A stretch of DNA of 64,000 nt from Flavobacteriia bacterium (GTDB lineage Bacteria; Bacteroidota; Bacteroidia; Flavobacteriales; Weeksellaceae): the NCBI GenBank assembly GCA_019455045.1, contig JACFND010000002.1, positions 60,044-124,043 on the forward strand. The letters run 5' to 3'. The notes under the pieces are model-generated. The model searched no databases and was not told the DNA's origin. It saw nothing but the letters and a program-made list of their open reading frames with translations. Within the stretch, counting starts at the first letter, position 1. Every line of letters begins with the position of its first letter. The position numbers were made by a program, and so were the translations under genes. Shown here piece after piece: positions 1-64,000 of the stretch.

Positions 1-132
1 GCCAATTCAATTTCTGTCAACAAAGAAAAAGTTTCTGAAGATTATACCATTTCAAAATCAGATCTGATTTCTGAAAAATACATACTGCTTCAGAAAGGAA
101 AGAAAAATTATTTTATACTGATTGCTGAATAA
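1..132 (+). CDS. C-terminal end of an unknown protein (partial)
   Basis: An open frame enters from the left edge of the window and stops with TAA at 130-132, giving the last 43 residues of a protein that ends in GKKNYFILIAE. The fragment is lysine- and isoleucine-rich with no recognisable motif, so I assign no function. Its stop lies 9 bases from the convergent stop of the bactofilin gene, which argues that it is a real gene end rather than a chance frame. The identity can only be settled with sequence to the left. Confidence 0.5.
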   Translation, partial: ANSISVNKEKVSEDYTISKSDLISEKYILLQKGKKNYFILIAE

Positions 133-141
133 TTGAAGCTG

Positions 142-579
142 TCAGCTGCTGACGGTTTCATGATCGCTGTCTGATTTCATCTTTTTTTCCTCCAGCTTTT
201 GTTTCAGATTGATCTCGTTATCGGTCATCTTGAGATTGCCCGAATATTTTCCGCCCATTTCAACCGAGAAACGATTGACGGTCAGATTTCCTTCGAGTCT
301 TCCGGATTCCATGATATAGAGATCACGGCATTCAAGATCGCCGATGAGTTTTCCGTAAACAATGATGTCGATGCTTTTCAGTTTGCCGATGATTTCGGCT
401 TTTTCGCCCAATATGATTCCTTTGCTCAGCTCAACATTTCCTTCGACTTTTCCGTCAATTCGGATGGCGCCGCTGCCGATGATATCTCCTTTGATTGAAA
501 TTCCTTCTGCAATCACGGTGTCGATCGGCATATTGGCCAAACTCTTCGAGTTTTTTTCAGATTTACTTTTGTTAAACAT
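142..579 (-). CDS. Bactofilin (polymer-forming cytoskeletal protein)
   Basis: A 145-residue protein of the bactofilin family (DUF583). Family members polymerise without nucleotide into filaments at the membrane and act as scaffolds, often for cell-wall enzymes. The central part, about residues 22-125, shows the regular short beta-helix turns typical of the fold (GDIIGSGAIRIDGKVEGNVE and similar turns). Both tails are charged and low in complexity, as is usual. It starts 3 bases after the stop of the upstream M23 peptidase gene, so the two are almost certainly one transcript. Bactofilin/M23 pairing is common in bacteria, and the peptidase is the likely partner. The exact cellular role here is inferred. 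Confidence 0.9.
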   Translation of the reverse strand: MFNKSKSEKNSKSLANMPIDTVIAEGISIKGDIIGSGAIRIDGKVEGNVELSKGIILGEKAEIIGKLKSIDIIVYGKLIGDLECRDLYIMESGRLEGNLTVNRFSVEMGGKYSGNLKMTDNEINLKQKLEEKKMKSDSDHETVSS

Positions 580-582
580 GGC

Positions 583-1410
583 TTATAGATTTAAATATTC
601 CTGGGGATTGATTTTTTCATCGCCTCTGATGATTTCATAATGCACATGAGGTCCGGTGCTTCTTCCGGTACTGCCTAATTTTCCGATAATTTCGCCCGAT
701 TTTACTTTTTGACCTTCTTTCACATTAATTTCCGACAAATGACCGTAAAGGGTTTTGAAATCATTTTTGTGACGAATCACCACACAGTTTCCGTATCCGC
801 CTTTTCGGCCGGCAAATTCAACCGTACCGCCTGCAGTGGATCGGATTGGTTCACCGATTTCTCCGCGCAGATCGACTCCTTTGTGACCTTCAAATCCTCC
901 GCCGCCAAACGGATTATGCCTGACACCGAAATGCGATGTCTGTTCGCCTTCATGCGGTTTTCCGATCGGTGTATTTTTAATCAGACTCTCCATCTTTTGA
1001 ATGTCTTCTGCATAGAGTTCCGCAATTTCATTGATATCGGTTACTTCAAATTCCACCGGTCCGCCTGCATTTTCAAAGTCAAGCGGTGTCAGTCCGCGAT
1101 CTTCCATAAAACGGTTGATCCGGTCCATGCTCTGATTGATCGATTCAAACGACTGTTTCGCTTTTTCGATGTCGATTGCGTTTTTGATCTGGTTTGCCCT
1201 TGCAAGTTTTTCTTTGTAGATGGTGGTGTAGTAATTGCTCGTATTTTCATAAATGAAAAAAGCAATCACCAGCCCGAAACCGAGAAAGACTGTAGCTGCT
1301 ATCAGCAGATACTTTTTCCAATGAAGCAGAATTGAGGTTGGTATCTGAATGGTCTTCTTGCCCTTTCCCTTTGTATCGGCAAAAAGGACAGAGGTTTTGT
1401 GTTTTAGCAT
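583..1410 (-). CDS. M23 family metallopeptidase (LytM-type), membrane-anchored
   Basis: A 275-residue predicted peptidoglycan endopeptidase. Order of parts: a basic cytoplasmic N-terminus, one transmembrane segment at about residues 33-53, a helical linker rich in K, E and Q, and a C-terminal LytM/peptidase M23 domain. The zinc and active-site motifs are complete: an HxxxD-type site in GHKGVDLRG and the HxH pair in HVHYE near the end (about residues 255-257). A complete set of metal ligands suggests an active enzyme acting in the periplasm rather than a degenerate regulator. It is followed after 3 bases by the bactofilin gene. The start is the ATG at 1408-1410; no alternative seems better. 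Confidence 0.92.
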   Translation of the reverse strand: MLKHKTSVLFADTKGKGKKTIQIPTSILLHWKKYLLIAATVFLGFGLVIAFFIYENTSNYYTTIYKEKLARANQIKNAIDIEKAKQSFESINQSMDRINRFMEDRGLTPLDFENAGGPVEFEVTDINEIAELYAEDIQKMESLIKNTPIGKPHEGEQTSHFGVRHNPFGGGGFEGHKGVDLRGEIGEPIRSTAGGTVEFAGRKGGYGNCVVIRHKNDFKTLYGHLSEINVKEGQKVKSGEIIGKLGSTGRSTGPHVHYEIIRGDEKINPQEYLNL

Positions 1411-1494
1411 AGCCCTAGTGTGTTAAAAAAGGACTTAAAGGTACTGTATTCAATTACAGGCAACAAGTTTTTAACAAAACTTTATCATAAAACA

Positions 1495-1519
1495 AAACCC
1501 TCCAAATTGAGGAGGGTTT
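1495..1519 (-). terminator. Intrinsic terminator of the T9SS protein gene
   Basis: A 9-bp perfect stem (AAACCCTCC / GGAGGGTTT) with a 7-base loop lies 28 bases beyond the stop of the leftward gene that ends at 1547. On the minus strand it is followed by a T-rich stretch (TTTTGTTTTATG), as expected for Rho-independent termination. Confidence 0.75.
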
Positions 1520-1546
1520 GTTTGTAATTATTTAATTATCAATTGT

Positions 1547-4500
1547 TTATTTCTTAATGATCTTAAAGGTTTCCACTTTGTTTCCTTCAAGCATCACTCT
1601 GAACACATAAGTACCCGGAGCAAGTGTTTTCATACTGATTCTGCCATTGTTCAGCTTCAATCCGTCAATCATCTTCTGACCTGCAAGATTGAATACGGAA
1701 ACAGATTCAACCGGTTTTTTGGAACTGATATTCAGTTCGTCTTTCACCGGATTTGGCCAATACGCAAAATCTGAATCAGTAATATCGTTTGTACCGACAA
1801 AACCGCAATCACCCGCAACAAAGAATACAGTATCCAGATTGTCATCATTCGGATTCCAGGTTGTTCCGTCATCGTCGCTCATATGTGCAGGCGACCCCTG
1901 TGTATTGGCAGAAGTTGCGAGCCACCAAACCACAGTTCCGCTTGGAACAGTCATTTTGGGTTCAATCCAGTAAGTACCTTCAGTCAGTAAAATCTGCAGA
2001 TTCGGGTCCACATCATAAACCAGATGATAGATCGGATCTCCAAATGCTGATGCATAAGCAATCGCCTCGGTCGGAACTGCATTTTCAATTGTATAAAGCA
2101 CTTCTCCCGGCATTCCCATATTGTCTTCACGGATATTGATGGTCGCATTGTCCGGAATTTCAGGCTGATTTACATCGATGGTAATCTGTCTCACCAACAA
2201 TGTCATATCCGGTTCGATGGTGAAATCATCCGCCACTCTGTAAACAGCTGACTCGGTAATATTAAACGCATCGTCAAATGAAGAAGTGATACCGTCACCA
2301 AATACACAGCTGAAATCCGGCTCTTCAATGATAATCGGATCACCGCACTGAATCAGTCGGTCTCTGAAAGTCGTATCCGAATTGCACTGATCATCCAAAT
2401 GGGTATAGAATCTGTAAGCACCATTCTGATCAGGCGTCCAAACCAACGGGCTTTGACCGAAGGCTAGACTCTCGGTTCCGTCTTCATCCGAAATTGTGAT
2501 AAAATCGGTTTCTACAGAACTTGAGAAAGTATATTCAACACCAGCAGTCAGATGGACGATCGAATATTCACCCGGCCATGCAATATCAGCCACCACCTCA
2601 GGTGAACCGAAACAAACCGGCGTATAATCGCCCCACTGCCCAAACGGTGCATCCAGACAGCCGCTTTCTTCAGGAATTTCTTCACAGTCGCCTGCAACAA
2701 AGAACACCATATTGATCTCAGCATCATACACTTCCCAGCTTGCACCGCTGTCAAATGACCAGACCGCAGGCGCACCTGTCGAACCGGCAGCAGTTGCCAC
2801 CCACCAGACATCGCCTTCGCCTGAAGCTGTCATTTCGGGCTGTATCCAATAAGTTCCTTCACCCAAAACGATCGGTGTAACCAGATCAAAGGTCAGATGA
2901 TAAACCGGATCTCCAAATGAAACTGCATAAAGCACAGACGAGGTCGGTGCCATTTCAGCGGTTTCAATTATGTTTCCGGGTACACCGCCATTATCTTCAC
3001 GAATATTGAACACTGCATTGTTCGGAATTTCAAGCTGATTCACATCCATCGTAATTTGTCTGATTGTAAATTCGATTCCTTCTGCAACTGTATAATCATC
3101 TGCTGCCATTACAAAATCAGAATCGCTGATCAGAATTGCATCATCCAGTGACTGGGTGATGCCGTCACCCTGGAAACAGTCATAATCAGGTTCTTCAATA
3201 ATAACCGGACTTCCGCATTGTATGATTCTTTCTCTGAATGAATTGTCAGTATTGCACTGATCGTCAAGATGCGTATAGAATCTGTACGCAGCCGTTGTAT
3301 CGGGTGTAAAAACTACCGGACTCTGACCGTAAGCCAAAGATGCGGTTCCGTCTTCATCAGAAATTGTGATAAAATCGGTTTCTACAGAACTTGAGAAAGT
3401 ATATTCAACACCTGCAGTCAGATTTACAATCGAATATTCACCGGTCCACGCCAGATCAGCAACCATTTCGGGTGTTCCTGTACAGAAAGGTGTATAATTG
3501 CCCCACTGACCGTTTGGCGCATCAAGACAACCCGGATCTTCTGGTGCCAATTCGGCATCCACAGTCATATCGTCAACCACAACACCGTAACCCCAGTTGT
3601 TCAGACCTTCAAAAGCGATATAATAATCTGATTTTCCGGCAGATTCGGGCAAATCAAGTGTCACTTCTGTCCAGGCATTTGCATTTGAAGTATAAACTGC
3701 TCCCGGAATTACTGTCCAACTGCCGTCAGCAGAATCTTTGTAATAAACTCTCAATTCATTCTGATCGCCAACCCAAGACTGATTTGCATACCAGAAATTC
3801 AGTGTTGCATTCTGCATGGCTGAAAAATCAAATCTCGGCGAAGTCAGTTTTGTTGCAAACTGCACATAAGTTTCTGCAGAGAAGTTTGCATTTTTTGCGC
3901 CTCCGTGTGCAGTTTGAACAGAGCCGCCGTTACCGGCACCCGCCCTGTAGGTCCAATTGACCGTACCGTTTACAAATTCGTTAAGCCAGCAGTCTCTTAA
4001 AGGACTGTCGTCTTCAAAAGTCTCGGTAAAAGGAAAACTGTCAATCACCGCAGTTTCGCAGGTCTCTCCAGGAGGTTCTGAATCACAGTTCAAATCTGTA
4101 TATGTCGCCTGAGTTCCGCCGTTCAGTCTGCCCGAAACCAAAACTCCGTTTTCGTTTGAAACTTCATAATGCGGCTTGTTGTCGTTTGAAGCTCCCATCG
4201 CCTCTATGTAAAAAGTCAGCGGTCCCTCAGAAATCACCGCTTTGGTCTCGTCATAACCCAGACTGTAATTTCCGCCCGAAATCAGTGTATTGTTCGAACT
4301 GTCTTTCAGCGTCCAGCTTACTTCATCTCCAAAGAAATCATCCCAGACATGCACCGTCCAGGTGCAGCCTTCATTTCCGGCCGGATCAGCATCGTCACAT
4401 TCGCCTGAAACGGTCATAAGACCTTCAACATGTTCACCTCCGGTATCCTCATATACCTGCCAAATCGATCCGTTGAGCGACTGCCATGTGGGATAGGTTG

Positions 4501-5215
4501 CAGATGGTGTTTCATAAAGTGAAGACACCCAATAGGCAAAATTGGAAGTCGTAGTCAAAGCAGTCGAAATTCCTACCCAAAAATGCTCATCTTCAGTAGC
4601 GGGATTGTTAAATTCAATCGGAGTCGGCATCGTAATTTCAACTGTCCACTGCGGATAACCGGTTTGACCAAATACGCCGTTTTCAGTAATGCTTGCACTC
4701 AGTCCATAATAGGCAGCACCTATCTGTGCGCCCACTCCCTGCATATTGTCCTTATAAAATGAAACATCAAAAGTAGTCGGCATTCCGCTCAGTGTGACTA
4801 CTTCAAGTTTTATGGTCTGAAGCGAAAATTTTGTCCCGCCGGGAACAATAAAATCATTGGCAGCCTTCAGGTGATTGGATCCGGCATCCACAAAACCGAC
4901 ACCGTTGTATGTATCACCTGTGAATATCTGAGAGCAGCTTTCGGGAGCCAAAACCGAAAAATCTTCAAAAAAATAAGTTTTATCAGCTGAATTGAAAAGA
5001 TTAAAAGTCGAAGCGGCTGTTTGCGTTTCTGCCTTAAAATAAAATCCTCCGGTAAAAACCTTTTGATTAAGATTCAAAGACCGGAGTTGAAAATCTTCTG
5101 ATTGTGACTGAAAACCGTCTGACTGCCAAGGCGCAGCAACCAATTGAGCCGTCAAAATCAGAAATGCAGACAGCCCCAAAAAAAGCGATCTGACTGAAAA
5201 TAAATTATACATCAT
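1547..5215 (-). CDS. Large secreted protein with T9SS type A sorting domain
   Basis: A 1222-residue exported protein. It has an N-terminal signal peptide (hydrophobic FLGLSAFLILTAQLVAA), a long extracellular region, and a C-terminal T9SS type A (Por) sorting domain from about residue 1150 (WPNPVKDELNIS, then the typical APGTYVFRVMLEG and a lysine-rich end). A jelly-roll-like segment lies around residues 400-550. Two almost identical tandem units of 290 residues follow, each beginning GCLDAP and containing GVEYTFSSSVETDFITI. The unit motifs VRQITIDVNQPEIP and NIREDNMGMPG also have a distant relative near the N-terminus, so the domain may occur three times. The protein is probably a cell-surface or released adhesin or enzyme; no catalytic motif was recognised. 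Start is one of two adjacent ATG codons. Confidence 0.85.
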   Translation of the reverse strand: MMYNLFSVRSLFLGLSAFLILTAQLVAAPWQSDGFQSQSEDFQLRSLNLNQKVFTGGFYFKAETQTAASTFNLFNSADKTYFFEDFSVLAPESCSQIFTGDTYNGVGFVDAGSNHLKAANDFIVPGGTKFSLQTIKLEVVTLSGMPTTFDVSFYKDNMQGVGAQIGAAYYGLSASITENGVFGQTGYPQWTVEITMPTPIEFNNPATEDEHFWVGISTALTTTSNFAYWVSSLYETPSATYPTWQSLNGSIWQVYEDTGGEHVEGLMTVSGECDDADPAGNEGCTWTVHVWDDFFGDEVSWTLKDSSNNTLISGGNYSLGYDETKAVISEGPLTFYIEAMGASNDNKPHYEVSNENGVLVSGRLNGGTQATYTDLNCDSEPPGETCETAVIDSFPFTETFEDDSPLRDCWLNEFVNGTVNWTYRAGAGNGGSVQTAHGGAKNANFSAETYVQFATKLTSPRFDFSAMQNATLNFWYANQSWVGDQNELRVYYKDSADGSWTVIPGAVYTSNANAWTEVTLDLPESAGKSDYYIAFEGLNNWGYGVVVDDMTVDAELAPEDPGCLDAPNGQWGNYTPFCTGTPEMVADLAWTGEYSIVNLTAGVEYTFSSSVETDFITISDEDGTASLAYGQSPVVFTPDTTAAYRFYTHLDDQCNTDNSFRERIIQCGSPVIIEEPDYDCFQGDGITQSLDDAILISDSDFVMAADDYTVAEGIEFTIRQITMDVNQLEIPNNAVFNIREDNGGVPGNIIETAEMAPTSSVLYAVSFGDPVYHLTFDLVTPIVLGEGTYWIQPEMTASGEGDVWWVATAAGSTGAPAVWSFDSGASWEVYDAEINMVFFVAGDCEEIPEESGCLDAPFGQWGDYTPVCFGSPEVVADIAWPGEYSIVHLTAGVEYTFSSSVETDFITISDEDGTESLAFGQSPLVWTPDQNGAYRFYTHLDDQCNSDTTFRDRLIQCGDPIIIEEPDFSCVFGDGITSSFDDAFNITESAVYRVADDFTIEPDMTLLVRQITIDVNQPEIPDNATINIREDNMGMPGEVLYTIENAVPTEAIAYASAFGDPIYHLVYDVDPNLQILLTEGTYWIEPKMTVPSGTVVWWLATSANTQGSPAHMSDDDGTTWNPNDDNLDTVFFVAGDCGFVGTNDITDSDFAYWPNPVKDELNISSKKPVESVSVFNLAGQKMIDGLKLNNGRISMKTLAPGTYVFRVMLEGNKVETFKIIKK
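1793..3532 (-). repeat. Tandem 870-bp in-frame duplication
   Basis: Two consecutive units (about 3532-2663 and 2662-1793) each encode 290 residues beginning GCLDAP. Blocks inside them are nearly identical at the DNA level: the stretch around 2490-2560 recurs around 3360-3430 with only a few differences, exactly 870 bases apart. The rest of the unit has diverged more, so parts were probably homogenised recently by gene conversion. Confidence 0.85.
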
Positions 5216-5282
5216 CTTTCTTTAATTAAATTTTGGACTAAATTATAAAAAATATAGTTCCTGACTTACTCATTTTAAGCCT

Positions 5283-5290
5283 TATTTTTG
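5283..5290 (+). promoter_or_regulatory. -7 promoter element (TATTTTTG) of menC
   Basis: Perfect match to the Bacteroidota -7 consensus TAnnTTTG. The final G lies 7 bases before the menC ATG, so transcription would begin at or next to the start codon and the mRNA would be leaderless. No clear -33 TTTG was seen. Confidence 0.55.
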
Positions 5291-5296
5291 CAGTTT

Positions 5297-6334
5297 ATGG
5301 AACTGAAATTTCAATCTTACAGCCTCAGATTCAAAATTCCGGGCGGCACTTCGAGAGGTGTGCTGACCGAAAAAGAGACCTTTTTGATCAATCTGAGATT
5401 AAACGATTCAAAAGAAACCGAATTTTATGGTGAAGCCGGACTGTTCAGAGGTCTGAGCGCCGATGACAAACCCGGTTATGAACAAAAACTGAAATCGGTT
5501 TGTGAGCATTTTGATTTCAACAACTCCGGCTGGTGGGAAGATTTGAGAGAATATCCTTCCATACAGTTCGGGCTTGAGCAGGTGTTGAAAGGAAAAGAAG
5601 TTTATGAGAAAAAATCAGTTACCGACGAATTCAATCCGATACTTTTTCCGTCCGAATTTACAGAAGGAAAAAAAGGAATCCGAATCAACGGTTTGATCTG
5701 GATGGGAGATGTTGAATTTATGAAATCTCAGATCAAAGAAAAATTGGCCCAAAACTTCAAATGCATCAAACTCAAAATCGGTACAGACTGGGAATCAGAG
5801 AAGGAAATTATTAAAAATCTCAGAAAAGAATTCAAAAAACAGGATTTGGAACTCAGAGTCGATGCAAACGGCGCATTTGATTTTGAACAGTCGAAAACGG
5901 TTTTGAAAGAATTGGCGGAACTCAATATCCATTCTATCGAACAGCCGATCAAAGCCGGACAGATTCAGGAAATGGCAGCGCTTTGTGAATCTGCGCCGAC
6001 ACCGATCGCGCTTGATGAAGAACTGATCGGCGTGTTTTATCGATCCGAAAAACAAAAACTGATTGAAACGATTCAGCCGCAATACATTATTCTGAAACCA
6101 AGTCTGGTTGGCGGTTGGAAAGGCAGTGAGGAATGGATTGAAATTGCAGAAAAACAAAATTCGGGCTGGTGGATTACCTCTGCATTGGAAAGCAATATTG
6201 GTCTGAATGCCATCGCACAGTGGACTTATACGCTAAACAACGCTATGCCGCAGGGATTGGGCACCGGATCTTTGTTTCGAAATAATTTTCATTCAAGACT
6301 GAAAGTCATCGGTGAAGAACTGTTTTTTATTTAA
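5297..6334 (+). CDS. menC: o-Succinylbenzoate synthase
   Basis: A 345-residue member of the enolase superfamily, which dehydrates SHCHC to o-succinylbenzoate in menaquinone synthesis. Seen in the sequence: a KxK pair in KCIKLKIG (about residue 155), the metal ligands in RVDANGAF, IEQP and ALDEEL, and the second catalytic lysine in ILKPSLVGGW. Length suits the family. A frame continues upstream to a TTG at 5288, but that codon lies inside the -7 promoter element, so I chose the ATG at 5297. menE follows two genes later in the same direction, which supports this role over other muconate-lactonising or dipeptide-epimerase relatives. Confidence 0.92.
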   Translation: MELKFQSYSLRFKIPGGTSRGVLTEKETFLINLRLNDSKETEFYGEAGLFRGLSADDKPGYEQKLKSVCEHFDFNNSGWWEDLREYPSIQFGLEQVLKGKEVYEKKSVTDEFNPILFPSEFTEGKKGIRINGLIWMGDVEFMKSQIKEKLAQNFKCIKLKIGTDWESEKEIIKNLRKEFKKQDLELRVDANGAFDFEQSKTVLKELAELNIHSIEQPIKAGQIQEMAALCESAPTPIALDEELIGVFYRSEKQKLIETIQPQYIILKPSLVGGWKGSEEWIEIAEKQNSGWWITSALESNIGLNAIAQWTYTLNNAMPQGLGTGSLFRNNFHSRLKVIGEELFFI

Positions 6335-6343
6335 TTTTGAATC

Positions 6344-6973
6344 ATGAATAAAAGTTTATTTCTTTTTGGATTTGCATCATTTTTTTTGTGGTCATGTTCG
6401 ATGAGCAGTCTGCCAAAAAATGAAAAGGAAAAAATTCTGGCTTTGTCCGAGATTACTGATTTTCAGCAGGAATTGATGGATGAATGGAACGATCCGGAAA
6501 CTACGCCTTTGCATGAGGATGAAAAAGCAGCTTTCAAAGGCATCACATTTTTTCCGGTCGATCTGAAATACAGAATCAATGCTGATTTCAAACCGATCAA
6601 AAACGGAAAAACACTCCCCTTCCCGACTTCTGCCAACAAAATCAAATATTTCAAAGAATACGGAAAAGCAATATTCACTTTGGATTCAAAACAGTTTGAG
6701 CTCACTCTGTATCAGTCGGAACCGCTTCATTCAGAAGGTGATGAATCATTGTTTTTACCGTTTATGGATGAAACCGGCGGTGAAACATCATACGGAGGCG
6801 GAAGATATATGGATTTGAATATTTCTGATATCAAAAACGGAAAAATTCTGATTGATTTCAATCTGGCGTACAATCCGTATTGTGCCTACAGCAAATATTA
6901 CAACTGTCCGATTCCGCCGGCAAACAATTATCTGGAAACCGAAATCAAAGCGGGCGTCAGCTATCAGCAATGA
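6344..6973 (+). CDS. DUF1684 domain lipoprotein
   Basis: A 209-residue protein that begins with a lipoprotein signal peptide (FGFASFFLWSC, lipobox cysteine at about residue 18). The body matches the DUF1684 family pattern: an FxPFxDxTgG motif (FLPFMDETGGETSYGGGRY), then LDFNxAYNPYCAYS-type residues (FNLAYNPYCAYSKYYNCP) and a closing AGV. The family has no established biochemical role. It lies 9 bases after menC and its stop overlaps the menE start by 4 bases (ATGA), so it is translated from the menaquinone transcript. Whether it contributes to that pathway is unknown. Probable location is the outer or inner membrane, facing the periplasm. Confidence 0.85.
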   Translation: MNKSLFLFGFASFFLWSCSMSSLPKNEKEKILALSEITDFQQELMDEWNDPETTPLHEDEKAAFKGITFFPVDLKYRINADFKPIKNGKTLPFPTSANKIKYFKEYGKAIFTLDSKQFELTLYQSEPLHSEGDESLFLPFMDETGGETSYGGGRYMDLNISDIKNGKILIDFNLAYNPYCAYSKYYNCPIPPANNYLETEIKAGVSYQQ

Positions 6974-7965
6974 AAATACTCGATTTTTCAAAAAATAATT
7001 TTGAACCGCTGAATCCTGAAATTCAGTGGCAGAAATCGATACTTGATTTTTTGGAAGAATGGAATTCAAAAGATGATTTTGTCATTGCGCATACTTCGGG
7101 TTCTACCGGAAAGCCAAAAGAAATCAGACTGCCAAAATCGGCAATGCGTTTGAGCGCAAAACTGACCGCTGAATTTTTTGATTTGAAAACCGGAAATACA
7201 GCTTTGCTTTGTATGCCGGTAAATTTTATTGCGGGAAAAATGATGATTGTGAGAGCATTCGAACTCGGTTTGAAATTGTATTGCACCGAACCAAAAGCAA
7301 AAATCGATCTGACCAAATATCCAAAGTTTGATTTTGTACCGATGACTCCGATGCAGGTTGAAAAATCATTTGATTCGATTCACAAAATCAGAACGCTGCT
7401 GATCGGCGGTGCGCCTTTGTCGGATGAATTGAGGAATCAATTACTCAAGACAAAAACCGATGCATACGAATCCTACGGAATGACCGAAACCATCACCCAT
7501 ATCGGGCTGAAGAGAATTTCAGAAAAATCTTTTCAATGTCTGAATCGGGTTGAAATCAGAAAGGACGAAAGAAATTGTCTGGTGATTAAGACACCTTATT
7601 TTGATGATGAAATCGTGACCAATGATCTGGTTGAAATCATCGATCAAAAACATTTCAAATGGCTGGGTCGTTTTGACCATGTGATCAATTCGGGCGGCAT
7701 CAAACTGATTCCGGAACAGATCGAGGAAAAAATAAAACCTTATATCCAACAGGAATTTATCATCAGTTCGCTTCCCGACAAAACTTTGGGTGAAAAACTG
7801 GTATTGATTATTGAAGGTGAAAAATTTGATCTTTCAATTCCAAAAGATGTATTGGATAAATTCGAAAATCCGAGGAAAATTTATTTTATCAAAGAATTTC
7901 CAAGAACCGAAAGCGGAAAAATTAAAAGACAGGCATTAAAAGAAATTTGTCAAAATCAGATTTGA
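6970..7965 (+). CDS. menE: o-Succinylbenzoate-CoA ligase
   Basis: A 331-residue AMP-binding (ANL superfamily) enzyme that activates o-succinylbenzoate to its CoA thioester in menaquinone synthesis. Visible motifs are the phosphate-binding loop AHTSGSTGKPKE (about residues 40-50), the SYGMTETITHIG core motif, GRFDHVINSGG at the domain hinge, and the catalytic lysine in RTESGKIKRQ near the C-terminus. It is shorter than many MenE proteins because the N-terminal part is reduced, which is usual in this phylum. The reading frame is open further upstream, but the ATG at 6970 overlaps the preceding stop as ATGA and fits the family's N-terminus. Its stop is 1 base from the convergent DUF4153 gene. 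Confidence 0.93.
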   Translation: MKILDFSKNNFEPLNPEIQWQKSILDFLEEWNSKDDFVIAHTSGSTGKPKEIRLPKSAMRLSAKLTAEFFDLKTGNTALLCMPVNFIAGKMMIVRAFELGLKLYCTEPKAKIDLTKYPKFDFVPMTPMQVEKSFDSIHKIRTLLIGGAPLSDELRNQLLKTKTDAYESYGMTETITHIGLKRISEKSFQCLNRVEIRKDERNCLVIKTPYFDDEIVTNDLVEIIDQKHFKWLGRFDHVINSGGIKLIPEQIEEKIKPYIQQEFIISSLPDKTLGEKLVLIIEGEKFDLSIPKDVLDKFENPRKIYFIKEFPRTESGKIKRQALKEICQNQI

Positions 7966-7966
7966 A

Positions 7967-9733
7967 TCATTCCTTTTTTGAAGCCAGAATCACAAAATCA
8001 CTCACGCGATAATTCGGTTCATTGACGCCATCGGTATTTACGCTAATGTCTCCTATTAACACTTTGATTTGATAAGGCCCCAAATCGGTCAGAACAGAAA
8101 GATCGTCAACTTGTTTGTCATTTATTAAATCTGAATTTTCATCGACAAACTTTTTAATTTCAGGCATCAGATCTTTTTCAAATTTATCATTCAAAGTCAG
8201 TATGAACTGGTTTGATTCTCTGTCAATTTTCAAAATATCCCCACCGATATTAAACTTTTTACCGCTTTCTCCAACAAAAGGAATCAGATAATCATAATCT
8301 TCTGTTTCGTAGGAGGTTTTTAAATTTTCAATCGTATAATACTGATAATCTGAATATTCCGAACCTTTCTCATAAATAATGTTGCTGAATTTGTTTCTGA
8401 AATTCCAGCTTCTGTATCCCGACAGTTTAGTTTTTGACGGAATGTCATCAACCAATGTCAGCAGATAATCCAACTGACCGCGTTCGTCAAGAAATATAAA
8501 TTTATCAGAAATTTCATCAACCACCTCACTTTTTACTTCCCGGCTAAAATCAATTTTTCCGTCTTTCAGCAGTTTGTTTTCAGTCAGCACCTTCATCAGA
8601 TTATTTTTCTGACTGTTTTTTGCAACCGAAAATGCATTTGCAAACGGCATCAGCAGACTGAAAATTCCAAATACAAAAAGTGATATCGGAATAAATTTAA
8701 TGCCCGGATTTTTCTTCAGTGCAAAATAACCGACCACCAGCGTCAGCCACAATGCAAGCAGCACCACATAGTATCTGGCTTCAGTAAATCCGTATTCGAG
8801 CAGTCGGGTGAAAATCGCAACAAAAAGAAGTACAAGAAGCGGAATCAAAGTATAATAAAACATTTTGCCGAATATCCTCACCCATGACTTTGCATCCTCT
8901 CCCCTGAGCGGATGAACCAGCAGCAGAGCGAGAATCCCGACCATCGAATAAACCAGCACCAGATAGGAAACCCAGCCTCTGGGCAGTTCCCAGTTGATCA
9001 GGATTTTGATCGAATACAGATAAAGAATCACCACATAAATGATCAGCAGCGGAATCAGAACAAACTGGGTGAAAAATTTGAGTACGTTCGGATAATCTGA
9101 TTTTTCCTCAAGTTTTTTCAGACCGTCACCCGTAAACAGCAGAAAGATCAGCGTGCTGCCAAAAATCAGAAAGAACATAAACGTATCCGGATAGATATTT
9201 CCGTCAAAATCCATATTGAACAGATTGTCCACAGCGGTAATCGCCAGTTCGACACCACCGCATAGAACACCCGTGAAAACCACAGTCAGAAAGAAATTGA
9301 CAAAAAGTTTTTTGTTGTATTCCCAAAAATCGGTTTCTGAATTTTCGGATTTCAAAAAAGGCACAAACGCAACCAGCAAATGTGAAAGCACATAGGATGG
9401 CGCAAAAAGAAAAAAGTATTTGACCGTAAAATCATCCTCGTCAGCAGGCAGCAAAAAATAAAAACCAATCACAAACGGAATGCACAGATAAGCCAAAAAT
9501 CCGAATTTGTTTATCCTCTGGCTCAGCATGCTCAACCCAAATGAGAGTGAAATTCCGAGTGCTGAAACAAGCAGGATTTTGAGTGCAATAAAGTTCTGAA
9601 CTTCGTTTTCATAATCACTTTCAATCAAAAAGATTGCAGCGGCGGTCATTGTCAGCGACATCAAAATCGTAACCGGATATTTGTTTGCGGCTGATTTTAT
9701 TCTGCCGAGTGTTTCATTGATTTTTTGGTTCAT
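7967..9733 (-). CDS. DUF4153 domain integral membrane protein
   Basis: A 588-residue inner-membrane protein. About twelve hydrophobic segments fill residues 20-390, and a soluble C-terminal domain of about 190 residues follows. Sequence features such as GGVELAITAVDNLF and LLEYGFTEARYYVV are typical of DUF4153 proteins of Bacteroidota. No transport or enzyme motif was recognised and the family has no firm function. It starts 35 bases after the ribonuclease Z stop and is probably the last gene of the leftward rlmH-rdgB-rnz run. It ends 1 base from menE. Confidence 0.85.
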   Translation of the reverse strand: MNQKINETLGRIKSAANKYPVTILMSLTMTAAAIFLIESDYENEVQNFIALKILLVSALGISLSFGLSMLSQRINKFGFLAYLCIPFVIGFYFLLPADEDDFTVKYFFLFAPSYVLSHLLVAFVPFLKSENSETDFWEYNKKLFVNFFLTVVFTGVLCGGVELAITAVDNLFNMDFDGNIYPDTFMFFLIFGSTLIFLLFTGDGLKKLEEKSDYPNVLKFFTQFVLIPLLIIYVVILYLYSIKILINWELPRGWVSYLVLVYSMVGILALLLVHPLRGEDAKSWVRIFGKMFYYTLIPLLVLLFVAIFTRLLEYGFTEARYYVVLLALWLTLVVGYFALKKNPGIKFIPISLFVFGIFSLLMPFANAFSVAKNSQKNNLMKVLTENKLLKDGKIDFSREVKSEVVDEISDKFIFLDERGQLDYLLTLVDDIPSKTKLSGYRSWNFRNKFSNIIYEKGSEYSDYQYYTIENLKTSYETEDYDYLIPFVGESGKKFNIGGDILKIDRESNQFILTLNDKFEKDLMPEIKKFVDENSDLINDKQVDDLSVLTDLGPYQIKVLIGDISVNTDGVNEPNYRVSDFVILASKKE

Positions 9734-9768
9734 TTTCAGGCTTAAATTTTAGTTTTTTATCAATTCAA

Positions 9769-10704
9769 TCAGACCGTTTCCTCTTTTGGCAGAATCTCAT
9801 AAACACCCAGCTGTTCAGGCAAAATCGTATTTTCAAAAACCGGTTTGGCTTCATCCAAAAAGACCGAAAGATCTTCGTATCGGTTTGAAAAATGCCCCAA
9901 AATTAACTGTCCGACTTCTGCATCTCTGGCGATCATCGCAGCTTCTCTTGCTGTGGAATGTGCCGTCCTGTCGGCCATTTCCTGAAGATCGCTCAAAAAA
10001 GTGGATTCGTGATACAGCAGATCGACACCTTTGATGATCGGAACAATCTCGGGCCAATAACAGGTATCCGAACAAAATGCATAAGACTGTGTTTTTGGCG
10101 GATCAAATGTCAGTTTCGAATTTGGAATTAGTTCTCCGTTTTCGAGTTTGAAATCCCTGCCTCTTCTCAGATTTTCATAATCGCAGATTTCAATTTCGGG
10201 ATAACCGTGAATCGCATCTATATTCAGCTTTCTGAGTTTTGGTTTTTCACGAAACAGATAACCGTTGGTGTAAATCCTGTGCTGAAGCGGAATGGTGAAA
10301 ACCTCAACTTTTTCATCCTCATAAATTTTTACAGATTCGGTTTTGTCCAATTCTGTAAACAACAGTTCATAAGTACACTTTGATTCGGTATGTCTGAGCT
10401 GATTCATGATGAAATCCTGAATCCCTTTCGGACCAAAAATATGAAGCGGTGATTCTCTTCCCAGCAGCTGAAAAGAGCTGATCAGACCGATCAGACCAAA
10501 GACATGATCGCCGTGAAGATGTGAAATAAATATATGATTGATTCTTGAAAATTTTGCTTTTGCCTTTCTCAGCTGAACCTGGGTTCCTTCGCCGCAATCG
10601 ATCAGAAACATTCTGCTTTCAACTTCTAAAAGCTGAGCGGTCGGTGCAACTTTTCGTTTTGGAACTGCAGAATTATAACCCAGTATGGTTAATTTTAAAC
10701 TCAT
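9769..10704 (-). CDS. rnz: Ribonuclease Z (tRNA 3'-processing endonuclease)
   Basis: A 311-residue metallo-beta-lactamase-fold nuclease that cuts tRNA precursors 3' of the discriminator base. The zinc site is complete: HxHxDH in SHLHGDHVFGL (about residues 60-66), the histidine in DLLYHESTF, and the late GHFSNRY histidine. The exosite insertion typical of RNase Z (about residues 150-200) is present. Length agrees with the family. This fits the local tRNA-Arg gene, which does not encode CCA and would need trimming before CCA addition. The gene lies in a leftward cluster of housekeeping genes. Confidence 0.95.
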   Translation of the reverse strand: MSLKLTILGYNSAVPKRKVAPTAQLLEVESRMFLIDCGEGTQVQLRKAKAKFSRINHIFISHLHGDHVFGLIGLISSFQLLGRESPLHIFGPKGIQDFIMNQLRHTESKCTYELLFTELDKTESVKIYEDEKVEVFTIPLQHRIYTNGYLFREKPKLRKLNIDAIHGYPEIEICDYENLRRGRDFKLENGELIPNSKLTFDPPKTQSYAFCSDTCYWPEIVPIIKGVDLLYHESTFLSDLQEMADRTAHSTAREAAMIARDAEVGQLILGHFSNRYEDLSVFLDEAKPVFENTILPEQLGVYEILPKEETV

Positions 10705-10773
10705 TTCGGATAGATATTTTTAATCTCAAATCAAAAAACCGTCTTTGGCTTTTTGCTGATGAAGATAGAAAAA

Positions 10774-11346
10774 TCAGTTGTTTTCCACAAAGTTAATCAA
10801 TTTCTGAACTGCCCCGGCTCTGTGACTGATCTGATTTTTCTCGTTCAAATCCATTTCCGCAAATGTCAGTCCATAACTTTCAGGAACAAAAACCGGATCA
10901 TATCCAAAACCTTCCGAACCTCGAATTTCATCAATGATTTCACCGTGAATTTCACCCGAAAGAAAATGAATTTCATTCTTCCAAAACAGACAGATCACAG
11001 TTTTGAAATAAGCTTTTCGGTTTGATTTGGTTTTTAATTCTTTGAATAATTTCTCAATATTGTCAGCCGAATTTCCGGTTCCTGCATATCGTGCCGAATA
11101 CACACCGGGTGCACCCTCAAGCGATTCAACAAACAATCCGGTATCGTCTGCAAAAACATTTTTTCCGTAAATTTTATAAATCGTTTCTGCTTTGATCCTT
11201 GAATTTTCTTCAAGCGTATTTCCGTTTTCTTCAATTTCCTGATGAAAACCAATATCGTTCAGCGACAGCAGATGAATATCTTTTGGCAGAACCGCCCTGA
11301 TTTCATTGACTTTATTTTCATTGTGAGATGCAAAGATCAGCTCCAT
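10774..11346 (-). CDS. rdgB: RdgB/HAM1 non-canonical purine NTP pyrophosphatase
   Basis: A 190-residue enzyme that hydrolyses dITP, dXTP and XTP to monophosphates, cleaning the nucleotide pool. Motifs of the family are intact: SHNENKVNEI at the N-terminus (substrate-binding SxNxxKxxE), FADDTGLFVESL, GFGYDPVFVP and the C-terminal SHRAGAVQ. The start codon overlaps the last 10 bases of the upstream CPBP gene, so translation is probably coupled. Confidence 0.95.
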   Translation of the reverse strand: MELIFASHNENKVNEIRAVLPKDIHLLSLNDIGFHQEIEENGNTLEENSRIKAETIYKIYGKNVFADDTGLFVESLEGAPGVYSARYAGTGNSADNIEKLFKELKTKSNRKAYFKTVICLFWKNEIHFLSGEIHGEIIDEIRGSEGFGYDPVFVPESYGLTFAEMDLNEKNQISHRAGAVQKLINFVENN

Positions 11347-12185
11347 TCGGGTTTGTTTTTTGTTAATTTATAAATCATCCAGCTGCAAATAATCGCAAGA
11401 AAAAAGAAAACTGTCACACTTGTAAAATTATTCGAATTGCTGACGCTGCCTTCAAGCGTTCCTTCTTTGATCATAAACACAAACGAAATCGTGTTGTTCA
11501 GTGCATGCAGAAACATACACAGCCAAAGCGATCGGGTACGGTAATAGACAAAACCGAAGATTGCGCCCAGAAAACCGGCGGCGATAAACTGCCACGGATT
11601 CAGATGGGCAGCGCCAAAAAGCAGTGAACTGACAAAGATTGCTATGATGGGTGAAGTACCGTTTTGAAGCAGTCCGCGCAGCAAAACTCCGCGAAACAGT
11701 ATCTCTTCTAAAATCGGTGCCAGTATGCAGACGGTGATGAATCCTGCAATTTTGTAATCCATCATCATTTCAAAACCCGATTTGAACATTTCGTACAATT
11801 CCTCCAAAAAAGAATTTCCTGCTGTCGGAACGATCGAACCGATCATTTCTGTAAACGGAATCAGAAAAATATACAGCAATGTGCTCAAAAGAATCAGTGC
11901 AATGCTGGTCGGATTCATGATGTGTTTTTTGATCACATCCCAACTGATGTTCAGCATCGGAAGAATCATAATGATCGCAAAAACTCCGCCTGCCAGATAG
12001 GAAAGCGGAATCGTAATGTCTAGCAGTGACGGCCAATATTTACCCGGCAGACCGACGATTGCAGCCACAAATTGCATACAGATGACGATATAAATCGCAA
12101 CCGGAACAGATTTCAAAACCGAAATTTTAAAATTCGGATCTCCGCCGGTTTGGATCATTTTGAAAAAATTTTTCAAATCACTCAT
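11337..12185 (-). CDS. CPBP family intramembrane metalloprotease
   Basis: A 282-residue inner-membrane protein of the CAAX protease and bacteriocin-processing (ABI/CPBP) family. It has about eight hydrophobic segments. The three glutamyl-protease motifs are present: EEILFRGVLLRG, FGAAHL and FLHALNN, which together carry the catalytic glutamates, arginine and histidines. The natural substrate is unknown. I chose the ATG at 12185 over an upstream alternative because it overlaps the rlmH stop by 8 bases and begins MSDLKNFF, a plausible cytoplasmic N-terminus. It lies between rlmH and rdgB in one overlapping unit. Confidence 0.9.
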   Translation of the reverse strand: MSDLKNFFKMIQTGGDPNFKISVLKSVPVAIYIVICMQFVAAIVGLPGKYWPSLLDITIPLSYLAGGVFAIIMILPMLNISWDVIKKHIMNPTSIALILLSTLLYIFLIPFTEMIGSIVPTAGNSFLEELYEMFKSGFEMMMDYKIAGFITVCILAPILEEILFRGVLLRGLLQNGTSPIIAIFVSSLLFGAAHLNPWQFIAAGFLGAIFGFVYYRTRSLWLCMFLHALNNTISFVFMIKEGTLEGSVSNSNNFTSVTVFFFLAIICSWMIYKLTKNKPEWS

Positions 12186-12651
12186 GATGATAAGATTTGC
12201 CCTGCAATATACTAAAAGCACGATACAGCTGTTCGGTCAGAAAAAGACGAACCATCTGGTGGGTAAATGTCATTTCTGAAAGCGAAAGCTTCCGATCAGC
12301 ACGTTTGTATAGACTTTCCGAAAAACCATAAGGTCCGCCGATTACAAAAACCAGTTGTTTGACAGAACGATTCATCAAATCCTGAATTTCTTCGGCAAAA
12401 CGCATTGAATTCAGCTGTTTTCCTTTCTCGTCGAGCAGGATTACATAATCGAATGCAGAAATTTTTGACAGCAGCAGTTCAGCTTCCTTTTCTTTTTGTT
12501 GCGATTCCGAAAGGTTTTTCCGATTTTTGAGGTCGGGAATTTCAATCCGCTGATAATTCCAATGCGCAGGCAGTCTTTTTTCATATTTCAGAATCAGCTC
12601 CTCCATTGGTTTCTCGTCGGTTTTCCCAATACAAATTGTGATGATATTCAT
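12178..12651 (-). CDS. rlmH: 23S rRNA (pseudouridine(1915)-N(3))-methyltransferase
   Basis: A 157-residue SPOUT-class methyltransferase that modifies pseudouridine 1915 in helix 69 of 23S rRNA. Family residues are clear: the N-terminal MNIITICIGKT, LLDEKGKQLNS, the SAM-binding knot loop FVIGGPYGFSE, and the C-terminal THQMVRLFLTEQLYRAF ending in the conserved YHHE. Length is standard. It is the first gene of a leftward unit with CPBP and rdgB and has a -7 element 24 bases upstream. Confidence 0.97.
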   Translation of the reverse strand: MNIITICIGKTDEKPMEELILKYEKRLPAHWNYQRIEIPDLKNRKNLSESQQKEKEAELLLSKISAFDYVILLDEKGKQLNSMRFAEEIQDLMNRSVKQLVFVIGGPYGFSESLYKRADRKLSLSEMTFTHQMVRLFLTEQLYRAFSILQGKSYHHE

Positions 12652-12674
12652 TTTTTGAATGATCGGACTGATTG

Positions 12675-12682
12675 CAAAAGTA
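12675..12682 (-). promoter_or_regulatory. -7 promoter element (TACTTTTG) of rlmH
   Basis: Perfect TAnnTTTG match on the minus strand. It predicts an mRNA start near 12669 and a leader of about 18 bases. The element overlaps the ATG of the divergent YihY-type gene by one base. Confidence 0.6.
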
Positions 12683-13611
12683 TGGCTAAAGCTTCAAAAA
12701 CGAAAAAAAAACAGACCGACAATCTGTTGATGAGAACCGCAAAGAAAATCAGGTTCAAATCGATCAACGATACTTCGCTGTACACGCTGATGGGCATACT
12801 TTTCAAAGGAATCAGCAACCGCACCTTCGGACTTCGGGTCGGCGCAGTCGCCTGGGCATTTTTTTTCAGCCTGTTTCCTTTTCTGCTGTTTTTGTTCAGC
12901 ATGCTGCCCTACGCACCGCTTTATGACGAAATCAGACAGCTGCTTTTTTCTGAATTTATTCCAAGAATACTGCCCGAAAGGATTACAAATGAAGTGATTG
13001 ATTATATTTCTCAGACCGCAGGCGGAAAAAACGGCAGAACCATCGGCTGGCTGTTTATTTTTCTGACCATACTGCTTTCTTCAAACGGAATCACAGTGCT
13101 GATCAACGGTTTCAACGCATCTTATCACGGATATGCAAGACAGCGAAAGGGAATTAAGAACCGGTTTATATCTGTGGTGCTGACTCTGTTTTTTGTAATT
13201 TTCATCATCGCAGAGCTGATTCTGACTTATTATACAAATTTTGCCTGGCGGTATATCGAGGAATTCGGTTATTTTCAGGAAGTTCCGAAGATGATACAGG
13301 TTCTTAATTTTGTGTCGGCATCCCTCTTTTATTTCACCTCGCTGACCATGCTTTATTATTACGGCACCAACATCAAACAGAGATTCAGAAGCGTTGCACC
13401 CGGTGCACTGATGGCGACCGTATTGTTTTTTGTAACGCTGATGGGATTTCAGTTTTATGTGAAACGGCTGAATTATTATGACGTACTCTACGGTTCGGTC
13501 GGTTTGGTGATGATCATGATGGTGTTTGTGTACATCAACGTACTGCTGATCATGATCGGATACGAACTGAACGCAGCCATCCATTATGCCAAATACAAAA
13601 AGAAGAATTAA
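12682..13611 (+). CDS. YihY/virulence factor BrkB family membrane protein
   Basis: A 309-residue inner-membrane protein. A basic N-terminal tail of about 45 residues is followed by six hydrophobic segments with family features (FGLRVGAVAWAFFFSLFPFLLF is split here by its first helix; later YYYGTNIKQRFRSVAPGA and YGSVGLVMIMMVFVYINVL). Despite the family name these proteins are not ribonucleases BN, and their transport or envelope role is unsettled. The frame is open further upstream, but the ATG at 12682 avoids overlap with rlmH and gives the usual length. Its stop overlaps the stop of convergent mvaD by 4 bases. Confidence 0.88.
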   Translation: MAKASKTKKKQTDNLLMRTAKKIRFKSINDTSLYTLMGILFKGISNRTFGLRVGAVAWAFFFSLFPFLLFLFSMLPYAPLYDEIRQLLFSEFIPRILPERITNEVIDYISQTAGGKNGRTIGWLFIFLTILLSSNGITVLINGFNASYHGYARQRKGIKNRFISVVLTLFFVIFIIAELILTYYTNFAWRYIEEFGYFQEVPKMIQVLNFVSASLFYFTSLTMLYYYGTNIKQRFRSVAPGALMATVLFFVTLMGFQFYVKRLNYYDVLYGSVGLVMIMMVFVYINVLLIMIGYELNAAIHYAKYKKKN

Positions 13612-14651
13612 CCGGTGAAATCCTCAATCATTTTGTGATTTCCTGCTTTTTCTTTTAGGAATTGACTGACTTTTTCACTCTGATTTTCAGGAAATAATAC
13701 ATGAACATTTGCACCCGCATCCAACGTAAAAAATACCGGAACAGAAGTCTGTTTTCTGAATGTCCAGATATTTTCAATCAGTTTCATGGTATCGGGTTTC
13801 ATCAGTATATAATAAGGGTGTGAAGTCATCATCATCGCATGCAGACTCAAAGCTTCGTGTTCGACGATGGTTCCAAAAGTTTCCAAATCTCCGTTTTTCA
13901 AAACCGGAATCAGTTTTTTCAAATTTTCTTCGGCAGATTCAAAACGTTTTTCGGCATAGGGATGATCATTCATCAGATCGTGACCGGCTGTACTCGAAAC
14001 CGATTTCTGACCTTCTTCGATCAGCACCACTGTATCTCTGAAATTTTTAAAAATCGGATGAATTTTATACGGATAAGGAATCGCATACAAATCAGAACTT
14101 CCGCTGACCGAATCGGTTTTTCCCCAAACGGTTACGCCCGGATAAACCGAACGGCAGGCGCTGCCCGAACCGAGTCTCGCCAAAAAAGAAGCTTTCTTCA
14201 GTTTTTGATCAGCATTCAGATCTGCACCCAAAAGATTTTCAATTTCGGTCAGACAAAGCGCAAGTGCACCCATGCCGGAAGCAGAAGATGCAATACCGCT
14301 GCTGTGCGGAAATGTATTTGAGGTATGGATTTCAAATTCAAAATCTTTTAAAAACGGAACAAAATCTTCAATTCTTTTGAAAAATGAATAAATCTTGGGT
14401 TCAAAATCGGGCTGATGATTTCCTTCAAAAAAAACTTTCAGACTGAAATCATTGGTTGGATTGGGTTTGAATTTCAACTCGGTTTCGGTTCTGCTTTTGT
14501 TGAGCGTAAAACTCAAAGACGGATTCATCGGAATCTGAATTTCTCGTTTTCCCCAATATTTGATCAATGCGATATTTGACGGACAGACCGCCGAAACGCT
14601 TCCCTGTTCTTCAAATTTTTTATGGTTTAATTTTGATTTGAATTCATCCAT
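13608..14651 (-). CDS. mvaD: Diphosphomevalonate decarboxylase
   Basis: A 347-residue GHMP kinase-superfamily enzyme that decarboxylates mevalonate diphosphate to isopentenyl diphosphate using ATP. Motifs: PSNIALIKYWGKR near the N-terminus, the phosphate loop SSGIASSASGMGALAL (about residue 110), GSGSACRSVYPG, and the catalytic aspartate in FFTLDAGANVHVLF near the C-terminus. Its presence indicates isoprenoid synthesis by the mevalonate route, as in many Flavobacteriia. A frame extends to a TTG at 14672, but that codon lies within the -7 promoter element, so the ATG at 14651 (MDEFKSKL) is the better start. Confidence 0.95.
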   Translation of the reverse strand: MDEFKSKLNHKKFEEQGSVSAVCPSNIALIKYWGKREIQIPMNPSLSFTLNKSRTETELKFKPNPTNDFSLKVFFEGNHQPDFEPKIYSFFKRIEDFVPFLKDFEFEIHTSNTFPHSSGIASSASGMGALALCLTEIENLLGADLNADQKLKKASFLARLGSGSACRSVYPGVTVWGKTDSVSGSSDLYAIPYPYKIHPIFKNFRDTVVLIEEGQKSVSSTAGHDLMNDHPYAEKRFESAEENLKKLIPVLKNGDLETFGTIVEHEALSLHAMMMTSHPYYILMKPDTMKLIENIWTFRKQTSVPVFFTLDAGANVHVLFPENQSEKVSQFLKEKAGNHKMIEDFTG

Positions 14652-14669
14652 ATTTTCAAAATAACGGAT

Positions 14670-14677
14670 CAAAACTA
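14670..14677 (-). promoter_or_regulatory. -7 promoter element (TAGTTTTG) of mvaD
   Basis: Perfect TAnnTTTG match on the minus strand. The predicted mRNA start near 14664 excludes the upstream TTG and fixes the mvaD start at 14651, with a leader of about 13 bases. Confidence 0.6.
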
Positions 14678-14688
14678 AGCTATTTTGA

Positions 14689-15699
14689 TCAATTTGAATT
14701 TTTTGATTTCAGTCTCAGATATCTTTCGGAATGAAATTCAATCGAGTCTTTGACCGAAATAAATTTAAAATCCAAAACATCCATAATTTTCCGGTTTGAA
14801 TAATTTGATTTTCCGGTCAGTGCCGAATAAGCTGCATTGGTGATTCCCGGCCCGCCAAACATCAGACTCAGTTTTGAAAGATTTTTAATCAGTTTCAATT
14901 GAGCATTTGAAAGTACGGTCATCTTTTTCAGATTTTGATTTTTTCTAATCAGATCAAAGACTTCAGGAAATTTCAAATCCTCAGAATTCAAAATAAATTT
15001 CTGATTCCATATTTCTTTTTCGGCCAATTCAGCCAGACAAAAAGCAACATCACGAACATCAACAAAACCTGTGATTCCTTCGGTAGTCAGACCGGATTTT
15101 CTGAAAGCTCTTTCAAAAAGACTTTCACTAGACCGTCTTGAATTCAGACTGCCGATGATCACAGACGGATTGACGATGCAAATATTCATGCCCGTTTCTT
15201 CAGAAGTCCGATAGACTTCCATTTCTGCTCTTCTTTTTGAAATTGCATAATCTGAATGCGGCAGCTCAGGATTCCATTTTGAGTTTTCATCGATTGTTTG
15301 ATTTCCGGCTTCTGCATCCAAGGTTGAAATTGAGCTCACCAGCAAAAAGTTGGAAACCGACAGTTCGGCTGCGGTATTGATCAGATTTTCGGTTCCGTAA
15401 ACATTCGTCCGATAAATTTTCTTTCTGTATCTCGGATCAAAACCGACTTTTGCAGCGGTATGATAAATCGTTTCGACGCCTTTCACCGCATTTGAAAGTG
15501 AAGGCAGATCGAGCAGATCGGCATCAATCCATTCAATCTTTTCAAAATGTTCAAGGTCAAGAAATTCAAGAAACAGATTTTTGACCGGCTCAACAGATGA
15601 ACCATTCCTTTTCATTGCACGAACCGGCTTTCCTCTTTTTGAAAGCTCAAGCAGCAGCCAGCTGCCGACCAAACCTGTTGCACCGGTCACCAAATTCAT
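14689..15699 (-). CDS. NAD-dependent epimerase/dehydratase family protein (extended SDR)
   Basis: A 336-residue protein of the extended short-chain dehydrogenase family. The N-terminal Rossmann motif TGATGLVGSWLL (about residues 6-17) binds NAD(P); the catalytic tyrosine and lysine are in DYAISKRRAEM (about residue 150), preceded by LVSSISTLD. The substrate cannot be read from the sequence; candidates include nucleotide sugars, dihydroflavonol-like ketones or isoprenoid or sterol-like compounds. It starts 66 bases after the enoyl-CoA hydratase-like gene and precedes mvaD on the same strand, with its own gap. Confidence 0.88.
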   Translation of the reverse strand: MNLVTGATGLVGSWLLLELSKRGKPVRAMKRNGSSVEPVKNLFLEFLDLEHFEKIEWIDADLLDLPSLSNAVKGVETIYHTAAKVGFDPRYRKKIYRTNVYGTENLINTAAELSVSNFLLVSSISTLDAEAGNQTIDENSKWNPELPHSDYAISKRRAEMEVYRTSEETGMNICIVNPSVIIGSLNSRRSSESLFERAFRKSGLTTEGITGFVDVRDVAFCLAELAEKEIWNQKFILNSEDLKFPEVFDLIRKNQNLKKMTVLSNAQLKLIKNLSKLSLMFGGPGITNAAYSALTGKSNYSNRKIMDVLDFKFISVKDSIEFHSERYLRLKSKNSN

Positions 15700-15765
15700 A
15701 GTGCGAAGATATGGTTTTTGAAAATCATATTCTGATTTGAATTTGAACCGATTACAGAAATCAGT

Positions 15766-16524
15766 TTATTTTGATTTGAGTTTGTGAAGCGTCTGTTTTG
15801 TGAAATCTGACAACACCAGACGACCGCTCATTTCTGCTCTTTTTGGCATGATGTCTTTCCAGTCGTCGGTTCCTGTCCAAAAAACTGATTTCAAATCGCG
15901 CATCGCCTCAGGGCTGTATACCGTCAGGTCTTTTGCAAATTTGAGCGCCGCTTTTTCACAGGTTTCAGAATTCGGGAAAACCGAATTGTACATTCCTTTT
16001 TCTCTGATCCATTCAGAAGATTTCCACTCGGTCGGATTCATTGTCATTTCTGAAAAAGCTGTAATTCCGATTTTTCGGGTAATCGCAGGTTCAACCACAA
16101 ACGGACCGATACCGATCGACAATTCGCTCAATCGTACGGATGCACTTTCGGTCGCATAAGCATAATCACAGGCAGCAGCCAGACCGACTCCTCCGCCGAC
16201 AACCTTGCCGACGATGCAGCCTACAATAAATTTCGGACAGCGACGCATTGCCATGATCACATTTGCAAACCCCATAAAAAATTTCTTTCCTTTATCGAAA
16301 TCGCTGATCGTCAGCAGTTCATCAAACGAAGCGCCCGCACTGAAAACTCGGTCACCCGTACTTTTCAGAACGATCACCTTCACTTCATCGTTTTTTCCCA
16401 AAGCATCAAAAACCCGAGCCAGTTCTGCCAACTGTGTACTCGGAAAAGAATTGCTTTTGGGATGATAAAATTCAACGGTTGCGATTTTGTCCGCTATATC
16501 GCTTTTGATATAATATGAGTCCAT
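15766..16524 (-). CDS. Enoyl-CoA hydratase/isomerase family protein
   Basis: A 252-residue crotonase-fold protein. The CoA and oxyanion-hole segments are visible in VFSAGASFDELL and GGGVGLAAACDYAYATESA, and the region LSELSIGIGPFVVEPAITR carries acidic residues where the two catalytic glutamates of hydratases sit. This suggests hydratase or isomerase activity on an acyl-CoA, but the exact reaction is uncertain because members of this fold are very diverse. There is no beta-oxidation neighbour. It lies between the YejK-like gene and the epimerase on the same strand. Confidence 0.88.
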   Translation of the reverse strand: MDSYYIKSDIADKIATVEFYHPKSNSFPSTQLAELARVFDALGKNDEVKVIVLKSTGDRVFSAGASFDELLTISDFDKGKKFFMGFANVIMAMRRCPKFIVGCIVGKVVGGGVGLAAACDYAYATESASVRLSELSIGIGPFVVEPAITRKIGITAFSEMTMNPTEWKSSEWIREKGMYNSVFPNSETCEKAALKFAKDLTVYSPEAMRDLKSVFWTGTDDWKDIMPKRAEMSGRLVLSDFTKQTLHKLKSK

Positions 16525-16570
16525 TTTTTGTCTGATTTAATTCGAAATCTAATTTACTGAATTTTGACGA

Positions 16571-17608
16571 TTAATTCTCGGCATCGTAGTACAATTTGTA
16601 ATATTTCTTGCCTTCATCATCCACACCCTGCTCGATCATGCTTCGGTTGCCGTGAACATAAATATGAAAGTTTTTATCGAGCTTGATTATGCTTTTGAAA
16701 AATCTCGCATGTTTTTTCACTGCATTTTTTGAAATGTCAAAATGATCGTTCAATTCGATGTCATAGACTTCTTCAAATTTGTTTTTGTAATTGTTGAAAC
16801 TCTGTTTCAATTCTTCCTGAGCCAGCACTTTGTCAGCAAAATCTTCAATTTCAAAAGTATCCGATTCTTTGAAAAAATTCACAGAACGATTGAGCAGATC
16901 CGCCTGATCGACGCGGTTGACCTCAAATTCTTCCGGCATCTGATCCATCACAAAACTTTTGCACAGACTGAGCGTATTTTCGGTATCAAAAAACTCGTCT
17001 TCTCTTTGTTTTATGCCAAGAAATTCATCAGCCCAAATCCCAAAATCATCTCCTTTTCCTTTGTCGACCGAACAAAGCACAAAACCTTCATCCGATTCGA
17101 TATTGAAAATCAGACAGCCTTTGTCCATCTTTGAAAGCGGAATTCCGGCATCAAGACTCAAATCATAATTGTTCTGATTTGGAATTGCTTTCAGTATTCT
17201 TTCTTTGATTTCAGATTTAAAAATTCCGACTGCTGCAGCATTTTCACCTTCGATCAGCGAATCCGGAAAATAAACCACAAACAGTTCACCGCCGACTGTC
17301 TTTGAACTTCCGCTCACCGAATACAGTTTCTGTGCAATTTTCACAGAATTTTGGAGCAGCTGTGCCGGATCTTCAAAAATTCTTTTTACGGCAGAATAAA
17401 CCTCGTTTTCATCCAAATTTTCTTCATCAAAAAAATGAAAATATTCTTCGGTTCTGAATGGTTTTTGGAAATAATCGTAAAGCGTTTCAGCCATTTCGGG
17501 CGGATAAAAAGTCAGTGTTTTTGACAGGTGGGTTCCTTCATCTGCTGTGCTGTTTCCGACACGGTGAATGACCAGGTCAAAAGTTTCGTCTGTATTTAAA
17601 GCGTGCAT
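16571..17608 (-). CDS. Nucleoid-associated protein, YejK/NdpA family
   Basis: A 345-residue cytoplasmic protein matching the 37-kDa nucleoid-associated protein family (PF04245). The typical early segment with a histidine and NS/GN (LVIHRVGNSTADEGTHLS) and a middle region LFVVYFPDS...VGIFKSEIKE are present, and the C-terminal YVHGNRSMIEQG is characteristic. E. coli YejK binds DNA and the nucleoid, but the function in Bacteroidota has not been worked out. The protein is strongly acidic. It is likely monocistronic. Confidence 0.85.
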   Translation of the reverse strand: MHALNTDETFDLVIHRVGNSTADEGTHLSKTLTFYPPEMAETLYDYFQKPFRTEEYFHFFDEENLDENEVYSAVKRIFEDPAQLLQNSVKIAQKLYSVSGSSKTVGGELFVVYFPDSLIEGENAAAVGIFKSEIKERILKAIPNQNNYDLSLDAGIPLSKMDKGCLIFNIESDEGFVLCSVDKGKGDDFGIWADEFLGIKQREDEFFDTENTLSLCKSFVMDQMPEEFEVNRVDQADLLNRSVNFFKESDTFEIEDFADKVLAQEELKQSFNNYKNKFEEVYDIELNDHFDISKNAVKKHARFFKSIIKLDKNFHIYVHGNRSMIEQGVDDEGKKYYKLYYDAEN

Positions 17609-17667
17609 AATTCTGTTTTGGATGGCGAATTTAATCAGGATTTGTCAGAAAATAAAACCGAATCAGA

Positions 17668-18147
17668 TCATTTTGGCCAATTGGTTTTTTCATACATTTC
17701 ATATATTTTTGGAATATCTTCATCGTCCAATACAAACTGATACTGATTGGTATTCAGTTTATTAAAAGCATCTTTGTATTCAAAAACAACAAAGAAGTGT
17801 TTGCCGCCAGGTACAACTTTTCTGATTTTATAAACTGCCAGAACCAGGCTAAGAAGCTTTATATCCTTTGGGTTCCAATAAAAAATAAAAGGTTGAAAAC
17901 CAACCTTGAACTTCCTGAAATAAAAAATACTCGGCAATACGAAAATCTGTCCGTCACAAAATATCAAATCACAAATTTGATTGAGTTGATTTTTACCTTC
18001 TCTTGAAACGTATGCAACATCATTCAACATCATATACTCTTTATCCTGAAGCCATATCAGCATTTTTCTTTTTTCATTTTTGACAAAAATTAAAAACAAA
18101 AAAATCATTACAAAAAAACCGGCAAGCAGAAAAATTAGAACTGTCAT
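17668..18147 (-). CDS. Small membrane-anchored protein of unknown function
   Basis: A 159-residue protein with one strong transmembrane segment at residues 3-22 followed by a positively charged KNEKRKM stretch, which places the rest in the cytoplasm. The remaining 135 residues are a mixed alpha-beta domain rich in aromatic residues, with no motif that I recognise. A perfect -7 element 35 bases upstream and a clean gap on both sides support a real, separately transcribed gene. Confidence 0.65.
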   Translation of the reverse strand: MTVLIFLLAGFFVMIFLFLIFVKNEKRKMLIWLQDKEYMMLNDVAYVSREGKNQLNQICDLIFCDGQIFVLPSIFYFRKFKVGFQPFIFYWNPKDIKLLSLVLAVYKIRKVVPGGKHFFVVFEYKDAFNKLNTNQYQFVLDDEDIPKIYEMYEKTNWPK

Positions 18148-18181
18148 TTACTGCATTTCAAAAAACTGAAATAAAATTATT

Positions 18182-18189
18182 CAAAAGTA
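18182..18189 (-). promoter_or_regulatory. -7 promoter element (TACTTTTG) of the small membrane protein gene
   Basis: Perfect TAnnTTTG match on the minus strand; predicted mRNA start near 18176, about 29 bases before the ATG at 18147. Confidence 0.5.
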
Positions 18190-18294
18190 AGGGCAATAAA
18201 AAATTTAGGAATCAATTCTTTCCCAAAGAGCTTAGCCTAAAGCTTTCAGATTTGATTTCAAGTTAATTTCAGAAAATCAGCACGCTCTTTTCTT

Positions 18295-19341
18295 TCAAAC
18301 AGTCAGTGACTTATTGTACTCATTTATTCTTCCCAAAGCGATATTTATAAAATCACGGTTTGAAAATAATTCAGTTTTTCGATTGCTCCAATTGTTCAGC
18401 TTTGAGATTATAATTTCGGAATCTTTGGTATTTTCCTTTTCGGAAATATAATCAATCGTAGAAAGTAATTCCAATCCAAAAGGTGAATAGAAACCGTCCA
18501 AAAAGTTTTTGGTTTTTTCAGCAATTTCCAAATATTCTTGATTGGGTTGATTTTTCAGATAATCCAAGACTTCGTTTTCGGTATCCATAACCAAACCGAT
18601 TTCTTCAAACGGTTTTTTGTCTTTGGAACTGTAATCAAAAATGTAGCTGCCGTTCAGGTAATGCAGCAAATGCCTTACTTTGCCCGAATACGGGCCATAG
18701 AAGTTTGGTTCAAATTCCAGATGAAAAGCGTTTTTAGCTCCAAAACGTTGAAGGAAATAAGCTATTTTTTCAGCCGAAAATTCAGAAACGAATTCACCGT
18801 TTCTTACCAAATCAAACAAAACGGCCAAAAGCATTGCTCGAGCCGGCGTCAGTTTTACCCTTTCTTTTTTCAGAGTTTCTTTAATTTTGACATTTGGTTC
18901 ATACACCAACACGGAAGTATCCAAATCACTTAAATATTTCTCAATCAGTGTTTTCACATTTTCCCAAACCAGTCCGCCGTTACCCGCGCCCAAAGCCGGT
19001 AAGGCAACAGATTCAATATCATTCTCTAAAATAAATTTTCGCAATTCAACCAGACCATCCTCGATATAGCTGTATTCTGACGGTTTTCGCCAATCGGTTT
19101 TTGTTGGGAAGTTGATGATTATTTTTTCACCTGAAATCAGATTTTTATCTGTTGCGATTAAGAGTTTTCCGATCCTCAATTCTTTATTCCGATATGCTTC
19201 TCTGTATGTTTTATAATTTTCGGGAAAAGCGTTTTTGAATTGCAGAGCAATCCCTTTACCCATAACCCCAACGGTATTCACGGTATTCACCAATGCCTGA
19301 GCATCACTTTCCAGTAAATTTCCTTCAACGTACTTAATCAT
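18295..19341 (-). CDS. darG: DarG-type antitoxin: macro-domain ADP-ribosylglycohydrolase
   Basis: A 348-residue antitoxin of the DarTG type. Residues 1-150 form a macro domain: EGNLLESDAQALVNTVNT, GVMGKGIALQF and ALPALGAGNGGL line the ADP-ribose pocket, and FPTKTDWRKPS carries the lysine region important in DarG. The domain removes ADP-ribose that DarT places on thymidine in DNA. The C-terminal half (from about residue 165, TPARAMLLAVLFDLV... and YGPYSGKVRHLLHYL) corresponds to the part that in known DarG proteins binds and restrains the toxin; it resembles Panacea-like domains. An in-frame TTG precedes the chosen ATG, which lies 3 bases after the darT stop, so the two genes are co-translated. 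Confidence 0.92.
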   Translation of the reverse strand: MIKYVEGNLLESDAQALVNTVNTVGVMGKGIALQFKNAFPENYKTYREAYRNKELRIGKLLIATDKNLISGEKIIINFPTKTDWRKPSEYSYIEDGLVELRKFILENDIESVALPALGAGNGGLVWENVKTLIEKYLSDLDTSVLVYEPNVKIKETLKKERVKLTPARAMLLAVLFDLVRNGEFVSEFSAEKIAYFLQRFGAKNAFHLEFEPNFYGPYSGKVRHLLHYLNGSYIFDYSSKDKKPFEEIGLVMDTENEVLDYLKNQPNQEYLEIAEKTKNFLDGFYSPFGLELLSTIDYISEKENTKDSEIIISKLNNWSNRKTELFSNRDFINIALGRINEYNKSLTV

Positions 19342-19344
19342 CAA

Positions 19345-19968
19345 TCAAAAATAAAAATTTTCACGAACTGCAATTAATTTATCTTGGATTCCAAAATTCA
19401 ATAATCGTCCTTTCGCTTTTTCTTTATAAACAACCCAACCTGAAATAACGTCCAACGGAATATCTCCTTCCACTAAAAATTCAGCTTCTTTTCTCCGTTT
19501 TAAATCCAGGTCTTCTTCATCATTCCAAAAGGTCTTTTTAATTGCATCAAAATCTATTATTTCATCCAATAAATTCACCTCATTTTTTCCAAAGAATTTG
19601 GACAATTTACTCACCGCATGACCATTCGTAAAAAGAAACGGAAGCCGCGATTGGATTATTTTCTCAATATTCGTTATACAATATACAATATTTTCAGGAT
19701 TCTGAACAGTAACCCCATTATAGCCTTTTTGAACAACGTACAGCATCGGCATTCGATACCAGAAATAAAAAGGAAGAAATTCATTGAGATTTTTTCCATT
19801 GGGAACAGTTACGGTGCCGCGTCTGTCAATAAGGCTGTTGTCTCCAATCGGTATATAATTTTTGTTTGCACTTTTTGAGTTGGCAAGCGTCAGACCGTTT
19901 GACAGGATATGTTGTACATTCTCAATATGCACCATCCTGAAAAGACGTATTTTATTTGACTCAGTCAT
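19345..19968 (-). CDS. darT: DarT-type DNA thymidine ADP-ribosyltransferase toxin
   Basis: A 207-residue DarT (DUF4433) toxin. Family members transfer ADP-ribose from NAD+ to thymidine in single-stranded DNA, blocking replication; they act in growth control and phage defence. Visible residues match the family: an early histidine in RMVHIENVQHIL, the arginine in SLIDRRGTV, the histidine in TNGHAVSKLSKFFG, and the catalytic glutamate in KRRKEAEFLV. The set appears intact, so the toxin is probably active. The start is the ATG at 19968: a TTG at 19977 falls inside the -7 promoter element. Toxin precedes antitoxin, as is usual for darTG. The tRNA-Arg gene and its terminator lie 50 bases upstream on the same strand. 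Confidence 0.92.
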   Translation of the reverse strand: MTESNKIRLFRMVHIENVQHILSNGLTLANSKSANKNYIPIGDNSLIDRRGTVTVPNGKNLNEFLPFYFWYRMPMLYVVQKGYNGVTVQNPENIVYCITNIEKIIQSRLPFLFTNGHAVSKLSKFFGKNEVNLLDEIIDFDAIKKTFWNDEEDLDLKRRKEAEFLVEGDIPLDVISGWVVYKEKAKGRLLNFGIQDKLIAVRENFYF

Positions 19969-19974
19969 ACATAA

Positions 19975-19982
19975 CAAAAGTA
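19975..19982 (-). promoter_or_regulatory. -7 promoter element (TACTTTTG) of darTG
   Basis: Perfect TAnnTTTG match on the minus strand. Its last base lies 7 bases before the darT ATG, which predicts a leaderless darTG mRNA. Confidence 0.55.
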
Positions 19983-20020
19983 GCGAAATTAAGAATCAGA
20001 AAGTCGTTTTGAAGAAAAAG

Positions 20021-20049
20021 AAAAACCGCAATTTGTATTGCGGTTTTTG
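20021..20049 (-). terminator. Intrinsic terminator of tRNA-Arg
   Basis: An 11-bp perfect stem (AAAAACCGCAA / TTGCGGTTTTT) with a 7-base loop directly follows the tRNA 3' end on the minus strand and is trailed by TTTTTCTTTTTC. It also insulates darTG from tRNA transcription. Confidence 0.8.
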
Positions 20050-20123
20050 TGACCTCGGCAGGATTCAAACCTGCAACCTTCTGAGCCGTAATCAGATGCG
20101 CTATTCAGTTGCGCCACGAGGCC
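20050..20123 (-). tRNA. tRNA-Arg (anticodon ACG)
   Basis: A 74-base gene including the discriminator A. The acceptor stem GGCCTCG pairs with CGAGGTC (one G-T pair). The anticodon arm is TCTGA-TTACGGC-TCAGA, giving anticodon ACG, which reads CGU and, after A34-to-I editing, CGC and CGA. The T arm contains GGTTTGAATCC. CCA is not encoded and must be added. The 3' end runs directly into a strong terminator, so the tRNA is a single-gene unit. Confidence 0.95.
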
Positions 20124-20137
20124 TGATTTTTGGACTG

Positions 20138-20168
20138 CAAAGATAAAACTTCTTTCGGTTTAATCAAA
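20138..20168 (-). promoter_or_regulatory. Complete promoter of tRNA-Arg (TTTG - 19 bp - TATCTTTG)
   Basis: On the minus strand TTTG (20168-20165) and TATCTTTG (20145-20138) are separated by 19 bases, the spacing expected for the Bacteroidota -33/-7 promoter. It is the clearest two-part promoter in the window. Confidence 0.75.
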
Positions 20169-20224
20169 AATATGTTTTTTGAACGAATTCAAAAGCTTTA
20201 AGACATTTGACTTAAATTGGCCGA

Positions 20225-21289
20225 ATGAAATATCTGAGCTTTCTTTTGTCAATTCTGATTTTTTCGATCGGCTGTAAAAATGAACCGAAAACCGATTCGA
20301 AAACCGAAAATCAGAATCTTTTAAAATATTCAAAACAGTTGAAAATGACTGAATCAGCAGACAGTCTGTTTATCTTTTCGGGCAATGAGAAGCTGTCATT
20401 TTCAAAAAATGAACTTCCGCTGAAATCGGCTATGGTAGTTCCGACTTCCGTTCTCAGTTATCTGGATGAACTCGATCTGATCGGTACGGTCAAAGGAATC
20501 AGCCAGCCCGATTTTGTATTCAATCCGAAAATCATTGAATTGTACAAACAAAATAAGCTGGAAGTGATCGGCTCTTTTGATGAAATTTTTGTCGAAAAAA
20601 TACTGGTTTCAAAACCCGATATCTTTGTTACTTCTTCAGGTCCGACACTTGCAAAATATCATCAGCAAATCAAAAATTCGGGGATCAGACTGCTTTATAT
20701 CGATGAATATGACGAGGCAGAACCGCTGGCGAGAGCTGAATATTTAAAGGTGTTCGGAAGGCTGTTTGGTAAGAAAAAAGAAGCGGATGAACTGTTTGAC
20801 GAGATTGAAAAAAATTACAAAGAAATCATTTCAAAAATCAAAGATTCAAACAAAAACAAACCGACTGTTTTTGCCAATCAGATTTATGGCGATGTCTGGT
20901 ATATGCCGGGCGGAAGAAGTTTTCAGGCAAGACTTTTCAAAGATGCTGGCGGCGATTATCTGTGGAATGACGATGATACTGACGGCAGTCTGAAACTGAC
21001 TTTTGAATCGGTTTATGAAAAAGCAGCAAATGCAGATTTCTGGCTGAATGCAGGTGATTTTCCAAATTTGAAATCGCTGACCGGAAGCTATAAAAATTAC
21101 GAATGGTTTGCGGCGGTCAAAAACAAAAAGGTTTACAACTGGAACAAACGGTCAAATGAAAAAGGTGCAAATGATTATTTCGAAACCGGAACGGCTCGTC
21201 CGGATTGGGTTTTGAAAGATCTGGCAGCAATTTTTCATCCGGAGTTATTTCCGGGACATGAATTGGTTTTTTATGAGAAGCTGGAGTAA
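20225..21289 (+). CDS. TroA-like substrate-binding lipoprotein of an iron/haem/cobalamin ABC transporter
   Basis: A 354-residue binding protein of the BtuF/FhuD (TroA-like) class. It has a lipoprotein signal ending in FSIGC (lipobox cysteine at about residue 17), then a binding domain with the typical long linking helix (EADELFDEIEKNYKEI). Segments such as IDEYDEAEPLARAEYLKVFG and KNKKVYNW resemble siderophore- or haem-binding members. The permease and ATPase genes are not adjacent, so substrate is inferred only by class. The haemin-type TonB receptor at 25771-28155 is a possible partner. Its stop touches the stop of the convergent trypsin-like gene with no gap. Confidence 0.87.
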   Translation: MKYLSFLLSILIFSIGCKNEPKTDSKTENQNLLKYSKQLKMTESADSLFIFSGNEKLSFSKNELPLKSAMVVPTSVLSYLDELDLIGTVKGISQPDFVFNPKIIELYKQNKLEVIGSFDEIFVEKILVSKPDIFVTSSGPTLAKYHQQIKNSGIRLLYIDEYDEAEPLARAEYLKVFGRLFGKKKEADELFDEIEKNYKEIISKIKDSNKNKPTVFANQIYGDVWYMPGGRSFQARLFKDAGGDYLWNDDDTDGSLKLTFESVYEKAANADFWLNAGDFPNLKSLTGSYKNYEWFAAVKNKKVYNWNKRSNEKGANDYFETGTARPDWVLKDLAAIFHPELFPGHELVFYEKLE

Positions 21290-22687
21290 TTACTTAGATT
21301 TAAACCATTTAAAGAAATCCTTTAAGGAAGAGTATTTTCTTCTTGTTCCATCAATTTTAGAACCCTCCTCAAGCTTTGGATGTACTTTATTGTTTTTCAC
21401 TAAATACTCTTGTAATTGTTTTGTTTGGATTCCATAATTGAAATTCTGTGTATTTAAAAAACCGGCAAAATTAACAGAGACCACTCGTCCATATTTATCA
21501 AATATAGGTGAGCCGCTAGATCCTTGGATAGCAGGAATTGTATACAGCATTTTATATAAGTCGTTTACTTGGCTAATGTTCCCCTCAGTCAATTGCGAGT
21601 TGATGCCATTTGTCGTTTCAGCTATGATTAAACCATTGTTAAAACCAATCATCCTAACTCGTTCATTCATTCTTCTTGGCTTGATTTCAATTGAGTCGAG
21701 CAAACTCAAATCCACGTGGTTAAATTTTTTAAGGCTTAATTCATTTATGTTTTTGGCACTTAATAATGCTAAATCAACATTTTCTTTTTCTGAAACGTCA
21801 GTAATTTTATATTTTACACCGTCTTTGTTATCTATATTTATTTCTTTATTGAAAAATATTTCAACTTCATTTGAAATCACTGAAACAGAATTTGTAGGAT
21901 TTACAAAAGCATTTAAAATAAGTTCATAAACTTGTATGGAGTCCGTCACTTGTTCCTGTGATTGTTTTAAGTTTTGCCACTCATACTCTAAAAGACTGTA
22001 TTCGTATGAGTTTGGATTTGTATAATATGCTGCATAACGTAATTCATTAAGTCTATTCTCTAGTTCTCGCTGCAAGTCAACATAAAGGCCTAACCTATAT
22101 TCCACCATATCTCTTTTTTGGCTGAAAAAACTATTCTGTTCTTCTTCTGTTGGATTCACCTGAAGTAAATGCCTGTTTGTAATGATATCTCCGTTTGAAT
22201 TTATGATAAACCCAGTCCCATATACCACACTCACATCTTTCCTTATATCGGATATGTTTTCTTTCAATTCCGCCTCTCCATTATTAAAATAACTAGAATA
22301 ATAAATTTTATCCCCTAATTTTATTTCGTAATAATAGGTATGCTTAATTAAAACAACAGCACTTTCATACTTATTATAAAGCTCTTCAGAGCTTAACTCT
22401 ATCAATTCAGGAGTTTTTTCTTGGAGGAATTTATACCAATAATAACCTACGCCACCTAAAATACTGATTACTATTGCACCAATAAGCAAGAAAAACCTCC
22501 ATCTGTTTTTTCTTGGAGGAATTCTTTCTAAAATAATATTTAACTCTGGAATTCTATCTAAACGTTGCCAATCTGCCGAACCTTCAACCCAAATTTTAGT
22601 ACTTTTCTTTAATTTTTTGCTTTGAAGCTCAGCTAAGCTATAGGCTACATTTTTACCCTTTTCTCTTAGATAGTATTTCTGCTCCAT
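21290..22687 (-). CDS. Membrane-anchored trypsin-like serine protease with N-terminal GYF_2 domain
   Basis: A 465-residue protein. Residues 5-55 form a GYF_2 (DUF4339) module (YYLREKGKNVAYSLAELQSK, then IWVEGSADWQRLDRIPEL). One transmembrane segment follows at about 64-86, then a trypsin-like domain. The catalytic triad is visible: His about 173 in ITNRHLL, Asp about 305 in ENVDLALL, and Ser about 391 in QGSSGSPIF. Between His and Asp is an insertion of over 100 residues predicted to be largely helical or coiled (residues 180-260). The likely layout is a cytoplasmic GYF module and a periplasmic protease. The ATG at 22687 is preferred to an upstream TTG. It ends a four-gene AT-rich run behind the DUF2971 gene. 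The substrate is unknown. Confidence 0.8.
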   Translation of the reverse strand: MEQKYYLREKGKNVAYSLAELQSKKLKKSTKIWVEGSADWQRLDRIPELNIILERIPPRKNRWRFFLLIGAIVISILGGVGYYWYKFLQEKTPELIELSSEELYNKYESAVVLIKHTYYYEIKLGDKIYYSSYFNNGEAELKENISDIRKDVSVVYGTGFIINSNGDIITNRHLLQVNPTEEEQNSFFSQKRDMVEYRLGLYVDLQRELENRLNELRYAAYYTNPNSYEYSLLEYEWQNLKQSQEQVTDSIQVYELILNAFVNPTNSVSVISNEVEIFFNKEINIDNKDGVKYKITDVSEKENVDLALLSAKNINELSLKKFNHVDLSLLDSIEIKPRRMNERVRMIGFNNGLIIAETTNGINSQLTEGNISQVNDLYKMLYTIPAIQGSSGSPIFDKYGRVVSVNFAGFLNTQNFNYGIQTKQLQEYLVKNNKVHPKLEEGSKIDGTRRKYSSLKDFFKWFKSK

Positions 22688-22694
22688 AGTCAAC

Positions 22695-23075
22695 TTACTC
22701 CTGTTGCCAAGATTCTATTTCAAACCCTCTACCAATTCTATTCTTTTCGTCAGAAAGAACTATACGATAGGGGATCCTCTTATCATTTAATCCGATAGTT
22801 ATCACTAAGGTTTCATAATAAAAATAACCTATAACATCTCCGATATCACGCCAAGTAGTAAAAGGAATAATCGTTTTTTGATTACCAGAAAAAAAAGCAA
22901 AATGTTTGTTATTATAATCTCTTGTTATACTAACATTAGTTACATCATAGCATTCAATTACTTTATTTTGTCTATCATAATCCAACTCACATACTTTGTT
23001 AATTTTATAAAAACTTCTTTGACCGACAGCAATTCCGCCAATTAATAAAATCAATAGTCTAAGATATTTTCCCAT
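22695..23075 (-). CDS. Small exported protein of unknown function
   Basis: A 126-residue protein with a short hydrophobic N-terminus (YLRLLILLIGGIAVGQ) that looks like a signal peptide. The mature part is a beta-rich domain of about 105 residues with several charged turns (RQNKVIECYDVTNVSITRDYNNKH). I recognise no family. Its stop lies 7 bases before the start of the GYF-trypsin gene, so the two are probably co-translated. The DNA is AT-rich like the rest of the unit. Confidence 0.65.
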   Translation of the reverse strand: MGKYLRLLILLIGGIAVGQRSFYKINKVCELDYDRQNKVIECYDVTNVSITRDYNNKHFAFFSGNQKTIIPFTTWRDIGDVIGYFYYETLVITIGLNDKRIPYRIVLSDEKNRIGRGFEIESWQQE

Positions 23076-23111
23076 AGTTTATGAATTTTGGACTTTACCT
23101 GTAAACATTCC

Positions 23112-23471
23112 TTATTTTAATTGTGATATGACCCCATCCAAAAGCATTAGAGCATTTAATTCTCGACAATATTTATTGTATGTTGCACGAGAAATGGTTT
23201 TGTAGTAATAATTATAGATATCATAATTATCTATTTTATAATAATCACAAACGCCTCTGCTATTAATATTTAATTGTGCAATAAATTCTCTATCACTTTC
23301 AACCGAATTAAAAAACCGTAATATTTGATCATATGTTAAAACCTTTAATCTGTTAACGAACTTCATTTCTACCAATTGAGATACCTGTCTCAAATCACTT
23401 GAATTAAAATCTTGTTGAGCTGACATTTGTATTGATATCACTAAAAAAATTAAAAGGCAAATTCTTTTCAT
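23112..23471 (-). CDS. Small exported protein of unknown function
   Basis: A 119-residue protein with a convincing signal peptide (RICLLIFLVISIQMSAQ) and a mature part of about 100 residues, rich in tyrosine and asparagine and predicted mostly helical, containing two cysteines. No family was recognised. Its ATG overlaps the DUF2971 stop as ATGA, so translation is coupled to that gene. Export of a small protein from the same transcript as a membrane-anchored protease suggests a functional link such as substrate or inhibitor, but this is only inference. Confidence 0.65.
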   Translation of the reverse strand: MKRICLLIFLVISIQMSAQQDFNSSDLRQVSQLVEMKFVNRLKVLTYDQILRFFNSVESDREFIAQLNINSRGVCDYYKIDNYDIYNYYYKTISRATYNKYCRELNALMLLDGVISQLK

Positions 23472-24091
23472 AGAAAAATATTTAAATTATTATATCCTTG
23501 TCTTTTGATAAGTATTTCAGGCTTTATTCTATTAACTAATTTTTTAATAAACTCAAATTCTTCGCCTGTCATTTCTCTTCCTGCAATGACTTCTTTTACC
23601 TTTATGTTTATATACTTATTTCCATTCGTAAAGGCTCTCATTTCTTTTTCATAGCAAAAGTCTTGGAGCTTATGAGATAAGATTTGTTTTGCCACATCTT
23701 TATGATTTAATTCCTCCGAATATGATATAGTGGGAAATGTTTCCACATAAGTTATAGGAGAACAACGATTTTCATTAATCTCAACGACTATTAATACTCC
23801 TGAATAATTATCCGCATACTCCTTCCACATCTCATCGCTATTTCCATCTTTGGATAGACAACAAATCTTTATCCTACTTTTTTGATCTAAAACTTCTTTT
23901 ACAAAAATATCCTTGATTTTTTCGTCTGTGATTGAAAAGTAATACGCACCTTCTTTCTTATCATTCCCATTTTCTCTCAAATTCCGATAATTGGATGCGT
24001 AAAGTCTTTCATTTAGTATTATATCTACAAAATGTTTAAATCCGTCCCCTTTTAAACTTTTGTATTTGTATAGTTGTAGTTGGCTGGTCAT
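23468..24091 (-). CDS. DUF2971 domain protein
   Basis: A 207-residue cytoplasmic protein resembling DUF2971. Typical features are the opening LYKYKSL, a LYASNYRNL segment (family: l.fs.p..fNDP), the CCLSKDGNSDEMWKEYADNYSGVLI segment (here split as ICCLSKDGNSDEMW and YADNYSGVLIVVEI; family: sFs....n.lMWshYa..h.G..igf), and a late CYEKEMRAF. DUF2971 proteins occur often in accessory and defence loci, but their activity is unknown. A GTG start at 24124 is possible; I prefer the ATG at 24091, which starts just before the conserved opening. It is the first gene of the leftward four-gene unit and is divergent from the XRE regulator. Confidence 0.72.
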   Translation of the reverse strand: MTSQLQLYKYKSLKGDGFKHFVDIILNERLYASNYRNLRENGNDKKEGAYYFSITDEKIKDIFVKEVLDQKSRIKICCLSKDGNSDEMWKEYADNYSGVLIVVEINENRCSPITYVETFPTISYSEELNHKDVAKQILSHKLQDFCYEKEMRAFTNGNKYINIKVKEVIAGREMTGEEFEFIKKLVNRIKPEILIKRQGYNNLNIFL

Positions 24092-24229
24092 TAGGTTAAG
24101 CTTTAGATTTTCACAAAAATCCACTTCAGAACTATCATTTCCAATAAAATAGCATGATAAAATATTGGATAGGAAGATATTTTATAGCAAATATGTGTTA
24201 ATTTTAAGATATTTTGATACTTTTACTTT

Positions 24230-24598
24230 ATGAAAAGTATTGGAAAGCGTATAGCAACACAACGCCGTTTGAAAAACTGGAAGCAGGAAAAATTAGCTTC
24301 AGAGCTCGGTGTTTCACAAAGTGTATTATCAGATATAGAAAATGATAAAATATCTCCTAAATGGGAATTCATTGTTTCCGTTGCAGAAAAGTTGGAAACA
24401 CCTATTTATACACTCCTTCCTCAAGATACTTTCAATATTATGAATAACAACAACAACCATAATGTCGGTTATATCCAAAACAATTACGCAGTTACAGAAG
24501 AAGAACGGACATTCTATAAAGAAACAATTTCAAATTTGCAGGAACAAAACGCAAAACTGATGATACTTTTGGATAAATTATCTGATAAGTTGGATTAA
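24230..24598 (+). CDS. XRE-family DNA-binding regulator with C-terminal coiled coil
   Basis: A 122-residue protein. Residues 5-60 form a helix-turn-helix of the Cro/C1 type (GKRIATQRRLKNWKQEKLA, ELGVSQSVLSDIEND). An asparagine-rich linker (IMNNNNNHN) and a C-terminal coiled coil (about 85-122) for dimerisation follow. It is divergently placed 138 bases from the DUF2971 gene and is AT-rich like it, so it probably controls that unit and itself. A near-consensus -7 element (TACTTTTA, 24218-24225) lies just before the ATG, giving a very short leader. Confidence 0.85.
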   Translation: MKSIGKRIATQRRLKNWKQEKLASELGVSQSVLSDIENDKISPKWEFIVSVAEKLETPIYTLLPQDTFNIMNNNNNHNVGYIQNNYAVTEEERTFYKETISNLQEQNAKLMILLDKLSDKLD

Positions 24599-24608
24599 CC
24601 ACATACTT

Positions 24609-24655
24609 ATTAAGCCAAAATACTATTCAGATTATAATCGAAAGTTAGGCTTAAT
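24609..24655 (+). terminator. Possible terminator after the XRE gene
   Basis: An 8-bp inverted repeat, ATTAAGCC (24609-24616) and GGCTTAAT (24648-24655), encloses a 31-base loop just past the XRE stop and is followed by TCTAATTTT. The long loop makes this a weak candidate. Confidence 0.3.
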
Positions 24656-24708
24656 TCTAATTTTAGCAAACTCATAATAAACCCTGTTAGGGCTGAAAAA
24701 GTTTTTAA

Positions 24709-25728
24709 TTAAAACAACTCCGACTTAAACTGCTCCAAAAATCGCAAATCATTTTCGGTGTACATACGGATATCACCGATTTGATACAACAACAAAGCAA
24801 TTCGTTCGATTCCCATTCCAAAGGCGAAACCGGTATATTCTTCCGGATCTATATTTACGTTTTTCAACACATTGGGATCGACCATTCCGCAACCCATAAT
24901 TTCCAACCAACCGGTTCCTTTGGTCATCCGGTAATCGGTTTCGGTTTCTAATCCCCAATACACATCTACCTCAGCGCTCGGCTCAGTAAACGGAAAATAA
25001 GAAGGACGCAAGCGAATTTTTGATTTCCCGAAAAGCGCTTCGGTAAAATAACTCAAGGTCTGACGCAAATCGGCAAAAGAAACATCTTTGTCAATGTAAA
25101 GCCCCTCGATCTGATGGAACATCATGTGCGAACGGGAAGAAATCGCTTCGTTTCGATAAACTCGTCCGGGCGATAAAATCCGCATGGGCGGTTTATTTTC
25201 TTCCATATATCGGATTTGAACCGAAGAAGTATGCGTTCTCAGTACCACATCCGGTTCTTTTTCTATGAAAAATGTATCCTGCATATCGCGTGCTGGATGG
25301 TGTTCTGGAAGGTTTAAGGCAGTAAAGTTATGCCAGTCGTCTTCGATTTCGGGTCCGTCGGACAGTGTAAAACCAATTCTTGAAAAAATCTCAACGATCC
25401 TGTTTTTCACACTGTTAATCGGATGTCTGGAACCGATTTCAAAATTCTCTCCCGGTCGGGTCAGATCGATTCCCGAAGTGACTTCGGAAGAACCTTCCAG
25501 CGCTTCTTTCAGCGTATTTACTTTATCGTTGACCAGATTTTTGAGTTCGTTCACCACCTGGCCAAATTCCTTTTTCTGTTCGTTTGGAACCGTTTTGAAA
25601 TGAGCAAACAAATCATTCAGTATTCCTTTTTTACCAAGAAATTTGATTCTGAATTCTTCAATTTCAGCTGATGAATTTGTTGAAAAACCTTTTGCTTCTT
25701 CTATATATTTTCTGATCTGATCAATCAT
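24709..25728 (-). CDS. pheS: Phenylalanine-tRNA ligase subunit alpha
   Basis: A 339-residue class II aminoacyl-tRNA synthetase alpha subunit, which charges tRNA-Phe as a heterotetramer with PheT. The N-terminal coiled coil (residues 1-85) and the catalytic motifs are present: [12 protein letters not shown] (motif 1 region), [14 protein letters not shown] (motif 2 region) and [11 protein letters not shown] (motif 3). pheT is not in the window, which is normal in Bacteroidota. It marks the right-hand return to ordinary core genome after the AT-rich accessory stretch. Confidence 0.97.
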
Positions 25729-25747
25729 TTCAAAACGAATTTGACTG

Positions 25748-25755
25748 CAAAAATA
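25748..25755 (-). promoter_or_regulatory. -7 promoter element (TATTTTTG) of pheS
   Basis: Perfect TAnnTTTG match on the minus strand; predicted mRNA start near 25742, about 14 bases before the pheS ATG. Confidence 0.55.
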
Positions 25756-25770
25756 CTTAATTAAACCAAA

Positions 25771-28155
25771 TTAGAAATTGTATCTGACAGAGAAAATCAT
25801 ATTGCTGCCCGGTGCAACCAGACCTGACGAATACGGACGGTATCTCTGATTGGTGATATTTTCCCAGCCGGCAGAAACCGCCAGATTCTCACTGATGTCA
25901 TAAACTCCTTTCAGATTGATGGTGTACCAGCTTGGCAGATAAGGGTTTCCATCTTTGCCGATTGCATACATATAATCTTTTGACTGTTCTGAAGGGCCCA
26001 GATCATCAAAATTAAATTTTCCGTTATACAGAAAATAAAACTCTCCTCTGAATTTATCCATTTTGTAATTCAAACCGCTTCTGATCATCAGCGGTGCCAC
26101 ATGCCGAAGCGGTGCTTTGTCGCCATTGTCGAGTTCTTCTTTTCCTTTCTGAAAATTGACCGCATTTTTCAGACTCCATCTGCTGGTCAGATAAAAATCG
26201 AGCTTTGCTTCAATACCGTATGAGTAAGCCTTTGCAGCATTTTGAATTGCCAAAACCTGACTTGGTTCGCCGTTGTAAATGACCGAATCCTGACCGTTGA
26301 GCTGAAAATCTCTTTTGACCATTGCATTTTTCAGATCGATATAATAAACCGACACATCGAGCATTGCAAATTCACCAATTTTCTGAACTGCTCCAATCTC
26401 GCCCGAATAAGCATATTCGCCTTTCAAATCAGGATTTGGAATCACTACTTCCCCCGGACCGGATTCAAAAATTTTTCCGATATCATCAATATTCGGTGCT
26501 CTGAAACCGGTGGAAAACATCGCTCTCAAATCTGTATTTTGATACGGATGAAAATTTACACCCAGATTTCCGGTCAGACTTCCGGTTTTGATATCGGCTT
26601 TGTCAAACGGAAAATCAAAAAATTCATTTGAGAATTTTGATTTTCCCGACACATAGGAATATCTCAAACCACCCTGAAGTGTTACTTTTGAACTCGGTTT
26701 GTATTCGTGTGAAGCATAGATGCTGTATGAATCCCAGGTGGATCCGTTGGGATATCTCGATACATCGGGACTGACTTCGCCGGTAACCAGATTATAGGCA
26801 GTTCCTAAAGAATGAACTTTGTTGAAGAGTCCTTCAACCCCATAAAACAGGGTATGCTGCGGATTAAAATTTTTGTACAAATCCAAATTTAACGAAAACA
26901 CATCCACTTTTTCATTCTGATTGGTTCGGTTTGGTTTTCCAAAATCTCTTGAATGTCTGCTTTCTTCAAAATGCTGATAGGCAAGAATCAGTTTTGCTTT
27001 TGTGTGAAATTTATTCGCTGCCGAATTTTCAATGCTCAGGCTGTTCATCATCCATCTCTGCGGTCCGTAATACCATTCGGCCGTTTTCAGAATGTCATTT
27101 TTATAAATAATATAACGGTCATATCTCGGCACATTTGAAGTGGTCGAATAATGAAGTCCGTAATTCAGATCCCAATTGTCATTGGGTTTGTATCTGAATT
27201 TTTGGATGAAATTGTATTGGTCATAACCGGTAAAAAGCTGCTTTCTCGGATCAGGATTGTCAGCCATGATGTCCTCATCACCCTGACGAATCGGATAATG
27301 CGGTGTCAGATATTCATCAGGCCCGTGTTTTCCCATTTTCATATCAGAAAAATTATTGTAGCTGAATGCAGTGGCAGAAGCAAATTTCTTTCCGCCAATG
27401 TTGAAATCAAAATGAACCGTATTCTCATTGGCTGCCGAAGCATAGCGGATCATACCCGAACCGTTGATTTCAATTTTGTCTGATTTTGAGAATTTCGGGC
27501 TGAGCATATAAAAATTCATCACACCGCCGATTGCATCACTTCCGTACAGCAAAGAACCCGGGCCGAGCATCACTTCTGCCCTTTCGATTGAATTTGCATC
27601 AAGAGAAATTACATTCTGAATGTTACCGCTTCTGAATACTGCAGAGTTCATTCTGACACCGTCAACGGTTATCAGCAGGCGATTTGCAGCAAATCCTCTG
27701 ATCATCGGACTTCCCCCTCCGAGCTGGCTTTTTTGAATAAATATATCATTGTTGGTACCCAGCAGGTCTGCCATCGTCATCGGGTTATTGATTTCGACCG
27801 TAGATTTCGAGTAAACATCGGTTTTATGTCCTGTGTCGATTTTATTTCCTTTCCATCTTGAAGGCGAAATCACAATCGTTTCCAATTCAACTGCTGCAAA
27901 ATCATAATAATAAATCCCGTTTTTGAAATCTGAAATTGATGCTTTCACTTCGGGATAACCTGAGACTCTGACCAGAATTTCCTTCCCTTTTTCAAATTCA
28001 AGACTGAAATTTCCGTTTTCGTCAGTTATTGAACTTTGGTTTCCGGAGATCACTTCGGCTCCTGCTACAGGGCTGCTGTCCTCTTTGTTCAATATTGTCT
28101 GGCTGAAACAAAAAAAGCCGACTGTCAGAAAGAAGAGTGTAAGTTGTGTTTTCAT
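25771..28155 (-). CDS. TonB-dependent outer-membrane receptor, haemin/haemoglobin type
   Basis: A 794-residue outer-membrane receptor. Order of parts: signal peptide (LFFLTVGFFCFSQ), a carboxypeptidase-like regulatory domain (about residues 20-95, AGAEVISGN... NGNFSL), a plug domain with MIRGFAANRLLITVDGVRMN and GPGSLLYGSDAIGGVMNF, and a 22-strand beta barrel ending in a terminal aromatic (VRYNF). The plug sequence closely follows the haem/haemoglobin receptor group (HmuR/HemR-like), so iron or haem uptake is the likely role. Substrate is not proven. No ABC or TonB genes adjoin it. Confidence 0.88.
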   Translation of the reverse strand: MKTQLTLFFLTVGFFCFSQTILNKEDSSPVAGAEVISGNQSSITDENGNFSLEFEKGKEILVRVSGYPEVKASISDFKNGIYYYDFAAVELETIVISPSRWKGNKIDTGHKTDVYSKSTVEINNPMTMADLLGTNNDIFIQKSQLGGGSPMIRGFAANRLLITVDGVRMNSAVFRSGNIQNVISLDANSIERAEVMLGPGSLLYGSDAIGGVMNFYMLSPKFSKSDKIEINGSGMIRYASAANENTVHFDFNIGGKKFASATAFSYNNFSDMKMGKHGPDEYLTPHYPIRQGDEDIMADNPDPRKQLFTGYDQYNFIQKFRYKPNDNWDLNYGLHYSTTSNVPRYDRYIIYKNDILKTAEWYYGPQRWMMNSLSIENSAANKFHTKAKLILAYQHFEESRHSRDFGKPNRTNQNEKVDVFSLNLDLYKNFNPQHTLFYGVEGLFNKVHSLGTAYNLVTGEVSPDVSRYPNGSTWDSYSIYASHEYKPSSKVTLQGGLRYSYVSGKSKFSNEFFDFPFDKADIKTGSLTGNLGVNFHPYQNTDLRAMFSTGFRAPNIDDIGKIFESGPGEVVIPNPDLKGEYAYSGEIGAVQKIGEFAMLDVSVYYIDLKNAMVKRDFQLNGQDSVIYNGEPSQVLAIQNAAKAYSYGIEAKLDFYLTSRWSLKNAVNFQKGKEELDNGDKAPLRHVAPLMIRSGLNYKMDKFRGEFYFLYNGKFNFDDLGPSEQSKDYMYAIGKDGNPYLPSWYTINLKGVYDISENLAVSAGWENITNQRYRPYSSGLVAPGSNMIFSVRYNF

Positions 28156-28172
28156 AATTATTATATAATTGA

Positions 28173-28180
28173 CAAATATA
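28173..28180 (-). promoter_or_regulatory. -7 promoter element (TATATTTG) of the TonB receptor gene
   Basis: Perfect TAnnTTTG match on the minus strand, with a predicted mRNA start near 28167, about 12 bases before the ATG. No obvious Fur-like palindrome was seen next to it. Confidence 0.5.
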
Positions 28181-28215
28181 ATTGGTTGAGAATTTTAGCA
28201 GTGACCATACGGGAT

Positions 28216-28223
28216 TATTTTTG
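28216..28223 (+). promoter_or_regulatory. -7 promoter element (TATTTTTG) of the BNR-repeat T9SS gene
   Basis: Perfect TAnnTTTG match; predicted mRNA start near 28229 and a leader of about 39 bases before the ATG at 28268. Confidence 0.5.
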
Positions 28224-28267
28224 TATTTTTACCCTTATATAATTATTAACCAGTAAAACAAAAAACG

Positions 28268-30799
28268 ATGAGGATTAAACTGTCTATCACCTTTTTATTA
28301 TTGTTCACCATTGCGGTTTGGAGCCAGGATTCAAAACTGATTTCACCCAGCCCGGTAGGACTTGAAGTGAATTCTGACAAGTATCAGGATCATGTCGATG
28401 CCTATAATGCATACTGGGTCGGCAAAGACCATACGATCAGAGGAAGCGGATACAAACAGCTGCAGCGCTGGATGGAACTTTGGAAGCATGAAGTCAAGCC
28501 TGACGGAACACTTCCTTCCGCGTGGGAACTTGCACAAAGCTGGAACAACATCATGGATCTGAAATATGCAGCTCATGAAATGGATGATGACAGTGACTGG
28601 ATGCCGCTTGGGCCATTCACCCACACCAATCAGGGTTCGTGGAGCGCAGGTCAGGGTCGTGTCAATGTGAGTCTGGTTGATCCGAATAATCCGAATAAAC
28701 TGTATGTGGGCACACCGGATGGCGGTTTGTGGGTTTCAAACGATCACGGAGATACCTGGACAGCACTTACATTGTATCTGCCTTCAATCGGGGTTTCAGG
28801 AATTGCTGTTGATTACAGCAATTCAAATATTATTTATATCACTACAGGAGATGAAGATGCCGCAGACAGTTACAGTATCGGCGTTTACAAATCAACTGAC
28901 GGAGGTGTCAGCTGGAATCCGACCGGAACGACTGTTACCGGAAACAATGCGCTGATGGGTGAAATCTATATGCATCCAACCAACTCAAATGTGCTGTGGG
29001 CTGTAAGTTCACAGGGATTGTTTAAAACTACCAACGCGGGTACAAGCTGGACTAAGACTGTTACCGGAAATATCAAAGAAATCAGATTGAAACCCGGAGA
29101 TCCGAATACGGTTTATATCGTTGAACAAAAATCTTCTCCTTACAGAGTTTCTATTCATAAATCAACAGACGGCGGAGTAAACTTTACAGAAATTAATTCT
29201 TATACTTCAGCACAGAGAACCGCAATCGATGTGACTGCTGCCAATCCGGATTATCTGTATGTGCTGGTGTCCAATCAGAATTATTCATTCAAAACACTTG
29301 ACCGATCGACCGACAGCGGTGCGACCTTCCAGGTCAGAAACAATACCACCGATATTTTTGACGGCAGCCAGCAGTCATGGTTTGACCTGGCGCTTGCTGT
29401 TTCTGATACAGATCCGGAATTGCTTTTTACAGGTACGCTGAACGTTTGGAAATCTACCGACGGAGGAACAAGCTTTACAAGAGGTGCAGAATGGAGCCAA
29501 CCGGATGCGCCGAATTATACGCATGCGGATATTCACGATCTGAAGTTTTTCAACGACAAACTTTATGCAGGAACCGATGGCGGAATTTATGTTTCTTCAG
29601 ACAATGGTGTAAATTTCTCGGACAAAACCAAAAACGGTCTGAACATCGGGCAGTTTTATCGAATAGATGTTGCGCCGGAAACTTCTTCAAAAATCGTGGG
29701 CGGTCTTCAGGACAACGGAGGTTATGCTTTTGTTAACAATGACTGGAAAAATTTCTACGGTGCTGACGGTATGGATGCAGGAATCAACCCTGCCAACTCA
29801 AATATGTACTACGGCTTTATCCAAAACGGATTGTATCTGTACAGATTCAATGCAGGAAATCCGGGTGGAGACGGTCAGTATGTGACTTCGGGCCCTTCGG
29901 GTGGCGGAAATTGGGTGACGCCTCTTGAGTTTTCAGGAACCGGTATTATGTATGCGGGATTTTCTAAACTGTATCGTTTATCGGGAAGTACTTTCCAGGA
30001 TTCTTCCACCAATACTTTCAGTCCGAAGCTTGATTACATCAGAGTAGATCCTACAGATGACAAAAGACTTTTGGTGGGAACTTACCAGAAAATATTTATT
30101 TCTGAAGGTCAGACCAGCTATCCGCTGACATTCACACAGCTTCCGAATCCGACAGGCGGATGGAAAGGGAATATCACCAATACAGATTTCAATCAGGACA
30201 ATCCTTCGATTGTCTATGTTACCACTGTCGGCGCAGTTTTCAAATCAACAGACAGCGGTCAGACCTGGGATAATATCACTCACAATCTGCCAACCGATCA
30301 GACAAAGTACGTGGTTGCTCATCAGAGGGGAAGTCCGAACAATACGGTATATGTAGGAACCAGAAATGCGGTTTGGTACATTGACGACACCCTGAGCGAA
30401 TGGCAGCTGTTCAACAACAATCTTCCAAATGCAAGGATTACCGACCTGGAAATCAATACAGTTGAGGGGCATGTGATTGTTTCAACCTACGGAAGAGGCG
30501 TTTGGAGATCACCGGTTACAGAATCAAGTCTGGGTGTTAACGATATAACGGTTGACGACAGCCAATCGATGATTTATCCAAATCCGATTGTAAACGGGAA
30601 AGCCAAACTGAATACGCTGATCGATGAACCTGCAGTTATGAGTGTTCAAAATATGTCAGGAAAGCTGGTTAAAAATCAGTCATTCAACAGAATAGACCAC
30701 CAAACCGATCTTGATTTTTCAAATCTTCCAAAAGGAATTTATGTAGTGACCATCAAATCGGAAAGACATCTGATCAGAAAGAAAGTGATCATCAGATAA
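28268..30799 (+). CDS. Secreted BNR/VPS10-type beta-propeller protein with T9SS type A sorting domain
   Basis: An 843-residue exported protein. A signal peptide (ITFLLLFTIAVWSQ) is followed by a propeller region from about residue 115 to 750 with many BNR/Asp-box-like turns (KSTDGGVSWNPTG, KSTDGGTSFTRG, VSSDNGVNFSD, KSTDSGQTWDNI), as in sortilin-like and sialidase-like proteins. A T9SS type A sorting domain closes it (MIYPNPIVNGKAKL...LPKGIYVVTI, ending RKKVIIR). The catalytic residues of sialidases are not evident, so I do not call it a glycosidase. It is probably displayed on or released from the cell surface. It shares a terminator with convergent pyk. Confidence 0.87.
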   Translation: MRIKLSITFLLLFTIAVWSQDSKLISPSPVGLEVNSDKYQDHVDAYNAYWVGKDHTIRGSGYKQLQRWMELWKHEVKPDGTLPSAWELAQSWNNIMDLKYAAHEMDDDSDWMPLGPFTHTNQGSWSAGQGRVNVSLVDPNNPNKLYVGTPDGGLWVSNDHGDTWTALTLYLPSIGVSGIAVDYSNSNIIYITTGDEDAADSYSIGVYKSTDGGVSWNPTGTTVTGNNALMGEIYMHPTNSNVLWAVSSQGLFKTTNAGTSWTKTVTGNIKEIRLKPGDPNTVYIVEQKSSPYRVSIHKSTDGGVNFTEINSYTSAQRTAIDVTAANPDYLYVLVSNQNYSFKTLDRSTDSGATFQVRNNTTDIFDGSQQSWFDLALAVSDTDPELLFTGTLNVWKSTDGGTSFTRGAEWSQPDAPNYTHADIHDLKFFNDKLYAGTDGGIYVSSDNGVNFSDKTKNGLNIGQFYRIDVAPETSSKIVGGLQDNGGYAFVNNDWKNFYGADGMDAGINPANSNMYYGFIQNGLYLYRFNAGNPGGDGQYVTSGPSGGGNWVTPLEFSGTGIMYAGFSKLYRLSGSTFQDSSTNTFSPKLDYIRVDPTDDKRLLVGTYQKIFISEGQTSYPLTFTQLPNPTGGWKGNITNTDFNQDNPSIVYVTTVGAVFKSTDSGQTWDNITHNLPTDQTKYVVAHQRGSPNNTVYVGTRNAVWYIDDTLSEWQLFNNNLPNARITDLEINTVEGHVIVSTYGRGVWRSPVTESSLGVNDITVDDSQSMIYPNPIVNGKAKLNTLIDEPAVMSVQNMSGKLVKNQSFNRIDHQTDLDFSNLPKGIYVVTIKSERHLIRKKVIIR

Positions 30800-30827
30800 T
30801 CTGAAAATCAGTTTTCAGATCAATAAA

Positions 30828-30865
30828 AATCGGTCTCGTGAAACCTGTGTTCCACGAGACCGATT
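30828..30865. terminator. Bidirectional terminator between the BNR gene and pyk
   Basis: A 13-bp perfect stem (AATCGGTCTCGTG / CACGAGACCGATT) with a 12-base loop. T-rich tracts flank it on both strands (ATTTTTTTT on plus, TTTTTATTG on minus), so it serves both convergent genes. Confidence 0.85.
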
Positions 30866-30882
30866 ATTTTTTTTCGTAATGA

Positions 30883-32325
30883 TTAAATGGTGGTCAGTCT
30901 GACGGTATTTGTCATTCCTCTTTGGAAAACCGGCATCGCATTCAGATTGATCACATAATCTCCCCAATCGACCAGACCGTTGTCAACCGCCATCCTGTTG
31001 ACCTGGATTACGGTAGCATCCGTACTCTGTTCGCCCGGATCAAAATACATCGCTTTTACACCCCACAGCAAATTCAGTTCGCGAACAATTCTTTTGTTCG
31101 GTGTATAAACCAGTATGTGTGCAAGCGGACGGTAGGACGAAATCTGAAAAGCGGTATAACCCGAATAGGTCAAAAGCGAAATTGCTTTTGCACCTGCCGT
31201 GGCAACCATTTTCGCAGCATCATAACAAACGACTTTGGTGATGAAACGGTCATTTTTATCTTTTGGTTTTGGCGAAGGAACTTTGATCAGATCAGAATCT
31301 TCAACGCCCTGAAGAATTCGGGTCATGGTTTCAATCACTTCCAACGGATGTTTTCCGACCGAGGTTTCGCCGCTGAGCATCACCGCATCCGCGCCGTCAT
31401 AAACCGCATTTGCCACATCGTTTACTTCTGCTCGGGTCGGTGTCAGACTTTCGATCATGCTCTCCATCATCTGGGTTGCAACAATCACCGGAATCCGGTT
31501 CAGTTTTGCTTTTCTGATCAGCATTTTCTGATGTTTCGGCACCTGTTCAATCGGCATTTCAACACCGAGGTCACCTCTTGCAACCATCAGCCCGTCAACT
31601 TCTTTGATGATTTCATCGATATTTCCCAAAGCTTCCGGTTTTTCAATTTTTGCAATCACCGGGATTTTAAAATCAGCATTTTCTTCAATAATTTTCTTCA
31701 GCTCTCTGACATCATTCGGTTTTCTGACAAATGAAAGTGCGATCCAGTCCACCTGTTGTGAGATTGCAAATTTTGCATCCTGAATATCTTTTTCGGTCAT
31801 TGACGGAAGTGAAATTCGTGTGTTTGGCAGATTCACTCCTTTTTTTGAACGCAGCGGTCCGCCCTGAATTACTTCAGCTTTGACTTCATCCTTTTTATTG
31901 GTTTTTAAGACTTTGAGAATAATCTTCCCGTCATCAACCATAATGATTTCGCCTTTTTCAACATCAGACGGAAACTGGGTGTAATTCATATAAACCCTTT
32001 CTTTGTTTCCAATAATTTTCTGGTTGGTAAACGTCAGCACATCACCGGGTGCAATTTCGACATCGTCTTCCATCTCTCCGATTCTGAGCTTTGGCCCCTG
32101 AAGATCCGCAATGATTGCGGTGTTGTAACCGTATTTTTCATTCAGCGAATGAACCATCTTGATTTTTCGCTCCACATCTTCATAATTGGCATGCGAAAAA
32201 TTGATTCTGAAGACATCGGCTCCCCGATCCATCATCAGTCTCAGAATTTCTTCGTCGTCTGTTGCCGGACCGAGTGTGGCGACAATCTTTGTTTTTTTCA
32301 GATATTTTGGATTGTAATACATCAT
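30883..32325 (-). CDS. pyk: Pyruvate kinase
   Basis: A 480-residue glycolytic enzyme converting phosphoenolpyruvate and ADP to pyruvate and ATP. Motifs: KIVATLGPATDD at the N-terminus, FRINFSHANYE, the active-site segment IAKIEKPEAL, MVARGDLGVEMP, and VIVATQMMESMIE. The C-terminal allosteric domain is complete. It is the last gene of the acpP-fabF-rnc-IPExxxVDY-pyk unit, an order conserved in flavobacteria, and starts 22 bases after the preceding stop. The opposing enzyme pckA lies only 3 kb away on the other strand. Confidence 0.97.
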   Translation of the reverse strand: MMYYNPKYLKKTKIVATLGPATDDEEILRLMMDRGADVFRINFSHANYEDVERKIKMVHSLNEKYGYNTAIIADLQGPKLRIGEMEDDVEIAPGDVLTFTNQKIIGNKERVYMNYTQFPSDVEKGEIIMVDDGKIILKVLKTNKKDEVKAEVIQGGPLRSKKGVNLPNTRISLPSMTEKDIQDAKFAISQQVDWIALSFVRKPNDVRELKKIIEENADFKIPVIAKIEKPEALGNIDEIIKEVDGLMVARGDLGVEMPIEQVPKHQKMLIRKAKLNRIPVIVATQMMESMIESLTPTRAEVNDVANAVYDGADAVMLSGETSVGKHPLEVIETMTRILQGVEDSDLIKVPSPKPKDKNDRFITKVVCYDAAKMVATAGAKAISLLTYSGYTAFQISSYRPLAHILVYTPNKRIVRELNLLWGVKAMYFDPGEQSTDATVIQVNRMAVDNGLVDWGDYVINLNAMPVFQRGMTNTVRLTTI

Positions 32326-32347
32326 AATCTTATTCTTTTAATTAAAA

Positions 32348-32797
32348 TTAAAAAATCAATCTTTCAATCGATTTTACTTTATCGGTTTTCAGCCTGCTGA
32401 TTTTTTGAATAAATGAATTTTCGAAAATCCGAAGTTCCGAAAATCCGTCTCCGGTTACTTTCATCAGAAAATTATATTCCTTGAATCGGCTGATCAGCGC
32501 AGGTGTCAGATCAAACAAATTGGACAGGCTGTTTCCGCTGTTTTTCTGATTTACGGTATAGGCCACATTTTTAATGATATTGTAATAATCTCCGGTCGCC
32601 GGATCTTCCCATTCAAAAACCGGAAAGTAAGTCAGATGACCGTCTATTACAACATCCAGATCATTGCATCTTTCAAACCGGGTTTCAAAAAACCTGTTCA
32701 AATGATAGACCAGCTGAGGTGAATCGTTGTAAGATGTGATCAATCCGTACAGTTCGAAATCGATCAGATCTTCAGGATCAAACAGTATAGTTTTCAA
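32348..32797 (-). CDS. IPExxxVDY family protein
   Basis: A 149-residue protein occupying the place between rnc and pyk where flavobacteria carry the IPExxxVDY family. The body fits that family in length and layout (short beta-rich protein with a late LTPALISRFKEYNFLMKV segment where the name-giving motif sits), but the motif itself is diverged here. No function is known. No ATG is available near the N-terminus; the likely start is the TTG at 32797, one codon after the rnc stop, giving MKTILFDPEDLIDF. Translation is therefore probably by coupling to rnc. Confidence 0.7.
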   Translation of the reverse strand: MKTILFDPEDLIDFELYGLITSYNDSPQLVYHLNRFFETRFERCNDLDVVIDGHLTYFPVFEWEDPATGDYYNIIKNVAYTVNQKNSGNSLSNLFDLTPALISRFKEYNFLMKVTGDGFSELRIFENSFIQKISRLKTDKVKSIERLIF

Positions 32798-32800
32798 TGT

Positions 32801-33568
32801 CTATAAAATTGTGTTTTCTATTTCCCGATGCAGCGAAATATACGCCCTTCTTGCTGCATTTTCTTCGGCCCTTTTCTTTGAAGTTCCCCTGCCTTTTGAA
32901 ATCACATCTTCGTTTAGTCTCACCACCGATATAAAAAGAGTCAGGTCTTCTTCGCTTTCTTCTTCTTCAAAGGTATTAAAACTAATTTTATTTTTTGTTT
33001 TTTGAGCCCATTCAAGTATCTGGCTTTTGTAACTCGCAATCGATCTTTCGAGTTTTTCGAGGTTGATGTTTTTTTCGATAAAATTTTTGAAAATAAAATC
33101 AGCTGTAAAGTCAAAGCCTTTGTCGAGATAGAGTGCACCGATCAGTGCTTCGATCAGATTTCCGTTGATGTCTTCGCCCAGATTGGGATTCCCCGCCGGA
33201 TGCAGTCTTTTTGCCAATCCCAGCTGTTTGCCCAAAACATTCAGCTGATGTCTCGAAACCAGTTTCGATCTCATTTTGGTCAGATAGCCTTCCTGTTTGT
33301 TGGGTGCTTCCCTAAAGATAAATACGGCGACGATCAGTCCGAGTACCGCATCTCCCAGAAATTCAAGTCTTTCAAAATTCACATCATTTCCTTCATCATC
33401 CTTCACCTGAGCCGAACGATGGATAAACGCCCTTTCATAATATTTCATATTTCCGGGTTTGATTCCGAATATTTCGGTCAGATAGGTTTTGAGATCAGAA
33501 ATTTCAGCCGATTGTTTTTTGCGGGTATCTTTGAAAAGTTTTTTTTTAATTTCCTGCCAAAAGGACAT
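32801..33568 (-). CDS. rnc: Ribonuclease III
   Basis: A 255-residue double-stranded-RNA endonuclease that matures rRNA and other transcripts. The RNase III signature ERLEFLGDAVLGLIV is at about residue 70, with the second acidic site in NLIEALIGALYLDKG (about 145). A C-terminal double-stranded RNA-binding domain ends with GRGTSKKRAEENAARRAY. A basic N-terminal extension of about 25 residues precedes the core. The frame is open for 17 more codons, but the ATG at 33568 lies 1 base after the fabF stop and begins MSFWQEIKKK, so I use it. Confidence 0.96.
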   Translation of the reverse strand: MSFWQEIKKKLFKDTRKKQSAEISDLKTYLTEIFGIKPGNMKYYERAFIHRSAQVKDDEGNDVNFERLEFLGDAVLGLIVAVFIFREAPNKQEGYLTKMRSKLVSRHQLNVLGKQLGLAKRLHPAGNPNLGEDINGNLIEALIGALYLDKGFDFTADFIFKNFIEKNINLEKLERSIASYKSQILEWAQKTKNKISFNTFEEEESEEDLTLFISVVRLNEDVISKGRGTSKKRAEENAARRAYISLHREIENTIL

Positions 33569-33569
33569 A

Positions 33570-34820
33570 CTATGGCATTTTTCTGAACACAACACATGCA
33601 TTGTGGCCTCCAAAACCAAAGGTGTTGCTCATTGCAACATTGACTTCGCGTTCGACAGCCTTGTTGAAGGTATAGTTAACACGCGGATCAAGGTTTTCAT
33701 CATATGTAAAATGATTGATGGTCGGCGGTACTGTATTGTGAATAATTGAACCAATGACTGCGACCGATTCTATAGCTCCCGCAGCACCCAGCAAATGTCC
33801 TGTCATTGATTTGGTGGAATTGATCTGAATATTGTAGGTGTGTTCACCAAACAATTTCAGTATTGCCTTTGATTCCGCAATATCACCAAGCGGTGTGGAA
33901 GTTCCGTGCATATTGATATGGTTGACTTCTTCCAGTTTGATTCCGGAATCCGAAATGCAATTTTTCATCACATTGAACGCACCCAGCCCTTCCGGATGGG
34001 GCGCAGTCAGATGATAAGCATCGGCAGAAAGGCCGCCACCGATAAATTCTGCATAAATTTTTGCACCTCTGGCTTTTGCATGTTCATATTCCTCGAGTAT
34101 GACTGAGGCAGCGCCCTCCCCCATAACAAAACCATCACGATCTTTGTCAAAAGGTCGTGATGCTGTTTTGGGATCGTCATTTCTGACCGACAGCGCGTGC
34201 ATTGCATTGAATCCGCCGATGCTCGCAGCAGTAACAGCTGCTTCTGAACCGCCCGTGACAATCGCATCAGCTTTACCCAGACGAATCAGCATCAGTGAGT
34301 CAATCAGTGCGTTGGTCGAAGATGCGCAGGCTGAGACAGTGGTGTAATTGGGTCCCATAAACCCGAATTCCATTGAGATGAGTCCCGGTGTGATATCGGC
34401 AATCATTTTTGGAATAAAGAAAGGATTAAATCTCGGCGTACCGTTTCCGGTCGCAAAGTTGGATACTTCTTCTTCAAATGTCCTGATGCCGCCGATACCG
34501 GATCCCCATATCACGCCAACTCTTTCTTTGTTGACGTTTGATTCGGTCAATCCGCTGTGGACAACGGCTTCACGAGCTGCAACGATACCGAGCTGTCCGC
34601 ATCTGTCCATCTTTCTGGCCTCTTTGCGGTCAAAAAAATCTTCAGGGTTGAAGTTCTTCACTTCACATGCAAACTGGGTCTTGAACTGATCGGCATCAAA
34701 CAGGGTAATGGGTGCAGCTCCGCTGACTCCATTAACCAAAGCATCCCAGTACTCCGGGAAGCTGTTGCCGATGGGCGTAATTGCACCTATTCCTGTTACT
34801 ACAACTCTTTTTAATTCCAT
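33570..34820 (-). CDS. fabF: Beta-ketoacyl-ACP synthase II
   Basis: A 416-residue condensing enzyme of fatty-acid elongation. The Cys-His-His triad is visible in VSACASSTNAL (nucleophile, about residue 163), NMHGTSTPLGD and MTGHLLGAAGAIE, together with the conserved lysine in NSTKSM. Length is standard. It is preceded by acpP (24 bases) and followed by rnc (1 base), the conserved acpP-fabF-rnc order, so all three are made together. Confidence 0.97.
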   Translation of the reverse strand: MELKRVVVTGIGAITPIGNSFPEYWDALVNGVSGAAPITLFDADQFKTQFACEVKNFNPEDFFDRKEARKMDRCGQLGIVAAREAVVHSGLTESNVNKERVGVIWGSGIGGIRTFEEEVSNFATGNGTPRFNPFFIPKMIADITPGLISMEFGFMGPNYTTVSACASSTNALIDSLMLIRLGKADAIVTGGSEAAVTAASIGGFNAMHALSVRNDDPKTASRPFDKDRDGFVMGEGAASVILEEYEHAKARGAKIYAEFIGGGLSADAYHLTAPHPEGLGAFNVMKNCISDSGIKLEEVNHINMHGTSTPLGDIAESKAILKLFGEHTYNIQINSTKSMTGHLLGAAGAIESVAVIGSIIHNTVPPTINHFTYDENLDPRVNYTFNKAVEREVNVAMSNTFGFGGHNACVVFRKMP

Positions 34821-34844
34821 AGACTGGAAAACAATTGAAAAGAA

Positions 34845-35081
34845 TTATTTATTCAAATCCTCAATGTACTGAACAGCTTGTCCTACGGTTGAGATTTTCT
34901 CTGCCTGGTCATCCGGAATCTGAATATCAAATTCTTTTTCGAATTCCATAATTAATTCAACTGTATCCAAAGAATCAGCTCCCAAATCATTGGTAAAGCT
35001 TGCTTCCAAGGTTACTTCACTTTCGTCAACGCCCAATTTGTCAACGATAATTGCTTTTACTCTTGATGTAATGTCAGACAT
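34845..35081 (-). CDS. acpP: Acyl carrier protein
   Basis: A 78-residue acidic carrier protein of fatty-acid synthesis. The serine that receives the 4'-phosphopantetheine arm is in [13 protein letters not shown] (about residue 38). The four-helix pattern and acidic recognition helix II are typical. It leads the acpP-fabF-rnc-IPExxxVDY-pyk operon. Confidence 0.98.
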
Positions 35082-35110
35082 AATAATTATTTTAATTGTT
35101 TTTGATTTGG

Positions 35111-35118
35111 CAAAAGTA
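35111..35118 (-). promoter_or_regulatory. -7 promoter element (TACTTTTG) of the acpP operon
   Basis: Perfect TAnnTTTG match on the minus strand; predicted mRNA start near 35105 and a leader of about 24 bases. It probably drives all five genes down to pyk. Confidence 0.6.
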
Positions 35119-35247
35119 AAAACTTTTGTTTAATCTTTCATATAAAACGCAAGATAAACATAATTTCGGTTCGAGTTTGACGTTTTCAAAAAAATTAAAT
35201 TTTGCTCAAAATGATTAAATTCAAAGACTTTAACCATAAATTTATAT

Positions 35248-35255
35248 TAACTTTG
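35248..35255 (+). promoter_or_regulatory. -7 promoter element (TAACTTTG) of pckA
   Basis: Perfect TAnnTTTG match; predicted mRNA start near 35261 and a leader of about 37 bases before the ATG at 35298. Confidence 0.6.
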
Positions 35256-35297
35256 TGTCCTTATTTTTTAAAAATTCACAGACAACAATAAACTGAA

Positions 35298-36869
35298 ATG
35301 GATTCTAAACTTATCAATTACGGGATTTCGACAGAAGATGTTAAATGGAATTTGTCGCCCGAAGAACTCACAAAAATTTCTCTTGAAAAGAAACAGGTTG
35401 AACGCGCATCTTCAGGTGCAATCAACGTACTGACCGGAAAATTCACCGGGAGATCACCCAAAGACAGATTCATCGTAAAAGATGAAATAACCGAAAACAC
35501 AGTTTGGTGGGGAGACATCAACATCCCATTCGAACCCGAAAAATTTGACAAACTTTATGACAAAGTCTGCCAACATCTGAGCGGTAAGGAACTGTTTGTA
35601 AGAGATGCTTACGCATGCGCAGACAGCAGACATCAGCTCAAAATCAGGGCTATCAACGAAAAACCCTGGTCAAACCTGTTTGTATATAATATGTTTATCA
35701 GACCGACCGAAGAACAGCTCAACAACTTTGGCGAACCCGACTGGCTGATCATCAACGCACCAACATTCCTTGCAGATCCTGAAACCGACGGAACACGTCA
35801 GGGAAACTTCGCCATCCTGAATTTCACCAGAAAAATTGCACTGATCGGCGGAACCGGCTATACCGGAGAAATCAAAAAAGGTATTTTCTCTGCACTGAAT
35901 TTCCTGTTGCCGACTTTCCAAAATACCATGCCGATGCACTGCTCTGCCAACATTGGCGAAAAAGGAGACACCGCTTTGTTCTTCGGACTTTCCGGAACCG
36001 GAAAAACCACACTGTCGGCTGACAAACACAGGAAACTGATCGGTGACGACGAACACGGATGGACCGCTGACAATATCGTTTTCAACTTTGAAGGCGGCTG
36101 TTATGCAAAAGTGATCAACCTTTCTGCAGAAGGCGAACCCGAAATCTTTAATGCGATCAGAGAAGGCTCGCTGCTTGAAAACTGCGTATTCAAACCGGGA
36201 ACCAACGAAGTCGATTTTGAAGCAAAATCAATTACCGAAAATACCCGCGTGAGCTATCCGATCGATTATATCGAAAATATTGCGGTTCCGTCAGTAGGCG
36301 GAAATCCGAGAAATATATTTTTCCTTTCATTTGATGCTTTTGGTGTGCTGCCTCCGATTTCAAAACTGAATCCCGCACAGGCAGCTTATCTGTTTACTTC
36401 GGGTTATACCTCTAAAGTGGCAGGTACCGAAGCCGGAGTTACCGAACCGCAGACAACTTTCTCCTGCTGTTTCGGCGCACCTTTCATGCCGCTTCATCCG
36501 ACCAAATATGCAGAAATGCTCAGTCATAAGGTTGCTGAAACCGGAGTAAATGTCTGGATGCTCAACACCGGATGGAACGGAAAAGGAAAACGAATCAGTC
36601 TGAAGGATACCCGCACCATCATCCATGCGGCGCTCGATGGAGAACTTGATCATGTGGAATACAGTCAGGATCCGTATTTTGGATTTATGGTTCCGCAAAC
36701 TTGTCCGGGCGTTTCCTCAAACGATGTGCTGAAAGTCGAATCATCCTGGGATGATCTGGCTGCTTATGATGCAAAGGCAAGACTTCTGGCAGACAAATTC
36801 AAAGAGAATTTCAGAAAATACGAAACACTGGCCGACAGCGATATTTTGGCTGGCGGACCCATTGTTTAA
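35298..36869 (+). CDS. pckA: Phosphoenolpyruvate carboxykinase (ATP)
   Basis: A 523-residue gluconeogenic enzyme converting oxaloacetate and ATP to phosphoenolpyruvate and CO2. The kinase loop GLSGTGKTTLSAD (about residues 235-247), the upstream active-site segment MHCSANIG, the metal-binding FNFEGGCYAK region and the substrate arginine in GRSPKDRFIV are all present. This marks the ATP-dependent rather than GTP-dependent type. It stands alone with its own promoter and lies opposite pyk, the enzyme of the reverse step. Confidence 0.97.
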   Translation: MDSKLINYGISTEDVKWNLSPEELTKISLEKKQVERASSGAINVLTGKFTGRSPKDRFIVKDEITENTVWWGDINIPFEPEKFDKLYDKVCQHLSGKELFVRDAYACADSRHQLKIRAINEKPWSNLFVYNMFIRPTEEQLNNFGEPDWLIINAPTFLADPETDGTRQGNFAILNFTRKIALIGGTGYTGEIKKGIFSALNFLLPTFQNTMPMHCSANIGEKGDTALFFGLSGTGKTTLSADKHRKLIGDDEHGWTADNIVFNFEGGCYAKVINLSAEGEPEIFNAIREGSLLENCVFKPGTNEVDFEAKSITENTRVSYPIDYIENIAVPSVGGNPRNIFFLSFDAFGVLPPISKLNPAQAAYLFTSGYTSKVAGTEAGVTEPQTTFSCCFGAPFMPLHPTKYAEMLSHKVAETGVNVWMLNTGWNGKGKRISLKDTRTIIHAALDGELDHVEYSQDPYFGFMVPQTCPGVSSNDVLKVESSWDDLAAYDAKARLLADKFKENFRKYETLADSDILAGGPIV

Positions 36870-36894
36870 AATTTTAACATTCTTTCAAAACATA

Positions 36895-36926
36895 AACCGG
36901 ATGAGCGTTTCAGCTTGTCCGGCTTT
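36895..36926 (+). terminator. Probable terminator of pckA
   Basis: An interrupted hairpin, CCGGA..AGC (36897-36906) with GCT..TCCGG (36913-36922), followed by CTTTAATTTC, lies 26 bases past the pckA stop. The stem has an internal mismatch, so the call is moderate. Confidence 0.45.
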
Positions 36927-36977
36927 AATTTCAACAGCCTGTTGAAAACTAAATTTGCACAGTTATGTCGGGCACTA

Positions 36978-36985
36978 TAGCTTTG
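36978..36985 (+). promoter_or_regulatory. -7 promoter element (TAGCTTTG) of the AsnRS-like gene
   Basis: Perfect TAnnTTTG match giving a leader of about 30 bases. A second perfect match, TAAATTTG at 36950-36957, could serve as an alternative upstream start. Either placement lies downstream of the open-frame extension at 36955 and favours the ATG at 37021. Confidence 0.5.
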
Positions 36986-37020
36986 CCCCAATTTATGCAA
37001 ACCTTAAAAATCACAAAATT

Positions 37021-37902
37021 ATGTACGATTCAGTAATTCCGCAGGGCGCGGTCGCCCGAGCGAATGATCTGGCATTGACGCCAATCATTGATCCCAAGAA
37101 GTTCTCTTTTGTAGTAAACAAGATGAGAACTTTTTTTTTGCAAAAAGGTTTCGTTGAGGTGCACACACAAAACCGTCTGAGCATCCTCGCAGCCTGTGAA
37201 AATCCCCACTCGATTGCAACTTACAATTATTGCGGAAACGTATGGCCACTGCCGCAAACCGGACAGATGTGGCTCGAATACGAACTGCTGACAAAGCCCG
37301 ATGTGCCCGGATATTTCTGTGTTTCGACCAGCTACAGAAATGAAGAGACACCGATCGTCGGGAGACACCAGAGAATCTTCCCGATGTTTGAATTTGAAAT
37401 GCACGGTGATCTGAACGATCTGATCATGCTCGAAATGGAACTGTCAGAATACCTCGGTTTTGGAGATCCGTCCAACTATGTTCACAAACAGTATGAGCAG
37501 ACCGCAGCCGAATATGGTGTTTCGTTTCTTGAAGCTGAAGACGAAATGAAACTGTATGAAGATTACGGTCCGATGGTATTTCTGAAGGATTTCCCCGAAA
37601 GAACCAATCCGTTCTGGAACATGAAGAGAACCGGCGATCTGGCGCACAAAGTGGATTTGATCATGCATGGTTACGAAACCATCGGTTCGGCAGAAAGAAG
37701 CAGCGATGCAGCTGAACAGAGACATGCATTCTACACCATCGAAAACGGGAAATATGCCGAAAAACTTTTTTATCTCTTCGGCAAGAACAGAGTTGAAGAA
37801 GAACTGGAAGATTTCCTATCACTCGATTTCTTCACACGCTCAGGAGGCGGAATGGGTGTTCCGAGAATGATCAGAGCTTTTGAGCTCTCAGGTTTGATGT
37901 AA
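37021..37902 (+). CDS. Stand-alone class II aminoacyl-tRNA synthetase-like catalytic core (AsnRS-related)
   Basis: A 293-residue protein made only of a class II synthetase catalytic domain. Motif 2 is seen in STSYRNEETPIVGRHQRIF followed by MFEFE, and motif 3 in SGGGMGVPRMIRAFEL at the C-terminus, both closest to the Asn/Asp-RS subclass. The N-terminal anticodon-binding OB domain is absent. Proteins of this build in archaea (asparagine synthetase A-related) make asparagine from aspartate and ammonia, and relatives in Bacteroidota are annotated as tRNA-ligase-related. Asparagine synthesis is therefore a plausible role, but it is inference. It is not homologous in layout to E. coli AsnA. Confidence 0.82.
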   Translation: MYDSVIPQGAVARANDLALTPIIDPKKFSFVVNKMRTFFLQKGFVEVHTQNRLSILAACENPHSIATYNYCGNVWPLPQTGQMWLEYELLTKPDVPGYFCVSTSYRNEETPIVGRHQRIFPMFEFEMHGDLNDLIMLEMELSEYLGFGDPSNYVHKQYEQTAAEYGVSFLEAEDEMKLYEDYGPMVFLKDFPERTNPFWNMKRTGDLAHKVDLIMHGYETIGSAERSSDAAEQRHAFYTIENGKYAEKLFYLFGKNRVEEELEDFLSLDFFTRSGGGMGVPRMIRAFELSGLM

Positions 37903-37933
37903 GAAATAATCCAAATATCACACACAAACTTTT

Positions 37934-37953
37934 GAACGGCCTTCGGGCCGTTC
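37934..37953 (+). terminator. Intrinsic terminator of the AsnRS-like gene
   Basis: An 8-bp GC-rich stem (GAACGGCC / GGCCGTTC) capped by a stable TTCG tetraloop and followed by AATTTTTTATT, 31 bases past the stop. Confidence 0.9.
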
Positions 37954-37963
37954 AATTTTTTAT

Positions 37964-37971
37964 TATCTTTG
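37964..37971 (+). promoter_or_regulatory. -7 promoter element (TATCTTTG) of the SIMPL gene
   Basis: Perfect TAnnTTTG match directly after the terminator of the upstream gene; predicted mRNA start near 37977. Confidence 0.5.
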
Positions 37972-38021
37972 AGAAACTGTTTACACCTTTATTATATACA
38001 TCATTCTCTAAATAATTTCTT

Positions 38022-38757
38022 ATGAACAAAACCACTATCATCACAGCTGTCGTCGTTTCACTCGGCTTTGTGATCGGAATTGCAATCTTTGCAAACGCAT
38101 TCAAAAACAGGAATTCGTCTGACAACACAATTGCGGTAACCGGTCTGGGCAGCAAGACTTTTACTTCTGATCTGATCACCTGGAGCGGCAGTTTTTCACA
38201 AACCGATTTTGAACTGAAAAAAGCTTACGAATTGCTGAAAAGCGATCGGGAAACCATACAGGACTATTTGATTTCAAAAGGGATTCCGAAAGAACAGATT
38301 ATTTTTTCGGCGGTCAGCACTTATAAAAAAAACCGACTACATCACAGACGAATACGGTCGAAGAAGAGATGTTTTTGCAGGCTATGAACTTTCGCAATCG
38401 GTGTCGATCGAAAGCAAGGAAGTTGAAAAAATTGAGGCATTGTCCAGAAATATCACAGAAATCATCAATCGCGGAATTGAATTTACATCATCCTCACCCA
38501 GTTATTTCTACACCAAACTGTCTGAAGTCAAACATGAAATGATTGCAGAAGCAACCAAAGATGCAAAATTGAGAGCTCAAAAGATTGCGGAAAATTCGGG
38601 TGCAAAACTCGGAAAATTGAAAAGCGCAAGAACCGGTGTAATCCAGATTACCGCACCCAATTCTGACGAAGATTATTCGTACGGCGGAACTTTCAATACT
38701 TATTCAAAAGAAAAAGAAGCAAGCATCACCATCCGGCTTGAATATATGGTCGAATAA
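38022..38757 (+). pseudogene. SIMPL domain protein, frameshifted at an A8 run
   Basis: One gene split into two frames. The first part (38022 to about 38332) has an N-terminal membrane anchor (residues 6-27) and the start of a SIMPL (DUF541) domain (IAVTGLGSKTF...). The second part continues the same domain in the next frame (TDYITDEYGRRRDVFAGYEL through ITIRLEYMVE, ending at 38757). The switch lies at eight consecutive A residues, 38325-38332; seven would restore one frame of about 244 residues. Codon use and domain sequence on both sides look normal, so this is either a homopolymer sequencing error, slippage during transcription or translation, or a very recent mutation. SIMPL proteins face the periplasm and have no agreed function. 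Confidence 0.8.
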
Positions 38758-38765
38758 GAAAATCG

Positions 38766-38794
38766 AAGCCGTTCCATCATTGATGAAACGGCTT
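38766..38794. terminator. Bidirectional terminator between the SIMPL gene and gldC
   Basis: A two-part hairpin: outer stem AAGCCGTT / AACGGCTT and inner stem CATCA / TGATG, followed on the plus strand by TTTAATTTT. It lies between the convergent stops at 38757 and 38817. Confidence 0.75.
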
Positions 38795-38816
38795 TTTAAT
38801 TTTCTGCAATTTTGAA

Positions 38817-39149
38817 TCATTCCTGATCGATCAGACCGGCTTTGTATGCAAAGTTTTCAGCAAATTCAATGATGAAAGCCGCAACTTCCTCATCATTTGT
38901 CGCACGTTGATAGGAATCCGCCATTGAAATAAAAATCTGATGAAAAAATTGTTTCATATCATCCATCGGCATGTCCTTGGTCCAAAGATCGAGACGAAGC
39001 GCTTCTTTGGTTTTGTCGTCCCAAACCGACATCAGAGCCGCCTTGGTTTCCTGATTTTCAACTCCGCCGTCTACAGCATTCCACAGCAGTTTCTCGGGAA
39101 TGTGATTTTCGTCCAGCTCTACATCTATTGTGATTTGTGTTTTTCTCAT
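38817..39149 (-). CDS. gldC: Gliding motility protein GldC
   Basis: A 110-residue cytoplasmic protein matching GldC of Flavobacterium. The sequence starts KTQITIDVELDENHIPEKL and contains WDDKTKEALRLDLWTKDMP and a C-terminal helical AAFIIEFAENFAYKAGL, all typical. In Flavobacterium johnsoniae gldC is downstream of gldB and improves but is not strictly needed for gliding. Here it follows gldB by 24 bases in the same order. Its presence supports assignment to the Flavobacteriia. Confidence 0.95.
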   Translation of the reverse strand: MRKTQITIDVELDENHIPEKLLWNAVDGGVENQETKAALMSVWDDKTKEALRLDLWTKDMPMDDMKQFFHQIFISMADSYQRATNDEEVAAFIIEFAENFAYKAGLIDQE

Positions 39150-39173
39150 TTGTTCTGATTACTATTTTCTGAT

Positions 39174-40157
39174 TTATTTATTCGGTTTGTATTTTGAATC
39201 TTTAAAAATCGTCTGATTGTCAAGATTGATAAAATCATTCAAAGAAATTTCCGGATGTTCGTCCAGATATTTTCTGCAAATCTGCCAGCCGACCCAAATT
39301 CCGATTCTTCCGGGCGAATCGGTTTCAATCTCGTTTCCAAATTTTGAATAAGGTGCCGGCTGAAGAAATTTTTCACGCGCATCTTTTCCGGTGTCAAAAA
39401 TCAGATTCTGTTCAACAAAAAAGTTCCAGATTTCTTCCTCATTTGATTTTGCCCAATCAAGCTGTTCTTTTGTAAAACCGATCTTTAATTCATCAGAAGT
39501 TTCGGGAAGCAGAGCGTCTGAAATGATCAGCATTTTACCCTCGTCCACCATCAGATCGACAAAAGCCTGCTGTTTCGGATTGAAAGGAACAATCTGTTCA
39601 GCCACCGAATGAACGACTGCCGGGACCAGATTCTCGGGATTCATATTTTCAGCCATGTACGGATATACCTTTTCCACCTTGTACCAGCTGTTGTTTTTGC
39701 CCAAAAAACCGTCGAGCGCTATAAAAAGAAGTCCGCTTTTTCGGTCATAAAGCACCGATCGTTCATAAATATTTTGAAGTCCTGACGAATAAGTGAATAC
39801 ATCGGGAACCAGATCGTTTGGAAAATATTTTCTGAAATAAGCAAACATTTGAGACAAATCCTTTTTGTAATTCCGGTTTTCAAAAACTTTGTTCACCGTA
39901 TCATAAACCGCAATTTCGGCCGAATCTCTTCGCTGTCTTTCCCAGACTTCGGGTTCAACGCCAAACTGAAAAAAGAAAGGATATTTTGCTTCGAGCACAT
40001 TGAGCGGAATTTCGGTATCAAAAAATTCTTTGCTGATATCTGTAAATTTCAGTTCAACCGGCGTTTCAGGCTCCTGCTGTACCCAGCGGTTTTCTTCTTT
40101 TTTGCACGAAAGCAGTGTAAAAATTATCAGGCATCCGATCCAATGGGCTGTTTTCAT
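39174..40157 (-). CDS. gldB: Gliding motility lipoprotein GldB
   Basis: A 327-residue lipoprotein essential for gliding and T9SS function in F. johnsoniae. The signal peptide ends at a lipobox (IIFTLLSC, cysteine about residue 18). The mature domain is typical GldB (FFFQFGVEPEVWERQRRD near residue 65, the long helical middle, and RIGIWVGWQICRKYL near the C-terminus); a distant relation to zinc-protease-like folds has been suggested, but no complete metal site is visible. It is co-transcribed with gldC and divergent from nadE, the same arrangement as in other flavobacteria. Confidence 0.95.
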   Translation of the reverse strand: MKTAHWIGCLIIFTLLSCKKEENRWVQQEPETPVELKFTDISKEFFDTEIPLNVLEAKYPFFFQFGVEPEVWERQRRDSAEIAVYDTVNKVFENRNYKKDLSQMFAYFRKYFPNDLVPDVFTYSSGLQNIYERSVLYDRKSGLLFIALDGFLGKNNSWYKVEKVYPYMAENMNPENLVPAVVHSVAEQIVPFNPKQQAFVDLMVDEGKMLIISDALLPETSDELKIGFTKEQLDWAKSNEEEIWNFFVEQNLIFDTGKDAREKFLQPAPYSKFGNEIETDSPGRIGIWVGWQICRKYLDEHPEISLNDFINLDNQTIFKDSKYKPNK

Positions 40158-40165
40158 TATCTTTG
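40158..40165 (+). promoter_or_regulatory. -7 promoter element (TATCTTTG) of nadE
   Basis: Perfect TAnnTTTG match beginning 1 base beyond the gldB ATG on the opposite strand. Predicted mRNA start near 40171 with a leader of about 29 bases. It is interleaved with the gldB promoter. Confidence 0.6.
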
Positions 40166-40183
40166 ATAAAGTTTTTTAAACCG

Positions 40184-40191
40184 CAAATTTA
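40184..40191 (-). promoter_or_regulatory. -7 promoter element (TAAATTTG) of gldBC
   Basis: Perfect TAnnTTTG match on the minus strand; predicted mRNA start near 40178, about 21 bases before the gldB ATG. It overlaps the transcribed leader of nadE. Confidence 0.6.
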
Positions 40192-40199
40192 CACATATA

Positions 40200-40991
40200 A
40201 TGCAGACTGAAAAAATCATAGATCATATCGTCAGCTGGCTTGAAGATTATTTGAAATCATCCGGACAAAAGGGTTTTGTAATCGGTGTTTCGGGCGGTAT
40301 CGATTCGGCTGTGGTTTCGACGCTGTGCGCAAAAACAGGTTTTCCGCTGCTGTGTCTTGAAATGCCGATTCATCAGGAGGAAAGTCAGGTTTCAAGATCC
40401 GGAAAACATATCGAATGGCTGAAATCTAATTTTGAAAAAGTCGAAAACCGGATCGTCGATCTCAGTCCGGTTTATGATCAGTTTGAAAATTCGGTTCAAA
40501 AATCAGAAAATGATTATTCAACGCAGCTTTCACTTGCCAATACCCGATCAAGACTCAGAATGGCAACGCTGTATTATTTTGCTGGAATCAATGGATACAT
40601 CGTTGCAGGAACCGGAAACAGGGTGGAAGATTTTGGTGTCGGATTTTTTACAAAATACGGCGACGGCGGTGTTGACATCAGCCCGATCGGAGATTTGATG
40701 AAATCTGAAGTTTATGAAATTGCAAAACAGCTGAATATCATTCCTGAAATTCAAAATGCGATTCCAACCGACGGTCTGTTTGGCGACAACAGAAGCGATG
40801 AAGACCAGATTGGTGCGACTTATGACGAATTGGAATGGGCGATGAAACTGTATGAACACGGACACCGTTCGGATGAATTTGAAGGAAGAAAAAAAGAGGT
40901 TTTTGAGATTTTCACCAAAAGACATCTGGCCAATCTGCACAAAATCAATCCGATACCGATTTGTGAAATTCCAAAAGAATTGAAAAATTAA
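40200..40991 (+). CDS. nadE: NAD+ synthase (ammonia-dependent type)
   Basis: A 263-residue enzyme that amidates nicotinic acid adenine dinucleotide to NAD+. The ATP pyrophosphatase loop VSGGIDSAVVSTL (about residues 32-44) and the substrate segments RSRLRMATLYYFA and GTGNRVEDFGVGFFTKYGDGG are complete. There is no glutaminase domain, so ammonia is the likely nitrogen donor. It is divergent from gldB. Its stop overlaps the stop of the convergent unknown gene by 4 bases. Confidence 0.96.
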   Translation: MQTEKIIDHIVSWLEDYLKSSGQKGFVIGVSGGIDSAVVSTLCAKTGFPLLCLEMPIHQEESQVSRSGKHIEWLKSNFEKVENRIVDLSPVYDQFENSVQKSENDYSTQLSLANTRSRLRMATLYYFAGINGYIVAGTGNRVEDFGVGFFTKYGDGGVDISPIGDLMKSEVYEIAKQLNIIPEIQNAIPTDGLFGDNRSDEDQIGATYDELEWAMKLYEHGHRSDEFEGRKKEVFEIFTKRHLANLHKINPIPICEIPKELKN

Positions 40992-41512
40992 TCTTTGGAT
41001 TTCAGAAAAATATCCAAATCCGAAATATCCGCTCCTTTTTCGATGGCTGTTTTTGCTTCTTCGACCGAAAAATCATTCATTTGGTCATAAGACAGATCAA
41101 ACAGTCCCTGGAGCTGAACTTTGTGAACCGCCTCAAACTCATCCACCCGATTGTCACTGTATATCCGGAACAACTGTTTGAGAATGATTTGTTTGATTTC
41201 GTCAAATCTGAATTTGTAAAAATCGCCTTCTTTGATTCTGAAAATCTTTTTCAGCAGAGTCGCATTGGTGTATTCCTTTTCTTCAATCACACCGTCTTCA
41301 AGCACCCGGTTCAGATAATCAAAAACCAGATCCTGATAGCCGTCTTTTGAACCTTCATAGCCGCCCGTATGAAATTCATTCAGCACCCGATCAATTTCGG
41401 ACCGATAAAGTTTTGAATTTTTTGAGAGTTCAATAAGTCTGTCCAGACAGGCTGCATTTGATCCATTTTTTAATGATTCGAGCAGGCCGCTAATCTTTTT
41501 GCCGGTTTCCAT
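40988..41512 (-). CDS. Conserved-looking cytoplasmic protein of unknown function
   Basis: A 174-residue protein, highly charged and predicted to be almost entirely helical, without signal peptide or membrane segment. A segment around residues 25-60 (RSEIDRVLNEFHTGGYEG) and the helical repeats faintly recall TerB-like all-helical domains, but I cannot support a family. It has its own -7 element and a 4-base convergent overlap with nadE, so it is a real gene. Confidence 0.6.
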   Translation of the reverse strand: METGKKISGLLESLKNGSNAACLDRLIELSKNSKLYRSEIDRVLNEFHTGGYEGSKDGYQDLVFDYLNRVLEDGVIEEKEYTNATLLKKIFRIKEGDFYKFRFDEIKQIILKQLFRIYSDNRVDEFEAVHKVQLQGLFDLSYDQMNDFSVEEAKTAIEKGADISDLDIFLKSKD

Positions 41513-41533
41513 AAGCAGTTATTTCCTAACTTT

Positions 41534-41541
41534 CAAAATTA
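41534..41541 (-). promoter_or_regulatory. -7 promoter element (TAATTTTG) of the 174-residue unknown gene
   Basis: Perfect TAnnTTTG match on the minus strand; predicted mRNA start near 41528, about 16 bases before the ATG at 41512. Confidence 0.5.
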
Positions 41542-41579
41542 TAAAATCTCAGCCTCAATTCAAACCAAAAACCGTTATC

Positions 41580-42671
41580 TCATTTTTTTAATACCTTCTC
41601 GGTTTTCAAAACTTTTCCGTTTTGTTCAAATTTAACGACATACAATCCCTGGGGCAGACCGGTGAAATCAATTTCGTCAGAACTGTTCAAAATCTTCTGT
41701 CCGATTACCAATTTTCCGGAAGAATTGATCACTTTGATAAAATTGAACTGCAAACCGGGATTTTCAATCCGCAATTTATCTTTTACAGGATTGGGATAAA
41801 CACTGATCATTAAACTTTCTGTATCACCAACTGACAAAAATTGACTGTTGTATATCGCCTGATTTCCTGACTGATCGATCAGAGTCAATTGAAAATTATC
41901 ATTTCCAATATCTTCAACCAAATATCCAAAATCTTGATAATAATTGTTCCAGAAAAAACCAAGATACAATGATTCGTATGCAGGATTATTACCGTAGCCG
42001 CAGCTTTCTGCGGTTGCTTCCATATTCAGAATAAAAAATTGGTTTTCTGTGAAAAAATCAGCCTGTCCGTTCAAGCTGCCGCAAACTGTGGTATAAATCA
42101 TGTTGTCATTTTCTGTAAAATCCAAATCAATATACGGAACCTCTTCATTGGACGGAGGCGGATTGCTGACGCCGTCAATGATCAAATCGGTAAGATGCCA
42201 TGTATTTGAAAGAACAGTCTCGGGCGGCAGATTCAACTGGTTGAAGAAGGTCAGAACATTTCCGTTGTTTGAGAAAGTCAGTGTTTTCACTCCATTGCTG
42301 TCTGTGTTTACCGAATACGAGACAGGGGTCTGAATGTCATCAAAAAACAGAAAAAACTTGTCTTTGAATTGAGTGCTCTCACCCGGGTTGCAATCACCGT
42401 CAAAAAAACTGATGTTCGTAAAATTAATTTCCTGATTGACAGTGTCAACCGCAACAACAGCCATCAAACCGCCTGATTCACAAATCGAAGAAAACATCAT
42501 GGCTGAAGAGACGGCAGTGTCTGAAAACGAATCATGATGATTGGGTTTGTCATAACTGACGCCATTGATCCGGATCTGATTCAAATACCATGAATTGTCA
42601 AAGATCTCGGTGGATTGAGCGAAAATTGTCAGGAAAATACAATTGATCAATAGGGTAAATATCGTTTTCAT
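41580..42671 (-). CDS. Secreted protein with T9SS type A sorting domain
   Basis: A 363-residue exported protein: signal peptide (LLINCIFLTIFAQ), then two lipocalin-like or META-like halves that each open with a tryptophan motif and 'L..I.I.GV' (SWYLNQIRINGVSY at about residue 27 and NTWHLTDLIIDGVSN at about 160), and a T9SS type A sorting domain from about residue 293 (SVYPNPVKDKLRIEN ... LPQGLYVVKFEQNG). The halves are probably an internal duplication. The low charge and several cysteines suit an extracellular protein. Its function is unknown. Confidence 0.82.
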   Translation of the reverse strand: MKTIFTLLINCIFLTIFAQSTEIFDNSWYLNQIRINGVSYDKPNHHDSFSDTAVSSAMMFSSICESGGLMAVVAVDTVNQEINFTNISFFDGDCNPGESTQFKDKFFLFFDDIQTPVSYSVNTDSNGVKTLTFSNNGNVLTFFNQLNLPPETVLSNTWHLTDLIIDGVSNPPPSNEEVPYIDLDFTENDNMIYTTVCGSLNGQADFFTENQFFILNMEATAESCGYGNNPAYESLYLGFFWNNYYQDFGYLVEDIGNDNFQLTLIDQSGNQAIYNSQFLSVGDTESLMISVYPNPVKDKLRIENPGLQFNFIKVINSSGKLVIGQKILNSSDEIDFTGLPQGLYVVKFEQNGKVLKTEKVLKK

Positions 42672-42787
42672 AATTTATTTTTTTTTTAATTATCAATTAC
42701 GTTCTTCAAAAGCAAAGCTTTAGGCAAAATCAACCTGGTATTTTTTAATATTAATCAGATTCAGAATTAAAATTGACTAAAATTAGT

Positions 42788-42795
42788 TAAATTTG
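42788..42795 (+). promoter_or_regulatory. -7 promoter element (TAAATTTG) of the Crp/Fnr gene
   Basis: Perfect TAnnTTTG match; predicted mRNA start near 42801, giving a leader of about 15 bases. Confidence 0.55.
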
Positions 42796-42815
42796 GTGAC
42801 TAAAATCATATCAAC

Positions 42816-43520
42816 ATGTCCGACATCTTAGAGAACGCAATCAATATTTGTAATTTATTCCAAAATCCCGACATACTTAAGCATTTCAGCAGTGAAGAAT
42901 TGGCAGAACTGAGTCATGAAAAGAAAAGTATTTCCTACAAAAAAGGAGAGCTGATTATCGAAGAAGGCGCAACACCGAGAGGAATTTATTTTATAGAAAA
43001 AGGCACCGCCAAATTATTCAAACTGGGTTTTAACGGGAAAGAACAGATCATCCGTTTTACAAAAGAGGGGGACATCATCGGTTACCGTTCGATTCTGTCG
43101 CATCAGCCGTTTGGCGCATCTGCAACCGCAATGGACGATACCGAGGTTTGCTTTATTCCCGAGAAATTTTTTCTGAAAATCCTTGAGTTTCATCCCAAAT
43201 TTGCATTTGATGTGCTCAGGAGAATTGCAGAAGATTTGGGCGAATCCGCTGAGACCATCACATTTCTTGCACAAAAAACAGTTCGCGAAAGACTGGCAGA
43301 AGTACTGATACTGCTCGAACAAAAACTGGGAACAGATGCCGACGGATTTATCAACATCATACTGACACGCGAGGAAATGGCGAATCTGATCGGTACCGCA
43401 ACCGAATCTGCAATCCGTCTGATTTCGGAATTCAGAACCGACAAACTGATTGAAGTGGACGGCAGAAGAATGAAGATACTCGATCATCAGAAACTGATCA
43501 AACTGGGTCATGTGAATTAA
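42816..43520 (+). CDS. Crp/Fnr family transcriptional regulator
   Basis: A 234-residue regulator. Residues 20-125 form a cyclic-nucleotide-binding beta-roll (EEGATPRGIYFIEKGTAKL, FTKEGDIIGYRSIL), the dimer helix spans about 125-150, and the C-terminal winged helix carries the recognition region LTREEMANLIGTATESAIRLI. Only one cysteine is near the N-terminus, so there is no FNR-type iron-sulfur cluster; the effector is unknown. It stands alone with its own promoter, and its targets are not evident from the window. Confidence 0.9.
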   Translation: MSDILENAINICNLFQNPDILKHFSSEELAELSHEKKSISYKKGELIIEEGATPRGIYFIEKGTAKLFKLGFNGKEQIIRFTKEGDIIGYRSILSHQPFGASATAMDDTEVCFIPEKFFLKILEFHPKFAFDVLRRIAEDLGESAETITFLAQKTVRERLAEVLILLEQKLGTDADGFINIILTREEMANLIGTATESAIRLISEFRTDKLIEVDGRRMKILDHQKLIKLGHVN

Positions 43521-43539
43521 TTTTAGATTTAAGATTTAA

Positions 43540-43578
43540 GATTTGAGACGTTAGATTTGAGACGTTAGATTTGAGACG
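43540..43578 (+). repeat. 14-bp tandem repeat GATTTGAGACGTTA
   Basis: Two full copies (43540-43553 and 43554-43567) and a third truncated copy (43568-43578) follow the Crp/Fnr stop; degenerate relatives flank them (TTTAAGATTTAAG, ACTTGAGAC). The rest of the gene-free stretch 43521-43780 holds two short hairpins (AACGGTC TTCA GGCCGTT near 43704-43721; GGACTTTAGTCC near 43742-43753) and no credible open frame. Confidence 0.8.
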
Positions 43579-43780
43579 GGAAGACTTGAGACTTTTTTGA
43601 GAAATTGAAAATTGCTTTTGACAATTTCCTTTCATTAACAATTATAAAACTTTGGCCAAAGAAAGAATTTATTCAATTCAATAAGATTTAATTTTTGAAT
43701 AGGAACGGTCTTCAGGCCGTTTAAAAAGGATTTATTCAATCAGGACTTTAGTCCAAAATTTTATTTTTTAAATCATTGGA

Positions 43781-44980
43781 CTAACTCTCCTCCTCTTCGT
43801 AATACTGAAACAGAAAATTATTGTACGGAAATCTGGTTTTGTGAATCTTTTCCACCTCATCGTAGAGCGAACGTCTGAGCGTTTCAATTCCCTTTTTGTC
43901 AAATGCGGAAATAAAAATCGAAGGATAATTGCCGGCTGCCATCCAGGTTCTTTTCAGCACTTCTTCGGGAACGGTTCCGGGCTGAATCTCATTGTCTTCG
44001 TCAGGAAATGAATATTTGTCAAGCTTGTTATAAACCATCAGTCCGGGTTTGTCAATACAGCCGATCTCACTCAAAATCTGATTGACTGAATTGATGTGAT
44101 CCTCAAATCCGGGATGTGAAATATCGACCACATGCACCAGAAAATCGGATTCCCTGACTTCGTCCAAAGTCGATTTGAAAGATTCAACCAACTGGGTCGG
44201 CAGTTTCCTGATAAAACCAACCGTGTCGGTCAGCAGAAAAGGAAGATTTCCGATTACCACTTTTCTGACCGTGGTGTCCAAAGTTGCAAAGAGTTTGTCT
44301 TCTGCAAAAACATCAGATTTGCTCAAAGCATTCATCAGCGTTGACTTTCCGACATTGGTATATCCGACCAGTGCAACCCTGACCAGCTGTCCGCGGTTTC
44401 CTCTCTGAGTCGCCATCTGTTTGTCGATTGCTTTCAGTTTGTCTTTCAGCAGACTGATTCTGTCACGGATGATTCGTCGGTCGGTTTCAATCTCGGTTTC
44501 ACCCGGTCCTCTCATTCCAATCCCACCTCTCTGTCTCTCCAGGTGAGTCCACATTCCGGTCAGTCTTGGCAGCAGATATTCGTATTGAGCCAGTTCCACC
44601 TGTGTTCTTGCATACGAAGTCTGTGCGCGCTGTGCAAAAATATCGAGAATCAGCTGGGTACGGTCAATGATTTTTCTGTTGAGCACCTTTTCAATATTTT
44701 TCAATTGTGAAGGCGTCAGCTCATCATCAAAAATAATGGTATCGATTTCATTTTCTTCGACAAAAGAACCGATTTCATTCAGCTTGCCGCTGCCCACAAA
44801 AAATCTCGGATCGGGATGATCCAGTTTCTGAGAAAATCTCCGAATGACTTCAGCGCCGGCCGTATAAGCCAAAAACCGAAGTTCTTCCAGATATTCATCC
44901 AATTTTTCTTCGGGCTGATCTCTTGTAATCAGACCGACCAAAATCACTCTTTCGTATTGTGCTTCTTTTTGTTCTATCAT
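43781..44980 (-). CDS. hflX: GTPase HflX
   Basis: A 399-residue GTPase that binds the large ribosomal subunit and splits stalled ribosomes under stress. Residues 1-185 form the HflX N-terminal domain with its glycine-rich helical linker (GGIGMRGPGETEIETDRR), followed by the G domain: G1 GYTNVGKSTLMN (about residue 205), G3 DTVGFIRKLP and G4 YNKLDKY. The frame is open to a TTG at 44992, but that codon lies inside the -7 promoter element, so the ATG at 44980 (MIEQKEAQ) is used. Confidence 0.96.
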   Translation of the reverse strand: MIEQKEAQYERVILVGLITRDQPEEKLDEYLEELRFLAYTAGAEVIRRFSQKLDHPDPRFFVGSGKLNEIGSFVEENEIDTIIFDDELTPSQLKNIEKVLNRKIIDRTQLILDIFAQRAQTSYARTQVELAQYEYLLPRLTGMWTHLERQRGGIGMRGPGETEIETDRRIIRDRISLLKDKLKAIDKQMATQRGNRGQLVRVALVGYTNVGKSTLMNALSKSDVFAEDKLFATLDTTVRKVVIGNLPFLLTDTVGFIRKLPTQLVESFKSTLDEVRESDFLVHVVDISHPGFEDHINSVNQILSEIGCIDKPGLMVYNKLDKYSFPDEDNEIQPGTVPEEVLKRTWMAAGNYPSIFISAFDKKGIETLRRSLYDEVEKIHKTRFPYNNFLFQYYEEEES

Positions 44981-44989
44981 ATCGGACTG

Positions 44990-44997
44990 CAAAGATA
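44990..44997 (-). promoter_or_regulatory. -7 promoter element (TATCTTTG) of hflX
   Basis: Perfect TAnnTTTG match on the minus strand. Predicted mRNA start near 44984, leaving a leader of only about 4 bases before the ATG. Confidence 0.6.
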
Positions 44998-45083
44998 ACT
45001 GTTGCTGTTTAATTTTATGATGTCAAAAAGCTGTGAATCACTGCAAATTCATTTTTTATTTCGAAATTCCAATTCATAAAAAA

Positions 45084-45105
45084 AACCCCACAAAACTGTG
45101 AGGTT
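45084..45105 (-). terminator. Terminator of the aldehyde dehydrogenase gene
   Basis: A 9-bp stem (AACCCCACA / TGTGAGGTT, one mismatch) with a 4-base loop lies 24 bases past the stop of the leftward gene and on the minus strand is followed by a run of eight T residues. Confidence 0.75.
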
Positions 45106-45128
45106 TCTTTTCTCAAGTTTTTTACCGA

Positions 45129-46679
45129 TTAAAAGACATCAAATTTAACACCCTGAGCCAACGGTACTTTTGTACTGAAGTTCACTGTATTTGTCTGTCT
45201 TCTCATGTATGCCTTCCAAGCATCAGAACCGGATTCTCTGCCTCCGCCGGTTTCTTTTTCACCGCCAAAAGCACCTCCGATTTCTGCACCCGAAGTACCG
45301 ATGTTTACGTTTGCAATGCCGCAGTCTGATCCTGCAAATGAAAGAAAGGTTTCAGCTTCTCTCAGATTGTTGGTCATAATTGCAGATGACAATCCCTGCG
45401 CAACTCCGTTCTGAAGTTCGATTGCATTTTCAACTCCGCCCGAATATTTAATCAGATAAAGAATCGGTGCAAAAGTTTCTTTCTGTACGATCTCAAAATC
45501 GTTTCTCACTTCTGCAATGGCAGGTTTCACATAGCAGCCGCTTTCATAGCCTTCACCGCTCAGTACGCCGCCCTCAACCGCAAAGCTTCCGCCTTCCCTT
45601 TTGACTTCAGACAATGCATTTTCATACATTTTCACTGCATCTTTGTCGATCAGCGGGCCCACATGATTGTTTTCGTTCAGCGGATCGCCGATGTTCAATT
45701 GTGCATAAGCTTTGACCAAAGCTTCTTTTACTTTGTCATAAATCGATTCATGAATGATCAGTCGTCTGGTGGTGGTACATCTCTGACCGGCTGTTCCGAC
45801 TGCTCCGAATACCGCACCGATGATGGTGGTTTTCAAATCTGCATCAGGTGTCACAATGATCGCATTGTTACCGCCCAATTCCAAAATTGATTTACCGAGT
45901 CTTGCCGCAACTGTCTGTGCAACAATTTTTCCCATACGAGTAGAACCTGTGGCAGAAATCAGTGCAACTCTCGGATCCTGAGTCATCATCTCTCCTATTT
46001 TGTAATCTCCGTTGATCAGACAAGAGATTCCGTCGGGCAGATCATTTTCTTTCAAAACTTCCTGAAAAATCTTTTGGCAGGCAACACCGCACAAAGGAAC
46101 TTTTTCGCTCGGTTTCCAAACCACGACATTACCGCAGATCCATGCCATTGCAGCATTCCATGACCAAACGGCAACCGGAAAATTAAAAGCAGAAATCACA
46201 CCCACGATTCCAAGCGGATGGTACTGATCATACATTCTGTGTCCGGGTCTTTCTGACTGCATGGTGAAACCGTAAAGCTGTCTTGACTGACCGACTGCAA
46301 AATCGCAGATGTCTATCATTTCCTGAACTTCACCCAAACCTTCCTGATAGGATTTACCCATTTCGTATGAAACAAGTTTGCCCAAAGCGGTTTTATATTC
46401 TCTTAATTTATTTCCAAATTGTCTGACGATTTCACCTCTTTTCGGTGCAGGAACCGCTCTCCAAATTTTGAAAGCTTCTTCTGCTTTTGAAATTACTTTT
46501 TGATAATCTTCTGCTGATGAAGCTTTGACCTTTCCGATCAGTCTTGCATCTGCAGGCGAATAGGATTCAAGGATTTCACCGTTTGAAAACCACTCGGTTC
46601 CTGTAGTGGTGCCGTCATTGATTTCGTTCAGTCCCAATTTCTCAAGCAATTCTACTTTTTCAAATTCTTCTACTATCAT
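45129..46679 (-). CDS. Aldehyde dehydrogenase, ALDH7/aminoadipate-semialdehyde type
   Basis: A 516-residue NAD-dependent aldehyde dehydrogenase. The catalytic glutamate is in LELGGNNAIIV and the catalytic cysteine in GTAGQRCTTTRRL; both fit the ALDH7 (antiquitin, alpha-aminoadipate semialdehyde dehydrogenase) group, as do NVGTSGAEIGGAFGGEKETGGG near the end and the MYDQYHPLGIVGVI segment. Lysine catabolism is therefore the likely setting, although no partner gene is adjacent. The upstream ATG at 46703 lies only 2 bases after the -7 element and so before the expected mRNA start; the second ATG at 46679 is chosen. Confidence 0.92.
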   Translation of the reverse strand: MIVEEFEKVELLEKLGLNEINDGTTTGTEWFSNGEILESYSPADARLIGKVKASSAEDYQKVISKAEEAFKIWRAVPAPKRGEIVRQFGNKLREYKTALGKLVSYEMGKSYQEGLGEVQEMIDICDFAVGQSRQLYGFTMQSERPGHRMYDQYHPLGIVGVISAFNFPVAVWSWNAAMAWICGNVVVWKPSEKVPLCGVACQKIFQEVLKENDLPDGISCLINGDYKIGEMMTQDPRVALISATGSTRMGKIVAQTVAARLGKSILELGGNNAIIVTPDADLKTTIIGAVFGAVGTAGQRCTTTRRLIIHESIYDKVKEALVKAYAQLNIGDPLNENNHVGPLIDKDAVKMYENALSEVKREGGSFAVEGGVLSGEGYESGCYVKPAIAEVRNDFEIVQKETFAPILYLIKYSGGVENAIELQNGVAQGLSSAIMTNNLREAETFLSFAGSDCGIANVNIGTSGAEIGGAFGGEKETGGGRESGSDAWKAYMRRQTNTVNFSTKVPLAQGVKFDVF

Positions 46680-46704
46680 TTTATTTATCAATTTTTTAAA
46701 CATC

Positions 46705-46712
46705 CAAAGTTA
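46705..46712 (-). promoter_or_regulatory. -7 promoter element (TAACTTTG) of the aldehyde dehydrogenase gene
   Basis: Perfect TAnnTTTG match on the minus strand; predicted mRNA start near 46699, which decides for the downstream ATG at 46679. Confidence 0.6.
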
Positions 46713-46790
46713 CGAATTCCCGCTCGAAAATTGAAATTATCGGTGGTTTGGTTTGAAATGTTTTTGAACAATTCTGACTTTGATTCATAA

Positions 46791-46819
46791 AAAACAATCC
46801 CGGATGAAGAGATTGTTTT
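46791..46819 (-). terminator. Terminator of the DUF2911 gene
   Basis: A 9-bp stem (AAAACAATC / GATTGTTTT) with an 11-base loop, 38 bases past the DUF2911 stop and T-rich on both strands. Confidence 0.7.
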
Positions 46820-46856
46820 TTTTACTGTAATCAGCTGATTTTTTTTTATCTTTCGA

Positions 46857-47378
46857 TTATTCAGCTGGACAGACTACATGAAAGACAAACACTTTTTCGC
46901 CCCAGGTCAGACAGACATCGCCGGTCGGATCGAGACTGATTGTAAACTGCTCGGTCGGCTGATCGGTTTCAAGCGTTGGAACCGTCACCCTCAACGCATC
47001 TCGATCTTCATTGTAAACCGTTCCCCACTGATCCCAATCTTTGTTGAAGATGATGGTGGTCTGTTTTTCATCAGGAATGGTGTACAAACTGTATTTTCCC
47101 TTTTCGAGTTTTTTGCCTTCAATCATCACATCATTGCTGATTTCAAAAATGGTTGCTTCGTTTGCGCCCGTTCTCCAAACTTTTCCAAAAGGAACAATGT
47201 CTTTTCCGAACTCCCTTCCCTTCAGATAAGGACGGCTGTAAATCACTTCCATATCGAGATTGTCAAGATGGATTTGAACCGAATCCATTGGGCTCACACG
47301 GTTTGAAGCCGAAGTTTGTGCGTTTGAAAAAACTAAGCCTGCAAACAACACCGAAAGAAACAATAATCTGGTTTTCAT
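46857..47378 (-). CDS. DUF2911 domain exported protein
   Basis: A 173-residue exported protein with a signal peptide (LLFLSVLFAGLVFSNAQ). The DUF2911 domain covers nearly the whole mature part: MEVIYSRPYLKGREFGKDIVPFGKVWRTGANEATIF (quoted in parts: YSRPYLKGREFG, VPFGKVWRTGANEATIF) and GKYSLYTIPDE with FNKDWDQWGT. The family is common in Bacteroidota and is annotated only by domain; no catalytic role is known. It lies alone, downstream of sufS on the same strand, with its own terminator. Confidence 0.9.
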   Translation of the reverse strand: MKTRLLFLSVLFAGLVFSNAQTSASNRVSPMDSVQIHLDNLDMEVIYSRPYLKGREFGKDIVPFGKVWRTGANEATIFEISNDVMIEGKKLEKGKYSLYTIPDEKQTTIIFNKDWDQWGTVYNEDRDALRVTVPTLETDQPTEQFTISLDPTGDVCLTWGEKVFVFHVVCPAE

Positions 47379-47470
47379 TTTCTTAATTTATCTTCTGTTT
47401 CTGTTAATTTTTATATTTCCTGATCTTGTCAATTTCTGTACCCAAACTGTAAAAATTTGAATGATTTTTT

Positions 47471-48715
47471 TCAGCCCAGCATCCGGATCGATAATTTTAC
47501 CGCATCAATCAGCCGGTCAACTTCTTCTGTCGTGTTGAAAACAGTAAAAGATGCTCTCACCGTTCCTTTGACACCAAGTCTTCTCATGATCGGCTGGGTA
47601 CAGTGATGACCGGTTCTGACCGCAATTCCTTTTTTGTCCAGAATCATTCCCACATCGGACGGATGAACACCCGGCAGATTGAGATTGAAAGAAACCGCAC
47701 CCGAAAGTTCTGCATCTTTTCCGTAAACGATCACTTCATCCAACTCGAGCAAACGTTTGCGTGTGTATTCCAAAATTTCATGTTCATGCTGATGGATCAC
47801 ATCCATACCGATTGAATCAATAAAATCAATCGCAGTTCCCAAAACGATATTTGCTTCGATGTTTGGTGTGCCCGCTTCAAATTTAAACGGCAGTCTTTCA
47901 TAAGTCGAATGATCCATCCAGACTTCTTTGATCATTTCTCCGCCACCGTGAAATGGCGCCAGCTGATTCAGTATTTCCTGTTTTCCGTACAGCATGCCGA
48001 CTCCGGTGGGTGCATACATTTTATGACCCGAAAAAGCCAGAAAATCGCAATCCATTTTTTGAACATCAATTGCGATATGCGGCGCCGACTGTGCAGCATC
48101 AATCAAAACCCAGGCACCGGCCTTGTGTGCTTTTTCAATGATGACATCAATCGGATTGACCACGCCCAATGCATTTGAAACCTGATTGACAGCAACAAGT
48201 TTTGTATTTTCATTCAGCAGTTCATCCAGTTTTTCGATGTCGAGCGTACAATCATCTTTGAGCGGAATGTATTTGAGCTTTGCACCGGTTCGTTTGCAGA
48301 CAATCTGCCAGGGAACGATGTTCGAATGATGCTCGATTTCTGTAATAATGATTTCATCTTCAGGTTTCAGCAGCGGTTCCATCGAATAAGCAACCAGATT
48401 GATGCTTTCGGTAGTTCCTCTTGTAAAAATCACTTCGCATGCTTCCTTTGCATTGATGAAGTTTCTGATTTTTTCTCTTGAATTTTCCATCATCACAGTC
48501 GCCTCCTGACTCAGCGTATGGATTCCGCGATGAACATTTGCATTGTGATTTTTGTAATATTCATCAATCGCATCCAGCACAATTCTTGGTTTTTGTGAAG
48601 ATGCGGCATTGTCAAAATAAACCAGCGGATTTCCGTTGACCTTACGGTTCAAAATTGGAAATTCAGACCTGATTTTCTGTATATTGAGTAATGTTTGTTC
48701 TTTATTTGGATTCAT
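47471..48715 (-). CDS. sufS: Cysteine desulfurase SufS (group II)
   Basis: A 414-residue PLP-dependent enzyme that takes sulfur from cysteine for iron-sulfur cluster assembly. The PLP lysine is in AFSGHKMYAPTG, the persulfide cysteine in VRTGHHCTQPIMRRLG near residue 370, and YFDNAASSQKP is typical near the N-terminus. The short lobe after the cysteine and RTGHHC mark it as SufS-type rather than IscS. The frame extends further upstream, but the ATG at 48715 lies exactly at the expected mRNA start. SufE or sufBCD genes are not adjacent in the window. Confidence 0.95.
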   Translation of the reverse strand: MNPNKEQTLLNIQKIRSEFPILNRKVNGNPLVYFDNAASSQKPRIVLDAIDEYYKNHNANVHRGIHTLSQEATVMMENSREKIRNFINAKEACEVIFTRGTTESINLVAYSMEPLLKPEDEIIITEIEHHSNIVPWQIVCKRTGAKLKYIPLKDDCTLDIEKLDELLNENTKLVAVNQVSNALGVVNPIDVIIEKAHKAGAWVLIDAAQSAPHIAIDVQKMDCDFLAFSGHKMYAPTGVGMLYGKQEILNQLAPFHGGGEMIKEVWMDHSTYERLPFKFEAGTPNIEANIVLGTAIDFIDSIGMDVIHQHEHEILEYTRKRLLELDEVIVYGKDAELSGAVSFNLNLPGVHPSDVGMILDKKGIAVRTGHHCTQPIMRRLGVKGTVRASFTVFNTTEEVDRLIDAVKLSIRMLG

Positions 48716-48719
48716 TCTA

Positions 48720-48727
48720 CAAAAGTA
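48720..48727 (-). promoter_or_regulatory. -7 promoter element (TACTTTTG) of sufS
   Basis: Perfect TAnnTTTG match on the minus strand. Its last base is 5 bases before the sufS ATG, predicting a leaderless mRNA. Confidence 0.55.
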
Positions 48728-48769
48728 AGGATTTATCTTACCATTATGAAGAATTCGGTTGGGTTTCAA

Positions 48770-49870
48770 TCAGAACTCAAAACCTTTTTTCAAATAAGGC
48801 TTCAGATTTTCGTAAGAAACAAATAATTCAAAAAAACCGTAGGCATAAGGCGTCATTTCATACAGACCGTAATAAAAGGTTATTCCGGCTTTTGAAAGAC
48901 TGAAATTTTCCGACAGACTGAGTTCATTACTGATAAAGATGGATCCTTCAGCATCCGAATAATTGACACCTGCGGGAATATTATATTCTTTTCGAAGCTG
49001 TTTGTCAAGCACTTTCAAGATTTCTTTCTGATTATTTAGATCAAGCACATCATTGATATCGATCCATTTTCCTGTTTTTTTATTGTAATTGAAAAATTCC
49101 TGAAAAGACATTCCGTGCGCACCGCCCAGATAACTGTAACCAAACAGTTGCATGATCAGAAAATCGGGCGAATTGAAATACGGAGTCAGCTTGCTGAAAT
49201 GCTCATAATTCCAGGTCGCCGTCATCGGATCATCTCCCAGTCCTTCATCGATATAACTTTGAATTTCTTCTTTGTATTCTTTTTCAAATGCATTAAACTC
49301 TGAATTGGTATAGGAAACAAAATCATTATAATCAGCGGAAATGATTTGATGAAACATTTCTTTTTTGAAATTTTTGTCTTCCGGAAGAAAATATTCAAAT
49401 TCATAAGTTCCTTCGATTCTTGAACCGTCTTTCAGCGTTGCTGCATGAACGACTCTTTTGCTTTTGTTCAGACCAAAAGCGGTATAGGTGGAAGGATCGG
49501 CGGGTTTCAGCTCAAACGGAAGTGTCTGTTTTCCTTTCTGCCATTCACCTTTGTAATTTCCTCTGTCAAATTTTCCTTTGAAAATTTCGGGTTCTTCTTC
49601 AGAATCATATTTCACAAAAGTAGTCAGCTCCAACTGACTTCCTTTTAATGAAGACTGTGAAATTTCGATCGGAATCTGCTGGGATTTGTAATAATAAACT
49701 CCGTTGTAAATCATTTCCGAATTTCCTTCTTCCACACTTGTTTCCACAGTGAGTTCCATACGGATCGGATATTTATCGACCGTTCCGTCCATCACATAAT
49801 ATTTTGGCGCCTGTGAAAATCCGAAGGAAACAAAAATAATAAAGACGAAAAAACTGCTGATGTTTTTCAT
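48770..49870 (-). CDS. Exported protein with C-terminal DUF3298/RsiV-like domain
   Basis: A 366-residue exported protein. A signal peptide (SSFFVFIIFVSFGFSQ) precedes a beta-rich N-terminal half of about 150 residues with no match I recognise. The C-terminal half resembles the DUF3298/DUF4163 domain pair: YSYLGGAHGMSFQEFFNY with GKWIDINDVLDL, then the closing ITFYYGLYEMTPYAYGFFELFVSYENL. Such domains occur in RsiV anti-sigma factors and in free extracytoplasmic proteins; without a membrane segment this is likely periplasmic. It lies 31 bases after uvrC on the same strand. Confidence 0.78.
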   Translation of the reverse strand: MKNISSFFVFIIFVSFGFSQAPKYYVMDGTVDKYPIRMELTVETSVEEGNSEMIYNGVYYYKSQQIPIEISQSSLKGSQLELTTFVKYDSEEEPEIFKGKFDRGNYKGEWQKGKQTLPFELKPADPSTYTAFGLNKSKRVVHAATLKDGSRIEGTYEFEYFLPEDKNFKKEMFHQIISADYNDFVSYTNSEFNAFEKEYKEEIQSYIDEGLGDDPMTATWNYEHFSKLTPYFNSPDFLIMQLFGYSYLGGAHGMSFQEFFNYNKKTGKWIDINDVLDLNNQKEILKVLDKQLRKEYNIPAGVNYSDAEGSIFISNELSLSENFSLSKAGITFYYGLYEMTPYAYGFFELFVSYENLKPYLKKGFEF

Positions 49871-49901
49871 TTTGATAAGTTTTAGTTTTGATAATCAAAT
49901 A

Positions 49902-51698
49902 TTATTCTTTTGTGTTGAAAAACTCAACAATTTTTTCAGCTCTTGATTTTCCGACCGCTTCCGACAATTCTTCCAAACCCGCAGATTTGATTCTTTTTAC
50001 AGATTTAAATTTTCTCAAAAGCTGCTGTATCGTTTTGTCACCAACGCCGGGAATTCCTTCCAGTTCGGAATGATAACTCGCCCTGCTCCTTTTGTTTCTG
50101 TGTCTTGTAATTCCAAAACGGTGCGACTCATCTCTGACATGCTGCAAAACTTTTAAAGTCTCAGAAGTTTTGTCCAGATAAAGCGGAATCGAATCGCCCG
50201 GAAAATAAATTTCTTCCAGTTTTTTTGCAATTCCGATGACTGTAATCTTTCCTCTCAAACCGAGTTCGTCAATGCTTTTGAGCGCAGAACTCAACTGACC
50301 TTTTCCGCCGTCGATCAGTATCAGCTGCGGCAGTTCGGTTTCGTCTTCCAATGCCCTTCTGTAACGTCTGAAAATCACTTCTTCCATCGTTGCAAAATCA
50401 TTCGGACCTTCAACCGTTTTGACATTAAAAATCCTGTATTCTTTTTTGCTCGGCTTTCCGTCTCTGAAGACTACACAGGCAGAAACCGGATTGGTTCCCT
50501 GAATGTTTGAATTGTCAAATCCTTCGATCAGCCGCGGTTCAACCGGCATTCTCAAATCTTTTTTCATCTGCGCCATAATCCTTTTGGTATGACGATCGGG
50601 ATCTACGATCTTGATTTGTTTCAACTGTTCGATCCTGTAGAATTTCGCATTCCGTTCAGACAGTTCGACCAGTTTCCTTTTGTCGCCGATTTTTGGAATC
50701 GTAATTTTGATATCCGGAATTTCGAGTTCGAGTTCAAACGGCAAAAGGATCTCTTTTGAAGCCGAACCAAAACGGCTCAGCAGTTCTATGATTGCTTCTT
50801 CCAAAATTTCGTCATCGGGTTCATCCAGTTTCTTTTTGATTTCCTGCGTAATCGACTGAACAATCGAACCGTTGTTGACTCTGAAAAAATTGACATAAGC
50901 ATAGGATTCATCCGAAATGATGCTGAATACATCCACATTTCCGACCGCCGGATTGGCAACCAACGATTTTGACTGATAATTTTTGATGGCTTCAATTTTT
51001 TCCTTCATCCGCTGTGCAGATTCAAAATCCAGCGTATTTGAATAAGCCTTCATATCGTCGGTCATATATTGAATCACTTCACCGTAATTCCCTTTCAGAA
51101 TCTGACGGATCGACTGAATGTTTTTTTCATAATCGGCTTCGCACTGATATCCGACACAAGGTGCCAGACAGTTTCCGAGATGATATTCGAGACAGACTTT
51201 GAATTTTCCGGCTTTGATATTTTTTTGGTTCAAATCATAATTGCAGGTTCTCAGCGGATAGACTTCTCTGATAAAATCGAGCAGCGCATTCAGGATTCCG
51301 ACCGATGCATACGGGCCAAAATATTCAGAACCGTCATTGATGACTTTTCGGGTTTTGAAAATTCTTGGAAAAGGTTCGTTTTTGATACAGATCCAGGGAT
51401 AAGTTTTGTCATCCCTGAGCATCACATTGTATTTCGGCTGATATTTTTTAATCAGCGTATTTTCGAGCAGCAATGCTTCATACTGATTGTCAACCACTAT
51501 GGTTTTGATGTCTGCAATCTTGCTGACCAGCATTCTTGTTTTTCCGGAATCAAGCGTTTTTCTGAAATAGGACGAAACCCGTTTCTTCAGACTTTTTGCC
51601 TTACCGACATAAATTACTTTTCCGTTTTTGTCGTAATAACGGTAAACACCCGGTTTGTCGGGCAATGATTTGATAATGGGTTCTAAACTCTCGCGCAT
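49902..51698 (-). CDS. uvrC: Excinuclease ABC subunit C
   Basis: A 598-residue nucleotide-excision-repair endonuclease that makes both cuts around a lesion marked by UvrAB. Order of domains: GIY-YIG nuclease (KPGVYRYYDKNGKVIYVGKA, residues about 15-95), a cysteine-rich patch (YHLGNCLAPCVG), the UVR motif for UvrB (about 205-240), the RNase H-like nuclease (IEGFDNSNIQGTNPVS and LILIDGGKGQLSSA), and C-terminal helix-hairpin-helix motifs (LEGIPGVGDKTIQQLL). All parts seem intact. Confidence 0.97.
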   Translation of the reverse strand: MRESLEPIIKSLPDKPGVYRYYDKNGKVIYVGKAKSLKKRVSSYFRKTLDSGKTRMLVSKIADIKTIVVDNQYEALLLENTLIKKYQPKYNVMLRDDKTYPWICIKNEPFPRIFKTRKVINDGSEYFGPYASVGILNALLDFIREVYPLRTCNYDLNQKNIKAGKFKVCLEYHLGNCLAPCVGYQCEADYEKNIQSIRQILKGNYGEVIQYMTDDMKAYSNTLDFESAQRMKEKIEAIKNYQSKSLVANPAVGNVDVFSIISDESYAYVNFFRVNNGSIVQSITQEIKKKLDEPDDEILEEAIIELLSRFGSASKEILLPFELELEIPDIKITIPKIGDKRKLVELSERNAKFYRIEQLKQIKIVDPDRHTKRIMAQMKKDLRMPVEPRLIEGFDNSNIQGTNPVSACVVFRDGKPSKKEYRIFNVKTVEGPNDFATMEEVIFRRYRRALEDETELPQLILIDGGKGQLSSALKSIDELGLRGKITVIGIAKKLEEIYFPGDSIPLYLDKTSETLKVLQHVRDESHRFGITRHRNKRSRASYHSELEGIPGVGDKTIQQLLRKFKSVKRIKSAGLEELSEAVGKSRAEKIVEFFNTKE

Positions 51699-51783
51699 TG
51701 TTGCTTACAAAGTTCGCAAGAATTTTCGGGTTTTAAAGAATTCAATTTTTTAATCAATTATCTTCAGGATTTCATAAATCCAT

Positions 51784-52350
51784 TTATTCACTCAAAGATT
51801 TTCTGAAAGCTTTGACCCTTTGAATATCACTTAAAGAGCAGTCTCCATACATCCGCGGAACAAATTCATCGGTAACCAGATCTGTCATTCTTGAACCGTA
51901 TTTCTGTTTGAGAATTTTTGCAATTTCGATGTATCTGTCAAAATATTCGAAATACGACAATTCACGCCAAATTTCAATCCCGTCCGCATAAATAACCAGA
52001 CAGTCGGTTTCTTCAATATTCTCTTCTTTTATCCTGAAAATGATGACATCATCCTTATCAATATTCGGAAGTTCGTCAACCGATTCCAGCTGAGATGCTT
52101 CTATGATTTCAAACTTGGTCATCATATTTTGCAGCCGTAATTTTTCAGCATTGGAACCGTATTTTAATACTTCATCAAAACTCGGATGCAGCACATTCCC
52201 GATTTTATTCATGCATTCCGGGCAATGAACTTCAAACAGCGAATCAAAAACATCTCCGACGGTCAAAGATTCTCCCTTTCCCTTCCAGGAACAGTTTCCG
52301 CATTCAAAATCCTGATTTTGGTATTTGTAATATTCGAGCAAATGTGACAT
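51784..52350 (-). CDS. Zinc-ribbon protein of unknown function
   Basis: A 188-residue protein whose N-terminal 55 residues form a probable zinc ribbon: two CxxC knuckles, CGNCSWKG (residue 17) and CPECMNKIG (about 41). The following 130 residues are acidic, with a helical end, and show no motif that I know. There is no signal peptide or membrane segment. It starts 6 bases after the stop of the 204-residue unknown gene, so the two form a short operon. Base composition here is closer to the genome average than in its partner. Confidence 0.65.
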   Translation of the reverse strand: MSHLLEYYKYQNQDFECGNCSWKGKGESLTVGDVFDSLFEVHCPECMNKIGNVLHPSFDEVLKYGSNAEKLRLQNMMTKFEIIEASQLESVDELPNIDKDDVIIFRIKEENIEETDCLVIYADGIEIWRELSYFEYFDRYIEIAKILKQKYGSRMTDLVTDEFVPRMYGDCSLSDIQRVKAFRKSLSE

Positions 52351-52356
52351 TTTATA

Positions 52357-52971
52357 TCATTTAGTTTTAATACTTTTCCCTAATGCAAAAAGTTGCCTGT
52401 CTGTCCAATAGAAGAATTCCTTTCTACTATTATTATCCATGTCTTTCCCTAACTCACGAAGCCAATTTTTATAATCTTCAATTTCATCCTCTTTTATTTG
52501 AGAAGAATCCTTAAGTTTTCGATACTTAATTATTTCATTCTCTGATTTAGCTCTATGGACAAGAAATGCTCTAATAACATGTTGGTCTACAATGGGGTGC
52601 TCTTCTGGTTTTGCAATAAATTTCCCGAAGTTGTAAAAAACCAAAGCACTTTTCTTTCTATTTTCTTTGTTATGGGCATCTTCTATTCCGTGAATAATAT
52701 GTTCGATTTTTTGTAAATCTCCTTGTTTCCATGCAAGTGCATAAAGTAATTTAGCTAAAGGATTATTAATATTTGAAGAATCTAAAGAGATTTCTCTTAA
52801 TTCGCTTTCTAAAATATCAAATTCAATTCTTTTAGAATTCTCTGTATTCACATAATTCTTTTTATAATCATTCAAAATAGAATTTTCAATTTCTTTTATT
52901 TGACTTAAATCTTTGAGTTCTATAATCTCAAAGACTTCTTTAGTTATTTCAATTAAGCTTTTCTTGACCAT
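52357..52971 (-). CDS. AT-rich gene for a helical cytoplasmic protein of unknown function
   Basis: A 204-residue protein, predicted almost wholly helical and strongly charged, with isolated features such as LAKLLYALAWKQGDLQKIEHIIHG (seen in parts: LYALAWKQGDLQKIEHI) and a late RKEFFYWTDRQLFALG. No family was recognised. It is clearly more AT-rich than its neighbours, which suggests horizontal origin. A frame extends to a TTG at 53022, but the -7 element at 53020-53027 overlaps that codon, so the ATG at 52971 (MVKKSLIE) is preferred. It is the first gene of a two-gene unit with the zinc-ribbon gene. Confidence 0.6.
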   Translation of the reverse strand: MVKKSLIEITKEVFEIIELKDLSQIKEIENSILNDYKKNYVNTENSKRIEFDILESELREISLDSSNINNPLAKLLYALAWKQGDLQKIEHIIHGIEDAHNKENRKKSALVFYNFGKFIAKPEEHPIVDQHVIRAFLVHRAKSENEIIKYRKLKDSSQIKEDEIEDYKNWLRELGKDMDNNSRKEFFYWTDRQLFALGKSIKTK

Positions 52972-53019
52972 ATTTTTTGTATTAGTATTCAAAATATGTC
53001 CATTTTTATTGATTAAACT

Positions 53020-53027
53020 CAAAATTA
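53020..53027 (-). promoter_or_regulatory. -7 promoter element (TAATTTTG) of the unknown two-gene unit
   Basis: Perfect TAnnTTTG match on the minus strand; predicted mRNA start near 53014, with a leader of about 43 bases. Confidence 0.45.
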
Positions 53028-53323
53028 AGATATAATAATTAAACGAATTATATTTAGATAAAGATATTGAACTTAAACGAACAATCTCTTTAAATCAATT
53101 AAAACCGCAAAATATTTCAAATTAAAAAACTGAAAATGAATAAAGAATATCTCATTCAATTTTTCAAAGGTATTTATAAATCTTTCTAACTAACTTATTC
53201 TCGAATGTCAGCTGGTGATTTTCACAGCATCAATCGGATTTTGGAAAACATTCTCGACTTGGAATTAAATTTGTTAAGATTTAAATTCCGTAATTTTACA
53301 GAATCAAATAATGAAATTGAATT
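53028..53323. other. Gene-free AT-rich spacer
   Basis: About 300 bases between divergent genes. It is strongly AT-rich with no hairpin, repeat or credible open frame; a 66-codon frame at 53205 overlaps the MBL gene and lacks coding character. A near-consensus -7 element, TAATTTTA (53293-53300), may serve the MBL-rhodanese gene. Confidence 0.5.
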
Positions 53324-54736
53324 ATGTTTTTTGAACACGTTTATGAAAAAGGTCTTGCAATGGGCAGTTATGTCATCGGTTGCCAGGCCACAGGAGAAGC
53401 CATAGTAATCGACGCAAAAAGAGATATCGACACCTATTTGGAAATCGCCGAAAAGAACAATCTGAAAATCACTCATATCACCGAAACCCATATCCACGCA
53501 GACTTTCTGTGCGGATCCCGCGAACTGGCCGCTGTGACAGGCGCCAAAATGTATCTGTCGGATGAAGGCGGTCCGGACTGGCAGTATGAATTTCCGCACA
53601 TTGGTCTGAAAGACGGAGATGAAATCAAGGTCGGAAATTTGAGTTTCAAAGTGATGCACACACCCGGACATACGCCCGAAAGCATAAGTTTTTTGCTGAC
53701 CGATCATCCCTCGAGCAATGAACCGGTGATGATTTTTACCGGAGATTTTGTATTTGTCGGAGATGTCGGCCGTCCCGATCTGCTCGAAAAAGCAGCAGGC
53801 GTTGCCGGAACAAAAGAAGAAGGTGCTAAACAGATGTACGAAGCACTTAAAAAATTTGAAGCTTTGCCCGATTATGTTCAGGTTTGGCCGGCTCACGGAG
53901 CGGGTTCTGCCTGCGGAAAAGCTTTGGGCGCGGTTGCAAGTTCTACGGTCGGATATGAAAAAATCAGAAACTGGGCGCTTCAGTTCGGAAATAACGAAGA
54001 AGGATTTATCCATTCGCTGCTCGACGGTCAGCCCGAACCGCCCAAGTATTTTGCAATGATGAAAAAATTCAACAAAATCGATCGTCCGCTGCTGACCGGT
54101 GTTCCAGAACATCCGAAACTGACCAAAGAAGAATTTCTCGGATATTACAATAAAGGTGTGAAAATCATTGATACGCGCGAAAAAACAATTTTTGCAAAAG
54201 GTTTTCTACCGGGCAGTCTTAACATACAGGCAAACAATTCATTTTCAACCTGGATGGGCTGGTTTGTAAAACTCGATGAAGATTTTGTGCTGATTGCAGA
54301 TGATGAAAAAATGGACGAACTGACCCGAAAACTGATGCGGATAGGTTTGGACCATCTGAAAGGATATATTTCTGATGTTTCGGATTTGGGAATCGAACTG
54401 GAAAAAGAAGAAATCATAGGAATTGACGAATTCAAAAACTGTCTTCACAAACCGGAAATTCAGGTAATCGATGTGAGAGGCGAATCTGAATATAAAAACT
54501 GCTGTATCGACGGAACAGAAAATGTCTTTGTAGGCACGCTGCCCGATCACATCGACCGGATCAGCAGAGACAAACAGCTGGTTATCCACTGCCAGTCGGG
54601 CGACCGCGCATCCATTGCTTTTTCAATCCTAAGAAAAAACGGATTTAAAAACATCAGAAATTATCTGGGCGGAATGAAAGAATGGAATCAAACCAACAGT
54701 CCGGTGATTTCAAAATCAGCGCCGGTCTGCAATTAA
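53324..54736 (+). CDS. MBL-fold hydrolase fused to two rhodanese domains (persulfide dioxygenase-like)
   Basis: A 470-residue protein. Residues 1-245 are a metallo-beta-lactamase domain of the ETHE1/persulfide-dioxygenase group: THIHADFLCGSREL supplies the HxHxD ligands, HTPGHTPESISFLL the next histidine, FTGDFVFVGDVGRPDL the bridging aspartate and VWPAHGAGSACGKAL the last histidine. Two rhodanese domains follow (about 265-360 and 370-470). The second has an active-site cysteine loop (IHCQSGDRAS); the first lacks a cysteine at the equivalent place and is probably structural. Likely role is oxidation or transfer of persulfide sulfur in sulfide detoxification. It is monocistronic, with its own terminator. 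Confidence 0.9.
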   Translation: MFFEHVYEKGLAMGSYVIGCQATGEAIVIDAKRDIDTYLEIAEKNNLKITHITETHIHADFLCGSRELAAVTGAKMYLSDEGGPDWQYEFPHIGLKDGDEIKVGNLSFKVMHTPGHTPESISFLLTDHPSSNEPVMIFTGDFVFVGDVGRPDLLEKAAGVAGTKEEGAKQMYEALKKFEALPDYVQVWPAHGAGSACGKALGAVASSTVGYEKIRNWALQFGNNEEGFIHSLLDGQPEPPKYFAMMKKFNKIDRPLLTGVPEHPKLTKEEFLGYYNKGVKIIDTREKTIFAKGFLPGSLNIQANNSFSTWMGWFVKLDEDFVLIADDEKMDELTRKLMRIGLDHLKGYISDVSDLGIELEKEEIIGIDEFKNCLHKPEIQVIDVRGESEYKNCCIDGTENVFVGTLPDHIDRISRDKQLVIHCQSGDRASIAFSILRKNGFKNIRNYLGGMKEWNQTNSPVISKSAPVCN

Positions 54737-54764
54737 TCAGATCAAATTAAAATCAACAATAAAG

Positions 54765-54784
54765 GACGGATCAGACAATCCGTC
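54765..54784 (+). terminator. Intrinsic terminator of the MBL-rhodanese gene
   Basis: A perfect 7-bp stem (GACGGAT / ATCCGTC) with a 6-base loop followed by nine T residues, 28 bases past the stop. Confidence 0.9.
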
Positions 54785-54878
54785 TTTTTTTTTATGTCTT
54801 TCAAAATGAGGGCTTTATAATTCAAGAAAGAACCATTCAGATAAAATTTCAAAAAAATCATTTTCAATTCAAAAACAA

Positions 54879-54900
54879 ATTGTTAGATTTGCCTAACAAT
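54879..54900 (+). promoter_or_regulatory. Palindromic operator overlapping the mntH promoter
   Basis: A perfect 8-bp inverted repeat, ATTGTTAG (54879-54886) and CTAACAAT (54893-54900), with a 6-base centre. It contains the entire -7 element TAGATTTG (54884-54891). A further TTAGCC half-site lies at 54905-54910. The TTAG/CTAA-rich palindrome resembles operators of DtxR/MntR-type metal repressors, so a manganese- or iron-loaded repressor would block the polymerase directly. The regulator gene is not in the window. Confidence 0.6.
54884..54891 (+). promoter_or_regulatory. -7 promoter element (TAGATTTG) of mntH
   Basis: Perfect TAnnTTTG match embedded in the palindrome at 54879-54900; predicted mRNA start near 54897, with a leader of about 16 bases. 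Confidence 0.6.
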
Positions 54901-54912
54901 TAGATTAGCCAA

Positions 54913-56778
54913 ATGAAAGACGATGCTTCATTGTCAGAGGTTCACCAAAGCATAGATACTTCAAACAAGACTTCCAAGTGGAGGAAACTGTTTGCATTTT
55001 TCGGTCCTGCCTATCTGGTAAGCGTCGGTTATATGGACCCGGGAAACTGGGCAACCGGCATTGCGGGCGGGAGTCGATACGGTTATGCGCTGCTTTGGGT
55101 ACTGCTGATGAGCAACATCATTGCGATCTTTCTTCAGAGTTTGAGTGCAAGACTCGGAGTGGTTCGGCGTAAGGATTTGGCGCAGTGCAACCGTGAAGCT
55201 TATCCAAGGGGAACCAATTTTGTCCTGTATCTGCTCGCAGAAATTGCGATTGCTGCAACCGATCTGGCCGAGATTTTGGGAATGGCGATCGGTCTTCAGC
55301 TGCTTTTTGATATCCCGCTGCTCTGGGGCGTAATCATCGGATTTTTTGATACTTTGCTTTTGCTCTGGCTTCAAAAACTGGGAATGAGAAAGACCGAAGT
55401 TTTCATACTCGGAATCATCGCACTGATCAGCGGCTGTTTTCTGGTCGAAATCTTTTTGGCAAAACCCGATGTGGCAGAAATCGCCACCGGATTCATTCCG
55501 TCGCTGCCCGATGCAACCGCATTGTACATTGCAATCGGAATTATCGGTGCAACCGTGATGCCGCACAATCTGTATCTGCATTCGGCTCTGGTTCAGACCC
55601 GAAAAATCAAAGACAATCCCGAATCGATCAGAGCTGCGATCAAATACAATTTCTGGGATTCTGCAATTGCGCTCAATCTTGCACTTTTGGTCAATGCCGC
55701 CATTTTGATTTTGGCTGCAACCGTATTTTTCAAATCCGGAAATACACAGATTGCAGAATTGGAAGATGCACACCGAATGCTCGAACCGCTTTTGGGAACC
55801 AAATGGGCATCAATACTTTTTGCGGTCGCACTGATTGCAGCCGGCCAAAGTTCAACCGTGACCGGTACATTGTCAGGACAAATCGTGATGGAAGGTTATC
55901 TGAGACTGAGAATCAGTCCGGTGCTGAGAAGACTGATCACCAGAATGCTTGCAATCATTCCGGCAGTCATCGTCATACTGATCAGCGGAGAAGGAAAAGT
56001 CGGTCAATTGCTGATTTTCAGTCAGGTGATACTGAGTATGCAATTGGCTTTTGCAATCATACCGCTGATACATTTTGTCAGCAACAAAAAGAAAATGGGC
56101 CAGTTTGCGCTCAAAACCAAAGCAAAAATTGCGGCCTGGCTGATCGCAGCTCTGATTGTGATTTTGAATTTTAAACTGGTTTATGATGAAATCACCGATT
56201 GGATTTCGGGTACAGACAGCTGGTGGTTAATCGGAATCATCCTGCTCGGCGCTGCCGGTTTGATCTGGCTGCTGTTTGAAACATTATTATATCCGCTGAC
56301 CGAAAGAGGAAAAGAAATTTCAACCGATCTGCACGATCCGATCGATAAACTTCCTGATTTGCCTGCACCAGATTTTAAAACCATTGCGCTGGCGCTCGAC
56401 TTTTCACCTTTTGACAGCAAAATTTTTCAATACGGTTTGAAGTTTGCCGACAAAAACACAAAATTCATACTGATTCACATTACCGAAAGTGCGCCGCCGC
56501 AACTGATGGATGAAGTGGCGGATGACTACGAAACCAGAAAAGACCGAAAGAAACTGGAACAGTATATTCAAATGCTGAATGACAAAGGGTTTGAAGCCGA
56601 AGCAATCACCGGTTTCAGAAACCGAAATTCTGAAATTGCAAGGATTGTAAAAGAAAGCAATTCGAATCTTTTGATTTTGGGCAGCCACGGACACAGAGGT
56701 TTTAAGGATTTCATATTCGGAGAAACGGTCAACCGGGTCAGACATCTGGTAAAAATTCCGGTTTTTGTGGCTCAGTAA
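54913..56778 (+). CDS. mntH: Nramp-family Mn2+/Fe2+ transporter fused to a universal stress protein domain
   Basis: A 621-residue proton-coupled divalent-metal importer. Residues 20-460 form the eleven-helix Nramp core; the metal-site motifs are intact: DPGNWATG in helix 1 and VMPHNLYLHSALVQ in helix 6. From about residue 480 a cytoplasmic UspA domain is fused (IALALDFSPFDSK, ending with the nucleotide-loop-like GSHGHRGFKDFIFGETVN and VKIPVFVAQ). Nramp-USP fusions are known in Bacteroidota; nucleotide control of transport is a reasonable but untested idea. The palindrome over its promoter suggests metal-dependent repression. It lies between sulfide- and peroxide-related genes. Confidence 0.93.
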   Translation: MKDDASLSEVHQSIDTSNKTSKWRKLFAFFGPAYLVSVGYMDPGNWATGIAGGSRYGYALLWVLLMSNIIAIFLQSLSARLGVVRRKDLAQCNREAYPRGTNFVLYLLAEIAIAATDLAEILGMAIGLQLLFDIPLLWGVIIGFFDTLLLLWLQKLGMRKTEVFILGIIALISGCFLVEIFLAKPDVAEIATGFIPSLPDATALYIAIGIIGATVMPHNLYLHSALVQTRKIKDNPESIRAAIKYNFWDSAIALNLALLVNAAILILAATVFFKSGNTQIAELEDAHRMLEPLLGTKWASILFAVALIAAGQSSTVTGTLSGQIVMEGYLRLRISPVLRRLITRMLAIIPAVIVILISGEGKVGQLLIFSQVILSMQLAFAIIPLIHFVSNKKKMGQFALKTKAKIAAWLIAALIVILNFKLVYDEITDWISGTDSWWLIGIILLGAAGLIWLLFETLLYPLTERGKEISTDLHDPIDKLPDLPAPDFKTIALALDFSPFDSKIFQYGLKFADKNTKFILIHITESAPPQLMDEVADDYETRKDRKKLEQYIQMLNDKGFEAEAITGFRNRNSEIARIVKESNSNLLILGSHGHRGFKDFIFGETVNRVRHLVKIPVFVAQ

Positions 56779-56852
56779 TTCAGACAATAAATAAAAGACC
56801 TGACTGACTTAAAATTATTCCAAAAATCATTTCTGTTTCAATTAATTTTTCG

Positions 56853-56860
56853 TAATTTTG
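56853..56860 (+). promoter_or_regulatory. -7 promoter element (TAATTTTG) of the osmC-like gene
   Basis: Perfect TAnnTTTG match; predicted mRNA start near 56866, leaving a leader of about 88 bases. Confidence 0.45.
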
Positions 56861-56953
56861 ATTCATTCTAAATAAAGAATCCTTCTCTGACTGTTTTGAA
56901 AGAAAACGCCACTCAATTGGATTGGAAAATTAATTTAAAAATTTTATAGGATT

Positions 56954-57376
56954 ATGAAAAAACATAATGCAAATGCCGTTTGGAACGGTTCGGTAAAAGA
57001 AGGTGAAGGTAAAATCACCACCAGAAGCAAAATTTTGGACAACAGCAAATATTCATTCAACACCCGTTTTGGAGATGCCCCGGGCACCAATCCCGATGAG
57101 CTGCTGGCTGCTTCTCACGCAGGATGCTTTGCAATGGCGACCAGCCTGATGCTTGGCGAAGCTGGATTTACACCTGAATCGCTTGATGCAAACGCTGAAG
57201 TGACAATGGATGCTTCACAGCTCAAAATTGTTAGCTCTCATCTGACACTGAAAGCAAAAATTCCAAACATCTCTCAGGAGAAATTTATGGAAATCGTAAA
57301 CAATGCAAAAGAAAACTGCCCGATCAGCAAAGTGATGAATTGCGAAATCACTTTGGATGCAACACTGGAACAGTAA
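56954..57376 (+). CDS. OsmC-family thiol peroxidase
   Basis: A 140-residue OsmC-type peroxiredoxin that reduces organic hydroperoxides. Both redox cysteines are present: the first in LLAASHAGCFAMATSLML (about residue 59) and the second in KENCPISKVMNCEITLD (about 123). The SHAGC motif and length fit the OsmC rather than the Ohr subgroup. It lies just before the doxX-ahpD-like genes, separated from doxX by a large inverted repeat, and belongs with them functionally as a peroxide-defence set. Confidence 0.93.
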   Translation: MKKHNANAVWNGSVKEGEGKITTRSKILDNSKYSFNTRFGDAPGTNPDELLAASHAGCFAMATSLMLGEAGFTPESLDANAEVTMDASQLKIVSSHLTLKAKIPNISQEKFMEIVNNAKENCPISKVMNCEITLDATLEQ

Positions 57377-57385
57377 AAAATCAAT

Positions 57386-57470
57386 GAGATTGTCTCAAAA
57401 TCCCAATTTCTGAACGAAATAAAGGGTAGTAAGAATAAGGGAATTAAGATTTGAGTTTTGAGACAATCTC
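57386..57470 (+). repeat. 15-bp perfect inverted repeat between the osmC-like gene and doxX
   Basis: GAGATTGTCTCAAAA (57386-57400) and TTTTGAGACAATCTC (57456-57470) are exact reverse complements around a 55-base loop. The right arm ends 35 bases before the doxX ATG. It begins 10 bases after the osmC-like stop and could fold as a long hairpin in the transcript. The loop contains AAGATTTGAG, similar to the 14-bp repeats near 43540. Confidence 0.85.
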
Positions 57471-57505
57471 TATTTTGTTATCAAATCTTCAACCCGTCTG
57501 TCATC

Positions 57506-57931
57506 ATGTACGAAAAACTGACCCGGTTATTTCTCAGGATTGCAATTGCAGCCGGATTTTTGTCGGCAGTCGCAGATCGCTTCGGTTGGTGGAATTATCA
57601 TATCGCATGGGGCAGCTGGGATAAATTTGAAGAATATGTTCAAATTCTCATTCCATGGGCGCCGGAAAGCCTGATTAATCCATTGGCAATATTGGCAACT
57701 GTTGCCGAAATCATATTTGCGGTTTTTCTGCTGATCGGATTCAAAGTCAATCTGTTTGCAAAACTCAGCGGATTATTGCTTTTGGTTTTTGCACTGTCAA
57801 TGTGGACTTCAACCGGAATCAAAACCGTATTTGACGCATCCGTACTGGCAGCAGCCGGTGCAGCTTTCGGACTGGGAGCAATGAAACCCGGATGGTTTGA
57901 ATTTGGAAATAAAACCATTGAAAAGAATTAA
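57506..57931 (+). CDS. DoxX family membrane protein
   Basis: A 141-residue inner-membrane protein with four hydrophobic helices and DoxX features (LFLRIAIAAGFLSAVADRFGWW near the start, in parts: LFLRIAIAAGFLSAV; and a LIPWAPESLINPLAILATV segment). DoxX proteins appear in thiol-oxidative-stress complexes and in quinone-linked oxidoreductases; the exact reaction here is unknown. A frame continues upstream to 57458 through the right arm of the inverted repeat; the ATG at 57506 (MYEKLTR) gives the normal family N-terminus. It is followed after 13 bases by the first AhpD-like gene. Confidence 0.85.
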   Translation: MYEKLTRLFLRIAIAAGFLSAVADRFGWWNYHIAWGSWDKFEEYVQILIPWAPESLINPLAILATVAEIIFAVFLLIGFKVNLFAKLSGLLLLVFALSMWTSTGIKTVFDASVLAAAGAAFGLGAMKPGWFEFGNKTIEKN

Positions 57932-57944
57932 AAAATAAAAAATC

Positions 57945-58289
57945 ATGAGTGATCAAAACGAATTATTCGCAGTTACGACAAGAGAGGAAGCGAGAGAAAG
58001 AGCAGAATTGGCGCCAAAACAGATAGAAGCCTGGAGAACCTTCAGCAGAACTGTATTCAAAGAAGGTGTACTGGACGAAAAAACAAAACAGCTGATTGCA
58101 GTTGCAGTGGCCCACGTAACCCAGTGTCCGTATTGCATCAGAGCACATTCACCACAAGCGCTCAAAGCGGGCGCAACAGAACAGGAAGTGATGGAAGCCA
58201 TCTGGGTGGCAGCAGAAATGAGAGCCGGCGCAGCATATGCACACAGTGCGATTGCGTTTGACGCAATGAAAAAATACGAAAACAAATAA
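57945..58289 (+). CDS. Carboxymuconolactone decarboxylase-family (AhpD-like) protein
   Basis: A 114-residue helical protein of the CMD/AhpD family. The redox CxxC pair and following histidine are present in TQCPYCIRAHSPQALKAG (about residue 62), so it is more likely a thiol-disulfide reductase or peroxidase than a decarboxylase. The C-terminal helix contains AAYAHSAIAFDAM. It lies between doxX and a second AhpD-like gene with 12- to 13-base gaps. Members of this family often use lipoyl or small-thiol reductants; the partner is unknown here. Confidence 0.9.
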   Translation: MSDQNELFAVTTREEARERAELAPKQIEAWRTFSRTVFKEGVLDEKTKQLIAVAVAHVTQCPYCIRAHSPQALKAGATEQEVMEAIWVAAEMRAGAAYAHSAIAFDAMKKYENK

Positions 58290-58301
58290 ATTAAAAACAT
58301 C

Positions 58302-58754
58302 ATGGAAGAAAGATTGAATTATTTCAAAATCGATCCGGAAGCACCGAAAGGACTGATGGAAATGGAAAAATACATGATCAGATCAGGATTTGACAAAAAA
58401 CTATATCACCTGATCAAACTGAGAGCTTCTCAATTGAACGGCTGTGCCTATTGTCTGGACATGCACACCAAAGACGCAATGAAAATGGGTGATACCGTTC
58501 AGCGTCTGGTCGGTTTGGATGCATGGCGTGAAGCACCCTACTACACCGACAAAGAGAGAGCAGCACTCGAATGGACAGAAGCCGTTACACTGGTTTCGCA
58601 GAATCATATCTCTGATGAAATCTATGAAAATGTCAGAAACCATTTCAGCGAACAGGAACTGCTGCAACTGACCATCGGAATCGTTGCCATCAACGGTTGG
58701 AACCGTCTGGCAATTCCGTTCAGAACACCGGCTGGGAATTACGAACCCAGATAA
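58302..58754 (+). CDS. Carboxymuconolactone decarboxylase-family (AhpD-like) protein, longer form
   Basis: A 150-residue member of the alkylhydroperoxidase AhpD core group. The CxxC and histidine are in QLNGCAYCLDMHTKDAMKMG (about residues 44-57), and the later AALEWTEAVTLVSQNHIS and LTIGIVAINGWNRLAIPFR segments are diagnostic of the YurZ/AhpD-like subfamily. It is the third gene of the doxX unit and is followed by a terminator-like hairpin. Two AhpD-like proteins in a row probably act on different peroxides or as paired thiol carriers. Confidence 0.92.
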   Translation: MEERLNYFKIDPEAPKGLMEMEKYMIRSGFDKKLYHLIKLRASQLNGCAYCLDMHTKDAMKMGDTVQRLVGLDAWREAPYYTDKERAALEWTEAVTLVSQNHISDEIYENVRNHFSEQELLQLTIGIVAINGWNRLAIPFRTPAGNYEPR

Positions 58755-58766
58755 TTAACATAGCAT

Positions 58767-58823
58767 ATCTTTCAATTCGGCGGAATGGCAAAAACCGTTT
58801 TAACGGATTGAAAGATTTTTTTT
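58767..58823 (+). terminator. Terminator after the doxX-ahpD-ahpD unit
   Basis: A perfect 10-bp stem, ATCTTTCAAT (58767-58776) and ATTGAAAGAT (58807-58816), with a structured 30-base loop containing CCGTTTTAACGG, runs into eight T residues. It separates the AhpD genes from the SDR gene. Confidence 0.75.
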
Positions 58824-58861
58824 AACCGACCAAAGGAGTTGGTGTTTATAATTTCAAAAAA

Positions 58862-59572
58862 TTGGAACTGAAAGATAAAATAGCGGTAGTAACCGGTGTG
58901 AGCAGCGGTTTGGGTTCGGCCATCACAGAGGCTTTGATCAAAAACGGAGCTGAAGTGTACGGTTTGGCAAGAAATGAAAGCAAACTGAAACAGCTCAAAG
59001 AAAAGTTTGGTGAGAAATTTCATGTCTGCAAAGTCGATATTTCAAAGCTTGATCAAATTACAGAATGGATCGGCAGAAATTTTTCGGACAGTCACAGTCC
59101 GGACATACTGATCAACAATGCGGGCATCGGATCGTTTGGCGCGATCGATGAAAAACCGGTTGAAGACTGGCTGCAGATGGTCAACACCAATTTGAACGGA
59201 ACTTATTATGTGACTTCTCAGATCGTTCCGTTTTTGAAAAAGAAAAAAAACCATACCCATATCATCAACATTGGTTCGATACTCGGAACTGTGGCAAGGG
59301 AAAAGGGTTCGGCGTACAGTGCAACCAAATTCGGAATTTGCGGTTTTTCAGAAGCTTTGTTCAAAGAGCTTAGATATTTCAACATCAAAGTTTCGGTCAT
59401 CAATCCGGGCTCGATCAATACTGATTTTTTTCACAGCTCGGGAATTGAAAAACACGACAATATGCTTCAGCCAAAAGATCTGGCAGACACAGTGATTTAT
59501 CTGCTGAAAACAGCCGACAATATGCTGATCGACAGTCTGACCGTCAGACCGCTGAATCCGAAGAAACCATAA
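58862..59572 (+). CDS. Short-chain dehydrogenase/reductase
   Basis: A 236-residue classical SDR oxidoreductase. The cofactor motif is VVTGVSSGLGSA (TGxxxGxG), followed by NNAG and the Ser-Tyr-Lys triad in INIGSILG and YSATKFG. The substrate is unknown. No ATG is available at the N-terminus: the frame begins at TTG 58862, which yields MELKDKIAVVTG, the usual SDR opening, so TTG is very probably the real start. It follows a terminator and is followed after 14 bases by the DUF488 gene. Confidence 0.88.
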   Translation: MELKDKIAVVTGVSSGLGSAITEALIKNGAEVYGLARNESKLKQLKEKFGEKFHVCKVDISKLDQITEWIGRNFSDSHSPDILINNAGIGSFGAIDEKPVEDWLQMVNTNLNGTYYVTSQIVPFLKKKKNHTHIINIGSILGTVAREKGSAYSATKFGICGFSEALFKELRYFNIKVSVINPGSINTDFFHSSGIEKHDNMLQPKDLADTVIYLLKTADNMLIDSLTVRPLNPKKP

Positions 59573-59586
59573 AAAAACACAACAAA

Positions 59587-59940
59587 ATGAAAGAATTTAT
59601 CATCAAACGAATTTATGAGGAACCGTCTGACAGCGACGGTTACCGAATTCTTGTCGACCGTTTGTGGCCGAGAGGCATCAGCAAAGAAAAAGCGGATGTA
59701 AAGGAATGGCTCAAAGAACTGGGTCCGTCAAACGAGCTCAGAAAATGGTTTGGACATATACCCGAAAAATATCCCGAGTTTAAAAAGAAATACAAGGAAG
59801 AACTGAAATCTCAGGCCGAAGACCTCAAACGAATTCATGAAATTGCACAAAAACAGCAGGTCTGCCTCTGTTACAGCGCAAAAGACACCGAACACAATCA
59901 GGCCTGTGTGATCAAAGAGGTTTTGGATGAAATGAAATAA
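59587..59940 (+). CDS. DUF488 family protein (YeaO-like)
   Basis: A 117-residue cytoplasmic protein with the DUF488/YeaO pattern: KRIYEEPSDSDGYRILVDRLWPRG near the N-terminus (in parts: IYEEPSDSDGYRIL, VDRLWPRGISKEKA), WLKELGPSNELRKWFGH in the middle, and a late cysteine segment VCLCYSAKD followed by HNQACVIKEVL. The family is widespread and uncharacterised. It is probably co-transcribed with the SDR gene. Confidence 0.9.
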   Translation: MKEFIIKRIYEEPSDSDGYRILVDRLWPRGISKEKADVKEWLKELGPSNELRKWFGHIPEKYPEFKKKYKEELKSQAEDLKRIHEIAQKQQVCLCYSAKDTEHNQACVIKEVLDEMK

Positions 59941-60003
59941 TCACCGCTCAGCTTTTCAGTCCAAAGAAATAAATTGCTTCTTTTAAATCGCTCATTTTTT
60001 TTT

Positions 60004-60038
60004 GTTAGTATCAAACAATATCTTTCGTTAGTATCAAA
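60004..60038 (+). repeat. Direct repeat GTTAGTATCAAA with nearby TCAAAT/ATTTGA palindrome
   Basis: GTTAGTATCAAA occurs at 60004-60015 and 60027-60038, 23 bases apart. The second copy runs into a TCAAAT-N6-ATTTGA inverted repeat (about 60034-60051), and two more ATCAAAT words follow. The gene-free stretch 59941-60204 holds nothing else obvious. The cluster may be a regulator-binding region for the esterase gene. Confidence 0.6.
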
Positions 60039-60204
60039 TATTATTATTTGACAACATCAAATAATTAGATCAAATCAGAAAATTAATTCAAAATTAAATA
60101 GGGCTGAATCACTGAAAATTCAATCTCAAAACCACTTTGGTCAATTTCACAAAAAACAAATTCTAATTTTTAGTACATTGCATAAAAATTAAGAAAAACA
60201 CATT

Positions 60205-60936
60205 ATGGACAGAGAATTGACAAGCTGGTACAGTCCTGCATTGAATCAGGACATGCCGATCGCGGTTTACGGAAATTACGGATTTGCATTGCTGCTGATT
60301 CCGACGGCCCAGGCAGATTATCTTGAATACGAAAGATTTCAGCTGATCGATGCGATCAAACCCTATATAGATGCAGGAAAAGTAAAAGTTTTTTCGATCA
60401 ACAGCATCAACAGTGAAAGCTGGCTGAACGACAAAATGCTGCCCGAACACAAGGCGATCAGACAAAATCAGTTCAACCAGTATGTGCTCCACGAAGTGGT
60501 TCCATTTATCAGAAACAACACTTCTGAAGAAACCCAGATCATCACCTGCGGCGCAAGTTTTGGCGCTTTGCACAGCATGAATCTGTTTTTGAAAAGACCC
60601 GACCTGATCAACGGTGTGATCGCGATGAGCGGTGTTTATGATTTGCATGAATACACAGACGGTTACAACGATACACAGGTTTATTTCAATTCGCCGATGG
60701 ACTATATGCCAAATCTGGAAGACGAATGGTATTTGGACAACATCAGAAAAAGCAAACACATCCATATACTGACCGGAAGCGGAGATTATGAAGATCCGGA
60801 TGCATCAAGAGCTTTTGCAGGAGTTTTGTACAGCAAGGGAATCAATTATGAACTCGATGTCTGGGGTCCTGATATGAAACACGACTGGCCGACCTGGAGA
60901 CAGATGCTGCCTTATTATTTGGAAACGAGATTCTGA
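60205..60936 (+). CDS. Esterase family protein (alpha/beta hydrolase, esterase D-like)
   Basis: A 243-residue cytoplasmic alpha/beta hydrolase of the putative esterase family (PF00756). The nucleophile elbow is CGASFGALHSMN (GxSxG, about residue 118), the acid is probably the aspartate in LTGSGDYEDPD (about 195), and the histidine lies in DMKHDWPTWRQMLPYY (about 231). There is no signal peptide. The physiological ester is unknown. A terminator shared with the convergent T9SS gene follows. Confidence 0.87.
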   Translation: MDRELTSWYSPALNQDMPIAVYGNYGFALLLIPTAQADYLEYERFQLIDAIKPYIDAGKVKVFSINSINSESWLNDKMLPEHKAIRQNQFNQYVLHEVVPFIRNNTSEETQIITCGASFGALHSMNLFLKRPDLINGVIAMSGVYDLHEYTDGYNDTQVYFNSPMDYMPNLEDEWYLDNIRKSKHIHILTGSGDYEDPDASRAFAGVLYSKGINYELDVWGPDMKHDWPTWRQMLPYYLETRF

Positions 60937-60962
60937 CTTTAATAATTTTTTAGAAAATACAG

Positions 60963-60994
60963 AAAAGTCCCGAGATTAAAACTCCGGGACTTTT
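60963..60994. terminator. Bidirectional terminator between the esterase and ELWxxDGT genes
   Basis: A 9-bp stem (AAAAGTCCC / GGGACTTTT), extended by GAG/CTC across a bulge, with T-rich flanks, 26 bases after the esterase stop and 26 bases before the convergent stop at 61021. Confidence 0.85.
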
Positions 60995-61020
60995 TATTTG
61001 AACCTTAAATTCCAATTCGA

Positions 61021-62655
61021 TTATTTTTTTAGAATTATCTTTTTATAATTCACTCCTTTATCGGTAACAATCTTCAAAAAGTAGATTCCATTGGGTTTTC
61101 CGTTTAAATTAATTTCAATTTCCTTTGAATTGAATTCGGCTTGTGCTGACTTTATGCCTGCAGGATTATAAACCTCAACTTTGCGAATAACCGAATCTGA
61201 ATTTTTAATCTTTATAATTCCATCGCTAGGGTTCGGGAAAATTTGAATATGATCTTCTGAGATTTCAGAAACTGACATATCTGAATCTGTTAATTTATAC
61301 AATTCCAGACCCTCTTCCTCTGTAAATCTTGCAAAAAAATACAGTGAATTCCCATAAACTTGCGCATATTGATTATCACCGGTTAAAGCATCGTATTGAG
61401 TTAATCCGTTTAATGTAATCATCTCAGTACCTTCAGAAGTTCCGTCTGAAATCCAATACTGAATGCCGTTTTCCTCATCATGAGCTCTGAAATATACTTT
61501 ATTACTGTATTCAATAATTCTTCTTGGATGGTCTATGTAATCATTAATCGCTTTTACCATATAGGTTCCTTCTGTAGTACCGTCGGTAGCCCAAAGCTGG
61601 AAATAATTGACACCGTCATTGGCTCTAAAAAACAGTTTTCCGTTTGCTTCGGTAAATTCCAGTGGAGAGCTGTTTCCTTCACCGGGATTAATATCCATAA
61701 GCATAAAAGTATTTTCACTCGTACCGTCTGTTACCCAAAGTTCATCGCCATGAATTCCGTCATTTCCACTAAAATAAAGCCTGTTATTAAATTCTACGAA
61801 ATCTATTGGACTACCATCTCCCGAACCGGGATTGATATCTTTAAACAATACTGTGCCCTCTTCGGTGCCGTCTGTCACCCATAATTCCCTGCCTGAAACA
61901 CCATCATCAGCAGAGAAGAAAAGCATGCCGTCAAACAATGTGAACTCTTCTGCATCACTTCTGGCGCTTCCGGGGTTTATATCTTTTAAAATTTGAGTGC
62001 CTTCTGCCGTCCCGTCAGTGAAATAAGCCTCTCTTCCATAAATATCATTTTTGGCTGAAAAAAACAACTTCCCAAAAGCCTTGGTAAATCTGAAAGGAGT
62101 ACTGGCCTCTTCTCCGGGATAAATATCAGCGAGCATATATGTGTTTTCCTCAGTTCCATCGCTAACCCACAGTTCATCGCCATGTATTCCATCGAACGCT
62201 TTAAAACAAAGCTTACCATTTATTTCGGCAAACCATTGCGGCCTGCTTGCACTATCCGGTCCGCCAACATGTATATCTTTCAGCATATATGTGCCTTCTG
62301 CCGTTCCGTCCGTATACCAGGGCTCAGCACTATGAACTCCGTCGTCCACCACAAAAAACAACTTACCGTTAAATTCTCCAAATTCCCTGGGAACCCCGTT
62401 CTGACTGCCGGGAAATATATCCTTTAAAAGCTGAGTGCCTTCAGTCGTACCGTCTGACACCCACAGTTCCAACCCATGCGTCCCATCATCGGCGGAAAAA
62501 TATAATTTATCATTGTAAACCGTTTTATACGCAAGGAATTGACTGGAGTTCCCACTGCCGGGGTTGATATCTTTAACCAATTCTACAGTATAATTTTGGC
62601 TTAATGCAAATATCGAAGTGAAAAATGCCAAACTTGTTAAAATTGAGGTTTTCAT
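61021..62655 (-). CDS. Secreted ELWxxDGT-repeat protein with T9SS type A sorting domain
   Basis: A 544-residue exported protein: signal peptide (LTSLAFFTSIFALSQ), eight consecutive ELWxxDGT repeats of about 48 residues covering residues 20-430 (for example GLELWVSDGTTEGTQLLKDI and GRELWVTDGTEEGTVLFKDI), and a C-terminal T9SS type A sorting domain (IFPNPSDGIIKIKNS ... PNGIYFLKIVTDKG). The repeats probably close into a beta propeller. No active site is recognised; surface binding is the likely role. The last two repeats are the most diverged (YFQLWATDGT, GIQYWISDGT). Confidence 0.9.
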   Translation of the reverse strand: MKTSILTSLAFFTSIFALSQNYTVELVKDINPGSGNSSQFLAYKTVYNDKLYFSADDGTHGLELWVSDGTTEGTQLLKDIFPGSQNGVPREFGEFNGKLFFVVDDGVHSAEPWYTDGTAEGTYMLKDIHVGGPDSASRPQWFAEINGKLCFKAFDGIHGDELWVSDGTEENTYMLADIYPGEEASTPFRFTKAFGKLFFSAKNDIYGREAYFTDGTAEGTQILKDINPGSARSDAEEFTLFDGMLFFSADDGVSGRELWVTDGTEEGTVLFKDINPGSGDGSPIDFVEFNNRLYFSGNDGIHGDELWVTDGTSENTFMLMDINPGEGNSSPLEFTEANGKLFFRANDGVNYFQLWATDGTTEGTYMVKAINDYIDHPRRIIEYSNKVYFRAHDEENGIQYWISDGTSEGTEMITLNGLTQYDALTGDNQYAQVYGNSLYFFARFTEEEGLELYKLTDSDMSVSEISEDHIQIFPNPSDGIIKIKNSDSVIRKVEVYNPAGIKSAQAEFNSKEIEINLNGKPNGIYFLKIVTDKGVNYKKIILKK

Positions 62656-62690
62656 ATTCTAATAATTAATTTTTTTAAATGAATAGGTTT

Positions 62691-62698
62691 CAAATCTA
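62691..62698 (-). promoter_or_regulatory. -7 promoter element (TAGATTTG) of the ELWxxDGT gene
   Basis: Perfect TAnnTTTG match on the minus strand; predicted mRNA start near 62685, about 30 bases before the ATG. Confidence 0.5.
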
Positions 62699-62807
62699 TA
62701 ATTATTTTTTGAATACTTTATTGGAATTTAATTATGCAAAATGAATAAAACTGAAAATAAAAATTATTTTTTTTAATGTAATTAAATGAAATCATCAATA
62801 GGTATCC

Positions 62808-62848
62808 AAAAAACCCTTCAGACCATAGAAACTTCTGAAGGGTTTTTT
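62808..62848. terminator. Isolated bidirectional terminator hairpin
   Basis: AAAAAACCCTTCAGA and TCTGAAGGGTTTTTT form a 15-bp perfect stem around an 11-base loop (CCATAGAAACT). Both neighbours are transcribed away from it, so it ends no annotated gene. Confidence 0.7.
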
Positions 62849-62905
62849 AAAATTATGATGCAGGTCATATAATCTTAATAAACTTTGAGTTACTGATTTA
62901 AATCC

Positions 62906-62935
62906 TTTGATTTTTAGGCTTATTTTTTAACTTTG
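62906..62935 (+). promoter_or_regulatory. Complete promoter of pntA (TTTG - 18 bp - TAACTTTG)
   Basis: TTTG at 62906-62909 and TAACTTTG at 62928-62935 have the spacing of the Bacteroidota -33/-7 promoter. The predicted mRNA start near 62941 leaves a leader of about 80 bases. Confidence 0.7.
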
Positions 62936-63021
62936 CCGGTTTATTGGGCGAAGTGAAATTCATTTTGCTGTGAATTGAGAATCAATTCTCTAAAATTATA
63001 AACTCGTAAATAAAGAAATTT

Positions 63022-64000
63022 ATGATAGTTGGAATTCCGGTTGAGCTGACACAGGACGAACTCCGGGTGGCAGCAACACCAAAAACAGTCAAAAGACTTC
63101 AAAAGCAGGGGTTTGAAGTCCATATTCAAAAAGGCGCCGGTACCCGTGCAAATTTTTCGGACAAATCGTTTGAAGAAGCAGGTGCAAAAATCGTATCCAC
63201 ATCACAGGAAATTTATTCCGGTGCGGATATCGTGCTCAAAGTTCAGCAGCCGACAGAAGCCGAGATTTCAGAAATGAAAGAAGGTCTGGTTTTGCTGAGT
63301 TATCTGTGGCCGGCACAAAATCCCGATCTGCTCAAAAAACTGGCAGACAAAAAAGTGAATGCAATCGCAATGGACGCGATTCCGAGAATTTCGAGAGCCC
63401 AAAAGATGGACGTTCGTTCATCGATGGCGAATATCGACGGATATCGTGCGGTGATCGAAGCTGCATTTCATTTCGGAAGATTCCTGAACGGACAGATTAC
63501 GGCAGCCGGAAAGGTTGAACCCGCAAAAGTGCTAGTGGTCGGAGCCGGTGTTGCAGGTCTTGCCGCAATCGGTACTGCAAATTCACTGGGTGCAATTGTT
63601 CGTGCATTTGACACCAGAAAAGAAGTTGCCGAACAGATTGAATCGATGGGCGCACAATTCCTGACTGTCAATATTGACGAAGACGGTTCCACTTCATCCG
63701 GTTATTCAAAAGAGATGAGCGACGAATTCATCAAAGCCGAAATGGAACTTTTTCTTGAACAGGCAAAAGATGTTGACATCATCATCACCACTGCGCTGAT
63801 TCCGGGAAGAGAAGCACCGAAACTGATACTTGATTATCATGTGGCTGCAATGAAACAGGGATCAGTAATCGTCGATTTGGCCGCTCCAAACGGCGGAAAC
63901 TGCGTGTTGACAAAACCGGGCGAAATCTATACCACTGACAACGGTGTTACCATCGTCGGAAAACTGGATCAGTTACCCAATCAGGCTTCACAGCTGTACG
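63022..64000 (+). CDS. pntA: NAD(P) transhydrogenase subunit alpha (partial, runs off the window)
   Basis: The first 326 residues of the proton-translocating Re/Si-specific NAD(P)+ transhydrogenase alpha subunit. The protein transfers hydride from NADH to NADP+ driven by the proton gradient. The start MIVGIPVELTQDELRVAATP is typical of the AlaDH/PNT N-terminal domain, and the NAD-binding Rossmann motif VLVVGAGVAGLAAIG is at about residue 173. RAFDTRKEVAEQIESMGA and VDLAAPNGGNC are family segments. The frame is open to the right edge. Whether the short membrane-spanning part is fused or encoded separately lies outside the window. Confidence 0.95.
   Translation, partial: MIVGIPVELTQDELRVAATPKTVKRLQKQGFEVHIQKGAGTRANFSDKSFEEAGAKIVSTSQEIYSGADIVLKVQQPTEAEISEMKEGLVLLSYLWPAQNPDLLKKLADKKVNAIAMDAIPRISRAQKMDVRSSMANIDGYRAVIEAAFHFGRFLNGQITAAGKVEPAKVLVVGAGVAGLAAIGTANSLGAIVRAFDTRKEVAEQIESMGAQFLTVNIDEDGSTSSGYSKEMSDEFIKAEMELFLEQAKDVDIIITTALIPGREAPKLILDYHVAAMKQGSVIVDLAAPNGGNCVLTKPGEIYTTDNGVTIVGKLDQLPNQASQLY

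Follow-up and report, generated by a model that had tools for sequence, protein, structure and literature searches.

GYF domains generally bind proline-rich peptides, and many ADP-ribosyltransferases (ARTs) have a strand that opens with a conserved acidic E-x-E motif. The DUF2971/PDC-S31 family has the status of a defence candidate in PADLOC (as PDC-S31), and our literature search turned up nothing published on PDC-S31 or on what DUF2971 proteins do. Clades of ARTs are given as H-H-h, H-Y-[EDQ] and R-S-E (PMC9503650), and CmdTAC is an earlier case in which structure prediction together with conserved residues led to the recognition of an ART as a defence effector (PMC11618068). Here we describe an islet in a 64,000-nucleotide stretch of a Flavobacteriia bacterium genome (Weeksellaceae; contig JACFND010000002.1, positions 60,044 to 124,043), referred to here as the window, in which a DUF2971 gene stands beside two genes for small exported proteins and a gene for a GYF-transmembrane (TM)-trypsin protease.

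Layout and acquisition of the islet

The islet of ~3.4 kb lies between the convergent genes for a periplasmic binding protein and PheS, and it was horizontally acquired. Its features and surroundings, in window coordinates, are:

18295..19977, minus strand: DarG (18295-19344) and DarT (19345-19977), cargo of a separate tRNA-Arg element
20049..20123, minus strand: tRNA-Arg(acg), integration site (3' side) of that separate element in two congeners
20225..21289, plus strand: left flank, periplasmic binding protein (Peripla_BP_2, by Pfam), a conserved pheS neighbour in congeners
21290..22693, minus strand: GYF-TM-trypsin gene (open reading frame list and Pfam)
22695..23075, minus strand: gene for a 126-aa protein with an N-terminal hydrophobic export-type segment
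23112..23471, minus strand: gene for a 119-aa protein with an N-terminal export-type segment
23468..24124, minus strand: DUF2971/PADLOC PDC-S31 gene (profiles and model), with a predicted ART-like fold
24125..24229, no strand: putative divergent promoter/operator region with inverted repeats
24230..24598, plus strand: divergent XRE (HTH_3) regulator, 122 aa (open reading frame list and Pfam)
24709..25728, minus strand: right flank, pheS (congener comparison)

All five open reading frames (ORFs) of the unit described in the original prediction are present, with four tightly spaced leftward genes and an XRE gene (HTH_3 Pfam match, 1.2e-10) that diverges from them, and the AT-rich composition remarked on there is borne out by the numbers (GC of 0.264-0.325 in islet genes vs. 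0.409 ± 0.037 in the window's other 54 ORFs; z-scores of −2.3 to −4.0); just two of the window's ORFs outside the islet fall below a GC of 0.335. The DUF2971 and 119-aa genes overlap by 4 bases, a 36-base gap separates the 119-aa and 126-aa genes, and the gap from the 126-aa gene to the protease gene is 1 base with a TTG start or 7 bases with an ATG start at 22687, the latter being probably the true start of the protease. For DUF2971, the ATG at 24091 is the more likely start, since its relatives begin there. Such close packing, with one 4-base overlap, points to co-transcription and to some selection on gene order; the four genes form a probable operon, which the divergent XRE protein would regulate, and the inverted repeats between them (e.g. 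ATAAAATAT at 24157-24165 and ATATTTTAT at 24177-24185) may act as its operator. At the far end, the protease stop codon abuts the binding-protein stop codon at 21289/21290. Elsewhere in the window, a 221-aa ORF (52357-53022, minus strand; GC 0.275, z −3.7), for which Pfam and PADLOC searches gave no match, is likely another acquired gene.

We compared the locus across five genomes of the same genus, three complete and two fragmented. The binding-protein gene and pheS are convergent neighbours in 3/3 complete congeners, 0, 224 and 134 bp apart, with neither flank matched in the two fragmented ones, and the protease, DUF2971, 126-aa and 119-aa proteins are absent from all five. Horizontal acquisition, as had been predicted, is therefore well supported by the empty site in three complete congeners (the comparison of close relatives that the prediction had proposed as a check), by the skewed GC content and by the patchy distribution of relatives, and the simplest reading is an insertion of ~3.4 kb in the window lineage.

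The prediction had also placed the islet 1.3 kb from a DarTG pair, which is indeed where DarT begins, and had supposed that the tRNA-Arg neighbourhood might be an insertion hotspot. The tRNA-Arg does serve as an integration site in two congeners, but for another element on its 3' side and not for the islet. In these congeners, G001 (L024/L170) and G005 (L026/L171), an element of ~9 kb runs from the tRNA-Arg 3' end to a 14-bp repeat of that end (14/14 positions in G001; 13/14 in G005, where the repeat is immediately flanked by the last cargo gene on one side and the conserved NA37 gene on the other). Its cargo comprises an XRE gene, two small exported proteins, a tyrosine recombinase, a Rep-like protein, DarTG, and a CD-NTase and TIR-STING effector that make up a CBASS pair. 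On the 3' side of the window's tRNA-Arg, only DarTG and one ORF remain, neither of which is found in a further congener (G002). The window's DarTG, 72 bp from the tRNA-Arg and accompanied by neither recombinase nor CBASS, is probably a reduced form of the ~9 kb element; between DarG and the NA37 gene lies a 159-aa ORF (17668-18147, minus strand; GC 0.304) with an N-terminal hydrophobic segment and no family. The islet lies 5' of the tRNA, from which the binding-protein gene separates it, and not in the interval from the tRNA 3' end to its repeat; it is an insertion separate from the tRNA-Arg element. The tRNA-Arg site is itself a ready place to seek defence cargo in the genus.

The DUF2971 protein

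The DUF2971 protein of the window matches PADLOC PDC-S31 (PDLC04991) at 3.1e-46 over residues 17-214 and Pfam DUF2971 (PF11185) at 1e-3, slightly below the Pfam cut-off. A close relative was found in 1 of 59 near genomes (G008), adjoining a SHOCT-TM gene, and weak relatives in 9/395 genomes of the class. Relatives also occur on 18 plasmid records, where all those inspected are solitary, and, with a wider DUF2971 alignment as query, on 47 IMG/VR viral contigs; the window sequence used as query retrieved no relatives from these contigs. An XRE gene stands beside just 1/49 viral loci and 0/17 other loci, whereas the window copy has a divergent one.

In a 35-sequence alignment of the family, 12 columns are invariant (including N43-D44, M88-W89, Y92, K141 and E148-x-E150-x-R152), and the window copy retains 12/12, thus keeping the N-D, M-W..Y, K and E-x-E-x-R motifs. 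It differs, however, at near-invariant sites (H91E, W145F, P45K and L87E; position 91 is H in 34/35 sequences) and carries four extra residues ahead of N43, at the NDP motif. Given these departures and the insertion, the window protein is possibly impaired, and its sequence may be that of an altered, impaired or decaying copy.

The AlphaFold2 model of the protein reaches a pLDDT of 93.2. Its best four PDB fold matches are all of the ART fold (DarT twice, cholera toxin A1 and Tpt1), at a best E of 0.079 and a TM of ~0.40, with no match reaching E 0.001; against a viral structure library the best matches (best E 3e-4) are to unnamed proteins. The DUF2971 and DarT (PF14487) profiles showed no significant similarity (hhalign probability <1%), and a scan of the viral contigs for DarT found none. 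On balance we lean towards an ART-like fold for DUF2971, and the protein is probably an ART-fold enzyme of a toxin or phage-defence type, with a putative transferase activity. Were DUF2971 an ART, a family found on dozens of records of phages and plasmids, and already listed as a defence candidate, would gain a testable activity.

The protease, the small exported proteins and their linkage

Pfam recognises Trypsin_2 (1.3e-14) and GYF_2 (2.5e-6) domains in the protease. The GYF_2 domain is N-terminal (residues ~5-51) and is followed by one TM helix (~65-93 in the model), and the catalytic triad (H175, D307 and S393) is intact, as it also is in L005, a protein of Flaviaesturariibacter sp. that is the one full-length GYF-bearing relative found (33% identity). 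A long insertion separates H175 from D307 (132 residues vs. 33 in an ordinary secreted trypsin at L143; 87-143 in protease relatives where both motifs were found), and is modelled as a helical hairpin (183-223/230-264); this model, made from 2 sequences, is reliable only in parts and poor in the catalytic domain, and its fold matches were disregarded. The remaining relatives, which come from 9 further genomes among 335 of the phylum, are TM-only, export-signal or FHA forms, and neither a tblastn search of plasmids nor a viral-contig scan with the protease alignment returned any. The FHA-TM-trypsin proteins at L166-L169, distant relatives of the window protease, belong to gene clusters that encode Ser/Thr kinase- and PP2C-like proteins and are possibly phospho-signal-controlled periplasmic proteases. 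Because these relatives have FHA in place of GYF and kinase- and phosphatase-like neighbours, the joining of a reader in the cytosol to a protease outside is a recurring plan.

The two small proteins have few kin. The 126-aa protein has no family match, and none of the 320 family genomes searched yielded a convincing relative; matches in four genomes were weak (E 4e-4 to 0.009, two in stop-broken frames) and were set aside, and a kinship with the exported proteins at L143, considered from the look of the sequences, was not borne out. The 119-aa protein has one relative, in another genus of the family (G022, L010:1489-1896; 29% identity overall), which lies ~4 kb from SHOCT-TM and GYF-TM genes and shares no operon with them. 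Further 119-aa matches in G089 and G270 resemble RidA proteins and were rejected as an artefact of the two-sequence model, and a viral-contig scan with the 119-aa protein found no relatives.

We then asked of these searches (59 + 395 genomes for DUF2971, 59 + 335 for the protease, 320 for the 126-aa and 59 + 286 for the 119-aa protein) whether the four-gene set recurs, and found no second instance. When all fetched loci were cross-checked, 0 DUF2971 loci had protease or small-protein relatives beside them and 0 protease loci had the remaining islet genes, so that the same genes were not seen together in independent genomes as they would be in a conserved multi-gene defence system. The original prediction had read the genes as a linked module, and had itself named unlinked genes in relatives as the outcome that would speak against a system; this is what the searched genomes show, with relatives of DUF2971, the protease and the 119-aa protein each occurring without the others. 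Its further idea of a sensor linked to a periplasmic protease fits the architecture of the protease, and stands as a conjecture as to function. Since the islet parts are elsewhere found only separately, mobile accessory genes have probably been combined here locally, and a conserved, widespread new system is not supported. GYF_2 genes occur in 24/316 family genomes, and small exported neighbours are not enriched at GYF-TM genes (4/16 vs. 28/162, P = 0.32). At L030/L133 and L131, in two genera of the family, SHOCT-TM genes are directly followed by GYF-TM genes, a possible recurring pair.

Readings of the islet and comparison with known systems

We favour, with a probability of roughly 0.45, an acquired accessory islet whose probable operon joins DUF2971 and membrane-protease genes that circulate independently. 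Under such an arrangement, XRE would keep the promoter low until stress or infection lifted its repression; the GYF domain, in the cytosol, would recognise a peptide rich in proline and the trypsin domain would cleave a target in the envelope or periplasm; the two small exported proteins might be cofactors, substrates or restraints of the protease. The DUF2971 enzyme in the cytosol and the protease in the membrane would then each act, in parallel, on the cell or an invader. Across all fetched loci, relatives give no sign that the DUF2971 and protease halves are functionally coupled. A bolder version, in which an XRE-controlled two-compartment conflict module combines an ART-fold DUF2971 of an unrecognised ART clade with a GYF-gated protease and its exported partners, we regard as doubtful.

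It is quite possible, if more tentatively held, that unrelated accessory genes simply accreted at an AT-rich permissive site, a solo DUF2971 coming to lie beside exported and protease cargo with no common function. The solitary DUF2971 relatives of plasmids, phages and genomes, the protease relatives that stand alone and the lack of enrichment of small exported neighbours at GYF-TM genes (P = 0.32) all agree with this, whereas the 4-base overlap and very short gaps, with the co-transcription and order selection that they suggest, argue against it. A dedicated anti-phage system that needs all four products could draw on the tight operon, the PDC-S31 assignment, the DarTG nearby and the CBASS in the neighbouring element of congeners; we nevertheless consider it improbable, as no second instance turned up in the searched genomes and the near-invariant His of DUF2971 is lost in the window copy. 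Just as improbable, in our estimate, is an envelope-stress or competition-immunity unit in which the protease would clear damaged or incoming periplasmic proteins, the small exported proteins would serve as adaptors or immunity factors, and DUF2971 would be a passenger. The Trypsin_2/HtrA-like domain, the solo TM-trypsin genes that adjoin housekeeping genes in relatives, and the signal-peptide trypsin that adjoins small exported proteins in a related member of the order (L143) are consistent with such a unit. However, a PDZ domain was not found in the protease, the islet has no toxin or secretion genes, and the L143 protease, which is of a different subfamily, has no long His-Asp insertion.

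Set against its described family, the DUF2971 gene of the islet stands in an operon while relatives stand alone. DarT and other ART-fold enzymes give the best fold matches of the DUF2971 model, at a TM of ~0.40, and the conserved acidic E-x-E at a strand start is common to DUF2971 and many ARTs; unlike DarT, with which it has no significant profile match, DUF2971 has no macro-domain or other antitoxin adjoining it. The protease has a distant trypsin-like similarity to DegP/HtrA, but scores 37 bits vs. a cut-off of 416 and has no PDZ match. The L005 protein has the same full-length GYF-TM-trypsin architecture, triad and insertion; it is solitary, with no other islet genes adjoining. The FHA-TM-trypsin proteins resemble the window protease in having a cytosolic peptide reader, one TM helix, a Trypsin_2 domain and an extended His-Asp spacing, and differ from it in having FHA in place of GYF and kinase- and phosphatase-like neighbours in place of small exported genes. 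Through this shared plan of a cytosolic GYF or FHA domain, a single TM helix and trypsin outside, a signal from the cytosol could lead to a cut in the periplasm.
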